DNA from: Agromyces marinus
Lineage (GTDB): Bacteria > Actinomycetota > Actinomycetes > Actinomycetales > Microbacteriaceae
DNA: 64,000 nucleotides
Assembly (NCBI RefSeq): GCF_021442325.1
Contig: NZ_CP087879.1
Location: forward strand, 1,302,001-1,366,000
Reading direction: 5' to 3'
Position 1 is the first letter of the stretch. Each line of letters begins with the position of its first letter. Positions 1 through 64,000 of this stretch are shown here, piece after piece. The notes under the pieces are model-generated. The model was not told the DNA's origin, did not search any database, and saw only the letters and a list, made by a program, of their open reading frames with translations. Made by a program: the position numbers and the translations under genes.

Positions 1-1
1 G

Positions 2-1087
2 GGCACCCGCTACCTCGACTTCCTCGCGGGGATCGCGGTGAACTCGCTCGGCCACGCCCACCCCGTCTTCGTCGACGCCGTGTCGACGCAGGCGGCGAGG
101 CTCGCGCACGTGTCGAACTACTTCGCGACCCAGCCCGCGCTCGATCTCGCCGACCGGCTGACCCGGCTCGCGGGTGCGGGCGAGCGGGGCCGCGTCTGGT
201 TCGGCAACTCGGGCGCGGAGGCGAACGAGGCGGCGTTCAAGCTCGCACGGCTGAACAACTCCGGCGGGGCCCGGACCCGCGTGCTCGCACTCGTCGACGC
301 GTTCCACGGGCGCACGATGGGCTCGCTCGCGCTGACCGGCAAGCCAGCGATGCGCGATGCGTTCGAGCCGTTGCCGGGCGGCGTCACGCACCTGCCCTCG
401 ACGATCGAGGCGCTCGAGGGCGCGCTCGACGACTCGGTCGCCGCCCTCGTCCTCGAACCCGTCAAGGGCGAGGCGGGTGTACTCGAACTGCCCGACGGCT
501 ACCTCCAGGCGGCCCGCGAGCTCACGCGACGACACGGCGCGCTGCTCATCATCGACGAGGTGCAGACCGGGGCCGGTCGCACGGGCGAGTGGTTCGCCTT
601 CCAGCACGCCGGCATCGTGCCCGACGCGATCACGGTCGCCAAGGGCATCGGCGGCGGCATCCCGATCGGCGGCCTGATCACGTTCGACGGCGCATCCGAG
701 CTGTACGCCAAGGGCCAGCACGGCTCGACCTTCGGCGGCAATCCGCTGGCGACCGCGGTCGCCGACGCCGTGCTCGCCGAGATCGAGCGCGCCGACCTCG
801 TCGGCAACGCCGAGCGCCGCGGTGCCGAGCTCCGCGATCGCATCGACCGGATCGGGTCGCCGCTCGTCGCCGGCACGCGCGGACTGGGCCTGCTCGCGGG
901 CGTCGCGCTCACCGAGCCCGTTGCGGCGCAGGTGTCGGCGGCCGCGCTCGAGGCCGGCCTCATCGTCAACGCCGCGAACGACTCCACGATCCGGCTCGCG
1001 CCGCCGCTCATCATCGGCGACACCGAACTCGACGTGTTCGAGGAGCGCTTCGCCGGCGCCCTCGCAACCGTCGCCGCGTCCCTCTGA
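2..1087 (+). CDS. argD: Acetylornithine aminotransferase, 5' end outside window
   Basis: PLP-dependent class III aminotransferase that converts N-acetylglutamate semialdehyde to N-acetylornithine in arginine synthesis. The frame is open from base 2, giving 361 visible residues; roughly 35-40 N-terminal residues of the usual ~400 lie upstream. Seen: the phosphate-binding stretch NSGAEANE, the cofactor aspartate in [12 protein letters not shown], and the Schiff-base lysine in VAKGIGGG (codon at 641). The Rossmann-like large domain and the small C-terminal domain both appear intact. The TGA stop lies 35 bases before argF. The GTG at 38 falls inside the conserved N-terminal domain (reading V-N-S-L-G-H) and is not the real start. 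Another omega-aminotransferase would be possible by sequence alone, but the following argF and argH make ArgD the clear choice. Confidence 0.95.
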
Positions 1088-1122
1088 CCACCCCGTCCGC
1101 CGAAGCGCAGAACGGAGCACCC

Positions 1123-4099
<2,977 letters not shown>

Positions 4100-4122
4100 C
4101 GGCGCACCGACCGGCGCACTGA

Positions 4123-4144
4123 CGGTGCACGGACCGGTGCACCG
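4123..4144. terminator. Hairpin between convergent genes
   Basis: Perfect 8-bp inverted repeat CGGTGCAC / GTGCACCG around a 6-base loop, lying between the convergent glycosylase and membrane protein genes. There is no T tract on either side, so a bidirectional terminator role is only likely by position. The surrounding 60 bases hold several GCACCGACCGG-like imperfect repeats. Confidence 0.35.
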
Positions 4145-4197
4145 ACGGGAGGGGCGACGCCCCGGGGCATCCGCTCGACCCCGGCCTGCCGATTCGC

Positions 4198-4794
4198 TCA
4201 GCGCACCGCGAGGTGCACGGCGAGCGCTGCCGCGCACGCCCAGACCAGGCTCGCGAACGTGCCGATGATGAAGCGCTCGCGCGCCTCGGGCGCCTCGAGT
4301 TCGGTGAACCGGCCGACGCCCTTGACCGCGACCACGATCGCGAGCCCCTCGGGGAAGCCCGCGAGGATCGTTCCCGCCGCCGCGAGCCGTTCGAGGATGC
4401 CGATCGTGAGCCCGCCGCGCAGCACCTCGCGTCGCGCGGGGGCGACGCCCGGCACCGGGGGTGCGTCGGAGCGGACGTCGACCATGATTCCGCCGTGGAT
4501 GCCGGCGGGCGTGCTCGTGCCCATCGCGAGCCGGAGCGCGGTCGCCGCGGCCGGGCTGCCGCCGAGGACGGCGGTGACCATCGCGAGCAGTCCCGCGAGC
4601 GGGGCCGCGACCGGTGGGACGTGCTCGGGGACGGTCGATGCGGCGACGATCGCCAGGCCGAGCGCGCCCGCGGCCGACCAGAGCAGGACGGGACGGGGCC
4701 TCAGGTACGCCATGACGGACAGGACGGCCGCGGCGGCGAGGGCGCCGAGGATCACGGACCATCCGATGGCGGACATCGCTGCGACGACGTTCAC
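4198..4794 (-). CDS. Small multi-spanning membrane protein paired with SatD
   Basis: 198 residues with four or five hydrophobic stretches (about residues 10-28, 35-52, 58-78, 128-150 and a C-terminal one), so an integral membrane protein. No catalytic motif is recognisable. The start chosen is GTG 4794, which has a good Shine-Dalgarno (GGAGG, 5 bases upstream); an ATG 18 bases further in is the alternative. It lies 47 bases behind the SatD-like gene in the same direction and is probably co-transcribed. SatD-type regulators in actinobacteria are commonly followed by such a membrane protein (recollection, not checked). Function unknown. Confidence 0.75.
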   Translation of the reverse strand: MNVVAAMSAIGWSVILGALAAAAVLSVMAYLRPRPVLLWSAAGALGLAIVAASTVPEHVPPVAAPLAGLLAMVTAVLGGSPAAATALRLAMGTSTPAGIHGGIMVDVRSDAPPVPGVAPARREVLRGGLTIGILERLAAAGTILAGFPEGLAIVVAVKGVGRFTELEAPEARERFIIGTFASLVWACAAALAVHLAVR

Positions 4795-4841
4795 GGGCTC
4801 CTCCGCTGCAGCCGGGGTTCGGGTCGGCGGCGGGGTCGAGC

Positions 4842-5567
4842 CTACCGAGCACCACCGTCGTCGGGCTCCGCCGGGTGCCCCGTGTCGGATCCCGCCGATC
4901 CGCCGGCATCGAAGCGGGAGCCGAGGTCCGCGACGAGGCGCACGAGCGTCGGGTGCGCGTCGGCCTCCGCGGCCCAGAGCGCGGTCTTCAGGCGCTGGCT
5001 CACCGCGGCGTCGGAGATGCCCAGGCGGGCCGCGGCATCCTTCTGGCTTCCGCCGTCGCGCACGAGGTCGACGGCCTCCCACCCCTGGGGGGTGCGCCGG
5101 GCCCGGATCAGCAGCAGCAGGCGCACGAGCGCCTCGACCTCGGCGGGTTCGAGCGACGGGGATCGGGCCGGGGCCGGGGTGGATGCCGCGTCCGGCGGCG
5201 GGTTCACCGGGCCGGTCGCCTCGCCCGCGCGCAGCGCGAACCTCGCGTCGGCGCGCTTGGCCGCCTCCACGGCGTCGCGCGCGGCGAAGAACGCGGTGCC
5301 GCTGGCGAGTCGCACCGCGTCGGGGAGCGGCTCGCGGACCTCGCCGACGCCGAGACCGATGCTCCAGTGGCCGTCGCGCGCGAGGTCGAGTACCACGTCG
5401 ATCGCGCACTCGGCGTCGGCGGTGAGCAGCTGCAGTTCGTCGCCGGCGGTCTGGTCGACGGGCAGTCGGAGGCGGTCGCCGAACCGGCGCTGCAGGCGGT
5501 CGCGCGTGGATGCGGATCGGTCGACGTCGGTCCGGCTGTCGACCTGGTCGGCGGTGATGACGTACAC
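4842..5567 (-). CDS. SatD family protein (predicted DNA-binding regulator)
   Basis: 241 residues. The N-terminal half begins YVITADQVDSR and carries GDELQLL, the hallmark of the SatD family, whose name comes from a streptococcal secretion/acid-tolerance locus; its biochemical role is not settled. The C-terminal part holds a helix-turn-helix (GSQKDAAARLGISDAAVSQR, roughly residues 165-185), suggesting DNA binding. The start is GTG 5567 with GGAG upstream. It is preceded by an unusually A+T-rich promoter containing an inverted repeat (5614-5627), so autoregulation is plausible. The low-complexity tail after about residue 215 is probably disordered. Confidence 0.78.
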   Translation of the reverse strand: MYVITADQVDSRTDVDRSASTRDRLQRRFGDRLRLPVDQTAGDELQLLTADAECAIDVVLDLARDGHWSIGLGVGEVREPLPDAVRLASGTAFFAARDAVEAAKRADARFALRAGEATGPVNPPPDAASTPAPARSPSLEPAEVEALVRLLLLIRARRTPQGWEAVDLVRDGGSQKDAAARLGISDAAVSQRLKTALWAAEADAHPTLVRLVADLGSRFDAGGSAGSDTGHPAEPDDGGAR

Positions 5568-5614
5568 GGCACACGCTCCTCACTGAAGGGTTCAACCTTC
5601 GATCGACATGATCA

Positions 5615-5643
5615 AGTCTAGAGACTTCAATCAAGTGATTCAA
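5615..5643 (-). promoter_or_regulatory. Predicted promoter and inverted repeat for the satD-like gene
   Basis: On the minus strand TTGAAT (5643-5638) and TAGACT (5620-5615) are separated by exactly 17 bases. An inverted repeat AAGTCT-AG-AGACTT (5614-5627) overlaps the -10, and ATCAAGT occurs twice nearby (5611 and 5630). The patch is strikingly A+T-rich for this genome, as expected for an operator-promoter. Confidence 0.55.
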
Positions 5644-5682
5644 GGATGCCGCGCGGAACCCGGATCCGCCGATCGCCGCTGC

Positions 5683-5688
5683 TAGCCT
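5683..5688 (+). promoter_or_regulatory. -10 element of leaderless tyrS
   Basis: TAGCCT ends 7 bases before the GTG start of tyrS. There is no Shine-Dalgarno in between, so the mRNA probably starts at the start codon. Confidence 0.5.
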
Positions 5689-5695
5689 TGCAGGC

Positions 5696-6997
5696 GTGTC
5701 CGACCCCGCCATCCTCGCAACCCAGCAGAACGACCCCTCGTTCGACGACGTCTGGGAGGAGCTCCGCTGGCGCGGGCTCGTCCACGTGTCGACCGACGAG
5801 GCGTCCCTGAAGGAACTGCTCGCGGGCGAGCCGATCACGTACTACTGCGGGTTCGACCCGACCGCGCCGAGCCTGCACCTCGGCAATCTCGTGCAGATCC
5901 TCACGCTCCGCCGCATCCAGCTGGCCGGTCACCGGCCGCTCGGGCTCGTCGGCGGCTCGACGGGCCTCATCGGCGACCCCCGCCCGACCGCGGAGCGCAC
6001 CCTGAACACGAAGGAGACGGTCGCCGACTGGGTCGGCCGCCTCGAGACGCAGGTCAGGCGCTTCCTCTCCGCCGAGGGCGAGAACGCCGTCCGCATGGTC
6101 AACAACCTCGATTGGACCGCCGGTCTCTCGGCGATCGACTTCCTGCGCGACGTCGGCAAGCACTACCGCGTCGGCACGATGCTGAAGAAGGATGCCGTCG
6201 CGTCGCGCCTGAACTCCGACGCCGGTATCAGCTACACCGAGTTCAGCTACCAGATCCTGCAGGGCTTCGACTACCTCGAGCTCTTCCGTCACTACGACTG
6301 CGTGCTGCAGACCGGCGGCAGCGACCAGTGGGGCAACCTCACGAGCGGCACCGACCTGATCCACCGCGTCGAGGGCCGGCACGTGCACGCGATCGGCACG
6401 CCGCTGATCACGAACTCCGACGGCACGAAGTTCGGCAAGAGCGAGGGCAACGCCATCTGGCTCGATGCCGACATGTGCAGCCCCTACCGCTTCTACCAGT
6501 TCTGGCTCAACACCGACGACGCCGACGTGATCGCTCGCCTCAAGGTGTTCACGTTCCTCGGCCGCGAGCGCATCGAGGAACTCGCGGCCAGGGTCGCCGA
6601 CGAGCCGTTCCGGCGCGAGGCGCAGAAGGTCCTCGCGCACGAGGTCACGACGCTCGTGCACGGTCCGGATGCCACGGCCGCCGTCATCGCGGCATCCGAG
6701 GCGCTCTTCGGCCGCGGCGAACTCGAGGGCCTCGACCACGCGACGCTCGAAGCGGCATTGCGCGAGCTTCCCCACACCGAGACCACGGCGGATGCCACGG
6801 TCGTGCAACTGCTGGTCGACACCGGACTCGTCTCGAGCCTGAGCGATGCCAGGAGGGCGATCGCGCAGGGCGGGGTGTCGATCGACAACGCCCGCGTCGA
6901 CGACGATGCCGCGACGATCGGCGATCGCACGGCGGGCGGCGGCATGGCGGTCCTGCGCCGCGGCAAGAAGACGCTCGCGGGCGTGTTCGTCCGATAG
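5696..6997 (+). CDS. tyrS: Tyrosyl-tRNA synthetase
   Basis: Class I aminoacyl-tRNA synthetase charging tRNA-Tyr; 433 residues, normal for the TyrRS-S type. Seen: HLGN (61-64, the HIGH site), the tyrosine pocket YYCGFDPTAPSLH, GGSDQWGN, the KMSKS-type loop KFGKS (about 245-249) and a C-terminal S4-like RNA-binding domain (about 365-433; SLSDARRAIAQGGVSIDN). The GTG at 5696 is preceded by TAGCCT at a distance that suggests a leaderless message. It is transcribed divergently from the satD-like gene. Seven bases separate it from the downstream CoA-transferase-like gene. Confidence 0.97.
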   Translation: MSDPAILATQQNDPSFDDVWEELRWRGLVHVSTDEASLKELLAGEPITYYCGFDPTAPSLHLGNLVQILTLRRIQLAGHRPLGLVGGSTGLIGDPRPTAERTLNTKETVADWVGRLETQVRRFLSAEGENAVRMVNNLDWTAGLSAIDFLRDVGKHYRVGTMLKKDAVASRLNSDAGISYTEFSYQILQGFDYLELFRHYDCVLQTGGSDQWGNLTSGTDLIHRVEGRHVHAIGTPLITNSDGTKFGKSEGNAIWLDADMCSPYRFYQFWLNTDDADVIARLKVFTFLGRERIEELAARVADEPFRREAQKVLAHEVTTLVHGPDATAAVIAASEALFGRGELEGLDHATLEAALRELPHTETTADATVVQLLVDTGLVSSLSDARRAIAQGGVSIDNARVDDDAATIGDRTAGGGMAVLRRGKKTLAGVFVR

Positions 6998-7004
6998 GGC
7001 GACG

Positions 7005-8378
7005 ATGACGCGCGAGTCGGCGGCCGACGGGCTGCTCGCGCGCGTCTGGGCCGAACTCGGACGCGACACCGCGGAGCTCGGCGCGCTCGGGTCCCTTCCC
7101 GCAGCCCCGCTGCCGGCGCGGCTGGACGTGTCGGGTCTCGCCGTGGCATCCGTCGCCGCCGCGAGCCTCGCGGCCTGGGCGCGCACCGCGGCCGCCGACT
7201 CGATCCGCCTCGACGGCGACCGCGTCGCCGCGGCGTTCCAGAGCGAGCGCGTGGCGCGCCTGGACGGCGTCGCGCCCGACGTGTGGTCGCCGCTCTCGGG
7301 GTTCCGGCGCGCCCGCGACGGCTGGGTGCGCACGCACGGCAACTACCCGCATCACGCTGCGGCGCTGCGCCGCGTGCTCGGGCTCGGCAGCGCCGAGGCC
7401 CGGCCGGAGGTCGTCGATGCGGCCGTCGCGGGTCGGGATGCCGACGAGCTCGCCGAGGCCGTGACGGCGGCCGGTGGCATGTGCGTGGTCGTCGCCGAGG
7501 AGGACCCCGCCGCGGATGCGCACCTGCGGGAGCATCCGCTGGTCGACCTGACCCGATCGACGGATGCCGCGCCACGGCCGGGTCCTGCGCGCGGCGCGCC
7601 GGATCGGCCGCTCGAGGGGGTGCGCGTGCTCGACCTCACCCGGGTGATCGCCGGCCCGGTGGCGACCCGCACCCTCGCACTGCTCGGTGCCGAGGTGCTG
7701 CGGATCGATCCGCCCGAGCCGGCCGAGCTCGGCTGGCAGCACCTCGAGGGCGGCCCGGGCAAGCGCAGCGCCCTGCTCGACCTCGGGCGAGAAGCGGATG
7801 CCGCCCGGCTGCGGGCCCTGCTCGAGGGAGCCGACGTCGTCGTGCTCGGGTACCGGCCGGCGGCGCTCGGCCGGCTCGGCCTGGACCCGGACGACCTCAC
7901 CGCCCGGTACCAGGGACTCGTGGTCGCGCAGCTGTCGGCGTGGGGCACCGAGGGTGCCGCACGGGAGCGGGGCGGCTTCGACAGCCTCGTGCAGGCGCAG
8001 TCGGGGATCGCGCTGGTCGAAGGAGGACCCGATGCGCCGGGAGCGCTGCCGGCGCAGGCGCTCGACCACGCGACCGGGTACCTGCTCGCGGCCTCGGTGA
8101 CGACCGCACTCGAGCATCGTGCCGTCCGCGGCGGCTCCTGGATCGCGCGGATGTCGCTGCGGAGGACGGCCGCCGAACTGCTCGGCATGCCACGCGGGCT
8201 CGCGACGGCGCGCCGGGGACTCGACGATGCGCGGCGCAGCGCGCTCGCGATGACGCTCGTCGGAGAGGCCGGCAGTCAGCGCCTCGCCGTGCCCGCGATC
8301 GCGTCTCCCATGGGGCCGGTGCGGTGGCGAGCACCCGCCCGTCCCTGGGGCGCGGACCGGGCCGAATGGGCGTCGTGA
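7005..8378 (+). CDS. CoA-transferase family III (CaiB/BaiF)-like protein with rearranged segments
   Basis: 457 residues. From about residue 202 it reads as the amino-terminal CaiB/BaiF Rossmann segment (RPLEGVRVLDLTRVIAGP, then LALLGAEVLRIDPPEP), ending near WRAPARPWGAD. The preceding 200 residues contain DGWVRTHGNYPHHAAALRRV, which resembles a carboxy-terminal small-domain segment of the same family. The order of the two parts therefore looks permuted relative to classical formyl-CoA transferase. The catalytic aspartate could not be placed with certainty. Substrate unknown. ATG 7005 lies 7 bases after the tyrS stop. It is the last gene before the rRNA promoter. Confidence 0.72.
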   Translation: MTRESAADGLLARVWAELGRDTAELGALGSLPAAPLPARLDVSGLAVASVAAASLAAWARTAAADSIRLDGDRVAAAFQSERVARLDGVAPDVWSPLSGFRRARDGWVRTHGNYPHHAAALRRVLGLGSAEARPEVVDAAVAGRDADELAEAVTAAGGMCVVVAEEDPAADAHLREHPLVDLTRSTDAAPRPGPARGAPDRPLEGVRVLDLTRVIAGPVATRTLALLGAEVLRIDPPEPAELGWQHLEGGPGKRSALLDLGREADAARLRALLEGADVVVLGYRPAALGRLGLDPDDLTARYQGLVVAQLSAWGTEGAARERGGFDSLVQAQSGIALVEGGPDAPGALPAQALDHATGYLLAASVTTALEHRAVRGGSWIARMSLRRTAAELLGMPRGLATARRGLDDARRSALAMTLVGEAGSQRLAVPAIASPMGPVRWRAPARPWGADRAEWAS

Positions 8379-8408
8379 TCGGCGACACGCCCGGGATGCG
8401 GCCGCGAG

Positions 8409-8437
8409 TTGCGGCAGCCCCCTGAACTCCGTAGAGT
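8409..8437 (+). promoter_or_regulatory. Probable rRNA operon promoter
   Basis: TTGCGG (8409-8414) and TAGAGT (8432-8437) are separated by 17 bases, about 375 bases upstream of 16S. The position and elements fit an actinobacterial rRNA P1-type promoter; the start point is inferred near 8444. Confidence 0.6.
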
Positions 8438-8443
8438 ATTCAT

Positions 8444-8812
8444 TCGTTGCCCCAAAGGAGCAGAGGACGCGAGCAGCTCCTCCTCCTCAAGCGGCACGAT
8501 CCCGAACCCCCGATCAGATCTGATCCGAGGGTTCGAAGCTTCCGGAGCGGTCCCACGGGATCACCGGCGGAAAGACGAACATCGCTTCGGATGATCGACT
8601 CGCGACGAGCGGGTCGAGGTCCGGGTGCGTCCGTTCCTTGAGAACTCAACAGCGTGCACTATGTTCAATGCCAATTTTTGAATCCCGTGTTTCCTCTTTC
8701 GGGAGGGGATGGGTTTCCTTTGATTGATGGACAATTTGATTTTTGTAAGTCAGTTGTTTCTCTGTCAGTGATTTGAACTCCCTGACGCCTTTCGGGGTGT
8801 TGGGAACCATTT
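8444..8812 (+). other. rRNA leader (no protein gene)
   Basis: Transcribed leader without a credible gene. It contains the conserved actinobacterial rRNA-leader block TTGAGAACTCAACAGCGTGC (8638-8657), then an A+T-rich run and several short hairpins (for example CCTTTC-GGGAGG near 8692) before 16S. The same TTGAGAACT core recurs in the 16S-23S spacer at 10647, as expected for elements bound by the rRNA antitermination/processing machinery. The small open frames here are not supported. Confidence 0.6.
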
Positions 8813-13891
<5,079 letters not shown>

Positions 13892-14124
13892 AATCACTAC
13901 ACACACCACGTTTCAAGGCGGTGGTGTGTGGCCAAGGTGACTCGCGTCCACTCTGTGGTTCCCTTCAGACGGAAACACACACATAACAACACAGCGACAC
14001 CCCCACCCCACCAACCGCCCTCACGGGACGGCCGGCGGGACACCCGGGGGACCGAGACCACCAACACCCCACCCACCCCGCACACAGCCGGGGGTGACGG
14101 GTCGGGGAGCATGTTGGTTCTAGA

Positions 14125-14243
14125 GTTTCGGCGGCCATAGCGCGAGGGAAACGCCCGGACACATTCCGAACCCGGAAGCTAAGACTCGCAGCGCCGATGG
14201 TACTGCAGGGGCGACCCTGTGGGAGAGTAGGACACCGCCGGAC
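14125..14243 (+). rRNA. rrf: 5S ribosomal RNA
   Basis: Starts GTTTCGGCGGCCATAGCG and ends near GGACACCGCCGGACA; CGGCGG pairs with CCGCCG. It contains the conserved CCCGGACACATTCCGAACCC loop and the GGGAGAGTAGGACACCGCC 3' half. It is separated from 23S by about 230 C- and A-rich bases that hold no gene. Confidence 0.96.
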
Positions 14244-14253
14244 ACACATTGCA

Positions 14254-14302
14254 GAGTGGCCACCCACCGCGTTCAATTGCGAACGCCGGAGGGTGGCCAT
14301 TC
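14254..14302 (+). terminator. rRNA operon terminator
   Basis: A stem of GAGTGGCCACCC (14254-14265) with GGGTGGCCATTC (14291-14302), 11 of 12 paired, encloses a second small stem GCGTTC/GAACGC. It is followed by the T-rich TTCTTCGTT, just after 5S. Confidence 0.75.
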
Positions 14303-14380
14303 TTCGTTGACGCGGTCGCTCGACTGCACCGCGAGTACGGTTGAGTCCACAGGGCTCCCAGACAGGACGACAGGTACACC

Positions 14381-16135
14381 GTGAGCGACTCCACGCACGA
14401 ACCGGGCGAGCGCCGGAACGAACAGGGCGGTGACCGTCGAGACGCACGTCGCGGCGATCGTCCAGGGCACACGGAGGGCACCGGTCGCGGTGGCGACCGC
14501 AAGTCCGGAGGTGATCGTCGCGACGGCGGGCGGCCGTCCGGGCAGCGTGGCTCTGGTGAGCGTCGTGACGGAGACCGGTCCACCGGGCAGCGTCGCGACG
14601 GGAACCGGGAGTCCGGGCCGCGTCGTGACGGCGATCGGTCGGCCGGGCAGGCGCGCGCGGGCGGTCGGTCGTACGGGCAGCGTTCGGACGAACGCCAGCC
14701 GTACGGCCAGCGCCGCGACGGGGGGCGCGGGGAGCGTCGCGAGGGGGATCGTCGGGACGGCGACCGCTCGTACGGGCGCGATCGCGGCTTCGACCGACAG
14801 CAGGGCCGCCCCTCGAGCGACCGCGGGCAGCAGGGCGACCGTCCCTACGGCGACCGCAGGCATGGCGACCGGCGCCAGGACGATCGCAGGCAGGGCGAGC
14901 GTCCCTATCGCGAGCGCACCTCCGGCGACCGTCCGGGCGGGGAGCGCCCGTATCGGCCACGGAGGGACGACGAGCGCGGGTACGGTGCGCGCGACGACCG
15001 CCGGGGTCACGGCGGGCGCCACACCGACGGGCCCGCGGGCCCGCGCGAGCCGCGCCAGGGCGGCGGTCGCGTCGCAGGACGGCCCGCGCAGCGCGGGTTC
15101 GACCGTGGACGAGACCGGGACCGGGCACCGCACGAGCGCGCGCCCCGCGAGGCCGGGCACGGGGCCGCCGAACTCGCGCTCCGCCCGCGCCACGACGACC
15201 CGGTCGTCGCCGACCGGATCCAGCCACGAGACCTCGACCGCGCGGCGAGATCCGAGCTGAAGACGCTCTCGAAGGAGAACGCGGATTGGGTCGCACGTCA
15301 CCTCGTCGCGGCAGCCGAGGCCCTCGAGGACGACCCGGCACTCGCGCACCGGCACGCGCTGTCGGCGTCGCGCCGCGCAGGTCGCGTCGCCGTCGTGCGC
15401 GAGACGCTCGCGATCACCGCGTACGCGACGGGTGACTTCGCCCTCGCCCTGCGCGAACTGCGCACGTACCGGCGCCTGTCCGGCAACGACGACCAGATCG
15501 CCCTCATGGTCGACAGCGAGCGCGGCGTCGGCAGGTCCGACCGGGCGCTCGAACTCGGACGTTCGGTGGACCGGTCCGCGGTGCCCGTGCAGGTCCAGGT
15601 CGCGCTCGCGATCGCGATGTCGGGTGCACGACTCGACCTCGGTCAGCCCGAACTCGCGCTGACCGAACTCGAGATCGCGCAGCTCGACCCCGACCGCGCG
15701 TTCTCCTACAGCCCGGCGCTGTTCGCCGCGTATGCGGAGGTGCTCGAGGAACTCGGACGCGCGGACGACGCGGCGCGGTGGCGGTCGCTCACCGAGCGCG
15801 CCGAGGCCGCGCTGGAAGGCGCCCGTCCGGACTTCATCGAGGTGTTCTCGCTCGAGGACGACGAGGAGCCCGTCGCGGTCGACGCGCCGGCCGCGCCCCC
15901 GACCGGGTCCTCCGAGCCGGGCGCCGAGCCTGATGGCGAACCGACCGGAGCCGAGCCGACCGAGGACGAGCCGACCGAGGATGCGCCGTCGGAGGATTCC
16001 GCCGGCGCACCGGCCGATTCCGTCGACGCGGTCGAGGAATCCGACCCGGCCGATGCCATCGAGCCCGAGGTCGCGGAGATCCTCGCCGAGACCGCCCACC
16101 TCGACGGCGACCAGGCCGGCGCCGAGCCGGCATGA
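14381..16135 (+). CDS. R/D/G-rich low-complexity protein with TPR-like domain
   Basis: 584 residues in three parts. Residues 1 to about 260 are an extremely biased Arg-Asp-Gly-Gln tract built from degenerate units such as GDRRDG, QRRDGDR and RPYGDRR, probably disordered and nucleic-acid binding. Residues about 270-485 form a helical, tetratricopeptide-like domain (for example DFALALRELRTYRRLSGND and PVQVQVALAIAMSGARLDLG). Residues 490-584 are a Glu/Asp/Pro/Thr-rich acidic tail. Similar proteins sit upstream of the HAD-tlyA-nadK-recN genes in Microbacteriaceae and are annotated as hypothetical or TPR proteins (recollection). GTG 14381 is the start; the stop overlaps the next ATG (ATGA). Function unknown; a role in RNA metabolism is only a guess from composition. 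Confidence 0.8.
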   Translation: MSDSTHEPGERRNEQGGDRRDARRGDRPGHTEGTGRGGDRKSGGDRRDGGRPSGQRGSGERRDGDRSTGQRRDGNRESGPRRDGDRSAGQARAGGRSYGQRSDERQPYGQRRDGGRGERREGDRRDGDRSYGRDRGFDRQQGRPSSDRGQQGDRPYGDRRHGDRRQDDRRQGERPYRERTSGDRPGGERPYRPRRDDERGYGARDDRRGHGGRHTDGPAGPREPRQGGGRVAGRPAQRGFDRGRDRDRAPHERAPREAGHGAAELALRPRHDDPVVADRIQPRDLDRAARSELKTLSKENADWVARHLVAAAEALEDDPALAHRHALSASRRAGRVAVVRETLAITAYATGDFALALRELRTYRRLSGNDDQIALMVDSERGVGRSDRALELGRSVDRSAVPVQVQVALAIAMSGARLDLGQPELALTELEIAQLDPDRAFSYSPALFAAYAEVLEELGRADDAARWRSLTERAEAALEGARPDFIEVFSLEDDEEPVAVDAPAAPPTGSSEPGAEPDGEPTGAEPTEDEPTEDAPSEDSAGAPADSVDAVEESDPADAIEPEVAEILAETAHLDGDQAGAEPA

Positions 16136-17160
16136 GTCCGTTGTTCGCGTCGCGCCGGAACGGCGCGACGCCGCTCGACGGGGTCGACGCCGTGTTCGCC
16201 GACCTCGACGGCGTGGTCTATGCGGGACCGCACGCGATCCCGCACGCCGTCGAGAGCCTGAACCGGGTCGCCGGATCGGTACCGGTCGCGTACCTCACGA
16301 ACAACGCCTCGCGCAGCGACGAGCAGGTCGCCGCCCACCTCACCGCCCTCGGGCTGAAGCCGGTCGCACGCGACGTCGTGACCTCGCCGCAGGCGGCGAT
16401 GCGGCTGCTCGCGGCATCCGCTCGGCCGGGGGCGCTCGTGCTCGTCGTCGGCGGCGACGGCATCGTCACCGAACTCGAACGCCGCGGATACCGGGTGACC
16501 CGGTCGGCCGACGACGCGCCGGACGCGGTCGTGCAGGGATTCCATCCGGACGTCGGATGGCGGGAACTGGCCGAGGCCGCGTTCGCGCTCAACGCGCACG
16601 GCGGGCCGGGCGAGCCCGGCGGCATCCCGTGGATCGCGACGAACATGGACTGGACCATCCCCGTCGAACGCGGCGTCGCGCCCGGCAACGGCACGCTGGT
16701 CTCCGCGGTGCACACGGCCGCGGGTCGCTTCCCGGAGGTGGCGGGCAAGCCCGAGGCGCCGATCTTCGAGGAGGCGCGCGAGCGATTCGGCGCCGCGAAC
16801 CCGCTCATGGTCGGCGACCGGCTCGACACCGACATCCGCGGGGCGAATCGCGCCGGGATCTCGTCGCTGCTGGTGCTGACCGGGATCGATCGCGCCAAGC
16901 AGGCGCTGGCAGCGGATGCCGCGAGCCGGCCGGACTTCATCGTGACCGACCTCCGCGGGCTGCACGAGCCGTACCCCGAGGTCGAACGGCGCCGCGGCGC
17001 CGTTCGCGTCGGGCGTGCCGAGGTCCGGGTCGACGGCCGTCGCGTCGTCGTGGAACGCGAGGGCGAGGGGATCGACCTGCTCCGTGCCGCGTGCGTCGCG
17101 ATCTGGGAGTGCGGCACCGCGATCCACGCCCTCGACGTGCCCGAGCGGCTGTACCGCTGA
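16132..17160 (+). CDS. HAD-IIA family phosphatase (NagD/phosphoglycolate phosphatase type)
   Basis: 342 residues. Seen: nucleophile motif I DLDGVVYAGP (about residues 24-33), YLTNNASRS (motif II region), and GDRLDTDIRGANRAGI (motif IV). The C2A cap between motifs II and III is typical of p-nitrophenylphosphatase/NagD-like enzymes that hydrolyse phosphoglycolate or sugar phosphates. A C-terminal extension (about 275-342) after the core domain is characteristic of the actinobacterial members. The ATG overlaps the stop of the TPR protein gene, so translation is coupled. The exact substrate cannot be read from the sequence. Confidence 0.9.
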   Translation: MSPLFASRRNGATPLDGVDAVFADLDGVVYAGPHAIPHAVESLNRVAGSVPVAYLTNNASRSDEQVAAHLTALGLKPVARDVVTSPQAAMRLLAASARPGALVLVVGGDGIVTELERRGYRVTRSADDAPDAVVQGFHPDVGWRELAEAAFALNAHGGPGEPGGIPWIATNMDWTIPVERGVAPGNGTLVSAVHTAAGRFPEVAGKPEAPIFEEARERFGAANPLMVGDRLDTDIRGANRAGISSLLVLTGIDRAKQALAADAASRPDFIVTDLRGLHEPYPEVERRRGAVRVGRAEVRVDGRRVVVEREGEGIDLLRAACVAIWECGTAIHALDVPERLYR

Positions 17161-17220
17161 GCGATTCGCGGCGCCGCGCGGTGCGCACCGCGTGTCGCCG
17201 CCCGTGTCGGCGGCACCGGG

Positions 17221-17226
17221 TAGCGT
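17221..17226 (+). promoter_or_regulatory. -10 element of leaderless small gene
   Basis: TAGCGT ends 7 bases before the GTG at 17234, with no Shine-Dalgarno. Confidence 0.45.
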
Positions 17227-17233
17227 TGAGGGC

Positions 17234-17416
17234 GTGAGCACAGGAGACCTCGACGTCGACGAGCCGATGGAGCACGATCTCGCGGCGTCGGCCGCCGACG
17301 CGCTCGAGTCGATCGATGCGGCGCCGCTCGAGGAGCGTGCCGCGAGGTTCGATGCGCTGGCGGAGCGGCTGCGACGCGAACTCGAGCGCTCCGACCCCGC
17401 GCGTGCCGCGGGCTGA
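17234..17416 (+). CDS. Small conserved hypothetical protein upstream of tlyA
   Basis: 60 residues, acidic, with a single long amphipathic helix predicted over roughly residues 15-55 (AADALESIDAAPLEERAARF). Starts at GTG 17234, 7 bases behind a TAGCGT element, so it probably opens a leaderless transcript serving tlyA-nadK-recN. It ends 4 bases before the chosen tlyA start. A short protein at this place is common in actinobacterial tlyA loci. No function can be assigned. Confidence 0.65.
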   Translation: MSTGDLDVDEPMEHDLAASAADALESIDAAPLEERAARFDALAERLRRELERSDPARAAG

Positions 17417-17420
17417 GCCC

Positions 17421-18230
17421 GTGGCGCAGCAGCGACTCGATGCGGCGCTGGCCGCACGCGGACTCGCGCGATCGCGCACGCACGCGGCCGCGCTCATCGC
17501 CGACGGTGCCGTCCGCGTCGACGGGCGGCCCGTCGTCAAGCCGTCGCACAAGGTCGACGACGCCGACGTGATCGAGGTCGCGGCCGCAGATCACTACGTC
17601 AGCCGGGCGGCGCACAAGCTCATCGCGGCACTCGACGCATTCGAGGTCGATCCGGTGGATCGCGTCGTCCTCGACGCGGGGGCGTCGACCGGTGGCTTCA
17701 CGCAGGTGCTGCTCGAGCGCGGCGCCCGGCGGGTGCTCGCGATCGACGTGGGCCACGGGCAGCTCGCCCCCGAGCTGCACGGGCTCCCGGGGCTGGTGCT
17801 CGTCGAGGGGTGCAACGTCCGCCACCTCGACGCCCCGTCCCTGGCCGAACTGACCGGAGTCGACGAACGGCCGGGCCTGGTCACCGCCGACCTCTCGTTC
17901 ATCTCGCTGACGACCGTGCTGCCGGCGCTCCGGGCGGCGGCCGACCCCGCCGCCGAGTTCGTGCTCCTCGTCAAGCCGCAGTTCGAGGTCGGGCGCAGCG
18001 GAACGCGGGAGGGCGTCGTGCGCGACCCCGCGGCGCGTGGTGACGCCGTCATGCAGGTGCTGTGGTCCGCCCACGACCTCGGACTCCGGACGGCTGGGGT
18101 GCTGTCCTCCCCAATCGCCGGCACGCACGGCAACCGCGAGGTCCTGGTGCTGCTGAGCCCGTCGCGCGGCGGCGATCCGTCAGAATGGTCGGGTCGGGTC
18201 CGAGAAGCGACGGGAGGCATCACGGCGTGA
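17421..18230 (+). CDS. tlyA: TlyA family rRNA 2'-O-methyltransferase / hemolysin-like protein
   Basis: 269 residues: an N-terminal S4 RNA-binding domain (RLDAALAARGLARSRTHAAA ... GAVRVDGRPV) followed by an FtsJ-like methyltransferase with the SAM loop LDAGASTGGFTQVLL (about 86-100), IDVGHGQL and KPQFEVGR. Mycobacterial TlyA methylates 16S C1409 and 23S C1920 and governs capreomycin sensitivity. Start: GTG 17421 gives the usual MAQQRLDAAL; GTG 17403 would add six residues and overlap the preceding gene. Neither has a clear ribosome-binding site. Its stop overlaps the nadK GTG. Confidence 0.93.
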   Translation: MAQQRLDAALAARGLARSRTHAAALIADGAVRVDGRPVVKPSHKVDDADVIEVAAADHYVSRAAHKLIAALDAFEVDPVDRVVLDAGASTGGFTQVLLERGARRVLAIDVGHGQLAPELHGLPGLVLVEGCNVRHLDAPSLAELTGVDERPGLVTADLSFISLTTVLPALRAAADPAAEFVLLVKPQFEVGRSGTREGVVRDPAARGDAVMQVLWSAHDLGLRTAGVLSSPIAGTHGNREVLVLLSPSRGGDPSEWSGRVREATGGITA

Positions 18231-19141
18231 GCGAAGCGCGGTACTTCCTCGTGGTCTCCCACACCGGTCGGGCGTCGGCGCTCGAGGCGACCGCCGATGT
18301 GTGCGGGCAGCTCGTGGCGGCCGGAGCCGTTCCGGTCGTCGCCGATGAGCAGTGGCGCGACGTGATGACGGCGCTGCCCGAACTCGACGGACTCGTCGAG
18401 CGGTTCGAGCGAGTCGAGGCGTCGGCGATCGAACTGGTCATCGTGCTCGGCGGCGACGGCACGATCCTGCGCGCGGCCGAGCTCACGCGCGACGCCCCGG
18501 TGCCGCTGCTCGGCGTGAACCTCGGCCATGTCGGCTTCCTCGCGGAGAGCGAGCGCGACGACCTCGGGTACACGGTCGGGCGCGCCCTCGCACGTGACTA
18601 CACCGTCGAGGAGCGCATGACGCTCTCGGTGCGTGCGAAGGTCGGCGACGAGGTCGTCTACGAGGGGTGGGCGCTCAACGAGGCCAGCGTCGAGAAGGCC
18701 GAACGCGAGCGCATGATCGAGGTCCTCATCGAGGTCGATCGGCGCCCGCTCTCGTCGTTCGGGTGCGACGGCGTGGTCATGTCCACGCCGACCGGATCGA
18801 CCGCGTACTCGTTCTCGGCGGGCGGGCCCGTCGTCTGGCCGGCGGTCGAGGCGCTCCTGCTCGTCCCGCTGAGCGCGCACGCGCTCTTCGCCCGGCCGCT
18901 CGTCGTGGGGCCGGACTCGTCACTCGCGGTCGAAGTGCTGCAGCGGACCGAGACGACCGCGGTGCTCTGGTGCGACGGAAGGCGGATGTTCGAGCTGCCC
19001 CCGGGCGCTCGCGTCATCGTCCGCCGATCCGACGTGCCGGTGCGGCTCGCCCGACTGCACCAGGCGCCGTTCACCGATCGGCTCGTGAACAAGTTCCAGC
19101 TGCCCGTGACGGGATGGAAGGGGCCGGTCGCCGGTGATTGA
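18227..19141 (+). CDS. nadK: NAD kinase
   Basis: Phosphorylates NAD to NADP using ATP or polyphosphate; 304 residues. Seen: the family signature VLGGDGTILRAAE (GGDGT about residues 74-78), LLGVNLGHVGFLAE and the nucleotide-binding segment CDGVVMSTPTGSTAYSFSAG. GTG 18227 overlaps the tlyA TGA (GTGA); the stop overlaps the recN start by 8 bases. The tlyA-nadK-recN order is the standard actinobacterial one. Confidence 0.96.
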   Translation: MSEARYFLVVSHTGRASALEATADVCGQLVAAGAVPVVADEQWRDVMTALPELDGLVERFERVEASAIELVIVLGGDGTILRAAELTRDAPVPLLGVNLGHVGFLAESERDDLGYTVGRALARDYTVEERMTLSVRAKVGDEVVYEGWALNEASVEKAERERMIEVLIEVDRRPLSSFGCDGVVMSTPTGSTAYSFSAGGPVVWPAVEALLLVPLSAHALFARPLVVGPDSSLAVEVLQRTETTAVLWCDGRRMFELPPGARVIVRRSDVPVRLARLHQAPFTDRLVNKFQLPVTGWKGPVAGD

Positions 19142-20831
19142 GGAACTCGGAATCCGCGACCTCGGGGTGATCGCCGAGGCCACGCTGCCGCTCGGCCCGG
19201 GGTTCACCGCCGTCACGGGTGAGACCGGTGCGGGCAAGACGATGGTCGTGACCGCGCTCGGCCTGCTGCTCGGCGCCCGGGCGGATGCCGGGACGGTGCG
19301 CTCGGGGGCCAAGCAGGCGTGGGTCGAGGGGCGGTGGCTGCTGGCCGACGCCGAGCCGGTCGCCGAGCGGGTGGCCGACGCCGGCGGCGAGATCGACGCG
19401 GGCGAACTGCTGCTCGGCCGATCGGTCTCCTCGGAGGGGCGCAGTCGCGCGATCGTCGGCGGGCGGAGCGCGCCCGTGGGCGTGCTCGCCGAACTCGCCG
19501 ATCACCTCGTCGTCGTCCACGGCCAGGCCGACCAGCAGCGGCTGCGTTCGGCGACCGCGCAGCGCGACGCGCTCGACCGGTTCGCGGGCGCCGATCTCGC
19601 GGCGGTGCTCGCCGACTATCGTGCGGCGTTCCGCGCCTGGCGTGCCGACGCCGACGAACTGCGCACCCTGCGCGAGCACCACGACGAGCGGCTGCGCGAG
19701 GCGGAGGAGCTGCGCACCGCGCTCGACGAGCTCGAGGAGGCCGATCCGCAGCCGGGCGAGGATGCCGCGCTGCAGGAGCGCGCCGACCGCCTGACGAACC
19801 TCGAGGAGTTGCGCCTCGCGGCAGCGCAGGCGCGCGAACTCGTGTCGGCCGAGGTCGCCGGCGAGGACACACCCGACGCGATCACGCTCGTCGAGGCCGC
19901 GCGCCGGCATGTCGAACGCGTCGTCGCGCACGACGCGGGCCTCGCGCCGATCGCCGAGTCGATCGCGAACGCCGGGTTCGCGCTCGCCGACGCCGCGACC
20001 GAACTCTCCGGGTACCTCGCCGGTCTCGACGCCGACGGCGCCGCGGAACTCGAGACGGTGCAGCAACGCCGTGCCGTGCTCGCCGGCCTCGCGCGGCGCC
20101 ACGGCTCACTCGAGGGCGCCGTCGCGTTCCGCACCGACGGCGGGCTCCGCCTGGTCGAACTCGACGGCGACGACGACCGCATCGCCGAACTGGAAGCGCG
20201 CGTCGCCGTGCACGAAGCCCGGGTCGACGAACTCGCCACGCGCGTCACCGGGCTCCGCACCGACGCCGCAGCACGGCTCGCATCGGCGGTCACGGCCGAA
20301 CTGGGCGCCCTCGCGATGCCCGACGCCGAACTCAGCGTCGTCGTCGAACCGGTCGCCGAGGCATCCGCTCACGGGCGCGACCAGGTCGCGATCCTGCTTC
20401 GGCCCCATCAGGGCGCCGAACCGCGCTCGGTCTCGAAGGGCGCCTCCGGCGGAGAGCTCTCGCGGGTCATGCTCGCGATCGAGGTCGTGATCGCGGGCAC
20501 CGACCCCGTTCCGACGTTCGTGTTTGACGAGGTCGACGCGGGGGTCGGCGGCGCGGCCGCGATCGAGATCGGACGGCGGCTCGCGCGGCTGGCGGAACGC
20601 TCCCAGGTGATCGTCGTCACCCACCTCGCGCAGGTCGCCGCGTTCGCGGGCAACCACCTCAGCGTCGTCAAGGGCACCGACGGGCGGGTGACGGCCTCGA
20701 GCGTGCGACAGCTCGACGGCGTCGAACGCGAGGCCGAGATGGCGCGACTGCTCTCGGGGCTCGCCGATTCCGAGTCCGGGCTCGCACACGCGCGCGAACT
20801 GCTCGAGATCGCCGAACGGGATGCCGCGTGA
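19134..20831 (+). CDS. recN: DNA repair protein RecN
   Basis: SMC-like ATPase acting early in double-strand-break repair; 565 residues, normal length. Seen: Walker A GETGAGKTMV (about 29-38), a long Glu/Arg-rich coiled-coil centre (about 160-400), the ABC signature ASGGELSRVMLAIE and Walker B TFVFDEVDAGVGG near the C-terminus, followed by VIVVTHLAQVAAFA. The GTG at 19134 overlaps nadK. It is the last gene of the tlyA-nadK-recN group before a 78-base gap with the pyrG promoter. Confidence 0.96.
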   Translation: MIEELGIRDLGVIAEATLPLGPGFTAVTGETGAGKTMVVTALGLLLGARADAGTVRSGAKQAWVEGRWLLADAEPVAERVADAGGEIDAGELLLGRSVSSEGRSRAIVGGRSAPVGVLAELADHLVVVHGQADQQRLRSATAQRDALDRFAGADLAAVLADYRAAFRAWRADADELRTLREHHDERLREAEELRTALDELEEADPQPGEDAALQERADRLTNLEELRLAAAQARELVSAEVAGEDTPDAITLVEAARRHVERVVAHDAGLAPIAESIANAGFALADAATELSGYLAGLDADGAAELETVQQRRAVLAGLARRHGSLEGAVAFRTDGGLRLVELDGDDDRIAELEARVAVHEARVDELATRVTGLRTDAAARLASAVTAELGALAMPDAELSVVVEPVAEASAHGRDQVAILLRPHQGAEPRSVSKGASGGELSRVMLAIEVVIAGTDPVPTFVFDEVDAGVGGAAAIEIGRRLARLAERSQVIVVTHLAQVAAFAGNHLSVVKGTDGRVTASSVRQLDGVEREAEMARLLSGLADSESGLAHARELLEIAERDAA

Positions 20832-20852
20832 GGCCCGTCTGGGGCCGGGTGA

Positions 20853-22637
<1,785 letters not shown>

Positions 22638-22638
22638 G

Positions 22639-23301
22639 ATGACCGCGCCCGTCGGCGGGTCGGCCGAGCCGCCCGCCGACGAGTACGTCGACCTCCCGGT
22701 CCGCGAGCGTGAGCGCGTGTTCGAAGGGCGCGTCTGGGACGTGCGCCGCGACGAGTTCGAGTACGGTCCGCGCGGGGCGTCGATCGTCCGCGAGTACGTC
22801 GACCACCCCGGAGCGGTCGCGGTCCTCGCGCTCGACGAGGACGACCGGGTGCTCCTGATCCGGCAGTACCGGCACCCCGTTCGCGCCCGCGAGTGGGAGA
22901 TCCCGGCGGGCCTGCTCGACGTCGACGGCGAACCGCCCGTCGAGGCCGCGCGGCGCGAGCTCGCCGAGGAGGCCGACCTCGTGGCATCCGACTGGGCGGT
23001 GCTCGCGGACTACTTCACGACGCCCGGCGGCAGCGACGAGGCGATCCGCATCTACCTCGCCCGCGGACTCGCGGCGGCGCCCGACGTCCACGACCGGGAA
23101 GACGAGGAGGCCGACATGCTCGTGCGCTGGGTCCCGCTCGACGAGTGCGTCGACGCGGTCCTGGCACGCCGCGTCGGCAACCCGTCGCTCGCGGTCGGCG
23201 TCCTCGCCGCCGCAGCGTCCCGCGCGCGGGGCTGGGCGAGCCTCGCGGCCGCGGACACGCCGTGGCCGGCCCACCCAGGCCTGCGACCGGCCGGCGGATG
23301 A
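22639..23301 (+). CDS. Nudix hydrolase, ADP-ribose pyrophosphatase type
   Basis: 220 residues. The Nudix box reads GLLDVDGEPPVEAARRELAE followed by EADL (about residues 93-116): G-x5-E-x7-R-E-L-x-E-E. EIPAGLLD just before the box is typical of ADP-ribose pyrophosphatases. In actinobacteria this gene regularly lies between pyrG and xerD. ATG 22639 follows the pyrG stop by one base and its own stop overlaps the xerD ATG. Substrate preference is inferred from family, not from a unique residue. Confidence 0.88.
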   Translation: MTAPVGGSAEPPADEYVDLPVRERERVFEGRVWDVRRDEFEYGPRGASIVREYVDHPGAVAVLALDEDDRVLLIRQYRHPVRAREWEIPAGLLDVDGEPPVEAARRELAEEADLVASDWAVLADYFTTPGGSDEAIRIYLARGLAAAPDVHDREDEEADMLVRWVPLDECVDAVLARRVGNPSLAVGVLAAAASRARGWASLAAADTPWPAHPGLRPAGG

Positions 23302-24203
23302 CCTCGCGCGGGGTCGAGGAGTACCTGCGGCACCTGACCGTGGAGCGCGGGCTTGCGCGCAACACCCTCGCCTCGTACCGGCGCGACCTCGCGATCTACC
23401 TCGACTGGCTGGAGGCCGCGGGGCTCGGCGAGCCCGAGCGGGTCGGCCCCCAGGACCTGGCCGCGTTCGTGCACTTCCTCGGCGCCGAGCGGATGCCGCC
23501 GCTGGCGGTCTCCTCGATCGCGCGCGTGCTCTCCGCGGTGCGCGGCCTGCACCGCTTCCTCGCCGAGGAGGGTCGCACGGCCGCCGACCCGTCGCGCGAC
23601 CTGCGCCCGCCGAAGCTGCCCGTGCGGCTGCCCAAGGCGATCCCGGTCGAACAGGTCACCGCGATCATCGACGCGGCCCGGATCGGCGATGAGGTCATCG
23701 CGCTCCGCGACGTCGCGCTGCTCGAGCTGCTGTACGCGACGGGTGCGCGCGTCTCCGAGGCGACCGCGCTCAACGTCGACGACCTCGTCGACCGGGACGT
23801 GGTGCGGCTCTTCGGCAAGGGCGGAACCCAGCGCATCGTGCCCGTCGGTTCCTACGCCCAGGACGCCCTCGGCGCGTACCTCGTGCGATCGCGCCCCGTG
23901 CTCTCGGCCCGGGGGAGCGCGACGCCCGCCCTGTTCCTCGGCGTCCGCGGCCGTCGGATGTCGCGACAGGCCGTGTGGCAGGTGCTGCAGGATGCCGCGT
24001 CGCGTGCCGAGGTCGCGGCATCCGTCTCACCGCACACCATGCGGCACTCGTTCGCGACGCACCTGCTCGCCGGCGGGGCGGACGTCCGGGTCGTCCAGGA
24101 ACTGCTCGGGCACGCGTCGGTCGCGACGACCCAGATCTACACGCTGGTCACGGCCGATACACTCCGCGAGATGTACACGGTCGCGCACCCGCGTGCTCGC
24201 TAG
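23298..24203 (+). CDS. xerD: Tyrosine recombinase XerD
   Basis: 301 residues. N-terminal SAM-like core-binding domain (1-100) and catalytic domain with the expected tyrosine recombinase residues: Arg in ATGARVSEA, Lys in GKGGTQR, His-x-x-Arg in HTMRHSFATHLL, His in LLGHASVATTQ and the nucleophile Tyr in QIYT. It resolves chromosome dimers at dif with XerC. Context (between Nudix and parA-scpAB) and the N-terminal VEEYLRHLTVERGLARNTLA support XerD rather than a phage integrase. The ATG overlaps the Nudix stop (ATGA). Confidence 0.95.
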   Translation: MTSRGVEEYLRHLTVERGLARNTLASYRRDLAIYLDWLEAAGLGEPERVGPQDLAAFVHFLGAERMPPLAVSSIARVLSAVRGLHRFLAEEGRTAADPSRDLRPPKLPVRLPKAIPVEQVTAIIDAARIGDEVIALRDVALLELLYATGARVSEATALNVDDLVDRDVVRLFGKGGTQRIVPVGSYAQDALGAYLVRSRPVLSARGSATPALFLGVRGRRMSRQAVWQVLQDAASRAEVAASVSPHTMRHSFATHLLAGGADVRVVQELLGHASVATTQIYTLVTADTLREMYTVAHPRAR

Positions 24204-24206
24204 AAT
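24201..24206 (+). promoter_or_regulatory. -10 element before parA
   Basis: TAGAAT overlaps the xerD stop codon, about 40 bases before the parA start. No convincing -35 was found. Confidence 0.4.
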
Positions 24207-24247
24207 CGACCGAACGCATCCGGAACCGACGGGGAGAGAGCCGAACC

Positions 24248-25135
24248 GTGACCTACGAACACGACCCGGTGGACGGCACCGCCACGCTGGAGTCGTCGGA
24301 CCTGGGTCCCACCGGCCGCCCGCTGCGGGAGTTCGACGAACCCGCGCCGCTGCGCGAGCACGGTCCGGCGCGCATCATCGCCCTCTGCAACCAGAAGGGC
24401 GGCGTCGGCAAGACCACGACGACGATCAACCTCGGTGCCGCGCTCGCCGAGTACGGTCGCCGCGTGCTCGCCGTCGACTTCGACCCGCAGGGCGCGCTGT
24501 CGGCGGGCCTCGGCGTCGAGACCCACGACGTGCCGACGATCTACGACCTGCTGCTCTCGCGCAGCGTCGCGCCGGCCGATGCGATCCAGCGCACCGCGAT
24601 CGACGGTCTCGACGTCATCCCGGCGAACATCGACCTGTCGGCTGCCGAGGTGCACCTGGTGACCGAGGTCGCGCGCGAGCAGATCCTCGCGGGCGTGCTG
24701 CGCAAGCTCGCGCCCGAGTACGACGTGATCCTCATCGACTGCCAGCCGTCGCTCGGCCTGCTCACGGTCAACGCGCTCACGGCGGCGCACGGCGTGGTCA
24801 TCCCGCTCGAGTGCGAGTACTTCGCGCTCCGCGGCGTCGCGCTGCTCATCGAGACGATCGACAAGGTGCGCGACCGCCTCAACCCGGCGATCACGCTCGA
24901 CGGGATCCTCGCGACCATGTACGACGCGCGCACCCTGCATTCGCGCGAGGTGCTCGAACGCGTCGTCGACGCCTTCGGCGACCGCGTGCTCGAGACCGTG
25001 ATCACGCGGACCGTGAAATTCCCGGACGCGACGGTCGCGGCGACCCCGATCACCGAGTTCGCACCCGAGCACGCGGCGGCGCGCGCCTACCGACAGCTCG
25101 CCAGGGAACTGGTCGACCGTGGCGCGGTCGCCTGA
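24248..25135 (+). CDS. ParA/Soj family ATPase of the scpAB operon
   Basis: 295 residues. About 45 variable residues precede the ATPase core: deviant Walker A CNQKGGVGKTTTTINLG (about 49-65), DFDPQGALSAGL, Walker B DVILIDCQPSLGLLTVNAL. The start is GTG 24248 with GGGGAGAGA upstream. This is the ParA-like ATPase found with scpA and scpB, not the chromosomal origin-proximal parA, because no parB follows. Its role with condensin is not established. The end overlaps scpA by 17 bases. Confidence 0.9.
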   Translation: MTYEHDPVDGTATLESSDLGPTGRPLREFDEPAPLREHGPARIIALCNQKGGVGKTTTTINLGAALAEYGRRVLAVDFDPQGALSAGLGVETHDVPTIYDLLLSRSVAPADAIQRTAIDGLDVIPANIDLSAAEVHLVTEVAREQILAGVLRKLAPEYDVILIDCQPSLGLLTVNALTAAHGVVIPLECEYFALRGVALLIETIDKVRDRLNPAITLDGILATMYDARTLHSREVLERVVDAFGDRVLETVITRTVKFPDATVAATPITEFAPEHAAARAYRQLARELVDRGAVA

Positions 25136-26036
25136 GCCGACGGCGGCGGCACCGACCCCCGAGGCGCCTGCGGCGGCCGAGCCCGCCGCCCCCGAGTCCG
25201 CCGCGGTCGCGGCCGATGTGGCCGCGGCCGATGCCGACGTGCCCGGCGCCGATCCCGAGTTCCGGGTCGCGCTGTCGAACTTCGAGGGCCCGTTCGACCT
25301 GCTGCTCTCGCTGATCGCCAAGCACGAGCTCGACATCACGGAGGTGTCGCTCTCCGCGGTGACCGACGAGTTCATCGCCCACCTGCGCGGCGTCGAGACC
25401 GAGGCCGACCTCGATCGGGCCAGCGAGTTCCTGGTGGTCGCGGCGACGCTGCTCGACCTGAAGGTCGCGGGGCTGCTGCCGCAGGGCGAGCTCGTCGACG
25501 CCGAGGACGTCGCGCTGCTCGAGGCGCGCGACCTGCTGTTCGCCCGGCTCCTGCAGTACCGGGCGTTCAAGGAGGCCGCGGCGTGGTTCGGCGCGCGGAT
25601 CGAGGTCGAATCGCTCAGGCATGCGCGCACGGTCAGGCTCGAGGAGCGCTTCCGGCAGCGGGCGCCGGAACTGCGGTGGACGGTGGATGCCGCGGACTTC
25701 GCCGCGCTCGCGACGCTCGCGTTCACGCCGCGCGAGATCCCGACCGTGGGACTGGATCACCTGCACGCGCCGCTCGTGTCGATCCGGGAGCAGGCGGCGC
25801 ACGTCGTCGCGGTGCTCCGGCGCGGCGACCCGGTGACGTTCCGCCGGTTGATCGCGGGCGTCGATCGACCGGGTATCGTCGTGGCGCGGTTCCTCGCGGT
25901 CCTCGAGCTGTACCGGCACGCGGCGATCGGCTTCGACCAGGTCGAGCCGCTCGGCGAGTTGACGCTGCACTGGGCGGCGAGCGAGGACTGGTCCGATGAC
26001 CGACTGGAGAGCCTGGGGGCCGATTATGACGAGTGA
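25119..26036 (+). CDS. scpA: Segregation and condensation protein A
   Basis: Kleisin subunit of the SMC-ScpAB condensin; 305 residues. The first 45 residues are Ala/Pro-rich and probably disordered. The family core begins FRVALSNFEGPFDLLLSLIA and continues DITEVSLSAVTDEFI and EFLVVAATLLDLKVAGLLP; the C-terminal winged helix is near RFLAVLELYRHAAIGFDQ. GTG 25119 lies inside the 3' end of parA; the stop overlaps scpB, so the three genes are translationally linked. Confidence 0.93.
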   Translation: MARSPEPTAAAPTPEAPAAAEPAAPESAAVAADVAAADADVPGADPEFRVALSNFEGPFDLLLSLIAKHELDITEVSLSAVTDEFIAHLRGVETEADLDRASEFLVVAATLLDLKVAGLLPQGELVDAEDVALLEARDLLFARLLQYRAFKEAAAWFGARIEVESLRHARTVRLEERFRQRAPELRWTVDAADFAALATLAFTPREIPTVGLDHLHAPLVSIREQAAHVVAVLRRGDPVTFRRLIAGVDRPGIVVARFLAVLELYRHAAIGFDQVEPLGELTLHWAASEDWSDDRLESLGADYDE

Positions 26037-26751
26037 GGGTCTCGAGGGGGCCGAGGGTCTCGAGGGCGTCGACGGTCTCGACCGGCCGCGACCGGCGGAT
26101 GCCGCGGAGGAGGTCTCGGTCGCGACGCCCCTGGACGTTCCGGGGCAGCCCCGGCTCGATCTCGACCGCGCGATCGAGGCTCTGCTGTTCATCGCCGACG
26201 AGCCGCAGAGCCTCGTGCACCTCGCGGCCGCGGTCGCGCGTCCCATCGCCGAGGTGCGCGCGGCCATCGCGCGACTGAAGGGCGACTACGACGGCGGGGC
26301 GGCCTCGGGCGAGCCGCGGACCGACGCGGGGGAGCGGGCGGATGCCGGTGGCATCCGTCGCGCCTTCGAACTGCGCGAGGTCGGCGGCGGCTGGCGTTTC
26401 TACGCGCGTGCCGAGTACGACGCGCTCATCACGAGCGCCGTCCTCGCCCAGACCTCGACCCGGCTCAGCCAGGCGGCCCTCGAGACGCTCGCGGTCATCG
26501 CCTACAAGCAGCCGATCTCCCGGTCGGGGGTTGCCTCGATCCGCGCGGTCAACGTGGACTCGGTCGTGCGCACCCTGCTCGGCAGGGGCCTGGTCACCGA
26601 GGTCGACACCGACGAGGAGACCGGCGCGATCCTGTACGGCACGACTGACCTGCTGCTCACCAACCTCGGCATCTCCTCGCTCGACGAGCTGCCGCCGATC
26701 TCGCCGCTGCTGGACGGCGGCCAGGAGGGATTCGATCGTGACCTCGTCTGA
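26026..26751 (+). CDS. scpB: Segregation and condensation protein B
   Basis: Winged-helix partner of ScpA. The core starts DLDRAIEALLFIADEPQSLV and includes GGGWRFYARAEY and QAALETLAVIAYKQPISR, the most conserved stretch. ATG 26026 (11-base overlap with scpA, GGGGG upstream) gives 241 residues; ATG 25996 would add ten residues with a longer overlap. The first 40 residues hold repeated EGLEG units of no clear function. The end overlaps the rluB-type gene's start by 14 bases. Confidence 0.93.
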   Translation: MTSEGLEGAEGLEGVDGLDRPRPADAAEEVSVATPLDVPGQPRLDLDRAIEALLFIADEPQSLVHLAAAVARPIAEVRAAIARLKGDYDGGAASGEPRTDAGERADAGGIRRAFELREVGGGWRFYARAEYDALITSAVLAQTSTRLSQAALETLAVIAYKQPISRSGVASIRAVNVDSVVRTLLGRGLVTEVDTDEETGAILYGTTDLLLTNLGISSLDELPPISPLLDGGQEGFDRDLV

Positions 26752-27535
26752 CCTGCCCCAGGGCACGCGCCTGCAGAAGGCGCTCGCGGCGGCGGGCGTC
26801 GCCAGTCGCCGCGTCGCGGAAGACCTCATCGTCGCCGGCCGTGTCGAGGTGAACGGCGTGGTCGTGACCGAGCTCGGCCGGCGCATCGACCCCCTCGCCG
26901 ACCTCGTCTCGGTCGACGGCACCGCGGTGCAGCTCGACCAGGAGAAGCGCTACTACATGCTCAACAAGCCGCGCGGCGTGGTCTCGACGATGCGCGACGA
27001 GCAGGGCCGGCCAGACCTGCGGCGCTTCACCGACCCGCTCGACGTGCGCGTCTTCAACGTCGGGCGCCTCGACGGCGACACGACCGGCCTGCTCGTGCTC
27101 ACCAACGACGGCGACCTCGCGCACGTGCTCTCGCACCCGTCGTTCGGCGTCGAGAAGACCTACATCGCGAAGGTGGGCGGGCGGATGACTCCGCAGACCC
27201 TGCAGCAGCTCAAGCGCGGGGTCGACCTCGAGGACGGCCCGATCCGCGCGGACCGCGCGAAGATCCTGCAGGCCGCGGGCGACCAGCGGCACACCATGGT
27301 CGAGGTCACGCTGCACTCGGGTCGCAACCGGATCGTGCGACGTATGCTCGACGCGGTGGGGCATCCGGTCGTCGAACTCGTCCGGCGCCAGTTCGGCCCG
27401 CTCCACCTCGGCACGCTCCGTTCGGGCGAGCTGCGCGAACTCGAGCGTGACGAGGTCGGCAAGCTCCTCACGATCGTGCGCGACGCCGAGGCCCGTCGGA
27501 GCACCGACGCGGACGGGAAGAAGGGGAACGCCTAG
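26738..27535 (+). CDS. rluB: 23S rRNA pseudouridine synthase, RluB/RsuA family
   Basis: 265 residues: an N-terminal S4 domain (RLQKALAAAGVASRRVAEDL) and the RsuA-type catalytic domain with the nucleophilic Asp in VGRLDGDTTGLLVLTNDG, plus KTYIAKVGG and SGRNRIVRRMLDAVGHPV. GTG 26738 has a strong AGGAGG 9 bases upstream within scpB. Whether it modifies the RluB site or another one cannot be told from the sequence. Its TAG stop abuts the tyrA ATG. Confidence 0.92.
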   Translation: MTSSDLPQGTRLQKALAAAGVASRRVAEDLIVAGRVEVNGVVVTELGRRIDPLADLVSVDGTAVQLDQEKRYYMLNKPRGVVSTMRDEQGRPDLRRFTDPLDVRVFNVGRLDGDTTGLLVLTNDGDLAHVLSHPSFGVEKTYIAKVGGRMTPQTLQQLKRGVDLEDGPIRADRAKILQAAGDQRHTMVEVTLHSGRNRIVRRMLDAVGHPVVELVRRQFGPLHLGTLRSGELRELERDEVGKLLTIVRDAEARRSTDADGKKGNA

Positions 27536-28618
27536 ATGGTCGAGTCACGACTCGTCGGTCCGGTGCGCGTCGTCGGCACGGGCCTGCTCGGCACGAGCGT
27601 GGCGTTGGGCCTGCGCACCCGCGGCATCGACGTGATCCTCGCCGATGCCTCGCCCACGCACGTCGCGATCGCGATCGACCTCGGCGCAGGTCGCGCCGAA
27701 GCCGACGGCGACGCGCCCCAGCTCGTGGTCGTCGCCGTCCCGCCGGATGTCACGGCGCGGGTCGTGGCATCCGAACTGGCGGCCTTCCCCGAGGCGATCG
27801 TGACTGATGTCGCGAGCGTGAAGGGCGGCATCCTCGCCGACCTCGTCGCCGCGGGCGCCGACGTGTCGCGGTACATCGGGTCGCACCCCCTCGCGGGCCG
27901 CGAGCGCGGCGGACCGCTCGCCGCGCGCGCCGACCTGTTCGCGGGCCGGCCGTGGGTCGTCGCGGCGCACGACGAGATCAGCTACCGGCGGGCGAGCGCG
28001 ATCGACGACCTCATCCTCGACCTCGGCGCGACCCTCGTCGAGATGACCCCCGACGCGCACGATCGCGGGGTCGCGCTCATCTCGCACGTGCCGCAGGTCG
28101 TCTCGAGCATCATGGCGCGGCGATTCATCGACGCGCCGAACGATGCGCTGGGCCTCGCCGGGCAGGGCGTGCGCGACGTCACTCGCGTCGCCGCGAGCGA
28201 CCCGGACCTGTGGGTGCAGATCCTCGGCGCGAACGCGGCGCCCGTGCGCGACATCCTGCTGGCCTACCGCGACGACCTCGACCGCTTCATCGACGCGCTC
28301 GCCGACCCGGCCGCGCCCGGAGCCCGACGCCGCGTCGCCGAGGAACTCACGGGCGGGAACACGGGCGTCGAGCGGCTCCCGGGCAAGCACGGCACCGACA
28401 AGCGCTTCACCACGATCGTCGTCATGGTCGACGACCGGCCGGGCCAGCTGGCCCGGCTGCTCGCCGAGATCGGCGAGATCGGCGTCAACCTCGAAGACCT
28501 CCGCCTCGAGCACTCCCCGGGCCGCCAGGTCGGCCTCGCCGAAGTGCAGGTCGTGCCCGAGGCGGCCGACCGACTGACCACCGAGCTGGCCGCACGCGGC
28601 TGGCGGATCGCAGGATGA
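27536..28618 (+). CDS. tyrA: Prephenate dehydrogenase
   Basis: 360 residues. N-terminal NAD(P)-binding fold [16 protein letters not shown], catalytic segment [14 protein letters not shown] (His in SHP), helical dimerisation region, and a C-terminal ACT domain ([19 protein letters not shown], about 290-360) likely for tyrosine feedback. Converts prephenate to 4-hydroxyphenylpyruvate. The ATG directly follows the rluB stop; its stop overlaps the cmk ATG. The scpAB-rluB-tyrA-cmk-der order is common in Actinobacteria. Confidence 0.94.
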
Positions 28619-29310
28619 ACATGCACCACGACCCCGTCCACCCCTTCGTCGTCGCCGTCGACGGTCCCGCAGGCAGCGGGAAGTCCAGCGTGTCCAAGGC
28701 GGTCGCCCGCAGTCTCGGCTGGGGATTCCTCGACACGGGCGCGGCCTACCGGGCGCTCGCCTGGCACACGGTCGCCTCGGGCGTCGACGCCGAGGACGCG
28801 GCATCCGTCATCGCCTGCCTCGACTCGTTCGACTACCGGATCGGGACCGACCCGACGGGGTACGCCGTCCACGTCGGGGCGACCGACGTGACCCGGGCGA
28901 TCCGGGAACCGGGCATCTCGGGGGTCGTCAGCCTCGTCGCGCGCGTCCCGGAGGTGCGCACCGACCTCATCGAGCGGTTCCGGGCGATCATGGCGGCCGA
29001 GCGCCGCGGCGGCATCGTCGTCGAGGGCCGGGACATCACGACCGTCGTCGCGCCCGACGCCCCCTCGCGCATCCTCCTCACCGCGTCGGAGGAGGTGCGG
29101 ATGGCGCGGCGCTCGGCGGAACTCGTCGGGCACTCGGCCGCCGCGACCGGCGCGCAGCTGCGCGCACGCGACGCCGCCGACTCGAAGGTCGTCGACTTCA
29201 TGAACGCCGCCGACGGCGTCGTCACGGTCGACTCGACCGACCTCGACTTCGACCAGACCGTCGAGGCCGTGCTCGCGGTCATCCGCGACGCTCAGGTTCG
29301 AACTGGTTGA
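28615..29310 (+). CDS. cmk: Cytidylate kinase
   Basis: Phosphorylates CMP/dCMP; 231 residues, normal for the long-form CMP kinase. Seen: P-loop [30 protein letters not shown], the NMP-binding insert, [18 protein letters not shown] and a lid [12 protein letters not shown] 28615 overlaps the tyrA stop (ATGA). A second in-frame ATG two codons later is possible. Confidence 0.95.
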
Positions 29311-29360
29311 ATAGACCGGTTGTGCGCCCGCGCGCGACCCCGAGACACCCAGGAGTTGGA

Positions 29361-30872
29361 ATGACCGATCGCGACGACGAGTTCGACGCACCCGACGACG
29401 ACCTCGCCGAGCGCCTCGCGGGCGTCGACGACGAGCTCGCCGAGCAGCGCGCCGCCGCACTCCGGTCGGGGCTCGACGACTACGACCTGGAGGACGAGGA
29501 CCTCGACCTGCTCGAGCACGCCGAGGAGGGCGAGGAGGGCATCCGCTACCTCCCGGCGCTGCCGGTCATCGCGATCGTGGGCCGCCCGAACGTGGGCAAG
29601 TCGGCGCTCGTGAACCGCATCCTCGGGCGCCGCGAAGCCGTCGTCGAGGACACGCCCGGCGTGACCCGGGACCGCGTGTCGTACAAGGGCGAGTGGCTCG
29701 ACCGACGCTTCACGCTCGTCGACACGGGCGGTTGGGAGCCCGACGCGCGGGGCATCGACGCGTCGGTCGCGGCGCAGGCCGAGGTCGCGATCGAACTGTG
29801 CGACGTCGTGCTGTTCGTGGTGGATGCCACGGTCGGCGCGACCGCGACCGACGAGCACGTCGTGCGGCTGCTCCGCAAGACGAAGAAGCCCGTGTTCCTC
29901 GTCGCGAACAAGGTCGACGACGCCCGCCAGGAGCCCGAGGCGGCGGCGCTCTGGAACCTCGGCCTGGGCGAGCCGTACCCGGTCTCGGCGCTGCACGGCC
30001 GCGGCGTCGCCGACATGCTCGAAGCGGTCTTCAAGGTCCTTCCGCAGGTTTCGGCCGTCGCGAAGGACGAGTTCGGCGGCCCTCGCCGGGTCGCGATCCT
30101 CGGGCGCCCGAACGTGGGCAAGTCGAGCCTGCTCAACAAGGCGGCCCGCGAGGAGCGCGTCGTCGTCAACGACCTCGCCGGCACCACGCGCGACCCGGTC
30201 GACGAGCAGATCGAGCTCGGCGGCAAGGTGTGGCGCTTCGTCGACACCGCCGGCATCCGCCGCCGCGTGCACCTGCAGCAGGGCGCCGACTTCTACGCGT
30301 CGCTGCGCACGCAGGCCGCGCTCGAGAAGGCCGAGGTCGCCGTCGTGCTCCTCGATGTCTCGCAGCCGATCTCCGAACAGGACGTGCGCATCATCGACCT
30401 CGTGCTCGAGTCGGGCCGCGCGCTCGTGCTCGCGTACAACAAGTGGGACCTCCTCGACGACGACCGTCGCCGCTACCTCGAGCGCGAGATCGAGCAGGAC
30501 CTGCACCACGTGCAGTGGGCGCCGCGCGTGAACATCTCCGCGAAGACCGGCCGGCACCTCGAGAAGCTCGTGCCCGCCCTGGAGACCGCGCTCGAGTCGT
30601 GGGACACGCGCATCCCGACCGGCAAGTTCAACGCGTTCCTCACCGAGCTCGTCCAGGCCCACCCGCACCCCCTGCGGGGCGGCAAGCAGCCGCGCATCCT
30701 GTTCGGCACCCAGGCGTCGACGCGCCCGCCGACCTTCGTGCTGTTCACGACCGGGTTCCTCGACCCCGGCTACCGCCGGTTCATCCAGCGCCGCCTGCGC
30801 GAGATCTACGGCTTCGTCGGCACGCCCATCGTGACGAACATGCGCGTCCGCGAGAAGCGGCAGCGCGCGTAG
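29361..30872 (+). CDS. der: Ribosome-assembly GTPase Der
   Basis: 503 residues. An acidic N-terminal extension of about 65 residues (typical for actinobacteria) precedes two GTPase domains, each with GRPNVGKS (about 74-81 and 248-255), DTGGWEPD / DTAGIRR switch regions and NKVD / NKWD specificity motifs, then a C-terminal KH-like domain. It acts in 50S subunit maturation. ATG 29361 has AGGAG upstream; the frame extends further back to a TTG at 29307, but that region looks non-coding. Ends four bases before the convergent acetyltransferase gene. Confidence 0.96.
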
Positions 30873-30876
30873 GGCG

Positions 30877-31515
30877 TCACTCGCCCAGCAAGACCTGCAT
30901 GATCGCGCGGTCGGGCTTCGGGCGCGCGACCTCGACGAAGCCGGCCGCCGCGTACATCGGCACGGTGCCGGGGAAGAGGTCGGCCGCGGGCGTCTTCGCG
31001 CCGTTCGCGCGCCTGACCTCGGTGTCGACGGCATAGGCTTCGACCACCCTCGCGCCGTGCGACCGCGCGTGCTCGACGGCCGCCCGGGCGAGGGCGCCAG
31101 CGACGCCGCGCCGGCGATGCGCCCGCGGCACCACGAAGCACGAGACCGACCACACCCCGGGGTCGTCGAAGTCGGCCTCGGGCGATGCCGGCCCGAGCCG
31201 CCCGTGCGGGAGGCGTACGAGCGCGGGCCGAGGCTCGACCGCGCACCACCCGACGGGCGTGTCGTCGTCGTACGCGATGAGGCCCGGCCCGGGCTCAGGG
31301 CCGGCGAGCTGGGCGGCCAGGCGGCCCCGCAGTTCGTCGCGCGGCGCGGTGTCGAACTCGGCGCCGCGCAGCTTGTACCACTGGCACCAGCACCCGGCCG
31401 GGTCGCCGCGCGTGCCGAACACCGCCTCGACGTCGGCGAACGGCGCCTCACGCGCCGAGACGACGCGGAACCGCGGTGCGGTCGGTGCGGGGGCGGCCTC
31501 GGCAGGCTCGGTCAT
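30877..31515 (-). CDS. GNAT family N-acetyltransferase
   Basis: 212 residues. Seen: an N-terminal GDPAGCWCQWYKLRG segment found in a particular GNAT subgroup, GLIAYDDDTPVGWCAVEPRP (beta4), and the acetyl-CoA loop SCFVVPRAHRRRGVAGALAR (motif A, Q/R-x-x-G-x-A). C-terminal PMYAAAGFVEVARP is typical. Substrate unknown. The ATG overlaps the stop of the oxidoreductase gene (ATGA), so the two are co-translated. Confidence 0.85.
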   Translation of the reverse strand: MTEPAEAAPAPTAPRFRVVSAREAPFADVEAVFGTRGDPAGCWCQWYKLRGAEFDTAPRDELRGRLAAQLAGPEPGPGLIAYDDDTPVGWCAVEPRPALVRLPHGRLGPASPEADFDDPGVWSVSCFVVPRAHRRRGVAGALARAAVEHARSHGARVVEAYAVDTEVRRANGAKTPAADLFPGTVPMYAAAGFVEVARPKPDRAIMQVLLGE

Positions 31516-32018
31516 GGGGAGACGCTCTCGCCCGCCGGCGACCTGCGCGGATCGAGTCGAAGGGCGCGCAGGTCGAGCGCCATGACGCGCAGTGCCGCCG
31601 GGTCGCCGGTGAACCTCTCGCCGAGTGCCATGCGGCCGAGCATCGCGGCGGCCTTCGGGTGGCGGCGCTGGTAGTCGGCGAGCAGGTCGAACCGGGCGTC
31701 CTCGTCGAGGTCGACGGCGGTCGCCGCGTACCGGTCCGAACGCCAGTGGACGCCGACGTGCGGCCGTGCGAGCGCGTTGCGGTACCAGTCGGTGCGCGAG
31801 CCCCGGCTCGCGACGACCCACAGCGTCGGGGGAGCCGAGCCGGAGCGCTCGCTCCGGACGACCTCGAGCACGGTCTGCCGTTCGACCCCGCTGCGGCGCC
31901 CCGTCGCGCTCAGCATGAGGTACCGGCCGCCCATCATCTCGCCGAGTCCCGCCCGGTAGATCGCCGCTGGGGCGCGGTAGAACCAGCTCAGCAGGGGTCC
32001 GGGCTTCTTCATCGCCAT
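31512..32018 (-). CDS. F420/deazaflavin-dependent nitroreductase family protein
   Basis: 168 residues of the DDN-like split-barrel family (pyridoxamine-oxidase fold). Seen: LMLSATGRRSGVERQTVLEV, LWVVASRGSRTDWYRNALAR and HVGVHW, the typical order of this actinobacterial group, which uses F420 or related cofactors. The ATG at 32018 lies 6 bases after a minus-strand TAGGCT, fitting a leaderless start; a second ATG two codons in also works. Divergent from marR across a palindrome, so MarR may control it. Confidence 0.82.
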   Translation of the reverse strand: MAMKKPGPLLSWFYRAPAAIYRAGLGEMMGGRYLMLSATGRRSGVERQTVLEVVRSERSGSAPPTLWVVASRGSRTDWYRNALARPHVGVHWRSDRYAATAVDLDEDARFDLLADYQRRHPKAAAMLGRMALGERFTGDPAALRVMALDLRALRLDPRRSPAGESVSP

Positions 32019-32024
32019 CCGTTC

Positions 32025-32030
32025 AGCCTA
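32025..32030 (-). promoter_or_regulatory. -10 element of leaderless oxidoreductase gene
   Basis: Minus-strand TAGGCT ends 6 bases before the ATG at 32018. Confidence 0.45.
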
Positions 32031-32059
32031 GGAGCTCGACCCGGCGCCGCACGCGCAAC

Positions 32060-32080
32060 ATTGTGAAGTATCATCACGAT
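32060..32080. promoter_or_regulatory. Candidate MarR operator
   Basis: Interrupted palindrome ATTGTGA-N7-TCACGAT (six of seven arm positions paired) immediately before the marR start codon, between the divergent marR and oxidoreductase genes. The spacing and A+T content fit a MarR-family site; autoregulation is inferred. Confidence 0.5.
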
Positions 32081-32551
32081 ATGGCCACGCCCGCGACCGT
32101 GCTCGACCGGCTGCTCGAGATCAGCGACCTGTTCCAACGCGACCTCGCCCGCGAGTTCGCGGGCACCTCGCTCACCGCGTCGCGCACCCGGCTGCTGTGG
32201 GAGCTCGTGCACGAGGGGCCCAGCACCCAGCACGCGCTCGCGGAACGGCTCGAGGTCAGCCCGCGGAACGTCACCGGCCTGGTCGACGCGCTCGAGGCAT
32301 CCGGCTACGTCCGGCGCGAGCCGCACCCGAGCGACCGCCGTGCGTTCCTCGTCACCCTCACCGCGGCCGCCGAAGCGCTCATGACCGAGATGCAGCGCGA
32401 CCACGCCGAACTCTCCGAAACCCTGCTCGCCGCGGTCGCGCCCGAGGATCGCGCCGCGTTCCTGCGCGGCGCCGAGGCCGTCGCCGACCGGCTCCGCGGG
32501 CTCGTCGAGACCGCCGAGGCCGGCCGTGCGGCCAGCCGGAGGGAGCCGTGA
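32081..32551 (+). CDS. MarR family transcriptional regulator
   Basis: 156 residues with the winged helix-turn-helix GPSTQHALAERLEVSPRNVT, GLVDALEASGYVRREPHPSD and the wing RRAFLVTLTAAAEAL. ATG 32081 is chosen because it follows a TATCAT-like -10 at leaderless distance; GTG 32063 in frame would put part of the operator in the coding region. Ligand unknown. The adjacent membrane protein gene starts 1 base after its stop and is probably co-transcribed. Confidence 0.88.
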   Translation: MATPATVLDRLLEISDLFQRDLAREFAGTSLTASRTRLLWELVHEGPSTQHALAERLEVSPRNVTGLVDALEASGYVRREPHPSDRRAFLVTLTAAAEALMTEMQRDHAELSETLLAAVAPEDRAAFLRGAEAVADRLRGLVETAEAGRAASRREP

Positions 32552-32552
32552 C

Positions 32553-33209
32553 ATGACCGCGGAGGTCCGACGCGCGCCCGTGGCATCCGTCGCCCGTCGG
32601 GTCGGCGCGACCGCCCTGCGGGCGCTGAGACTCGAACTGCGCATCTACGCCAGCATCGGCCGGCTCATCGCCCGGCGCCCGGCGATCGCCCCCGGCGCGA
32701 GCGGGTTCGGCTACCACGCACCCGTCATCACGATCCTCTGGATCTTCATCGTGCTCTCGGCCGTCGAGATCCCGATCCTCGACCTCATCGTCCACCGCTG
32801 GCCCGTCGTGCGCATCACCGTGCTCGTCATCGGGATCTGGGGACTCACCTGGATGATCGGGCTCCTCGCCGCCTATCTGATGCGGCCGCACACGGTCGGG
32901 CCCGACGGCATCCGCGTGCGCGAGGGCCTCGAGACCGACGTGCTGCTCGCCTGGGACGACATCGCCTCGGTCGCGCGCGAGCGCCGCATCGACGAACCCA
33001 AGACGCCGAAGGTCACTGAAGCGGACGGCACCCGAACGCTGTCACTGCGGATGCAGAACGAGACCGCCGTGCTCATCGAGCTCGAACGGCCGACCCGGGT
33101 GCGGCTGCCCGGGCAGCCCCCGCGCGGGGGCGAGCAGGTGGTCGACCACGTTCGCATCTGGGTCGACGACGTGGACGGGTTCATGGCGGCGGTGCGGCGG
33201 GAGATCTGA
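32553..33209 (+). CDS. Hypothetical membrane protein with PH-like domain
   Basis: 218 residues. Two membrane segments (about residues 49-68, ITILWIFIVLSAVEIPIL, and 76-101) are followed by a soluble C-terminal domain beginning GPDGIRVREGLETDVLLAWD that resembles the bacterial PH-like fold. Starts at ATG 32553 with GGAGG upstream. Downstream of marR, so it may be part of its regulon; the function is unknown. Confidence 0.7.
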   Translation: MTAEVRRAPVASVARRVGATALRALRLELRIYASIGRLIARRPAIAPGASGFGYHAPVITILWIFIVLSAVEIPILDLIVHRWPVVRITVLVIGIWGLTWMIGLLAAYLMRPHTVGPDGIRVREGLETDVLLAWDDIASVARERRIDEPKTPKVTEADGTRTLSLRMQNETAVLIELERPTRVRLPGQPPRGGEQVVDHVRIWVDDVDGFMAAVRREI

Positions 33210-33253
33210 ATCCGCTGCGGGCACGTGTGCACGAGCACCCCTCCGGATGCGGC

Positions 33254-33259
33254 TATGAT
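33254..33259 (+). promoter_or_regulatory. -10 element of tRNA-Pro
   Basis: TATGAT lies about 35 bases before the mature tRNA 5' end. No good -35 hexamer is visible at 16-18 bases. A short hairpin CTTCG/CGAAG lies between it and the tRNA. Confidence 0.45.
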
Positions 33260-33294
33260 TGACGAGTTGCCTTCGACGGAGACGAAGCGGGCAT

Positions 33295-33371
<77 letters not shown>

Positions 33372-33373
33372 GA

Positions 33374-33405
33374 AAGTCCCGGAAACTCAAGGGTTTCCGG
33401 GACTT
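33374..33405 (+). terminator. Terminator after tRNA-Pro
   Basis: Perfect 13-bp stem AAGTCCCGGAAAC / GTTTCCGGGACTT with a 6-base loop, three bases after the tRNA CCA end. Only a weak T-rich tail (TCCTCGTT). Confidence 0.78.
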
Positions 33406-33486
33406 CCTCGTTGGAAGCGAGGCTATCGACTCAACGGAGCAGGACCGTGGAGTCCTCGCTGGAAGTCGACGTCGGTGGACGTGGGC

Positions 33487-34371
33487 TCACGTGGCGGTCG
33501 CGTCGGTCAGCCCTCCACGTGCCGAATCCGCCCGGGCTGTGTCGGAGGCCCACGCGGCCGCACAGGCCGCGTCCCAGTACTCCGTCTGCGCTGCCGCTCC
33601 GTCGGCTGCACGCGACGGGCTTCCCATGCCCACGATCACCGACAGGGCCTCCGAGTTGGCGAGCATCCCACGGAGCGCCAGACGATGCGCCCCCACGCCG
33701 CGTTCCCGTGCGAGTGCCGCGAGCGCTGGGAGGCGCGCCGGGAGGTCGCGAGCGTGCGCGGGACCGCCGAGGGGCGAGAAGGCGAAGAACGCCAGGCCGA
33801 GGTGCTCGGCGCAACGGAGCTCCGACGTGGCATCGCCGGCGACGAGGCGGTTCTGAACGGCGGTCAGTCGGCACGACGAACGTGCCGCCTCGATCTGAGC
33901 CACGGAGGCATTCGAGATTCCGATCGCGCCGATCTTGCCTTCGCGCCGCAAGTCGTCCAGGGCGCCGAAAGCTTCTTCGAGGTCTCCGCCTTCGTCGGCG
34001 CGGTGGAGGTAGTACAGGTCGAGACGCTCGCGATTCAGGGAACGAAGGCTCGCGTCGACGTCCCGCCGCAAGCGGTCGGGTGTGTTCTCGACCGCCCACG
34101 TCGTCGGACCGGTGCGGAAGTGGCCGCCCTTGGTCATGATCACGGCACCTTCTCGCCCGCGAAGCGCCCCGGCGAGGAGGTGCTCGTTGTGAAGGTCGTC
34201 ATCGACCGTGGCATACGCTCGTGCCGTATCGAAAACACGCACCCCGGCCTCATATGCGGCGCGGATCGTGGCGACCGCGTTCGCGTCGTCGCGCAGATCC
34301 GCGGTCGAGAAGCGTCCGCAGCCTTGCGCAACGCGACCGCGGAGGAATGCGGCTGTGATCGAGCCGGTCAT
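33487..34371 (-). CDS. Aldo/keto reductase
   Basis: 294 residues of the AKR (beta/alpha)8 family. The catalytic tetrad can be placed at D48 (VFDTA), Y53 (ARAYA), K81 (VIMTKGG) and H123 (YYLHRAD); GISNASVAQIEAA and VIVGMGSPSR follow in order. Members of this family include sugar 1-dehydrogenases acting on L-fucose and related sugars, as well as general oxidoreductases, so with the isomerase-like gene nearby a sugar role is likely but not proved. The ATG overlaps the stop of the adjacent sulfatase (ATGA), so the two form an operon. Confidence 0.88.
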   Translation of the reverse strand: MTGSITAAFLRGRVAQGCGRFSTADLRDDANAVATIRAAYEAGVRVFDTARAYATVDDDLHNEHLLAGALRGREGAVIMTKGGHFRTGPTTWAVENTPDRLRRDVDASLRSLNRERLDLYYLHRADEGGDLEEAFGALDDLRREGKIGAIGISNASVAQIEAARSSCRLTAVQNRLVAGDATSELRCAEHLGLAFFAFSPLGGPAHARDLPARLPALAALARERGVGAHRLALRGMLANSEALSVIVGMGSPSRAADGAAAQTEYWDAACAAAWASDTARADSARGGLTDATAT

Positions 34372-35867
34372 CGAGGCAGCGGACCGCGGATGAGCGGGCT
34401 CATTTCCCGCATGCGATGGATAGGGGGTGTCGTCTCAGAGACGACGTACGTCCAGAGCTCACGCTGATTCGGGAACGGGTCCTCGAAATACGCCAGCCAC
34501 TCCTCCAACTTCGCGTGGAGGCGCGCCTGGACCTCTGCAGTCCCAGGAACCCCGGGTAGTGGGATGCGCCCGAAGTGGTTGTCGAGCTGATGAGTGTCGT
34601 CGGAGCGGCGGAACAGGGTATCCATGCGCCGCAGCAGCACGGTGCGGCCGACGTCCGACTCCGCATGCGGTTCCGAACCGTCTGTGCGGTCGATGTTCTC
34701 GGTCGAGTACGTCCACTCCTTGGTGTAGACGCCTCGCCACGGGGTAGTGAAGTAGAAGAGGGGCGCTGACTCGACGACGTCGTCGTCCTCGTCGCGGATC
34801 GCTGCCGACAGGTCCTTGCCGTGGACATGCTCGGGCACGTCGAGCCCCATCAGCCCGAGCAGCGTCGGCATGAGGTCGATCGTCCCCACGATCAGTTCGG
34901 ACGTGCGCGCTCGCACCTGCCCAGGGATCGACATGATCAGGGGTACGCGTGCCGACACGTCCTCGGGGCTGGACTTGTGCCAATGGTTGTTGAACGCGCC
35001 GAAGGTCTCGCCGTGGTCGCTCGTGTACACGATGATCGTGTTTTCACGCACGCCGCGCTCATCAAGCGCTGCAATGACTCGGCCGACGTTGGCGTCGACC
35101 TCGCTGCAGAGGGCTAGGTAGCCCTGGGTCATCAGGCGCGTGCGCTCGTTGACCGGGACCGTGGGGCGAAGGGTGAGAGCATCCGGGTCGTAGAGGTCCT
35201 TGAACTCGTCAGGCGCGTCGAACGAGGTGTACTTCGCATCGTCTCCGCCGTTGTGGTTGTGCGGCGCGTGGTACGAGACGAACAGGGTGAACGGGTCATC
35301 GACGCTCTGGTTCTCGATGAAGCGCAGGGCCTGATCGGTCTGCCCTTCCACCTCCCAACAACCGAAGTGCACCTTCTCGTCGCCGTCCCAGAAGAAGGAG
35401 TTGTCGGGGTCGTAGTTGACCGCGCAGTTGTTCGACAGGAATTCGTCATCGAAGCCGTGGCGATCCGGTCCGGCCGGGATCGGGCGGTTCCGGTCTCCAC
35501 CGTACAGGTGCCACTTGCCGACATACCCGTTGCGGTATCCGTGGCGCCGGGTGACTTCGGCGAACGAGTCACCGAGGTCTGTCGCCAGGCGCCGGTCGTT
35601 CGTGAAGCAGTTGTTCCACAGCGGGTGCACGCCCGAGATGAGCATGCTCCGCGCGGGCGTGCAGACGGGCGAGTTCGAGACCGCGTGATCGAACAACAGG
35701 CCCCGTTCGGCAAGTCGATCGAGGTGTGGGGTCTTCACGTCGCTGAGCCCGTACGCACCCAGCATGTCTCGCGACTGCTGGTCGGAGAAGATGAACACGA
35801 GGTTCGGCCGCCGGGGGGATCCTGTCGTCGGTGCGGGCGCGTCGTGATCGTATATGAACCGGTTCAT
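34368..35867 (-). CDS. Sulfatase (type I, Cys-type)
   Basis: 499 residues of the alkaline phosphatase/sulfatase superfamily. Metal ligands in FIFSDQQSRD (D29), the formylglycine signature C-T-P-A-R with C69 in SPVCTPARSML, GKWHLYG (Lys/His) and YTSDHGE (Asp/His) are all present. No signal peptide: the N-terminus MNRFIYDHDAPAP is hydrophilic, so it acts in the cytoplasm. The Cys type needs a formylglycine-generating enzyme, which is not in the window. ATG 35867 has GGGAGG upstream. The first four codons lie inside a palindromic LacI-type operator. The sulfated substrate is unknown, probably an imported oligosaccharide. Confidence 0.92.
   Translation of the reverse strand: MNRFIYDHDAPAPTTGSPRRPNLVFIFSDQQSRDMLGAYGLSDVKTPHLDRLAERGLLFDHAVSNSPVCTPARSMLISGVHPLWNNCFTNDRRLATDLGDSFAEVTRRHGYRNGYVGKWHLYGGDRNRPIPAGPDRHGFDDEFLSNNCAVNYDPDNSFFWDGDEKVHFGCWEVEGQTDQALRFIENQSVDDPFTLFVSYHAPHNHNGGDDAKYTSFDAPDEFKDLYDPDALTLRPTVPVNERTRLMTQGYLALCSEVDANVGRVIAALDERGVRENTIIVYTSDHGETFGAFNNHWHKSSPEDVSARVPLIMSIPGQVRARTSELIVGTIDLMPTLLGLMGLDVPEHVHGKDLSAAIRDEDDDVVESAPLFYFTTPWRGVYTKEWTYSTENIDRTDGSEPHAESDVGRTVLLRRMDTLFRRSDDTHQLDNHFGRIPLPGVPGTAEVQARLHAKLEEWLAYFEDPFPNQRELWTYVVSETTPPIHRMREMSPLIRGPLPR
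35854..35867. promoter_or_regulatory. LacI-type operator overlapping sulfatase start codon
   Basis: Perfect 14-base palindrome ATGAACCGGTTCAT containing the sulfatase ATG on the minus strand. The central CGGTT/AACCG core matches the LacI-family consensus. A near copy lies at 36001. Confidence 0.65.
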
Positions 35868-35990
35868 GAGGATGATCCTCCCACAGCTTCATTCGACATG
35901 GGGGGTCACAGGGCCCTTGGTTGTCAGCAATCTGGCCATGCATCGCTCCTCCAGTTCGAGGTGGGTATATGCGATCGCGGCGGCATCTGC

Positions 35991-36012
35991 TACATTTTCG
36001 TGAATCGGTTCA
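35991..36012 (+). promoter_or_regulatory. -10 and LacI-type operator of the importer operon
   Basis: TACATT (35991-35996) is followed after four bases by TGAATCGGTTCA (36001-36012), one base different from the operator at 35855-35866. The operator would cover the transcription start of the binding-protein operon, a position suited to repression. No strong -35 was seen. Confidence 0.6.
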
Positions 36013-36052
36013 TTGCGACCGAATCCCTGTCCAAGCAAAGAAGGTTGTCACA

Positions 36053-37378
36053 GTGGCCACTTCACCATTGACCCCCCGCCGGCTTGTCGCCGGCGCCGGC
36101 GCGGTCGTGCTCGCCATCTCACTCGCCGCCTGCTCCGCGAGTGACCCCAGCTCCGACGACTCCGACGCCTCGACGCTCAGCGGTGAGATCCGCGTCGGGA
36201 TGATCGCGTCCCTCGCTCCGCAGTTCGAGCGGTACGCCGAGGAGTTCGAGGCGGACTTCCCCGACATCGACGTCACCGTCGAAGCCGTTGCGGAGTCGCC
36301 CGCCGACTACATCCAGCAACTCGCGACACTGAACCTCAGCGACTCCGTTCCGGATGTGCTGTTCAACACCGGCGGGCTCAACCAGACGCTCGATGCGAAT
36401 GGCTTGCTGTGGGACATGTCGGAGTGGCTGGATGAAGGCCGATCGGGCCTCGACGCAGCCAGTTTCGCGCCCAACTTCCTCGGTCTGTTCCAGGGCGACG
36501 ACGGTCGCACCACAGGCCTTCCGGTCAGTGCCGACAGCGGCGTCGTGACATACAACATCGCACAGTTCGAGGAGTACGGCGTGCCGCTGCCGACCGAGGA
36601 CTGGACCTACGAGGAGATGTACGACGCCGCACGCCAGATCACCGAGGGGTCCGGTGGCGATGTCTACGGCATCGTCACTCCTCTCGCTGTGGCCGAAACC
36701 CCCTTCCAGTGGTATCCCGTTCTGCGCGCCTACGGCAGCGAGATGTACGACGCCGACGCCGATGAGTTCGTGTTCGCAGACGCTGCGGGCATCGAAGCGT
36801 GGACGACGCTGCTGGAGCCGTACACCGAGGAGTTCGGCGTGCCGTACTCAGCGCTCGCGAACGACCCGGGCAAGAACCTCTTCCCGAGCGAGCAGGCAGC
36901 CATGGAGGTGTCTTCGACCGCTCGCATCGCCGCACTTCGCGAGCAGATGCAGAGCGACTGGGACGTCGCCCCGATGCCTCTCATCGACGGTGTGCGCACC
37001 ACCGGCGGGGGTGCGTACTCGCTGTCGCTGAGCGAGAAGTCCGACAAGAAGGACGTCGCGTGGGAGTTCCTCGCGTGGTTCTACTCGGTCGAGGGCGGAT
37101 TCGAGGTCGCCAAGGACGACGGGATCATCCCCGCGACCACCGACGGCATCGAGAACGGTACCTGGCAGCAGGACCCGCCGCCCGTGCCTGCGAGCTTCGT
37201 CCCGACCGTTCAGACGTCGATCGAGGACGCGATCCTGCAGAAGCCGTACCCGGCCGACGTCGCACCGGAGGTGCTGCCGGCGCTTCAGGAAGCGATCCAG
37301 AAGGTCATGCTGCGTGACGTCGCCATCGATGTGGCGTTCACGGAAGCCCAGGACTCGCTGAACGCACTGCTGCGGTAA
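36053..37378 (+). CDS. Carbohydrate ABC transporter substrate-binding lipoprotein
   Basis: 441 residues, family 1 solute-binding protein. N-terminus RRLVAGAGAVVLAISLAAC gives a twin-arginine-like start, hydrophobic core and lipobox LAAC with the lipidated C27. The mature part begins after a Ser/Asp-rich linker with SGEIRVGMIASLAPQFERYA and contains PDVLFNTGG and GLPVSADSGVVTYN, as in oligosaccharide-binding proteins. GTG 36053 has AAAGAAGG eight bases upstream. First gene of the importer operon; the stop overlaps the first permease start (TAATG). Confidence 0.93.
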   Translation: MATSPLTPRRLVAGAGAVVLAISLAACSASDPSSDDSDASTLSGEIRVGMIASLAPQFERYAEEFEADFPDIDVTVEAVAESPADYIQQLATLNLSDSVPDVLFNTGGLNQTLDANGLLWDMSEWLDEGRSGLDAASFAPNFLGLFQGDDGRTTGLPVSADSGVVTYNIAQFEEYGVPLPTEDWTYEEMYDAARQITEGSGGDVYGIVTPLAVAETPFQWYPVLRAYGSEMYDADADEFVFADAAGIEAWTTLLEPYTEEFGVPYSALANDPGKNLFPSEQAAMEVSSTARIAALREQMQSDWDVAPMPLIDGVRTTGGGAYSLSLSEKSDKKDVAWEFLAWFYSVEGGFEVAKDDGIIPATTDGIENGTWQQDPPPVPASFVPTVQTSIEDAILQKPYPADVAPEVLPALQEAIQKVMLRDVAIDVAFTEAQDSLNALLR

Positions 37379-38322
37379 TGACAGACACGCGCGCGACTCA
37401 GCGCATCGTCACTCGTCCGGGCGCGGGGAACACCCCGCGCCCGGCGGGCCGGCGCGCGCACCGCTTCGACGTCGTCGCCGCGTGGGGGATGCTCACCCCT
37501 GCGGTGGTGATGTTCCTCACGTTCGTCATCGTTCCCGCGCTGGTCGGGATCGGACTCAGCTTCACCGAGTGGGACTTCTTCAGGCCGCCCGTCTTCGTGG
37601 GCTTCGACAACTACACCCGGCTGGTCTCCGATCCCGACGTCTGGCAGGCGCTCGGCGTGACGATCCAGTACGTCGTGCTCGGCGTGATCCCCACCGTCCT
37701 CATCGGCTTCATGATGGCCGTGCTCATCAATGCCAATATGCCCGGCGTTCCGGTGCTGCGCGTGCTCTACTTCGTTCCGGTGGTGCTCTCGGTCGCGGTC
37801 TCCGCCGTGTTGTGGTCGTTCATGTACGACCCCCGGCAGGGCCCGATCGCCGCGTTGTTCCGAGTGGTCGACGTTCCGCCCGTCGACTTCCTCAACAGCG
37901 AGGTGCTCGCCCTGCCATCGCTCGTTCTCATGATGATCTGGCTGGCCCTGCCGATCGTGATCATCTTCTATCTGGCAGGCCTGCAACGGGTGCCCGAGGA
38001 CATCTACTCCGCGGCGGCGCTCGACGGCGCCGGCACTTGGCGCATGCTCTGGTCGATGACGTGGCCGAACGTCATGCCGACGACGTTGGTCGTCGTCGTG
38101 CTCCAGATCATCAACTTCGTGGCCAACTCACTCGACGTGGCGCTGATCATGACCGGTGGCGGACCGCTCGGGGCGACACGGAGCCTGTCGCTCTATGCGT
38201 ATGAACAGGCCTTCATGTCTCAGAACGTGGGCTACGCCAGCGCACTGTCGATCTTCCAGCTCCTGCTCATCGTCGGGATCATCGCCCTCGGGCGCGTCCT
38301 GGGATCGAGGTCATTCCGATGA
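37378..38322 (+). CDS. Carbohydrate ABC transporter permease (MalF-like)
   Basis: 314 residues with six predicted membrane helices after a basic N-terminus. The EAA loop reads IYSAAALDGAGTWRMLWSMT (contact with the ATPase). The ATG overlaps the binding-protein stop and the end overlaps the next permease (ATGA). Belongs to the MalF/UgpA group; pairs with the next gene to form the channel. Confidence 0.93.
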   Translation: MTDTRATQRIVTRPGAGNTPRPAGRRAHRFDVVAAWGMLTPAVVMFLTFVIVPALVGIGLSFTEWDFFRPPVFVGFDNYTRLVSDPDVWQALGVTIQYVVLGVIPTVLIGFMMAVLINANMPGVPVLRVLYFVPVVLSVAVSAVLWSFMYDPRQGPIAALFRVVDVPPVDFLNSEVLALPSLVLMMIWLALPIVIIFYLAGLQRVPEDIYSAAALDGAGTWRMLWSMTWPNVMPTTLVVVVLQIINFVANSLDVALIMTGGGPLGATRSLSLYAYEQAFMSQNVGYASALSIFQLLLIVGIIALGRVLGSRSFR

Positions 38323-39143
38323 AACCCATGACCATGCGCTACGGCCGCTACACCACCATCGTCGTGTTCGGGCTGATCATCGCCTTCCCGCTGCTGTACC
38401 TCCTGTCGGGGTCCCTGATGTCATTCCAGGAGATCTCGCAGTACCCGCCGAAGCTCGTGCCGAGCGAACTCATCTGGCAGAACTACGCGGACGCGTGGGA
38501 GTACCTCACCCCGCGGACCGTGCTGAACACGTTCATCTTCGTGATCTCGGTCCTGGTGCTGCAGCTCGCGATCTGCCTGCCCGCGGGCTTCGCGCTCGCG
38601 AAGATCCCGATCCGCGGCACGGGACTGCTGCTGGCGATGTTCATCATCCCGATCTTCCTGCCTGCGAACCTGACACTCATCCCGACGTTCATCGTGACGC
38701 TCGAACTCGGCCTCGTCGGTTCGTTCGCCGGCCTGATCCTGCCCGTGGTGGGCCACGCGTCGCTGGGCATCCTGTTGTTCCGCCAGTTCTTCGCAACGTT
38801 CCCGGGCGGTCTGATCGAGGCTGCGCGTCTCGACGGCGCCGGGTGGTTCCGCACGTTCTTCTCGATCGCGCTGCCACTGGCCAAGCCGGTCATCGCGTCG
38901 TACTCGGTCGTGACGTTCCTGACGGCGTGGAACATGTACATCTGGCCGCTCGTCGCGGCGCCCGGTCCCGACACCCGCGTGCTCACGCTCGCCCTCGCGC
39001 CGCTGGCGCAGGGGGATTTCAGCAACATCTCACCCGCGGTGAGCTTCGCGGCAGCGGTGGTCGCCATGATCCCGGTATTGCTCGTCTTCGTGCTGTTCCA
39101 GCGATGGTTCACCCGGGGAATCGTCGGCTCTGGACTCGAATGA
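38319..39143 (+). CDS. Carbohydrate ABC transporter permease (MalG-like)
   Basis: 274 residues, six membrane helices, EAA loop LIEAARLDGAGWFRTFFSIA. Belongs to the MalG/UgpE group. It starts within the stop of the upstream permease. No ATP-binding gene follows, so the importer most likely uses a shared MsiK-type ATPase encoded elsewhere, as is usual in actinobacterial CUT1 systems. Confidence 0.93.
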   Translation: MKPMTMRYGRYTTIVVFGLIIAFPLLYLLSGSLMSFQEISQYPPKLVPSELIWQNYADAWEYLTPRTVLNTFIFVISVLVLQLAICLPAGFALAKIPIRGTGLLLAMFIIPIFLPANLTLIPTFIVTLELGLVGSFAGLILPVVGHASLGILLFRQFFATFPGGLIEAARLDGAGWFRTFFSIALPLAKPVIASYSVVTFLTAWNMYIWPLVAAPGPDTRVLTLALAPLAQGDFSNISPAVSFAAAVVAMIPVLLVFVLFQRWFTRGIVGSGLE

Positions 39144-39204
39144 CCCCTACCGCGACCGACCACGGGCGCGTCCTGCACGCGCCATCCCTTCGAAAGGTTC
39201 CACG

Positions 39205-40725
39205 ATGACCGCGGATGACAGGCCCGACATCATCTTCCTGATGACGGACCAGCAGCGCTGGGACGCCCTGGGCGTCCACAACCGCCTGGTCAAGACTCCC
39301 CACCTCGATCGCCTGATCGAGTCTGGGATCCTCTTCCCCCAGGCGACCTGCCAGGCGCCGATGTGCGTGCCCAGCCGTCACTCGCTGATGACCGGGACGT
39401 ACCCGTCGCAGAACGGTGTCCGCTCGAATGAAGCGGCCACGCCGGGCGACGACGCGATCGTCGCTCCCGTGCTCGCAGAGGCGATGCGCGACGCCGGCTA
39501 CCTCACGGCGGGCTTCGGCAAGACCCACTGGGGTCGAACCCCCGAAATCCCATCGACCCGTGGGTTCGACGTGCGGGTCGTCGGGACGCGCGATCTCGGG
39601 ATCGAGGTCGGAGCCGTCGGCTGGCAGGAGGAGGAGGACCCCGATGGTCGTGCGGCCTATCTCGAGATGACGCGCGGCTACGGCCCCGGAGAGGAGGAAC
39701 CGGTCGGGTACATCGGGGCCACGTCGACGATCCCTACCCGGAACCATCCCGACGGCTGGATCGCCGAGCGTGCCCTCGAGTGGCTCGACGGTCCGGATCT
39801 CGAAACCGACAAGCCGTTGTTCTTCTACCTCAGCTTCGTGAAGCCCCATGCGGGCCACAACCCCGCCGCGGAGTTCGAGGCGCTGTACGACATCGACGAG
39901 ATCCCCGATCTCGAGACGCCTCCGTGGGACGAGTCGCGTTACGATCACATCCGGGTTCGAGACGACAACTCGCACTTCCTCGGGGCCCGCAGCGAACGGT
40001 GGCGTGACGCGTGGCGGGGGTTGACTCCGCGCGAGCGTCGGTACGCGACCCTGCGCTACTGGGCGAACTGCAGTTGGTTGGACTCCCTGTTCGGCAGAGC
40101 GCTCGACCGACTTGCGGTGCGAGGCCGTCTCGCCAACGCGCTCATCGTGTTCGCCAGCGACCACGGCGAAATGCTCGGCGAGCGCAACTTCCAGTTCTCC
40201 AAGTACTGCCTCTACGACAGCAGCGTGCGCGTGCCGCTGGTCCTTTCCGGCACGGCCATCGCCTCGGGGCTCCGGGGGACTGTGGACGATCGTCCCGCTG
40301 CCCTCGTCGACATCTACCCGACGATCGCTCAGGCGGCGGGTTTCGGCATCCACGCGAGCGCCGCGGGTGCTTCGCTGCTCGAGCCGGCCCGCCGGGCGGG
40401 GTCGTTCGCCGAGATGCACGAGCCCGCACCTGCGTGGATGTGGCGCACCGCTCGCTACAAGCTCATCGCGTTCGTCGACCCGGAGAGGTCCGGGGCACAA
40501 GGCGAGCTCTACGACTTGCAGGCCGACCCTCGAGAGTGGCACGACCTGTACCACGACCCGGCGCACCTCGCGGTGCGCGCGGACCTCATGGCAGAGCTCA
40601 TCGCCCATATGGCGGCGACCTCCGCCGCTTCACCCACCCACGGCGCGCTCGGCGCAGCACCCGTCCTCGAGGCGGTACACGCCTTCGCAGGCCACCAGAA
40701 CGACAGCGAGACCAGCCATGAGTGA
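39205..40725 (+). CDS. Sulfatase (type I, Cys-type)
   Basis: 506 residues. Seen: IIFLMTDQQRWD (metal Asp), the signature C-V-P-S-R with C54 in APMCVPSRHSLMTG, GKTHWG, and FASDHGEMLGE near residue 316. The canonical CxPSR motif implies formylglycine maturation. No signal peptide (MTADDRPDIIFLMTD), so intracellular. It is clearly different from the leftward sulfatase in signature and insertions, suggesting another sulfate position or sugar. GAAAGG precedes ATG 39205; the end overlaps the glycosidase gene by 8 bases. Confidence 0.93.
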   Translation: MTADDRPDIIFLMTDQQRWDALGVHNRLVKTPHLDRLIESGILFPQATCQAPMCVPSRHSLMTGTYPSQNGVRSNEAATPGDDAIVAPVLAEAMRDAGYLTAGFGKTHWGRTPEIPSTRGFDVRVVGTRDLGIEVGAVGWQEEEDPDGRAAYLEMTRGYGPGEEEPVGYIGATSTIPTRNHPDGWIAERALEWLDGPDLETDKPLFFYLSFVKPHAGHNPAAEFEALYDIDEIPDLETPPWDESRYDHIRVRDDNSHFLGARSERWRDAWRGLTPRERRYATLRYWANCSWLDSLFGRALDRLAVRGRLANALIVFASDHGEMLGERNFQFSKYCLYDSSVRVPLVLSGTAIASGLRGTVDDRPAALVDIYPTIAQAAGFGIHASAAGASLLEPARRAGSFAEMHEPAPAWMWRTARYKLIAFVDPERSGAQGELYDLQADPREWHDLYHDPAHLAVRADLMAELIAHMAATSAASPTHGALGAAPVLEAVHAFAGHQNDSETSHE

Positions 40726-43105
40726 CGTCGACACGCGACAGACCATCCGCCCACAGGACAGCCCTCTCAGCGATCATGCCCTCCTCGAAGGAGTGCAGAT
40801 CGAGCCCCACGGCCGCTCTGGCCTGGACGGCCGGCCGGCCGGTGCCGTGCGCCGCGCGCTCGAACCGACGTTCCCCGGCGCGTTCTGGTTGGCAACCGAC
40901 GCCCGGCCCGACCAGCACGCGGGGTTCGTCGCCGACGTCGTGGTGCCGGAGGACTGCTCGTACCGACTCGCCGTCCAGGCGTCGGGCGCCTTCCGCCTTC
41001 GCATCGACGCCGAGACCGTCGTGCATGGGCCGCTTCGGTATGCGCCGGCGCTGCCGGAGTATCACGAACAGCGCATCGACCTCCCGGCCGGGCGTCATCG
41101 GCTCGCGTTGCATGCGCAGGCCGAGCTCCTGACGACCCGCATGTCGGCGGCGGTGCCGCCCTTCGCGTGGGTGCGGCTCATTGCCGATGACGACGTCGAG
41201 GTGTCGCTGAGCTGGCGTGGCCGCGAGCTGGAGGAGTATCACGCCACCGGCTTGCGCGTCAGTCCGCTGCTCGGCTGGGTCGAGTGGCAGGCACTCCCGT
41301 TCGTGGGCGCGTGGTGGGACGACGATCTGCATGCCGGGTGGTCCGAGACCCGGGCGGTCGATCTCTCGGTGCTCGGACCCGAAGCCACGTGTGCCGACAT
41401 CGCCTTGCCCGCATGGCGGACGCATTCGCTCGCACCGCAGTCGTCCGGGGTCTATCGCGACACCTACGTCGGGTACGAGTTCGACGACATCGGCACCCAG
41501 TTCCTGCTCGCGGACGACGACCCCGACCCGCTCGATGACCTGGACGGAAGGTGGTTCCGCTACGACCTGGGCCGCGTTCGAGTGGGATCGGTCGCTTTGA
41601 GGGTGGCCGCGTCCGCGAAGGCGGAGATCACGGTCGGATTCGCCGAGCGATTGACGCCAGATGGTCGCCCGTCACCCGTCGTCGCCCTCTCAGCTGGTCC
41701 GACGCGCATGCTCCAGCACTTCACGGTCGATGCCGGCGAGACGACGATCGAACCGTTGCAGTCCCTCGGCGGCCGCTACGTCGAGGTGCGGGTGCGCGGT
41801 GGACTGGACAGCGACATCAAGGACGCCCGCTTCGTCGAGCGGGACTTCCTGGGGGCGCCTACCGGGCGCTTCGAGTCGGGCGACCCACTGCTCGACCGCA
41901 TTTGGATGACGGGGCTGGACACGCTCCGGGCGACGGCTGAAGACAGTCTCATCGACTCCGTTCGTGAGCGCGGTGAGTGGGTTGGCGACGTTGTCTCGAG
42001 CGCCCTGCACCTGTTGAGCGCAGGTTGGGGGGATGTGCGTCTCGTACGCCGCGCATTGCTGCACTCCGCTGCCGGGGCACGTGACGACGGGCTCGTCTCC
42101 GGTTGCGGTCCAGGGGAAGTGCTCTACCTCGGCACCTATGCCGCGCAGTGGGTGACGGCGTGCCTCAACGTTGCGCGGGTCGAAGGGGACATCGGCATCC
42201 TCCGCGAACTCGAGGAGAGTGCCAGCGCGAATGTCGATGCTCTCCTCGCCTGTATCGATTCCGATGGCGACCACCGCCTCCCTTGGTCGTTCGTCGACTG
42301 GGGGTACGGCGTTCCGCAGGACCAGCCCAACCTGGCCGTGCTGTCCCATGTCCACCAGGCGGTGCGGAGTTGGCGGCGCTGGCTCGAACTCCTCGGACAG
42401 CATGACCGGGCAGCGGTCTACGGGGTCGACGAAGAGCGGCTCGCGCGGGTGCTCGCTCGTTGGATGGGCGACCCCGCCAACCCCTACCACTCATGGACCC
42501 TCGGTGTTCAGAGCGGCATCGTCGATCCCGAGGGCGCGGCGGAGTACATCCAGAAGCACGTCTCGCGGGCGTTCCCGTTCGACCGCACGGCGGACAGACT
42601 TCGCGACCCAGGACAGGTGCGTCCCGGCGCGGTCACACCGTACTTCACGAACTACTCCTTTCCCGTCCTCCTCGACACGGGTCTCGGCTCCGAGGTCGCG
42701 GAGATGTGGCGCACCGGTTGGGGCTGGATGCTCGAGCGCGGAGCCACGACCTGGTGGGAGGTCTTCGACGAGCGGTGGAGCCAATGCCATTACTGGGGTG
42801 GCGCGCCGACCTGGCAGATGTCGCGGTGGGGCCTCGGGCTGCATCTCGACGTCGATCACGAAGGACCGGTCGCCGACCTCCGCGTCAACGACCTCGGGCG
42901 GGACCGGGTCTCGGGCCGCGCGCATCTCGCCGGTGGCCGGACTGCCGAGGTGGAGTGGGAGAAGACCGGCGGTGATTCCATCCGCTACCGGATCGACTTG
43001 TCGGACGCGATCCGCCTCCGCGTGCATGGTCGGGTGCGGCACTTGTCGCGCGGCGGTCATGAGTTCGAGATGCAACGCCAGGGAAGCAGCGCGCTCTACC
43101 GATGA
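40718..43105 (+). CDS. GH78-like (alpha-L-rhamnosidase-related) glycosidase
   Basis: 795 residues. An N-terminal beta-rich region (about 1-380) is followed by an (alpha/alpha)6 six-hairpin domain and a short C-terminal beta domain. The segment DSVRERGEWVGDV (about 413-425) aligns with the acid-residue motif of GH78 enzymes (usual form C-P-Q-R-x-E-x-x-G-W-x-G-D), and TTWWEVFDERWSQCHYWGG (about 682-700) with their second active-site motif. No signal peptide, so intracellular. The match is partial and the enzyme may act on another deoxy sugar or be a new GH78-related group. It overlaps the sulfatase at its start and lacI by 10 bases at its end (convergent). Confidence 0.8.
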   Translation: MSDVDTRQTIRPQDSPLSDHALLEGVQIEPHGRSGLDGRPAGAVRRALEPTFPGAFWLATDARPDQHAGFVADVVVPEDCSYRLAVQASGAFRLRIDAETVVHGPLRYAPALPEYHEQRIDLPAGRHRLALHAQAELLTTRMSAAVPPFAWVRLIADDDVEVSLSWRGRELEEYHATGLRVSPLLGWVEWQALPFVGAWWDDDLHAGWSETRAVDLSVLGPEATCADIALPAWRTHSLAPQSSGVYRDTYVGYEFDDIGTQFLLADDDPDPLDDLDGRWFRYDLGRVRVGSVALRVAASAKAEITVGFAERLTPDGRPSPVVALSAGPTRMLQHFTVDAGETTIEPLQSLGGRYVEVRVRGGLDSDIKDARFVERDFLGAPTGRFESGDPLLDRIWMTGLDTLRATAEDSLIDSVRERGEWVGDVVSSALHLLSAGWGDVRLVRRALLHSAAGARDDGLVSGCGPGEVLYLGTYAAQWVTACLNVARVEGDIGILRELEESASANVDALLACIDSDGDHRLPWSFVDWGYGVPQDQPNLAVLSHVHQAVRSWRRWLELLGQHDRAAVYGVDEERLARVLARWMGDPANPYHSWTLGVQSGIVDPEGAAEYIQKHVSRAFPFDRTADRLRDPGQVRPGAVTPYFTNYSFPVLLDTGLGSEVAEMWRTGWGWMLERGATTWWEVFDERWSQCHYWGGAPTWQMSRWGLGLHLDVDHEGPVADLRVNDLGRDRVSGRAHLAGGRTAEVEWEKTGGDSIRYRIDLSDAIRLRVHGRVRHLSRGGHEFEMQRQGSSALYR

Positions 43106-44127
43106 AGACCGACCGACGTGGGCAGCGACGTGTGGCGCACGACGAGTTCGGGGGAGTACACGCGCCGGGAATGCTCGTGGCCTGGCCCCGCGGCGATCTC
43201 CGCGACCGTGAGCTCCACCGCGGCCTGGGCGATGAGTTCGACCGGCTGACGCACCGTCGTCAACGGCACCTGCGCGGTCGCGGCGAACTCGATGTCGTCG
43301 TGCCCGATGAGGCTCAGGTCATCGGGAATGCGGATGCCGCCTTCCCGGGTGATCTCGTGCATCAGCCCTATGGCCAGCCGGTCGTTCGCTGCGAAGATCG
43401 CGTCGGGGCGGCGTTCGGGCGGCGTCGCGAGTACGCGCGCTCCCACCCGCCGACCTTCGTCGATCGAGAGAGTGACGGTCGACAGGTAGTCCATGCGCAC
43501 CCCGGGCGTCTCGGCTACGGCGCGCGCGGCACCGTCCACACGCCCGCGGACCTGGTGGATCGGGCCGCCGGCGACGAGGATGTCACGCCGCCCCTGTTCG
43601 ATGAGGTGTCGCACGGCGACGTAGCCGCCGTGCTCCGCGTCGGACTGGACGGTGCTGAAATCTCCATCGGCGTCGGCTACGCCGAGGAGCACGATCGGGG
43701 TGCCGCTGGCGTGAATGGAACGCACGCGTGGGGTGACTCCGCCGATCGGCGCCAGCATGATCCCGCCGACGCGCTGCTCTTCGAACAAGTCGAGATAGCG
43801 GGTCTCGCGCTCGGCCCGCTGCGAGCTTCCGCCCAGCAGCACGGAGAAGCCGGCCTTCTCCGCGGCGTCCTCGGCCACTTCGGCGAGTGTGTTGAAGAAG
43901 GAGTCGTAGCCGCTCAGAACGAGCAGACCGAGGGTCCTGCTCGAACCCGAGGAGAGCTGCCGGGCGTGGCTGTTGGGCACGTAGTCGAGGTCGCGCATCG
44001 CAGCGTGCACGCGCGCAACGAGTTCGGGCTTCACCGAAGTACGACCGTTGAGCACATTGGACACGGTTCCCACCGAGACTCCCGCAGCGCGAGCGACGTC
44101 TCTGATGTGAACCCGCGCGCGCGACAT
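43096..44127 (-). CDS. LacI family transcriptional regulator
   Basis: 343 residues. The N-terminal helix-turn-helix reads IRDVARAAGVSVGTVSNVLN, with hinge SHARQLSSGSSRTLGLLV and a periplasmic-binding-protein-like sensor domain (IFAANDRLAIGLMHEI, SLIGHDDIEFA). ATG 44127 is preferred because GGGAGG lies 8 bases upstream; ATG 44160 adds 11 residues without such a site. The TGAAYCGGTTCA palindromes at 35855 and 36001 are its probable operators. The inducer is presumably a breakdown product of the imported sugar. Confidence 0.93.
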   Translation of the reverse strand: MSRARVHIRDVARAAGVSVGTVSNVLNGRTSVKPELVARVHAAMRDLDYVPNSHARQLSSGSSRTLGLLVLSGYDSFFNTLAEVAEDAAEKAGFSVLLGGSSQRAERETRYLDLFEEQRVGGIMLAPIGGVTPRVRSIHASGTPIVLLGVADADGDFSTVQSDAEHGGYVAVRHLIEQGRRDILVAGGPIHQVRGRVDGAARAVAETPGVRMDYLSTVTLSIDEGRRVGARVLATPPERRPDAIFAANDRLAIGLMHEITREGGIRIPDDLSLIGHDDIEFAATAQVPLTTVRQPVELIAQAAVELTVAEIAAGPGHEHSRRVYSPELVVRHTSLPTSVGLHR

Positions 44128-44181
44128 CGAACTGGCCTCCCGTCCTGCCCGCACCGCCATGGCTCGACGCGGGCGCTCTTC

Positions 44182-44187
44182 ATTATG
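44182..44187 (-). promoter_or_regulatory. Possible -10 element of lacI-type gene
   Basis: Minus-strand CATAAT, 54 bases upstream of the regulator's ATG. No paired -35 or operator copy is visible in the 161-base gap between the divergent genes. Confidence 0.35.
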
Positions 44188-44288
44188 TCCGGCGCGAGGC
44201 CGAAATCGCGCCGGGACCGCGCCGCGTCCCCTGCCGACAACCCATCCTCACATCGTGGCATGCGCCGCGACAACGAAAGAAGGCACGC

Positions 44289-45731
44289 ATGACGACCGAA
44301 CTGACCGAGTTGAGCACGGTGCTCGCTCCGAAATCGCGGCGCAAGCCGAGGATCGGATTGGTCGCGGGCGGGCTCGGGACATACTGGCCGCAGTTCCCGG
44401 GATTGCTTCCGCAACTGCGCGAATCGTCCCGGTATGTGTCTGAACGGTTCGCGGAGATGGATTCGGATGTGACGGATGTCGGATTCATCTCCGACGCCCA
44501 GGAGGGGGCGGCCGCCGCGGAGGCATTGAGGAAGGCTGATTGCGACCTGATCGTGCTCTTCCTGACGACGTATCTGACGAGCTCGATGGTACTGCCGATC
44601 GCGCAGCGGTCGGGCGCGCCGGTGCTGGTCATCGACCTTCAGCCGACGCAGAAGATGGACCATGCATCGTTCGATACCGGTGCATGGTTGGCATACTGCG
44701 GCCAGTGCCCGGTCCCGGAGGTGGGGAACGTGTTCATGCGCGCCGGCATCGAGTTCCGGTCGGTGTCAGGGTACCTCCGGCAGGAGTCTGCGTGGAAACG
44801 GATCGAGCAGTGGATCGCAGCCGCGCATGTGAGGGCGGCGCTCCGGCATGCCCGTCACGGCCTCATGGGGCACGTGTATCCGGGGATGCTCGACGTCTCG
44901 ACCGACTTGACACTGCTGCCGGTGACATTCGGGTCGCACGTGGAGGTATTGGAGTTCGACGACCTGCGCGTGCGGGTGGATTCCGTCACCGAGCGAGAGA
45001 CTGCGCAGAGGATGGAGCTTGCGCGCCGAGTCTTCACACTCGACCACTCGGTCGTGGAGGAGGACTTCGCCTGGGGTGCGAAGGTATCCGTCGGCTTGGA
45101 CCGACTCGTGGACGACTTCGACCTGGACTCGCTCTCCTACTATCACCGCGGCCTCGACGGGGAGCAGCACGAACGGCTGGGTGCCGGCATGATCCTCGGT
45201 GCTTCATTGCTGACCGCCCGGGGCATACCGGCGACGGGCGAGTACGAGTTGCGCACGACGCTCGCGCAGCTCGCGACGCAGGTCGTCGGTGCCGGTGGGT
45301 CGTTCTGCGAGATCCAGGCCTTGAACTTCGAGGACAACGTGGTCGAGATGGGGCACGACGGACCGGCCCACCTGGCCGTCTCATCTCGTGACCCGCTGCT
45401 GCGCGGCCTCGGGGTGTTCCACGGCAAGCGCGGGTGGGGTGTATCGGTCGAGTTCGACGTGCGGCACGGCCCGGTCACGCTGCTGGGACTCGGGCAGAAC
45501 CGCGACGGGTCGTTGTCGTTCATCGCCTCTCAGGGCGTGGTGGTTCCCGGCCCGCTGCTGGAGATCGGGAACACCACGAGTCGGGTGGACTTCGGTCGCG
45601 ATCCGGGAGAGTGGGTCGACGCCTGGTCGGCGACCGGCGTCGGGCACCACTGGTCCCTTTCGCTCGGACACCGCGGCACCACCTATCGCGCGGCCGCGTC
45701 GCTTCTGGGTATCGACTTCCGGATGGTCTGA
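44289..45731 (+). CDS. L-fucose/L-arabinose isomerase family protein
   Basis: 480 residues, like the L-fucose/L-arabinose isomerase superfamily (KPRIGLVAGGLGTYWPQFPG at the start; DCDLIVLFLTTYLTSSMVLP; GAGGSFCEIQALNFEDNVVE; C-terminal GHHWSLSLGH). Such proteins convert aldoses such as L-fucose or L-arabinose to ketoses with Mn2+; the exact metal ligands could not be fixed here and many relatives are uncharacterised. GAAAGAAGG lies 5 bases before ATG 44289. It is divergent from the regulator and probably acts in the same sugar pathway. Confidence 0.8.
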   Translation: MTTELTELSTVLAPKSRRKPRIGLVAGGLGTYWPQFPGLLPQLRESSRYVSERFAEMDSDVTDVGFISDAQEGAAAAEALRKADCDLIVLFLTTYLTSSMVLPIAQRSGAPVLVIDLQPTQKMDHASFDTGAWLAYCGQCPVPEVGNVFMRAGIEFRSVSGYLRQESAWKRIEQWIAAAHVRAALRHARHGLMGHVYPGMLDVSTDLTLLPVTFGSHVEVLEFDDLRVRVDSVTERETAQRMELARRVFTLDHSVVEEDFAWGAKVSVGLDRLVDDFDLDSLSYYHRGLDGEQHERLGAGMILGASLLTARGIPATGEYELRTTLAQLATQVVGAGGSFCEIQALNFEDNVVEMGHDGPAHLAVSSRDPLLRGLGVFHGKRGWGVSVEFDVRHGPVTLLGLGQNRDGSLSFIASQGVVVPGPLLEIGNTTSRVDFGRDPGEWVDAWSATGVGHHWSLSLGHRGTTYRAAASLLGIDFRMV

Positions 45732-45735
45732 ACCC

Positions 45736-45837
45736 ATGCCTGTCACCGTCGTCGCAGTCCTCACCGCCAAGCCGGGTCAGGGCTCGGCCGTCATCGAGTC
45801 GTTCCGCGCAGTGTCGCCGCTCGTTCGAGCAGCCTGA
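45736..45837 (+). pseudogene. Truncated antibiotic-biosynthesis-monooxygenase-like fragment
   Basis: 33 codons reading PVTVVAVLTAKPGQGSAVIE and FRAVSPLVRAA, the first beta strand and helix of the ABM (putative quinol monooxygenase) fold, then a TGA. Complete members have about 95 residues; the remaining two thirds are absent in every frame downstream. It starts four bases after the isomerase-like gene. It looks like a 5' remnant cut at the edge of the accessory region. Confidence 0.6.
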
Positions 45838-46053
45838 ATGAGTGGATTCAGCGGCGAAACGACGGCCACTCCTTCAGAGCATTGCGGGGATCTCGTAGCT
45901 GGGTTCGCCGCGGAGCCTGAACGCGTCGGCGATGAGCGCCCGGGCGTGTAGATCCCGATCGTGCGTTCTGACGCGGCAACGGCGGCGTGACGACCGGGGC
46001 AGTCCGACGTACGATCGAAGAACGCCGGCCGGGGCGCTTCGAAGGGAGCAGCA
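45838..46053. other. Gap at the right edge of the accessory region
   Basis: No gene seen. It holds the junction after the truncated monooxygenase fragment and, near its end, TACGAT (46010-46015), a possible -10 for the small gene at 46054, with GGGAG eight bases before that gene. I saw no repeat of the tRNA-Pro end and no transposase remnant. Confidence 0.4.
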
Positions 46054-46320
46054 CTGGCCACGTGGCATCCGATCCTCGCCGCCGAAGAGCCCGAACCCGG
46101 CCGGTGGCGACTCGTCGACTCGCTCGGCCGCGAATACGGCCTCGTGAGCATCGTCCGCGTCGACGGGCAGGTGCGATTCCGCGCCGAGTTCGAGGGAAGG
46201 CTCCTCGGGTACGGCACGACGTTGCGGGGCGCATGCGAGCGCGTGCACCACGCGTTCGTGCGTTCCCACGGGCCCGGCGAATGGCGGGGATACCCCGATT
46301 TCTCTCGGGCGGAACGGTGA
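46054..46320 (+). CDS. Small conserved hypothetical protein with probable CTG start
   Basis: 88 residues beginning ATWHPILAAEEPEPGRWRLV after the initiator, with DSLGREYGLVSIVRVDG, TTLRGACERVHHAFVRSHGP in the second half. Small proteins starting MA-x-WHPILAA are common in Microbacteriaceae (recollection). In frame there is no ATG, GTG or TTG between the upstream stop at 45988 and this region; CTG 46054 lies exactly where the family methionine is expected, with GGGAG five bases before it. Probably a stand-alone gene; function unknown. Confidence 0.6.
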   Translation: MATWHPILAAEEPEPGRWRLVDSLGREYGLVSIVRVDGQVRFRAEFEGRLLGYGTTLRGACERVHHAFVRSHGPGEWRGYPDFSRAER

Positions 46321-46389
46321 GCACACCCGTGCCGAGGAGGTGAGGTTCCGTCACTGATTCTGATGACTTTCACAGGGAACCGGCACGAG

Positions 46390-46418
46390 TCGTGGAGGAA
46401 CGGTGTGCAGACTGGCGG
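46390..46418. repeat. Leader block shared with 51334-51362
   Basis: 29 bases, 23 identical to the block upstream of the second transglycosylase-like gene, at nearly the same distance from the start codon (90 versus 85 bases). Most differences are three bases apart. Core shared words are AACGG and GTGCAGA. Confidence 0.55.
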
Positions 46419-46507
46419 CTTCGCCACGGCGACCCCCCTTTACGTGAAGCACCGAGACGAGACCGCGAACGCGCGAGGACAGCACCTCGTGCCGCCGCAC
46501 TGGATAT

Positions 46508-47431
46508 ATGCAGAACCAGAACACTTCCCCCGACATCCTCAGCACCACCGAAACCCTCGACGCCACGCGTGAGCGCGTGCGCCGCACACGCCGCAAGCGG
46601 CGCGCGGCCTGGCTCACCGCAGGCGGCATCGTCGCCGTCGGCGCGATCGTCGGATCCGGCTTCGCCATCCAGACGGCCGTCGCCGACCAGGAGCAGCGCG
46701 TCGCCGCGACGGCCGCGCTGACCGCCGCGACCGAGCGTGACACCGACCAGCTCACCGCGGCCGGCGGCCTCCTCGAGGCCCACGCCGCCAAGAAGGCCGA
46801 GGACACGCTCGCCACCGCCGACGCCACGATCGCCAAGGCGAAGGGCAAGGCGGATGCCACCGAGCTCGCCTCCACGGTCGCGTCGCTCGAGTACTACACC
46901 CACCTGGCACCCGAACGCGTCTTCGCGCTCGCCGACCAGACCAGCGACCACGTCTCGAAGGTGGCCGCGCAGGTCAAGGAGTTCGACCGCAAGGCCGCTG
47001 AGAAGGCCGCAGCGGAGAAGGCCGCCCGCGAGAAGGCCGCCGCCGAGAAGGCCGCGGCCGAGGCCGCAGCCGCAGAGACCGAGTCGTCGTACTCGGCACC
47101 GTCGTACCCGAGCGGCCCCGCGAACCCGAGCGGCGCGCAGGCGACCGCGCGCGACCTCATGGCGTCGATGTACGGCTGGGGCGGCGACCAGTTCGGCTGC
47201 CTCGTCGACCTCTGGAACAAGGAGTCCGGCTGGAACGTCTACGCCCAGAACCCGTCGAGCGGCGCCTACGGCATCCCGCAGGCGCTCCCCGGCAGCAAGA
47301 TGGGCAGCGCCGGCGGCGACTGGGCCACGAACGCCACGACCCAGATCAAGTGGGGCCTCGGCTACATCGCCGGCCGCTACGGCACCCCGTGCGGCGCCTG
47401 GTCGCACTCGCAGTCGGTCGGCTGGTACTGA
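46508..47431 (+). CDS. Secreted/anchored transglycosylase-like protein
   Basis: 307 residues. Arg-rich cytoplasmic start, one membrane segment or uncleaved signal (about 34-56), a long Ala/Glu/Lys helical stalk with AEKAAAEKAAREKAA repeats (about 60-190), a Ser/Pro linker and a C-terminal lytic-transglycosylase-like domain: YGWGGDQFGCLVDLWNKESG (likely catalytic Glu in NKESGW), SSGAYGIPQALPGSKM, QIKWGLGYIAGRYG. Probably cell-wall remodelling. No clear ribosome-binding site before ATG 46508. Paralogue of the gene at 51447, with the same domain order and a shared leader block. Confidence 0.88.
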   Translation: MQNQNTSPDILSTTETLDATRERVRRTRRKRRAAWLTAGGIVAVGAIVGSGFAIQTAVADQEQRVAATAALTAATERDTDQLTAAGGLLEAHAAKKAEDTLATADATIAKAKGKADATELASTVASLEYYTHLAPERVFALADQTSDHVSKVAAQVKEFDRKAAEKAAAEKAAREKAAAEKAAAEAAAAETESSYSAPSYPSGPANPSGAQATARDLMASMYGWGGDQFGCLVDLWNKESGWNVYAQNPSSGAYGIPQALPGSKMGSAGGDWATNATTQIKWGLGYIAGRYGTPCGAWSHSQSVGWY

Positions 47432-47457
47432 TCCCCGGCCGCACCTGACGCGCCCCA

Positions 47458-47497
47458 CGACGGGACCCGCGGACCTCGAGGTCCGCGGGTCCCGTCG
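47458..47497 (+). terminator. Terminator: 40-base perfect palindrome
   Basis: 20-bp perfect inverted repeat with no loop, centred on CTCGAG at 47477/47478, 27 bases after the transglycosylase-like gene. No T tract. By position a terminator. Confidence 0.72.
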
Positions 47498-47528
47498 CGT
47501 GTTCCCGGGCAGGCGCACCCGCCGTGGG

Positions 47529-47534
47529 TACGCT
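47529..47534 (+). promoter_or_regulatory. -10 element of leaderless yihY-type gene
   Basis: TACGCT ends 7 bases before ATG 47542. Confidence 0.45.
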
Positions 47535-47541
47535 GGGCGAC

Positions 47542-48624
47542 ATGAGCGTCACCGGTGCGAACCCGCGCGGAGGCGGCATCCGCGCCCGTATCACCCGCGC
47601 CGTCGAGTGGGTGCTCAGCACCAAGCCCGCCCGCGCCGTCCTGCTCTATCAGGAGCAGCACGGCCCGATGCTCGCCGACAGCATCACGTACCGCACGCTG
47701 TTCTCGGTGTTCGCCGGCGCATTCCTCGGGTTCGCGATCGCCGGAATCTGGCTCGCCGGCAACCCGCAGGTGATCGACGCGATCGTCGAGACCGTCGACG
47801 ACGTCATCCCGGGGCTCATCGGCGCGAACGCCGCGATCGACCCCGACGTGCTCATCCAGCCCGTGAACCTCTCGATCGCGGGAGCGATCGGCCTCGTCGG
47901 CCTCGTCGCCGCCGCGATCGGCGCCATCCGGTCGCTGCGCATCGCCCTGCGTGCGCTCGCCGGCAAGCCCGACGAGACCACCTTCGTCGCGTGGCAGTTG
48001 CTGCGCGACCTCGCGATCGCGATCGGCTTCGGGCTGCTGCTGGTCGCCGGATCCGCGGCGACGGTCATCGGCACCGGGTTGCTCGATTCGTTCGTCGACT
48101 GGCTCGGCGCCCCGCTCGGCGGTGCGCTGTTCGACACGGGCTCGCGCACGCTCTCGGTCGCGGTCGTGTTCGCCATGGACACCGTCGTCGTCGCGGGCCT
48201 GTTCCGCATCCTCTCCGGGCTCCGGCCGGGGGCCAGGGCGCTCTGGACCGGCGCCCTGCTCGGCGGCGCCGCCCTGACCGTGCTCCAGGTGCTCTCCGGG
48301 CTGTTCGTCGGGGGAGCCACGCGCAACCCGCTGCTCGCCGGCTTCGGGTCGCTCATCGCCCTGTTGCTGTGGCTGAACCTCTCCAGCCAGGTCATCCTCA
48401 TCGCGAGCGCCTACATCATCACGGGCGTCCACGAGGCGCAGGACCGCGTGCGCGAACGGTACGGTGCGACCTCGATGGCCCTCCGGCGCCTCAAGCGCGC
48501 CGAGCGCAGAGCAGCGGATGCCGCGGCCGAGGTCGCCGCGGCCCGTGACGCGATGCTCGGGGTCGAGGAGGGCGACCGGAAGCGCGAACGGGCCGACGGT
48601 GATCAGCTCGGGCCGGGCGGCTGA
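47542..48624 (+). CDS. YihY/BrkB (YhjD) family membrane protein
   Basis: 360 residues with about six membrane helices. Seen: the N-terminal LLYQEQHGPMLADSITYRTL that typifies the family (usually ...D-x-x-x-x-A-S-x-x-Y-x-x-L), GLFRILSGLRPGARALWTGA and LLLWLNLSSQVILIASAYI. E. coli YhjD is implicated in lipid A/envelope transport; the actinobacterial role is unknown. The ATG at 47542, 7 bases behind TACGCT, is preferred to an upstream in-frame GTG at 47524. The last 60 residues are charged and helical. Confidence 0.85.
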   Translation: MSVTGANPRGGGIRARITRAVEWVLSTKPARAVLLYQEQHGPMLADSITYRTLFSVFAGAFLGFAIAGIWLAGNPQVIDAIVETVDDVIPGLIGANAAIDPDVLIQPVNLSIAGAIGLVGLVAAAIGAIRSLRIALRALAGKPDETTFVAWQLLRDLAIAIGFGLLLVAGSAATVIGTGLLDSFVDWLGAPLGGALFDTGSRTLSVAVVFAMDTVVVAGLFRILSGLRPGARALWTGALLGGAALTVLQVLSGLFVGGATRNPLLAGFGSLIALLLWLNLSSQVILIASAYIITGVHEAQDRVRERYGATSMALRRLKRAERRAADAAAEVAAARDAMLGVEEGDRKRERADGDQLGPGG

Positions 48625-48678
48625 ACCACCCGGGTCCTCGACGAGGCCGACACCCTCGACGCCGCCGCAGCACCGGGT

Positions 48679-48684
48679 TAGGCT
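48679..48684 (+). promoter_or_regulatory. -10 element of leaderless DUF2277 gene
   Basis: TAGGCT ends 6 bases before ATG 48691. Confidence 0.5.
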
Positions 48685-48690
48685 CACGCC

Positions 48691-48969
48691 ATGTGCAGGA
48701 ACATCCGCACCCTCCACAACTTCGAGCCCGCAGCCACCGGCGACGAGGTGCGCGCCGCCGCCCTGCAGTACGTCCGCAAGGTCAGCGGATCCACCCACCC
48801 GTCCAAGGCGAACGAAGCCGCGTTCGACGAGGCCGTCGAAGCCGTCGCGCACATCACCCAGCACCTGCTCGACCACCTCGTCACCAACGCGCCGCCCAAG
48901 GATCGCGAGATCGAGGCCGAGAAGGCGCGCGCACGCGCCGAGAAGCGCTACGCCGCGCTCAGCGCCTGA
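48691..48969 (+). CDS. DUF2277 domain protein
   Basis: 92 residues covering the whole DUF2277 domain: MCRNIRTLHNFEPAATGDEV, QYVRKVSGSTHPSKANEAAF and a C-terminal helix ending KARARAEKRYAAL. Function unknown; the conserved Cys2 and the CRNI start are typical. Leaderless promoter (TAGGCT). Single-gene unit. Confidence 0.9.
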   Translation: MCRNIRTLHNFEPAATGDEVRAAALQYVRKVSGSTHPSKANEAAFDEAVEAVAHITQHLLDHLVTNAPPKDREIEAEKARARAEKRYAALSA

Positions 48970-49006
48970 CCGCCGGCCGCACGTGACCGGCGTCGGCGGA
49001 GCACGA

Positions 49007-49012
49007 TAGCCT
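49007..49012 (+). promoter_or_regulatory. -10 element of leaderless LigD-type gene
   Basis: TAGCCT ends 7 bases before ATG 49020. Confidence 0.5.
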
Positions 49013-49019
49013 CGGCGCC

Positions 49020-50048
49020 ATGGCCCGCGACGCGACCACCATCGACCTCGACGGCCCGGACGGCACGCGCACCGTCCGGATCTCCAGCCCCGACCGCGTG
49101 GTGTGGTCGGAGCCCGGCATCACCAAGCTCGCCCTCGCCGAGTACCTCGTCGCCGTCGGGCCGGCGTTCGTCGCCGCGAACGGCGACCGGCCGGTCTCGC
49201 TCGAACGGTTCCGCGACGGCATCGGCGGGGAGTCGTTCTTCTCGAAGAACCCGCCGAAGGGTGCACCCGAGTGGGTGCACGACGTCACGGTGACCTACCC
49301 CAGCGGCAGGCGGCATCCGCAACTGGTCATCGACGAACCGGCGACCGCGGTCTGGGCGGCGCAGATGAACACCATCGTGTTCCACCCGTGGGCCTCGCGG
49401 GCCGGGGCGCCCGACCTGCCCGACCAGCTGCGCGTCGACCTCGACCCCCAGCCCGGAACCGGGTTCGCCGACGCCGTCCCCGCGGCGCACGCACTGCGCG
49501 AACTCATGGCCGAGGCCGGCCTCACCGCGTACGTCAAGACCTCCGGCAACCGCGGCATCCACGTGTTCGCCCCGATCGAACCAGAGCACGAGTTCCTCGA
49601 CGTGCGGCACGCCGTCATCGCGCTCGGCCGCGAACTCGAGCGCCGCATGCCCGACCGCATCACGACCGCCTGGTGGAAGGAGGAACGCGGGCAGCGCGTG
49701 TTCGTCGACTTCAACCAGGCCAACCGCGACCGCACCATGGCCGGCGCCTACAGCCCGCGCGCCATACCGGGCGCCCCCGTGTCGTGCCCGCTCGACTGGG
49801 ACGAGCTCGACGGAACCGACCCCGCCCGGCACACCGTGCTCACCGTGCCGATCCGGCTCGCCGAGCACGGCGACCCGTGGGCGGGCATGCACGAGCACCC
49901 CGGGCGGATCGACACGCTCCTCGAGTGGTGGCAGCGCGACCTCGAGGACGGCCTCGGCGAACTGCCGTTCCCGCCCGACTTCCCCAAGATGCCCGGGGAA
50001 CCCACCCGCGTGCAGCCGAGCCGCGCCCGCAAGCCCGAGGCCGACTGA
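49020..50048 (+). CDS. LigD-type DNA polymerase/primase domain protein (stand-alone)
   Basis: 342 residues matching the archaeo-eukaryotic primase-like PolDom of LigD. Seen: VRISSPDRVVWSEPGITKL at the start, SFFSKNPPKGAPEW, the catalytic aspartates in LRVDLDPQPG (about 137-146), YVKTSGNRGIHVFAPI and RVFVDFNQANRDRTMAGAYS. In full LigD this domain extends ends and adds ribonucleotides during end joining. Here it is alone: no ligase or nuclease domain is fused and no Ku lies nearby. Convergent with the alarmone synthetase gene. Confidence 0.9.
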   Translation: MARDATTIDLDGPDGTRTVRISSPDRVVWSEPGITKLALAEYLVAVGPAFVAANGDRPVSLERFRDGIGGESFFSKNPPKGAPEWVHDVTVTYPSGRRHPQLVIDEPATAVWAAQMNTIVFHPWASRAGAPDLPDQLRVDLDPQPGTGFADAVPAAHALRELMAEAGLTAYVKTSGNRGIHVFAPIEPEHEFLDVRHAVIALGRELERRMPDRITTAWWKEERGQRVFVDFNQANRDRTMAGAYSPRAIPGAPVSCPLDWDELDGTDPARHTVLTVPIRLAEHGDPWAGMHEHPGRIDTLLEWWQRDLEDGLGELPFPPDFPKMPGEPTRVQPSRARKPEAD

Positions 50049-50084
50049 CGGCCGCGCGCGACGCGCGCACCGGCGCGCCAGGGC

Positions 50085-50837
50085 TCAGACCTCGACGGGC
50101 CCGTCGTTGCGCGGCTCACGAGGCAGGCCGTGCACCTCGCGATGCAGTCGCTCCATGCGCGTGTCGAGCTCCGCCGCCGTGCGCGCCGCATCGGTGAGCT
50201 GCGCGAGCAGCGACTCGGGCACCTGCCGGTCGAACTTGTAGTAGATCTTGTGCTCCAGGCTCGCCCAGAAGTCCATCGCGATCGTGCGGATCTGCACCTC
50301 GACGGCGACCGGGTGAGCGCCCGTCGACAGGTACACGGGGATCTCGACGATCAGGTGCAGGCTCTGGTACCCGTTCGCCTTCGGGTGCGCGATGTAGTCC
50401 TTCACCCGCAGCACGCGCACGTCCTCCTGCGCCGTCAGCAGGTCGGCGATGCGGTAGGCGTCCGAGACGAAGCTGCACGTCACGCGGACTCCCGCGATGT
50501 CGGTCACCGTCGCGCGGATCGTGTCGAACGAGGGCTCGACGCCCTTGCGCCGCATCTTGTCGATCACGCTGTCGAGGCTCTTCAGCCGGCTCGAGATGTG
50601 CTCGATCGGGTTGTACGCGTACGCCTGGTTGAACTCCTCGCGCAGGATCGACAGCTTCGTGATGATCTCGTCCATGCCGAACTTGTACCGCTGCATGAAC
50701 CGCTCGGTCTCATCGCGCAGCGCGCGCATCTCGTCGAGCGTCGAGCCGTCGATCGTGTCGAGCGTGCGCAGGGCACGATCCGTGAGCATCGGCTGCCGGG
50801 CGGGGCGGGCCGGCGGTGGTGCGTCGAGCTGCGTCAT
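50085..50837 (-). CDS. Small alarmone synthetase (RelA/SpoT domain)
   Basis: 250 residues containing a single RelA/SpoT synthetase domain: RLKSLDSVIDKMRRKG, VTDIAGVRVTCSFVSD, RVLRVKDYIAHPKANGYQSL, VAVEVQIRTIAMDFWASLEH and KIYYKF. No HD hydrolase or TGS domain, so a stand-alone (p)ppGpp/pGpp synthetase of the SAS group. The ATG at 50837 lies 8 bases behind minus-strand TACGGT (50851-50846), so it is likely leaderless. Regulation beyond this cannot be read. Confidence 0.9.
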   Translation of the reverse strand: MTQLDAPPPARPARQPMLTDRALRTLDTIDGSTLDEMRALRDETERFMQRYKFGMDEIITKLSILREEFNQAYAYNPIEHISSRLKSLDSVIDKMRRKGVEPSFDTIRATVTDIAGVRVTCSFVSDAYRIADLLTAQEDVRVLRVKDYIAHPKANGYQSLHLIVEIPVYLSTGAHPVAVEVQIRTIAMDFWASLEHKIYYKFDRQVPESLLAQLTDAARTAAELDTRMERLHREVHGLPREPRNDGPVEV

Positions 50838-50845
50838 CGAGGTTC

Positions 50846-50851
50846 ACCGTA
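50846..50851 (-). promoter_or_regulatory. -10 element of alarmone synthetase gene
   Basis: Minus-strand TACGGT ends 8 bases before the ATG at 50837. Confidence 0.35.
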
Positions 50852-50885
50852 GGCGGTCAACCTCGACGTTGCCCGAGCGGATGCC

Positions 50886-51290
50886 TCACCCGATCGCGTC
50901 GACGTACAGCCACCGGCCCTCGCGCACGAACCGGCTGACCTCGCGCTGCACGCCGCGCTCGCCGGAGGCGACGTATCGTGCGGCGAACTCGACGACGCCC
51001 TCCCGGTCGAGCGGGCCACCGCGTTCCGTGCGGATGATCTCGAGCGAACGCCAGTGCACGTCCGGGTCGGGCTCGAGGGTCGCGGGTCTCGTCGACGGAT
51101 GCCACGTCGCCAGCAGGTACGTCACGTCGCCGACCACGAACGCGGTGTAGCGGGAACGCATGAGCTGCACTGCCGTCGGGGCGGGCGCACCCGCGAGGAC
51201 GGGCCCGCAGCACTCGGCGAACACGTGACCGCTCGTGCACGGGCACCGGTCGCCGGGGGCGGGGGCGGGGAACGCGCTGGAATGCGGCAT
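50886..51290 (-). CDS. YchJ/UPF0225 family protein with SEC-C motif
   Basis: 134 residues. The N-terminal zinc-binding motif CPCTSGHVFAECCGP (C-x-C-x8-C-C) is followed by the YchJ core: LMRSRYTAFVVGDVTYLLAT, DREGVVEFAARYV and REVSRFVREGRWLYVDA (NTF2-like). Function unknown. ATG 51290 is 6 bases behind minus-strand CAGACT and is taken as leaderless. The open frame continues further upstream on this strand, where it crosses the leader block of the divergent transglycosylase-like gene. Confidence 0.85.
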   Translation of the reverse strand: MPHSSAFPAPAPGDRCPCTSGHVFAECCGPVLAGAPAPTAVQLMRSRYTAFVVGDVTYLLATWHPSTRPATLEPDPDVHWRSLEIIRTERGGPLDREGVVEFAARYVASGERGVQREVSRFVREGRWLYVDAIG

Positions 51291-51333
51291 CCGCCCAGTC
51301 TGGCGCAGGTTCTCCTCAGGAGAAGTCGAGGGT

Positions 51334-51362
51334 TCATGCAGAAACGGCGTGCAGAGTGGGGG
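51334..51362. repeat. Leader block shared with 46390-46418
   Basis: Second copy of the 29-base block, 85 bases before the transglycosylase-like ATG and 44 bases from the divergent YchJ-type start. Followed by a G5...C5 pairing that could form a stem. Confidence 0.55.
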
Positions 51363-51446
51363 ACTCGTGCGCGGCAGCCCCCGGCCCGCGTCATGCCAAG
51401 CCCCAGCTCGGAGGGCCCCCGACCATTCTTCCGAGCGCCCCCGCCT

Positions 51447-52298
51447 ATGCACTCCAGCACCCCCACCACGCCTGCCCAGCCCGCGGACGCCCCCGTCCGC
51501 ACCGATGCGGCCACCCGCCGCGGCGCACGCCGGAGCCGCGCGTCCCGCCGCCGCATGCTGCTCGGCGCAGGTGCGCTCGTCGCGATCGGCGCCGTCGCCG
51601 GCACCGGGCTGACCGTCAACCAGGCCCTCGCCGCGCAGCGCGTCGCGGAGACGAGCGCGCTCACCGAGTCGACCGGCCTCGCCGGCGAGCAGCTCGGCGC
51701 GTACGCCGGCATCGCACAGGCGAAGGTGCACGCCGAGGCCCAGGACACGCTCACGCTCGCGACCGACACGCTCGCGGAGGTCGAGGGCAAGATCGACGCC
51801 ACCGGGCTCGCGTCGTCGGTCGCCTCGCTGGGCGAGTTCGAGACGCTCCCGCTCGACGACGTGCGCGACCGCGTGGCGTCGACCCGGTCGGAGATCGACG
51901 AGGCCGCAGCGAGCGCCGCCGCCTACGACAAGGCGCTCGCCGAGCGGAAGGCCGCCGAGCGCCGCGCCGCGGAACTCGCGCGCGCCAACACGCCCGAGGG
52001 CGCCAAGGCCACGGCCCGCTCGCTCGCCGCATCCCAGTACGGCTGGGGCGAGGGGCAGTTCGGCTGCCTCGTGAACCTGTGGAACAAGGAGTCCGGCTGG
52101 AACTACCAGGCCACCAACCCGTCCAGCGGTGCGTACGGCATCGTGCAGGCGTGGCCCGCGGAGAAGCTCGCGACCGCGGGCGCCGACTGGAAGACCAACG
52201 CCACCACCCAGATCAAGTGGGGCCTGGACTACATCTCACGCGGTTACGGCTCGCCGTGCGCCGCATGGGGCCACTCGCAGTCCGTGAACTGGTACTGA
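51447..52298 (+). CDS. Secreted/anchored transglycosylase-like protein
   Basis: 283 residues, paralogue of the gene at 46508. N-terminal Thr/Pro/Ala-rich part, Arg-rich stretch, membrane segment (about 43-63), helical stalk rich in Ala/Glu, and the C-terminal domain YGWGEGQFGCLVNLWNKESG (likely catalytic Glu), SSGAYGIVQAWPAEKL, QIKWGLDYISRGYG and the shared ending GHSQSVNWY. The last ~90 residues are the conserved part; the stalk is diverged. Probable cell-wall lytic transglycosylase. It lies divergent to the YchJ-type gene. Confidence 0.87.
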   Translation: MHSSTPTTPAQPADAPVRTDAATRRGARRSRASRRRMLLGAGALVAIGAVAGTGLTVNQALAAQRVAETSALTESTGLAGEQLGAYAGIAQAKVHAEAQDTLTLATDTLAEVEGKIDATGLASSVASLGEFETLPLDDVRDRVASTRSEIDEAAASAAAYDKALAERKAAERRAAELARANTPEGAKATARSLAASQYGWGEGQFGCLVNLWNKESGWNYQATNPSSGAYGIVQAWPAEKLATAGADWKTNATTQIKWGLDYISRGYGSPCAAWGHSQSVNWY

Positions 52299-52304
52299 CC
52301 CGGC

Positions 52305-52598
52305 TCAGCTCGCCCTCGGGTCGAGCAGCTCGCGCCGGTCGGGATGCCGGTCGAACCACTGCTCCACGTACCAGCAGCTCGGCACGATGCGTCGGGCGCC
52401 CTGCGCCTCGACGTCGTCGACGGCGAACGCCACGAGATCGGCCGCGAGCCCGCTCCCGCGATACGGCGGATTGGTGAACGTGCGCACGAACGCGACCGCA
52501 TCGCCGAGCTCGCGATAGTCGAGCACGCTCGCCACCTGCCCGTCGACACGGAGCACGTACCGGCGCTGGTCGGGTTCGTGGAGAAGTTCCCTGCTCAC
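52305..52598 (-). CDS. Small GNAT-type acetyltransferase (YjdJ-like)
   Basis: 97 residues, the compact GNAT family: RYVLRVDGQVASVLDYRELG, FVRTFTNPPYRGSGLAADLV (acetyl-CoA loop YRGSGLA) and IVPSCWYVEQWFDRHPD. Substrate unknown. GTG 52598 is chosen because minus-strand TAGCGT ends 7 bases before it; a GTG three codons upstream is the alternative. Convergent with the transglycosylase-like gene, 6 bases between stops. Confidence 0.87.
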   Translation of the reverse strand: MSRELLHEPDQRRYVLRVDGQVASVLDYRELGDAVAFVRTFTNPPYRGSGLAADLVAFAVDDVEAQGARRIVPSCWYVEQWFDRHPDRRELLDPRAS

Positions 52599-52605
52599 CC
52601 GGCCC

Positions 52606-52611
52606 ACGCTA
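52606..52611 (-). promoter_or_regulatory. -10 element of leaderless GNAT gene
   Basis: Minus-strand TAGCGT ends 7 bases before GTG 52598. Confidence 0.45.
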
Positions 52612-52634
52612 CGCCAGTGCGCGGGCGGGCGCGG

Positions 52635-53006
52635 TCAGCGCCCGCGAAGTCGGTCGAGATCGCGACGCTCGCGCTTGGTCGGCCGGCCCGCACCCCGATC
52701 GCGGACGGGCACGGTCGGAACCGCCTCGCGGGGCAGAGGAGCGGGCGTGCGATCCTCCACGGCCGTCGCCGCGAGCTCCGCCGACACGCGCTTCACGATC
52801 GGGCGCCGCACGATCAGGGTGCGGTCGAACCCGTGCAGGCGCACCCGGACCTCGTCACCCGGCCGCACCGCCTGCGCGGCCTTCGCGCGCTCGCCGTTGA
52901 CCCGCACGTGGCCCGCCCGGCACGCGGTGGTCGCCGCGGACCGCGTCTTGCAGACGCGGACCGCCCACAGCCACGCGTCCACGCGTGCCGACTCGAGCTC
53001 CGCCAT
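52635..53006 (-). CDS. S4-domain RNA-binding protein (HSP15-like)
   Basis: 123 residues. The S4 domain covers about residues 8-60 (RVDAWLWAVRVCKTRSAATT, GHVRVNGERAKAAQAVRPGD), with a basic C-terminal tail ending RPTKRERRDLDRLRGR. The Hsp15 family binds stalled 50S subunits with nascent chains; members like this one are found in many actinobacteria. The ATG at 53006 lies 6 bases behind minus-strand TAGGCT, so leaderless. Confidence 0.88.
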   Translation of the reverse strand: MAELESARVDAWLWAVRVCKTRSAATTACRAGHVRVNGERAKAAQAVRPGDEVRVRLHGFDRTLIVRRPIVKRVSAELAATAVEDRTPAPLPREAVPTVPVRDRGAGRPTKRERRDLDRLRGR

Positions 53007-53012
53007 CCCCTC

Positions 53013-53018
53013 AGCCTA
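53013..53018 (-). promoter_or_regulatory. -10 element of leaderless S4 gene
   Basis: Minus-strand TAGGCT ends 6 bases before the ATG at 53006. Confidence 0.5.
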
Positions 53019-53049
53019 CGACGGCGAACGGATGCCGACCCGCGTCGCG

Positions 53050-53949
53050 TCAGCGGATGAGCGCCCACCAGATCATGAGCATCGTGACGAAGAATCCGAC
53101 GACGTAGTTGATGAGGATGAAGTGCCGCCACCCGCGGTTGGACGTGCCCGACGCGGCATCCGTCACCGAACGATAGGGCCAGGCCGCCCACAGGTACGGC
53201 AGCACCAGCAGGGCCGCGAGCGGGCCCGGCCACTCCGTCGCGAGCATCAACAGGCCCGCCGCGAGCCACAGGGCCAGCGCGATCCGGACCGTCGTCGCCG
53301 CGCCGAACGCCGTCGCGATCGACGCGATCCCGGCCTCCCGGTCCGGCACCACGTCCTGCACGGCGCCGAACGCATGGCTGGCCATGCCCCAGCAGAAGAA
53401 CGCGACGAGCAGCGCGACCAACGGCCAGGTCGGCGCGGCTCCCGCGATCGCCAGACCGTACACGGCCGGGCTCACGAAGTGCGTGCTCGAGGTCGCCGAA
53501 TCCAGCACCGGGACCTCCTTGAACCGCAGGCCCGGCACCGAGTACGCGAACACCGCGAACAGGCTCACCGCGAGCACGAGCCACGACCACGGCGACCCGG
53601 CACCGAGCCACAGCAGCAGTGCCACGAGCGGGGCCGCGGTCGCGACGCCCGACCACACGACCGCACGGTGCAGCCCCGGGTCGAGCAACGCCCCCTCCGC
53701 GCCGCCCTTGCGCGGGTTTCGGAGGTCGGACTCGTAGTCGTACACGTCGTTCACGCCGTACATGAGCAGGTTGTACGGAACGAGGAAGAACAGCGTGCCG
53801 ACGACGAAGACCGCATCGACGCGACCGGTCGTCAGCACGTACGCCGCCGCGAACGGGAACGCGGTGTTGATCCAGCTGACCGGCCGCGACGACCACAGGA
53901 CCTGCCCGGCCGCCCGGAGCGCGCCGACCCGCGCGCGTTCGGCGCTCAT
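53050..53949 (-). CDS. crtEb: Lycopene elongase, UbiA-type prenyltransferase
   Basis: 299 residues, UbiA family with about eight membrane helices. The two Asp-rich motifs are NDVYDYESD (about 66-74) and QDVVPDREAG. In C50-carotenoid clusters this enzyme adds C5 units to both ends of lycopene (lycopene to nonaflavuxanthin and flavuxanthin). Last gene of the carotenoid operon; the ATG overlaps the stop of crtYf (ATGA). A menaquinone or other UbiA role is unlikely given the neighbours. Confidence 0.9.
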   Translation of the reverse strand: MSAERARVGALRAAGQVLWSSRPVSWINTAFPFAAAYVLTTGRVDAVFVVGTLFFLVPYNLLMYGVNDVYDYESDLRNPRKGGAEGALLDPGLHRAVVWSGVATAAPLVALLLWLGAGSPWSWLVLAVSLFAVFAYSVPGLRFKEVPVLDSATSSTHFVSPAVYGLAIAGAAPTWPLVALLVAFFCWGMASHAFGAVQDVVPDREAGIASIATAFGAATTVRIALALWLAAGLLMLATEWPGPLAALLVLPYLWAAWPYRSVTDAASGTSNRGWRHFILINYVVGFFVTMLMIWWALIR

Positions 53950-54299
53950 CGCGAACCTCCGGCCCGTCGGCGCGCGAACAGCGACCACACGGCCGGGAGC
54001 AGCAGCACCCCCGCGATCGGGTACAGGAAGTCCTCGACGGGTGCGAGCCCGATCGTGACCCCGGAGCGTCGGTCCTCGTCGTAGGCCACGATCCCCGCGG
54101 CGATGATGAGCGTGTCGAACACCGCGGTCAGCACGAGCAGGACCGCGGCCGCCGCCGACGTCGCGACCGCGCGGCGACGACCCGCGCGGCGACGACCCGC
54201 GCCGGGTCCCCGCGACCCGGAACTCCCGCGAGGCCATCCGACCCGGGCCACGACCGCCGCCACGACGAGGAACGGAATGCTGATCAGCAGGTACGTCAC
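53946..54299 (-). CDS. crtYf: C50 carotenoid epsilon/gamma-cyclase subunit
   Basis: 117 residues, lycopene-cyclase-domain membrane protein with three predicted helices (TYLLISIPFLVVAAVVARVG; VLLVLTAVFDTLIIAAGIVA; FLYPIAGVLLLPAVWSLF). The second helix carries FDTLIIAAGI and a DE pair (YDEDRR), as in heterodimeric CrtYe/CrtYf cyclases. An Arg/Gly-rich loop (residues 22-45) is unusually long. GTG 54299 overlaps the crtYe stop (GTGA). Assignment of Yf versus Ye follows the usual gene order. Confidence 0.85.
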   Translation of the reverse strand: MTYLLISIPFLVVAAVVARVGWPRGSSGSRGPGAGRRRAGRRRAVATSAAAAVLLVLTAVFDTLIIAAGIVAYDEDRRSGVTIGLAPVEDFLYPIAGVLLLPAVWSLFARRRAGGSR

Positions 54300-54652
54300 C
54301 GGTCACCGCCTCCCGACCGGACCTCGGCATCGCGGCCGGCCCGGACCTCGAGGATCCGTTCGAAACCGAGCACGAGCACGAGCGTGAGGTAGCACAGGAA
54401 CACCAGGAACACCGGTTCCTCGAGCGGCAGCTCCGGAGCCAGCTCGATGCCCGTCACGATCGACGAGTCGCCGCGGAAGAACACGCCCGACAGGATGCCC
54501 GCGGCATCCCACACGAGGAAGAAGGCGACGCCGATCCCGACCGTCGCCGCCGCCGCGAGCGGGGCGCGCCAGAACACGAGGCGCCAGCGCGCATCGATGA
54601 GCGCCATGCACCCGATCACCGCGGAGAGGCCCGCGAGGTAGACCAGCCCCAT
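54296..54652 (-). CDS. crtYe: C50 carotenoid epsilon/gamma-cyclase subunit
   Basis: 118 residues with three membrane helices (GLVYLAGLSAVIGCMALIDA; AAATVGIGVAFFLVWDAAGI; EPVFLVFLCYLTLVLVLGFE). DARWRLVF and GIELAPELPLEEPVFL match small lycopene cyclase subunits. Works as a heterodimer with CrtYf on flavuxanthin. Starts one base inside the crtI stop (TGATG); ends in the crtYf start. Confidence 0.86.
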   Translation of the reverse strand: MGLVYLAGLSAVIGCMALIDARWRLVFWRAPLAAAATVGIGVAFFLVWDAAGILSGVFFRGDSSIVTGIELAPELPLEEPVFLVFLCYLTLVLVLGFERILEVRAGRDAEVRSGGGDR

Positions 54653-56265
54653 CAGCGACCCGCCGGCCACTGCCGAGCGCCCGCGGCATCCGCGCCGTCG
54701 GGCTCGGCGATCGGCCCGGTCGAACGATCGCCGCGCACGCGCTTGAGCACGTTCTCGGCACTGATGAGGCACATCGGCAACCCGATCCCCGGCGTCGTCG
54801 AACCGCCCGCGTAGTACAGGCCCTCCACCCGGCGCGACCGGTTCGAACCCCGCAGGAAGGCGGACTGCCGCAACGTGTGAGCCGGCCCGAGCGCCCCGCC
54901 CCGCCACGAGTTCAGGCCCTCCTCGAAATCGGCCGGCCCGACCGTGCGCCGGACCACGATCCGCTCCGACAGGTCGCCGACCCCGGGCAGCCGCGAGATG
55001 CGGCGGATGGCGGCATCCGCCGTCTCCTCGACGAGCCGGTCGCCCGACCCGCCCTCACCGCCGCGCCCGATCGAGGGATCGGCGGGCACCGGCACCAGCA
55101 GGAACAGGTTCGTGTCGCCGGGCGGCGCCACCGTGGCATCCGTCGCACTCGGCATGCACGCGTAGAACGAAGCGGGGTCGGGCACCCTCGGATCCGAACC
55201 GAAGATCGCGTCGAAGTTCGTCCGCCAGTCCTCCGTGAAGAACAGCGTGTGGTGGGCCAGCTCGGGAACCCGGCCGCGGATGCCGAGCATCGCCAGCACC
55301 GCCCCGGGGCCCGACGTCCGCCGCCGCCACCACGACTCCGGGTACGTCTGCGCGGCCACCGGGAGCAACTGCGTCTCCGTGTGGTGCAGGTCGGCGGCCG
55401 AGACCACACGATGCGCCGGAGCGACCACCTCGCGCCCGTCCGAGGTGCGGAACCGGGCGCCCCTGACCGCCGGCCGCGGGCCGTCCCACGACAACTCGAT
55501 CGCCTCGACCCGCGCACCCGTGACGATCTCGACCCCCGCGCCGACCGCGATCGCGGCGATCCGCTCGATCAACCCGGCGAACCCCCCGCGCGGATACGCC
55601 ACGCCCTCCCCGAGATCCAGGTGGCTCATCAGGTGGTACAGGGCCGGAGTCCGATCCGGCGACGAACCGAGGAACACCGCCGGGTAGCCGAGGACCTGCC
55701 GCAGGCGGCGATCGCGCACGGCCCGCGCGGCGAACCGCTCCAGGCTCGTGCCGAGCAGCCGAGCCATCCGGCCCGACTCCCGCACCACCTCGCCCGCGGC
55801 CAGCCCGCGGACGTCCGTGAAGTCCGTGTACAGGAACCTCCGCAACGCCAGGTCGTAGGCGGAATCGGCCGAATCGAGGTAGCGCTCGAGCGCCCGCCCC
55901 GCGCCGGGCTCGACCGACTCGAACAGCTCGACGTTCGCGGCACGCGTCGAGCGCACGTCCAGCGGCTCCTCGTACCCGTCCGCCCAGACCCGATACCCGG
56001 GGTCGAGCCGCACCGGGTCGACCTCGGCCGCGGCGCTCGTCCCGAACAGGCGGAAGAAATGCTCGAACACCTCGGGCATGAGGTACCACGACGGACCGGT
56101 GTCGAACCGGAAGCCGTGACGCGACCAACTCCCCGCGCGCCCGCCCACCTCGTCGCGCGCCTCCAGCAGCGTCACCCGATGCCCGTCCCGCGCGAGCAGC
56201 GCGGCCGTCGCCAGCCCCGCGATCCCGCCCCCGATCACCACGATCCGCTCCGAACCGCCGATCAT
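54652..56265 (-). CDS. crtI: Phytoene desaturase
   Basis: 537 residues. FAD-binding N-terminus VVIGGGIAGLATAALLARDG (about 8-27) with LEARDEVGGRAGSW, and the carotenoid-desaturase C-terminal signature GLYYAGGSTTPGIGLPMCLI. Converts phytoene to lycopene. ATG 56265 overlaps the crtB stop (ATGA). Some proline/glycine-rich variation in the last 30 residues. Confidence 0.94.
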   Translation of the reverse strand: MIGGSERIVVIGGGIAGLATAALLARDGHRVTLLEARDEVGGRAGSWSRHGFRFDTGPSWYLMPEVFEHFFRLFGTSAAAEVDPVRLDPGYRVWADGYEEPLDVRSTRAANVELFESVEPGAGRALERYLDSADSAYDLALRRFLYTDFTDVRGLAAGEVVRESGRMARLLGTSLERFAARAVRDRRLRQVLGYPAVFLGSSPDRTPALYHLMSHLDLGEGVAYPRGGFAGLIERIAAIAVGAGVEIVTGARVEAIELSWDGPRPAVRGARFRTSDGREVVAPAHRVVSAADLHHTETQLLPVAAQTYPESWWRRRTSGPGAVLAMLGIRGRVPELAHHTLFFTEDWRTNFDAIFGSDPRVPDPASFYACMPSATDATVAPPGDTNLFLLVPVPADPSIGRGGEGGSGDRLVEETADAAIRRISRLPGVGDLSERIVVRRTVGPADFEEGLNSWRGGALGPAHTLRQSAFLRGSNRSRRVEGLYYAGGSTTPGIGLPMCLISAENVLKRVRGDRSTGPIAEPDGADAAGARQWPAGR

Positions 56266-57158
56266 CGCCGACCACCTCCCGTCGTCAACGCCGACCGCAC
56301 CGCGATCGCGAACTTCTCCCCGTCGGGCACCCGGATCCGAGTCGCGATGATCGACGACGCGGGCGTCGCACGACACCGGGTCGCAAGACTCGCGAACACC
56401 CCGTGCGCCGCGGCGACCGAGGCCCGCGCTCGCCGCGGGAGCTCGGGGATCGCCGCGCGCGCGAGGTCGAGATCGCGTTCGATGTCGTCGAGGATCGCGG
56501 ACTTGTCGGCCTCGGAGAACGCATCCGGGTCGACGCCGGGGAAGTAGTTCCTGCCGAGCGTGCGCCAGTCCGTCGCGAGGTCGCGGAGGAAGTTGATCTT
56601 CTGGAACGCCGCGCCGAGATGGACCGCGCCGCGCTCGAGCCGGGCTCGCCGGGCGGGGTCGACACCGGATCCGGACTCGTCGACCAGGAACGCCGCGAGG
56701 CACATCAGGCCCACGACCTCCGCGGAACCGTGGATGTACTCGGCGATCTCCTCCGGCGCGATTGGCGTCGGATCGAGGTCGCGCCGCATCGACGCGAAGA
56801 ACGGGCGCGTCAGCTCGACACCGAACCCGCACTCGCGTGCCACCGAGGCGAACGCGTGCACGACCAGGTTCGCCGAGTACCCGCGGGCCAGTGCCCGCTC
56901 GACCTCCTGCTCCAGGCCGTCCAGCACGTCGCGCTGCTCGAGCACGTCCAGTCCGGCCTCGGCGGCCGCGCCGTCCACGACCTCGTCCGCGACCCGGACG
57001 AGCGCGTACACGGTGCGGATCCGATGTCGCGTGGCAGGGTCGAGCAGCCGCGCCGCCGTCCCGAACGACGTCGAGTACCGGGCGATCACGGTCGCCGAAC
57101 TCGCCTCGGCGGCATCCGAGTACCGCGCGAGCAGCCCGCGGTCGTCGCGCGCGCTCAC
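56262..57158 (-). CDS. crtB: Phytoene synthase
   Basis: 298 residues, squalene/phytoene synthase fold. First Asp-rich motif VRVADEVVDG (DEVVD, about 52-56), second GAAFQKINFLRDLATDW with RNYFPG (D-x-x-x-D). Joins two geranylgeranyl-PP to phytoene. GTG 57158 overlaps the crtE stop (GTGA). The 915-residue open frame that covers this region in another phase is a shadow. Confidence 0.93.
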   Translation of the reverse strand: MSARDDRGLLARYSDAAEASSATVIARYSTSFGTAARLLDPATRHRIRTVYALVRVADEVVDGAAAEAGLDVLEQRDVLDGLEQEVERALARGYSANLVVHAFASVARECGFGVELTRPFFASMRRDLDPTPIAPEEIAEYIHGSAEVVGLMCLAAFLVDESGSGVDPARRARLERGAVHLGAAFQKINFLRDLATDWRTLGRNYFPGVDPDAFSEADKSAILDDIERDLDLARAAIPELPRRARASVAAAHGVFASLATRCRATPASSIIATRIRVPDGEKFAIAVRSALTTGGGRR

Positions 57159-58201
57159 CGGACGCGTCCGATCGCCTGCTGCGCGAACCCCGCCAGCTCC
57201 GACCGCAGCTGGAGGGGGACCTCCGCACCCTCCAGCTCGTGCAGCGCGAGCGTGACGTGCTCGGCCGCCGACGCGACCGCGGCGTCGAGCGCACCGCACC
57301 CGCGCAGTCGCTCGCGCAACGCCGACGCGCCCGCGTCGTCGAGCGCAGGATCGCCCAGGCGGTCGCGGATCTCCGGCCACGCCGTCGTCGCGGCCGCATG
57401 CGCGATCAACGCCGTCCGCTTGCCCTCGCGCAGGTCGGCGGACGCCGACTTCCCCGTGCTCACCGGGTCGCCGAAGACGCCGAGCACGTCGTCCGTGATC
57501 TGGAAGGCCACACCCGCGAGGCGCCCGAACCGGCCGAGCGCCGCCACCGCGGACGCGGGCGCCCCGGCCAGCACGGCGCCCGCCGACAGCGGCGCCTCGA
57601 ACGAGTACACGGCCGTCTTCTGCTCGAGCATCGCCAGCACGCCCTCCAGTTCGGGCGTGGATCCGTGCAGCGACGAGACCACGTCGGCGAGCTCGCCTGC
57701 AGCTGACACGAAGACCGCGTGATCGAGGATGTCGAGCAGCGCCCGCCTCCGGTCGTCGCCGATCGGCAGGATCGCGATCTCCCGGTGGGCGCGGCTCAGC
57801 GCGAGATCGCCCGCGAGCACGGCCGCGGTGGCGCCCCACACCTCGCTCGCCCGGGCATCCCCGCCGAACTCGGTCGCGCGCGCCGCGAAGCGACCCGCCA
57901 CGTTCGGCACGCCCCGCCGAACCGTGTCCCGATCGATCAGGTCGTCGTGGATCAGGAACGCCGTGTGCAGCAGCTCGAACGCCAGGGCCACGCCGGTCAC
58001 CACCGTGCGGTCGACCCCGCCGAACCCCCGGTACGCCGACCACACCAGCCCGGGGCGGATCCGCTTCCCGCCCGAGCTCTGATGCTCGATCGACTCCCAC
58101 AGCGCGGCGTAGTGGCTGCCGTAGGCACCCGCTCGCAATCGCGCCTCGGCGAAGAAGACCCGGAGCCCCTCGTCGACGTCGGCATCGAGCCGTTCAGGCA
58201 C
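57155..58201 (-). CDS. crtE: Geranylgeranyl diphosphate synthase
   Basis: 348 residues, trans-prenyl diphosphate synthase. Substrate-binding FELLHTAFLIHDDLIDRD (first DDxxD, DDLID) and FQITDDVLGVFGDP (second Asp motif), plus GGKRIRPGLV at the front. Supplies GGPP for CrtB; called idsA/crtE in Corynebacterium-type clusters. GTG 58201 overlaps the idi stop by 8 bases. Confidence 0.93.
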   Translation of the reverse strand: MPERLDADVDEGLRVFFAEARLRAGAYGSHYAALWESIEHQSSGGKRIRPGLVWSAYRGFGGVDRTVVTGVALAFELLHTAFLIHDDLIDRDTVRRGVPNVAGRFAARATEFGGDARASEVWGATAAVLAGDLALSRAHREIAILPIGDDRRRALLDILDHAVFVSAAGELADVVSSLHGSTPELEGVLAMLEQKTAVYSFEAPLSAGAVLAGAPASAVAALGRFGRLAGVAFQITDDVLGVFGDPVSTGKSASADLREGKRTALIAHAAATTAWPEIRDRLGDPALDDAGASALRERLRGCGALDAAVASAAEHVTLALHELEGAEVPLQLRSELAGFAQQAIGRVR

Positions 58202-58736
58202 GGAACAGCTCCAGTTCCTCGGCCTGCAGCACCAGCCACGGGCTGAACGCCCACGGCGTCGCGCGGATCGCGGCCGCGAACTGCTCCGGCCGGACCCAGC
58301 GGTACTCGGCGACCTCGCGCGGATTCGGATCGGGCTCGGCCGAAGCGGTGGCCACGTAGACCGGGCACACCTCGTTCTCCACGATGCCCGCGGCATCCGT
58401 CGCCCGGTACCGGAACAACGGCAGGGCCAGGTCGATGCCGGTCAACTCGAGCCCCAACTCGTGATCGGCCCTCCGCCGCACCGCATGCAGCAACGGCTCG
58501 GCCGGGCGGGGGTGACCGCAGAACGAGTTCGTCCACACCCCGGGCCAGGTCTGCTTCGTCACCGCCCGACGGGTGACGAGCACCTCGCCGATCGGATTCA
58601 CGACGTGGCACGAGAACGCCAGGTGCAACTCGGTCGACGGCCCGTGCGCGGCGCTCTTCGGTGCGCGGCCGATGGGCGTACCCGACTCGTCGAGGAGCAC
58701 CACCTCGTCCTCGAGACCGTTCATCGTGCGGTCCAT
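58194..58736 (-). CDS. idi: Isopentenyl-diphosphate delta-isomerase, type 1
   Basis: 180 residues, Nudix-fold IPP isomerase. The active-site Cys lies in WTNSFCGHPRPAE and the Glu/metal residues in ADHELGLEL and ENEVCPVY. Interconverts IPP and DMAPP. ATG 58736 has GGAGGGAGG upstream. First gene of the operon idi-crtE-crtB-crtI-crtYe-crtYf-crtEb, all overlapping. The promoter is in the 147-base divergent gap; I could not identify it with certainty. Confidence 0.94.
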   Translation of the reverse strand: MDRTMNGLEDEVVLLDESGTPIGRAPKSAAHGPSTELHLAFSCHVVNPIGEVLVTRRAVTKQTWPGVWTNSFCGHPRPAEPLLHAVRRRADHELGLELTGIDLALPLFRYRATDAAGIVENEVCPVYVATASAEPDPNPREVAEYRWVRPEQFAAAIRATPWAFSPWLVLQAEELELFRA

Positions 58737-58883
58737 GGGTCCTCCCTCCGGCTGTGCGGGTGCATCAGCCCCCGCGTCATGTGGACGAAGCTATCGAACG
58801 CCGATCCGGTCGGGAACAACCGAAAGTTCGATCAGGCCACGCAGACGGATGTCGCACCCGACCGACTGCGGCATGCTGGAGAC

Positions 58884-59351
58884 GTGACGCGAACGAGTGG
58901 CGACGGCTGGGTCGAGGGGCCGGGCGGCGCCAGGTACTGGGGGAGGTTCGGCGCGGCCGGGCTGCTGATCCTCGAACCCGGCGGCACGGTCCTCATGCAG
59001 CACCGCGCGGCGTGGAGCCACTTCGGCGGCACCTGGGGGATCCCCGGCGGCGCACGCGACGCCGGCGAGACCGCGTGGGCGGCCGCGGTCCGCGAGGCGA
59101 CCGAGGAGACCGGGATGCCGCGGGGAATCCTCGTGGAACGGTTCCAGAGCGTCCTCGACCTCGGGTTCTGGTCGTACACGACCGTCGTCGCCGACGCCGA
59201 ACGGCGATTCGAACCGCGTCTGGCCGACCCGGAATCGATCGAGCTGCGGTGGATCGCGCTCGCCGAGGTGGACGATCTGCCGCTGCATCCGCGCTTCGCG
59301 GAGTCGTGGCCGGCGTTGCGCGGCCGGATCCGGGCGACGAGCGGTCGATAG
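58884..59351 (+). CDS. Nudix hydrolase
   Basis: 155 residues. The Nudix box GGARDAGETAWAAAVREATE followed by ETGM (about 55-78) is a full match to G-x5-E-x7-R-E-x-x-E-E-T-G. The N-terminal half has RYWGRFGAAGLLILEPGG and WSHFGGTWGIPGG. Substrate unknown. GTG 58884 is the likely start (GGAG just before it). Divergent from idi; its TAG stop is shared with the -10 of the next gene. Confidence 0.85.
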   Translation: MTRTSGDGWVEGPGGARYWGRFGAAGLLILEPGGTVLMQHRAAWSHFGGTWGIPGGARDAGETAWAAAVREATEETGMPRGILVERFQSVLDLGFWSYTTVVADAERRFEPRLADPESIELRWIALAEVDDLPLHPRFAESWPALRGRIRATSGR

Positions 59352-59354
59352 GAT
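59349..59354 (+). promoter_or_regulatory. -10 element of leaderless phosphatidyltransferase gene
   Basis: TAGGAT overlaps the upstream stop codon and ends 6 bases before GTG 59361. Confidence 0.45.
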
Positions 59355-59360
59355 CGACTC

Positions 59361-59981
59361 GTGGGCGGGCACAGTTCGGGGGTCTCGGATCGGGTCTGGA
59401 CCGTGCCCAACATCCTCAGCATGCTCCGGCTGCTGCTGGTGCCGGTGTTCCTCGTCCTCGTGGTCGCGGGGGAGTACGTCCCGGCACTCGTGGTGCTCGT
59501 CGTCGCGAGCCTGACCGACCTGCTCGACGGCTACCTCGCCCGGCGGCTCGGGCAGATCACCAGGCTCGGCCAACTGCTCGACCCCGCCGCCGACCGGCTG
59601 TACATCTTCGCCGCCCTCCTCGGGCTCGCCGCGAACGGCCTGGTCCCGTGGTGGATCGTCGTCGTGATCGTCGCGCGCGACGTGTTCCTCCTCGTGCTGG
59701 GCATCGTGCTCGCGAACCACGGATACGGGCCGCTGCCGGTCCACCAACTGGGCAAGGCCGCGACCTTCGCGCTGTTCTCGGGCGTGCCGATCATCATGCT
59801 CGGGCTCGCGTTCCCGCAGGTCCAGCCGGTCAGCGAGCCGATCGGCTGGGCCGTGACGATCTGGGGCGCCTTCCTCTACTGGTGGGCGGGCGTGATCTAC
59901 GCGATCGAGACCGCGCGTGTCGTCCGCCAGGCGCGGGTGTCCCCGCCCCCGGCATCCGATACGCTTGAGCAGGGAGGTTAG
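59361..59981 (+). CDS. CDP-alcohol phosphatidyltransferase (PgsA/cardiolipin-synthase type)
   Basis: 206 residues, membrane enzyme. The family signature is spread over DLLDGYLARRLGQITRLGQL and DPAADR (D-x2-D-G-x2-A-R-x8-G-x3-D-x3-D), with four to six helices. The product is phosphatidylglycerol phosphate or cardiolipin; the exact member cannot be told from the motif. The N-terminus VWTVPNILSMLRLLLVPVF is typical. It commonly precedes garA in Microbacteriaceae (recollection). GTG 59361 follows TAGGAT. Confidence 0.88.
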   Translation: MGGHSSGVSDRVWTVPNILSMLRLLLVPVFLVLVVAGEYVPALVVLVVASLTDLLDGYLARRLGQITRLGQLLDPAADRLYIFAALLGLAANGLVPWWIVVVIVARDVFLLVLGIVLANHGYGPLPVHQLGKAATFALFSGVPIIMLGLAFPQVQPVSEPIGWAVTIWGAFLYWWAGVIYAIETARVVRQARVSPPPASDTLEQGG

Positions 59982-59983
59982 CG

Positions 59984-60499
59984 GTGGCGGATTCCGACAT
60001 GACCCAGACCGGCGCGAACGACGAGGGGGTCGAGCCGCCTGCCGAGACATCGGCGCAGCTCATCGACCACGTCAACGACACGACGATGGGCTTCAGCCGT
60101 GAGGCGGCGGCGCAGTTGAACGCCCTCGACGGCGACGTCAGCGTCGCCGAACAGGAGGCGATCGCGGCGCTCCCGTCCGCTTCGGCGCTGCTCATCGTGC
60201 GTCGGGGGCCGAACGTCGGCGCGCGGTTCCTGCTCGACACCGACGTCACGTCGGTCGGCCGTCATCCCGACGCCGAGATCTTCCTCGACGACGTCACGGT
60301 CTCGCGCAAGCACGCGGAGTTCGTCCGTCACGGCACGGCGTTCCAGGTGCGCGACCTCAACTCGCTCAACGGCACCTACTTCGACGGCGTCCGGATCGAG
60401 ACCGCGCTGCTCAGCGACGGCGCCGAGGTCCAGATCGGCAAGTACCGGCTCACCTTCTACGCCTCCCGACACGACCTCGCGCCGGCGGGAACCGGGTGA
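59984..60499 (+). CDS. garA: FHA-domain regulator GarA/OdhI
   Basis: 171 residues. N-terminal phospho-acceptor tail containing DTTMGF (about residues 34-39; the usual site is ETTS/V-type) and a C-terminal FHA domain: SVGRHPDAEIFLDDVTVSRK, HAEF, LNSLNGTYFDGVRI. In relatives, phosphorylation by PknB/PknG-type kinases controls 2-oxoglutarate dehydrogenase and glutamate metabolism. GTG 59984 has GGGAGG upstream; its stop overlaps the ftsR GTG. Confidence 0.9.
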   Translation: MADSDMTQTGANDEGVEPPAETSAQLIDHVNDTTMGFSREAAAQLNALDGDVSVAEQEAIAALPSASALLIVRRGPNVGARFLLDTDVTSVGRHPDAEIFLDDVTVSRKHAEFVRHGTAFQVRDLNSLNGTYFDGVRIETALLSDGAEVQIGKYRLTFYASRHDLAPAGTG

Positions 60500-61188
60500 G
60501 CGGGGGCGCCGCGACGCGGCGTCCGGCTCACGCCCCACCGCTGCTCGGCATCGGCCAGGTCCTGGCGAAGCTCCAACCGGAGTTCCCGGAGCTGACCCCG
60601 TCGAAGCTGCGCTTCCTCGAGGAGCAGGGGCTCGTCTCGCCCGCCCGGACCGCGGCGGGCTACCGCAAGTTCTCCCCGGGGGACATCGAACGACTGACCG
60701 TGGTGCTCTCGATGCAACGGGACCACTACCTCCCGCTCAAGGTCATCCGGACCCATCTCGCCGAGATCGACGCGGGCCGCACGCCCGCGCTTCCCGGCGC
60801 GGTCGACGCGGCGGCCTTCCGCGCCTCGGCTGCGAGGTACTCCCGCGACGAACTCGTCCGTGAAGCGGATGCGACACCGGCGCTGCTCGACGACGCGATC
60901 GCGGCCTCCCTCATCCGGCCGGCCGAGGTCTACGGCCCAGAGGCGCGCGATGTGCTCGCCGCCCTCGCCGTCCTGCGGGGGAGCGGCATCGAACCGCGAC
61001 ACCTCAGGGGCATGCGTGCCGCAGCCGAGCGCCAGGCGGCGCTCGTCGAACAGGCGATCGCGCCCGAACGGCGCACCGACCCGGCCGGCCGCGCGCGGAG
61101 CGCCGAGCGCGCGCGCGAACTCGGCGATCGCCTCGCCGCGGTGCACGCCGCGGTCCTCAGGCAGAGTCTCGAACGGCCGGCGCGGTGA
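60496..61188 (+). CDS. ftsR: MerR-type regulator FtsR
   Basis: 230 residues. The winged HTH reads LLGIGQVLAKLQPEFPELTP, SKLRFLEEQGLVSPARTAAG, YRKFSPGDIERL, the usual FtsR N-terminus, and it lies directly behind garA as in Corynebacterium and Mycobacterium, where FtsR activates ftsZ. The C-terminal helical part (about 120-230) is the effector/dimerisation region. GTG overlaps the garA stop (GTGA). Confidence 0.88.
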   Translation: MSGGAATRRPAHAPPLLGIGQVLAKLQPEFPELTPSKLRFLEEQGLVSPARTAAGYRKFSPGDIERLTVVLSMQRDHYLPLKVIRTHLAEIDAGRTPALPGAVDAAAFRASAARYSRDELVREADATPALLDDAIAASLIRPAEVYGPEARDVLAALAVLRGSGIEPRHLRGMRAAAERQAALVEQAIAPERRTDPAGRARSAERARELGDRLAAVHAAVLRQSLERPAR

Positions 61189-61295
61189 CGCGACACGCCG
61201 TGACGTTCGGCCCGATGTCCTCGACTCCGATGCGGCACGTCGGTAGCGTGGACTGCGCGGCCGCGGGGTGCGGGCGAGAGTAGAGGGGCGATCGG

Positions 61296-61850
61296 ATGAC
61301 CGGGCTCGATCGGAGCGAACGAACACGCTACGACCTCGGACTGCTCTTCACCGACGGCCTCCCCGAGCACGACGACGGCACCGGCTACCGCGGAGCGGTC
61401 GCCGCTCGCGCCGCGGGCATCAGCTATCGGCAGCTCGACTACTGGGCGCGCACGCAGCTCGTCGAACCGACCGTCCGCGGCGCGGCCGGATCGGGTTCGC
61501 AGCGGCTCTACGGGTTCCGCGACATCCTCGTGCTCAAGCTCGTCAAGCGTCTGCTCGACACGGGCATCTCGCTCCAGCAGATCAGGGTCGCCGTGACCCA
61601 GCTCCGCGAGTCGGGAATCGACGACCTCGCGCAGACCACGCTCATGAGCGATGGTGCGAGCGTCTACCTCTGCACGTCCGACGACGAGGTCATCGATCTC
61701 GTCAATCGCGGCCAGGGCGTGTTCGGCATCGCGGTCGGCAAGGTGCTCCGCGAGGTCGAGTCGACGCTCGTGCAGCTCGACACCCAGCCCGTCGAGCACG
61801 TCGACGAGCTCGCCGCACGGCGCGGTCGACCCGCGCGCAAGATCTCCTGA
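61296..61850 (+). CDS. MerR family regulator
   Basis: 184 residues. The HTH is YRGAVAARAAGISYRQLDYW, ARTQLVEPTVRGAAGSGSQR, LYGFRDILVLKLVKRLLDTG. This second MerR is normally the partner at the garA-ftsR locus; in many actinobacteria a DUF151 bifunctional nuclease lies between, but it is missing here. GAGGGG precedes ATG 61296 and TAGCGT (61251) may be its -10. Target unknown. Confidence 0.87.
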   Translation: MTGLDRSERTRYDLGLLFTDGLPEHDDGTGYRGAVAARAAGISYRQLDYWARTQLVEPTVRGAAGSGSQRLYGFRDILVLKLVKRLLDTGISLQQIRVAVTQLRESGIDDLAQTTLMSDGASVYLCTSDDEVIDLVNRGQGVFGIAVGKVLREVESTLVQLDTQPVEHVDELAARRGRPARKIS

Positions 61851-61927
61851 CCCAGGGCGATCGGCTCCTCGCGAGGCTCGCACGCGTGCGATGTGACGTC
61901 GCGTTACGCGCCGACGCAGGCCCCGAT

Positions 61928-61957
61928 CAGCCCTGACGCCCGCCCCGATCAGGGCTG
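61928..61957. terminator. Bidirectional terminator between merR and parA
   Basis: 9-bp perfect stem CAGCCCTGA / TCAGGGCTG with a 12-base loop, overlapping the end of the convergent ParA gene. The GCCCCGATCAG word occurs twice. No T tract. Confidence 0.5.
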
Positions 61958-62791
61958 CGACGCGTCCAGCTCGAACTGCTGCGGAAGGCCCGGCGCGACG
62001 TCGCCGATGCGCGCGGCGCGCAGCACCCGCTCGAGCAACTGGTCGAAGTGCGCCGACATCTCCTCGGCGCTCTCGCCCGGCCACATGTGCAGCGGCTTCG
62101 CCGCGCCCTGCGCCTGCTGCAGCGAGGTGCGCTCGGGCAGCTGCGGGCTGAGCACCAGCGGGCCGAACATGTCGCGGAGCTCCTTGATGCGGAACTGGTG
62201 CTCCAGCGACTGCACACGCGCGCGGTTCACGATGATGCCGAGCGGCTGCAACCGGGGCGAGAGGCCCCGCCGGATCTCCTCGATCGCACGAAGCGCGCGG
62301 TCGGCCGCGGCGACCGAGAACAGCCCGGGCTCGGTGACCACGGCCACGCGGTCGCTCGCAGCCCAGGCGGTGCGCGTGAGCGCGTTGAGCGACGGCGCGC
62401 AGTCGATCAGGACCAGCTCGTAGTCGGCCTCGACGTTCGCGAGCGCCTCCTCGAGCTTCCAGATGTCGCGGATCGACGGGTGCGGCCCGTCGTAGTTGAT
62501 GGCCGACGGACTGCCGATCATGACGTCGATGGTCGACTGCGGGTTCGTGCGCGCCCACCCGCTCGGCGCGATCGCCGAGCGCACGATCTTCTCCTTGGGA
62601 GAGGCGAGGACGTCCGCGACGTTCAGGTGACCGGCGACCTGGATGTCCATGCCGGTCGAGACGTCGGATTGCGGGTCGAGGTCGACCACCAGCGTGCGCA
62701 CCCCTCGCGCGAAGGCCGCGGACGCCAGCCCGAGGGTGACGGTGGTCTTTCCGACTCCGCCCTTCAGTGAACTGACCGAGAGAACGTGCAC
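61949..62791 (-). CDS. Orphan ParA/Soj family ATPase
   Basis: 280 residues. Deviant Walker A SSLKGGVGKTTVTLGLASA (about 7-25), VVDLDPQSDVSTGM, Walker B ELVLIDCAPSLNALTRTAWA. There is no ParB or centromere-like repeat beside it, so it is probably not the chromosome partitioning protein; ParA-like proteins of this type can position chemotaxis or polar proteins, but that is only by analogy. GTG 62791 is taken as start, with GTAACG repeats just upstream. Confidence 0.85.
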   Translation of the reverse strand: MHVLSVSSLKGGVGKTTVTLGLASAAFARGVRTLVVDLDPQSDVSTGMDIQVAGHLNVADVLASPKEKIVRSAIAPSGWARTNPQSTIDVMIGSPSAINYDGPHPSIRDIWKLEEALANVEADYELVLIDCAPSLNALTRTAWAASDRVAVVTEPGLFSVAAADRALRAIEEIRRGLSPRLQPLGIIVNRARVQSLEHQFRIKELRDMFGPLVLSPQLPERTSLQQAQGAAKPLHMWPGESAEEMSAHFDQLLERVLRAARIGDVAPGLPQQFELDASQP

Positions 62792-62800
62792 GAGCGAATA

Positions 62801-62827
62801 CGTTACCGTTACTCGGAGCGCGTTACC
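62801..62827. promoter_or_regulatory. GTTACC repeat cluster in parA/pyc divergent region
   Basis: GTTACC at 62802, GTTACT at 62808 (tandem) and GTTACC again at 62822, between the divergent parA-type and pyc genes. A short palindrome CACAG-TTCG-CTGTG follows at 62829-62842. May be binding sites or promoter parts; nothing identifies the factor. Confidence 0.35.
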
Positions 62828-62871
62828 TCACAGTTCGCTGTGCGGGAAAGTCCCCCTGGTGAAAGGCCTGC

Positions 62872-64000
62872 ATGTTCTCGAAGATCCTGGTCGCCAATCG
62901 CGGTGAGATCGCCATCCGTGCGTTCCGTGCCGCCGTCGAACTCGGTGCGAAGACCGTCGCCGTCTTCCCCTACGAAGACCGCAATTCACTGCACCGGCTG
63001 AAGGCTGACGAGGCGTACCAGATCGGCGAGCCGGGGCATCCCGTGCGCGCCTATCTCGACGTCTCGGAGATCATCCGCGTCGCGAAGGAGTGCGGAGCCG
63101 ACGCGATCTACCCCGGCTACGGGTTCCTCTCCGAGAACCCCGAGCTCGCGCAGGCCGCGGCCGATGCGGGCATCACCTTCATCGGGCCGCCCACGCGCGT
63201 GCTCGAGATGGCCGGCAACAAGGTCACCGCGAAGCAGCAGGCCATCGCCGCGGGCGTGCCCGTGCTGAAGTCGACCGATCCCTCGACCGACGTCGACGGC
63301 CTGCTCGCGCAGGCCGACGAGATCGGCTTCCCGATCTTCGCCAAGGCGGTCGCCGGCGGCGGCGGGCGCGGCATGCGCCGCGTCGACCGCAAGGAGGACC
63401 TCCGCCGAGCCCTCGAGGAGGCCATGCGGGAGGCCGACAGTGCATTCGGCGACCCCACCATGTTCCTCGAGCAGGCGGTGCTGCGGCCCCGGCACATCGA
63501 GGTCCAGGTGCTGGCGGATGCCTCCGGCGAGACCGTCCACCTCTTCGAACGCGACTGCTCGGTGCAGCGTCGACACCAGAAGGTCGTCGAGATCGCGCCG
63601 GCACCGAACCTGTCCGACGAGGTCCGCCAGTCGCTCTACCGCGACGCGGTCGCGTTCGCGAAGTCGATCGACTACGTCAACGCCGGAACGGTCGAGTTCC
63701 TGCTCGACACCGCCGGTGAGCGGGCCGGCGAGCACGTGTTCATCGAGATGAACCCGCGCATCCAGGTCGAGCACACCGTGACCGAGGAGGTCACGGACGT
63801 CGACCTCGTCGTCGCGCAGATGCGGATCGCCGCGGGGGAGCGGCTCTCCGACCTCGGACTCACTCAGGACCGCCTGCAGCTCCGGGGCGCGGCGCTGCAG
63901 TGCCGCATCACGACGGAGGACCCCACCGCGAACTTCCGCCCCGACACCGGCAAGATCACGACCTACCGCTCGCCGGGCGGGGCCGGCATCCGCCTCGACG
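62872..64000 (+). CDS. pyc: Pyruvate carboxylase, 3' end outside window
   Basis: 376 codons of the N-terminal biotin carboxylase domain (full enzyme about 1130 residues). Seen: FSKILVANRGEIAIRAFRAA, YPGYGFLSENPEL, the ATP-grasp loop AVAGGGGRGMRRV, RHIEVQVLADASGETVHLFE and VFIEMNPRIQVEHTVTEEVT. PYEDRNSLHRLKADEAYQIG is the pyruvate carboxylase form (acyl-CoA carboxylases read differently here). Replenishes oxaloacetate. ATG 62872 with GAAAGG upstream. Confidence 0.92.
   Translation, partial: MFSKILVANRGEIAIRAFRAAVELGAKTVAVFPYEDRNSLHRLKADEAYQIGEPGHPVRAYLDVSEIIRVAKECGADAIYPGYGFLSENPELAQAAADAGITFIGPPTRVLEMAGNKVTAKQQAIAAGVPVLKSTDPSTDVDGLLAQADEIGFPIFAKAVAGGGGRGMRRVDRKEDLRRALEEAMREADSAFGDPTMFLEQAVLRPRHIEVQVLADASGETVHLFERDCSVQRRHQKVVEIAPAPNLSDEVRQSLYRDAVAFAKSIDYVNAGTVEFLLDTAGERAGEHVFIEMNPRIQVEHTVTEEVTDVDLVVAQMRIAAGERLSDLGLTQDRLQLRGAALQCRITTEDPTANFRPDTGKITTYRSPGGAGIRLD

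Follow-up and report, generated by a model that had tools for sequence, protein, structure and literature searches.

A gene island beside a tRNA-Pro gene in Agromyces marinus probably represents an acquired, rhamnose-induced system for the uptake and desulfation of a sulfated glycan or glycoside that ends in L-rhamnose; we hold this sequence-based reading with moderate confidence. The support comes from the genes and their motifs, operator-like sites, the kinship of the LacI regulator, residue conservation, and the rha genes and FGE of the host. We infer the substrate, the direction of regulation, the position of the sulfate, the order of the steps and the involvement of an ATPase. The genes that the initial annotation had named at 33487-45731, nine in all, were found where they had been placed. 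The features, with coordinates (33295-46005) given as positions in the window, that is, the whole 64,000-nt stretch of DNA that was analysed, are as follows.

33295-33371, + strand: tRNA-Pro(GGG), found with ARAGORN, the left border
33384-45986, strand not applicable: variable island of 12.6 kb, from comparison with three congeners
33487-34371, - strand: aldo/keto reductase of 294 aa (PF00248, 141 bits), sharing 4 nt with the end of SulA
34368-35867, - strand: SulA, S1-type sulfatase (PF00884, 183 bits; motif CTPAR)
35855-35866, no strand assigned: putative RhaR-type operator TGAACCGGTTCA, which overlaps the start of SulA
36001-36012, no strand assigned: putative RhaR-type operator TGAATCGGTTCA, 40 bp upstream of the likely binding-protein start
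36053-37378, + strand: CUT1 substrate-binding lipoprotein (SBP_bac_1, PF01547, 96 bits; LAACS lipobox; hydropathy)
37378-38322, + strand: CUT1 permease 1 (BPD_transp_1, PF00528), UgpA-like
38319-39143, + strand: CUT1 permease 2 (BPD_transp_1, PF00528), UgpE-like
39205-40725, + strand: SulB, S1-type sulfatase (PF00884, 141 bits; motif CVPSR)
40718-43105, + strand: divergent GH78 alpha-L-rhamnosidase-like enzyme of 795 aa (PF17389), start refined to 40718
43096-44160, - strand: LacI-family regulator of the RhaR type (profile match, tree and paralog comparison)
44289-45731, + strand: AraA/FucI-superfamily isomerase, of a family found in actinobacterial rhamnose loci
45736-45837, + strand: truncated gene of 33 codons, the start of a small protein whose gene comes after that of the isomerase in the rha loci of genomes G054 and G040

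The 12-mer TGAANCGNTTCA, a motif chosen post hoc when the sites had already been seen, occurs at five sites in the 3.2 Mb genome, compared to a single occurrence of the reversed control pattern. Two of the five sites are located in the divergent SulA/importer promoter of the island and one at the rha operon. The fourth lies between an rhaS-type ABC operon and a LacI gene, and the fifth, probably a chance occurrence, is inside a predicted open reading frame among genes that by eye are of the translation type. Among actinobacterial rha loci, 20 of 21 contain the same 12-mer, versus two of 60 other isomerase loci. We also looked for such a site at the LacI/isomerase promoter and did not find one there. 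LacI proteins in general often recognise palindromes centred on CG.

Among ten alignable paralogs, the island LacI is nearest to the two LacIs found at rhamnose loci (46% and 45%, with the next at 37%), and the recognition helix is common to all three. In a phylogeny restricted to LacIs from isomerase loci and two from the same genome, the island LacI has a long branch and nests in a clade (support 99/94; inner fork 100/96) that holds 17 of the 25 RhaEW-locus LacIs; the remaining eight fall outside this clade. The island LacI appears to be wired to rhamnose-type putative operators, which it would bind in a rhamnose-responsive manner. The initial annotation had pointed to either L-rhamnose or L-fucose. 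The operator-like sites, the kinship of the LacI and the GH78 residues speak for the former, and no support was found for the latter, which narrows the predicted deoxy sugar to L-rhamnose.

The GH78 gene start overlaps the SulB gene by 8 nt. The catalytic domain of the encoded protein, Bac_rhamnosid6H (PF17389), scores well above the cut-off (51.2 versus 24.5 bits), PF05592 is barely passed (22.3 versus 22.2 bits), and the Pfam domains usual at the N and C termini of GH78 enzymes gave no match in this protein. Nine of the 11 rhamnose-site positions named for KoRha, a GH78 enzyme of solved structure, are kept (eight identical plus the acid Glu) and two are lost. The acid position, E417, corresponds to Asp222 in KoRha and is a Glu in two further GH78 enzymes of solved structure, SaRha78A and BsRhaB; E681 aligns at KoRha Glu486; and W421, D424, Y474, F525, W528, H691 and W693 are identical, with Trp335 replaced by Pro and Tyr498 unaligned. 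The predicted structure, with a mean pLDDT of 40, was too poor for use. The protein would be expected to release rhamnose.

A sulfatase coupled to a GH78 enzyme has been described in Formosa agariphila, where P36 of the ulvan PUL H consists of an S1_25 sulfatase fused to GH78; the fusion takes the sulfate off the non-reducing-end rhamnose, and the GH78 then removes the rhamnose (PMC8511951). The two are physically coupled in the island as well, where the overlapping genes resemble a split version. However, P36 as described is a single polypeptide with several modules, and the Bacteroidota PUL that encodes it also has lyases and GH105, whereas the island has two overlapping genes, an ABC importer and LacI-type control, and no lyase among its nine genes. 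As rhamnose-3-sulfate is a component of the disaccharide units of ulvan, and this fusion acts in the ulvan pathway of Formosa (PMC8511951), one could assume that the island belongs to a marine-type system for the degradation of ulvan or fucoidan, the candidate glycans of the initial annotation. This is very improbable, as a profile search of the nine island proteins found no ulvan lyase and no unsaturated-uronyl hydrolase, GH105, GH3 and fucosidase are likewise absent among them, and the regulation points to rhamnose and not to fucose.

SulA and SulB both contain the PF00884 domain (cut-off 25 bits) and the CxPxR maturation motif that together define S1 formylglycine sulfatases. They share only 28% identity, in agreement with the earlier description of two unlike Cys-type sulfatases. 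The whole genome contains 12 sulfatase matches and two FGE-family (PF03781) matches, one of 276 bits at 2883470-2884342 and a weaker one of 107 bits. Choline sulfatase can be rejected as an assignment, as SulA and SulB score 147 and 163 bits against the TIGR03417 equivalog cut-off of 433; sulfatases of the choline-sulfate type, which had been named as a case that would count against a glycan pathway, are thus unsupported. The only solved relative of the aldo/keto reductase at E 1e-25 is AKR13B2.

The open frame of the binding protein begins at 35921, and translation probably starts at the GTG at 36053. An ABC ATPase gene is absent among the nine island genes. As judged by a hydropathy scan, rather than a trained signal-peptide predictor, a strong hydrophobic N-terminal segment is found only in the binding protein and the permeases, which bears out the earlier statement that the enzymes are without signal peptides. 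The presence of an importer and of enzymes without such a segment is consistent with the proposal that import precedes desulfation.

The usual cargo of CUT1 importers is oligosaccharides. This argues against a small sulfated rhamnoside as the target, such as a sulfated rhamnolipid or a rhamnoside of a plant flavonoid or saponin, whose aglycone-linked rhamnose would be scavenged after desulfation; a second locus in the genome, where three sulfatase matches accompany GH78 and GH38, also looks suited to a complex glycan. Although we consider a small rhamnoside unlikely, a polysaccharide-cleaving enzyme was not recognised among the nine proteins, the spacious outer chamber of KoRha has room for an aglycone (PMC4690510), and flavonoid rhamnosides are described as GH78 substrates in abstracts.

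In the uptake and desulfation system that we favor, a RhaR-like LacI repressor would occupy the two putative operators in the divergent SulA/importer promoter, and rhamnose or a derivative would cause its release. The CUT1 system, together with an ATPase encoded elsewhere, would import a sulfated rhamno-oligosaccharide or rhamnoside. The host FGE would mature SulA and SulB, and the sulfate would be removed in the cytoplasm. The GH78 enzyme would act next, since a non-reducing end should fit its rhamnose pocket only once the sulfate is gone, and the freed L-rhamnose would enter the RhaM-RhaI-RhaB-RhaEW pathway of the host. The AraA-fold isomerase would be an accessory rhamnose-locus enzyme that was carried along. 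The host RhaM, RhaI, RhaEW and RhaB are encoded at one locus at about 238-244 kb; RhaB scores 432 bits, under the equivalog cut-off of 528.

The LacI-type RhaR regulons of Actinomycetales, which include alpha-L-rhamnosidases and the ABC transporter rhiLFG, resemble this system in having a LacI-family regulator, palindromic sites, an ABC importer, rhamnosidases and the RhaB plus RhaEW route, but are without a sulfatase as described in PMC3870299. In the Verrucomicrobiota loci for sulfated fucose and rhamnose glycans, GH78/GH106 rhamnosidase genes are found amid sulfatases and rhamnose is catabolized; however, the breakdown described there is microcompartment-based and encoded in large PULs, as opposed to a nine-gene island and the RhaEW route (PMC8857213). 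Sulfated deoxy-sugar glycans are described as hard to degrade (PMC8857213), and the degraders described in PMC8511951 and PMC8857213 are Bacteroidota and Verrucomicrobiota, with Pseudomonadota also listed in the literature. A literature search did not contradict the remark in the initial annotation that no characterised actinobacterial system has exactly such a gene set. More tentatively, the island may represent a RhaR-controlled, wholly cytoplasmic sulfated-rhamnoside pathway in Actinobacteria, with the sulfatase-GH78 pair split and the AraA-fold isomerase adding a step beyond RhaA and RhaI. Such a compact actinobacterial island offers a testable case of intracellular desulfation with L-rhamnose as candidate inducer.

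The sequence shared with the three congeners extends up to 33382-33384, with the left backbone ending at about 33383, and resumes at 45987-46005. The congeners carry variable cargo adjoining the same tRNA-Pro, and the GC content of the island genes is 0.64-0.70 versus 0.72-0.73 in the flanks. The gene island was probably acquired. An integrative element at the tRNA gene was considered and rejected: the island is adjacent to the tRNA and variable, but a Pfam profile search found no integrase among the nine genes, and no exact shared repeat of 10-20 bases was found between 33251-33490 and 45701-46150.

Neighbourhood searches with the GH78 protein and both sulfatases, proposed earlier as a check, did not reveal a second genome carrying the cluster among those sampled, and the association of the genes therefore cannot be tested by conservation. 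With the genome itself set aside, GH78 relatives were found in one of 395 genomes of the order at E 1e-20 (28% identity over residues 333-767) and in none of 395 in the phylum sample at E 1e-15, SulB relatives in none of 395 at E 1e-75, and SulA relatives in one of 395 at E 1e-60; these samples overlap and were drawn from larger groups, and the rarity holds for the samples only. The SulA relative in genome G254 (62% identity) neighbours an Opp-type ABC system and not rhamnose genes. Plasmid records gave two partial matches to GH78 at 24-26% and three to SulB at 31-32% and none to the island DNA, and no GH78 relative was found in viral contigs.

The isomerase search returned 122 relatives, and the best 80 of the 122, which were kept, are mostly near rhamnose genes. 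By raw count, rhamnose genes are nearby in 86 of 89 loci. A sulfatase is nearby in one, L081, where it adjoins an FGE gene; a 70-bit sulfatase cut-off gives none of 89, and L081 was added via a weaker match. These counts do not support the isomerase as a partner of the sulfatases. Together with the truncated gene, whose small protein is presumably ABM-like, the isomerase looks like a fragment of a rha operon. It has no obvious job, because the host rha operon already has RhaI, which with RhaA is one of the two L-rhamnose isomerase types named in PMC3870299.

An alternative explanation is that recombination at a hotspot put the island together by chance, in which case a sulfatase/importer unit acting on some unrelated sulfate ester and a cut-off piece of a rha operon would have no joint function. 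The changing cargo at the tRNA-Pro in congeners, the truncation of the gene after the isomerase, the 88 of 89 isomerase loci without a sulfatase and the different context of the SulA relative are all in keeping with this explanation. However, it is quite unlikely, as the rhamnose-type sites are in the sulfatase/importer promoter and not beside the isomerase, and the GH78 gene that overlaps SulB has kept its rhamnose-site residues.

The isomerase of the proposed rhamnoside system has no Pfam match and draws attention to a conserved isomerase with the AraA fold that occurs in the rhamnose loci of actinobacteria. It is rejected both as an AraA equivalog (27 bits versus the PRK02929 cut-off of 622) and as the sulfoquinovose isomerase SftI (32 bits versus the NF048012 cut-off of 700). 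Its AlphaFold model (mean pLDDT 86) has the L-arabinose-isomerase fold, with a TM of 0.85 to 4r1o. It differs from AraA (4r1o, 4f2d) in its low identity of about 17%, its score far under the AraA cut-off and the location of its relatives near rhamnose genes, but shares with AraA the fold and the four metal-site residues E318, E341, H356 and H454, which are kept in 25 of 25 aligned rows.

All nine genes that the initial annotation had assigned to a putative intracellular pathway for a sulfated deoxy-sugar glycan are present in the window, as gene calls and domain profile matches confirm. On the minus strand the genes for the sulfatase SulA and the aldo/keto reductase form a pair with a 4-nt overlap, while the plus strand carries, in this order, the genes for the binding protein (SBP), two permeases, the second sulfatase (SulB) and the GH78 protein, the last two overlapping by 8 nt. 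The LacI gene converges on the GH78 gene, and the isomerase gene reads away from the LacI gene. None of the nine genes encodes an ABC ATPase; CUT1 systems of actinobacteria usually lack an ATPase gene of their own. The island enzymes have no strong N-terminal hydrophobic segment, and the binding protein has a lipobox.

The borders were compared with the 20 kb adjoining the right flank in eight congeners. In three of these (L134, L136 and L138) the left backbone of the window stops at 33382-33384, just past tRNA-Pro(GGG), and the right backbone resumes at 45987-46005, with 4-9 kb of other DNA between the two; in L133 the sole left-side match is 86 bases over the tRNA end, and in four of the eight the left flank lies outside the 20 kb compared. 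Since the congener backbones end and restart around differing DNA, 33384-45986 is, on this sequence comparison, variable cargo at a tRNA hotspot. The GC content of the island genes is 0.64-0.70 versus 0.72-0.73 nearby; the island genes include no integrase, and the two island ends have no exact repeat 10-20 bases long in common. At the same tRNA site L133, L134, L136 and L138 carry DNA unlike the window, with carboxylesterase-like, SulP-like and glycosyltransferase-like genes (assigned by eye). A low-GC stretch of the window, 8813-14243, is an rRNA operon (16S, 23S, 5S).

The isomerase end of the island looks like a fragment of a rha operon, because G054 and G040 have the order isomerase, small ABM-like gene, RhaM, RhaI; in the window only 33 codons of the small gene are left; the host rha locus at about 238-247 kb (RhaB, RhaEW, RhaI, RhaM, a LacI and a GH78) has no isomerase of the island type; and the genome holds a single copy. 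The best 80 of 122 isomerase relatives, from Actinobacteria and one Chloroflexi bin, share 72-87% identity over their best segments, and within the genus 10 of 60 genomes, our own counted, carry the isomerase. Among 89 isomerase loci (these 80 and nine further, at least one genome being counted twice, as L009 and L143), 86 have a rhamnose gene (GH106, RhaEW, RhaB, RhaI, RhaM or RhaS) in the compared flank, GH106 being the sole such gene in many of them; the flanks of L063, L078 and L083 have none. RhaI lies beside the isomerase in 17 of the 89. A sulfatase occurs near the isomerase in one of the 89, L081, where it adjoins an FGE gene; this pair (L081:13532-16045) sits beside a rhamnose-type locus that carries two copies of the isomerase, and L081 is, apart from the window, the sole isomerase locus of the 89 that has a sulfatase. 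The predicted structure of the isomerase has an AraA fold, and E318, E341, H356 and H454 align with the metal-site residues of E. coli AraA; all four are invariant in 25 of 25 alignment rows and are also kept in a 48% paralog.

Two putative operators, TGAACCGGTTCA (35855) and TGAATCGGTTCA (36001), lie inside the SulA/SBP divergent promoter. The site class TGAANCGNTTCA, which was picked post hoc, once the island sites and the rha promoter had been viewed, occurs five times genome-wide, against once for the reversed control pattern.

Sites of class TGAANCGNTTCA in the Agromyces marinus genome
35855 and 36001 (window positions): two sites, in the island
243605: at the rha operon
1975156: flanked by a LacI and by an ABC operon of rhaS type
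1880912: GC centre; predicted ORF among translation-type genes (by eye)

Eight other stretches of this genome around sulfatase loci (L101-L108) contain no such site. The scan of isomerase loci took in 81 of the 89 and found the class in 20 of 21 rha loci versus 2 of 60 others; there was no match in the shuffled loci (one shuffle for each of the 81), nor at L081, which was scanned in addition. Among 12 LacI matches in the genome, one of them under the cut-off, 10 paralogs were alignable; of these, the pair found at rhamnose sites most resembles the island LacI (46% and 45%; next 37%) and shares with it the helix SVGTVSNVLN. In a tree of LacIs drawn from isomerase loci, the island LacI, on a long branch, groups with 17 of the 25 RhaEW-locus LacIs (support 99/94 and 100/96). 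According to PMC3870299, Actinomycetales have a LacI-type RhaR that jointly controls how rhamnose and rhamno-oligosaccharides are taken up and broken down. A rhamnose-type wiring of the island would be in keeping with these likenesses; however, LacI operators in general look alike, and the motif was chosen with the island in view. Near the rhaS-type operon at 1.97 Mb lies a transposase-like ORF (L171:13137-14315, by eye).

The GH78 protein of the island is a divergent family member (51 bits; it is 24% identical to the GH78 of L103 in the same genome). Of the eleven residues that PMC4690510 names for the KoRha rhamnose site, eight are identical by alignment mapping (W421, D424, Y474, F525, W528, E681, H691 and W693); the catalytic acid position is E417, likewise Glu in SaRha78A and BsRhaB, and two positions depart from KoRha (Trp335 is Pro, Tyr498 is unaligned). 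A profile of the protein and two relatives strongly matches solved alpha-L-rhamnosidases, the relatives contributing to the score. Both sulfatases have the CxPxR motif, and the genome encodes an FGE. The Formosa S1_25 domain (6hr5) is among their solved relatives (E 2.7e-33 for SulA, 3.9e-27 for SulB) and tops neither list.

From sequence, we propose that a rhamnose-type signal would induce the island, after which a sulfated rhamnoside would be imported and desulfated in the cytoplasm, GH78 would free rhamnose, and this would enter the host RhaM-RhaI-RhaB-RhaEW route. The Formosa fused protein of PMC8511951 carries out desulfation and then GH78 rhamnose release, the same two steps in the same order; there one protein performs both, whereas the island has separate SulB and GH78 genes. 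The new part, if true, would be the actinobacterial, importer-based, RhaR-linked arrangement, on which we found no paper among open-licence literature. Searches for relatives of GH78, SulB and SulA covered 396 genomes each, our own counted, and the gene association in the island rests on one genome.

A SulA relative in G254 (62%; L187:11148-19511) adjoins an Opp-type system; its neighbours are an SBP_bac_5 (Opp-type) binding protein and a protein of 502 aa with no Pfam match. The own genome has a second, putative sulfated-glycan locus at 2.278-2.310 Mb (L102 and L103), with a canonical GH78, GH38, GDSL esterase, ManD-type dehydratase, three sulfatase matches, CUT1 parts, Gfo/Idh, a DeoC/LacD-type aldolase, a PfkB kinase and a protein of 650 aa (L102:10911-12863) that matches neither Pfam nor NCBIfam. 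Two further sulfatase pairs lie at 2.652-2.672 Mb (L104) and 105-125 kb (L101), one adjoining an NMT1-type binding protein and the other a CUT1 system and a LacI.
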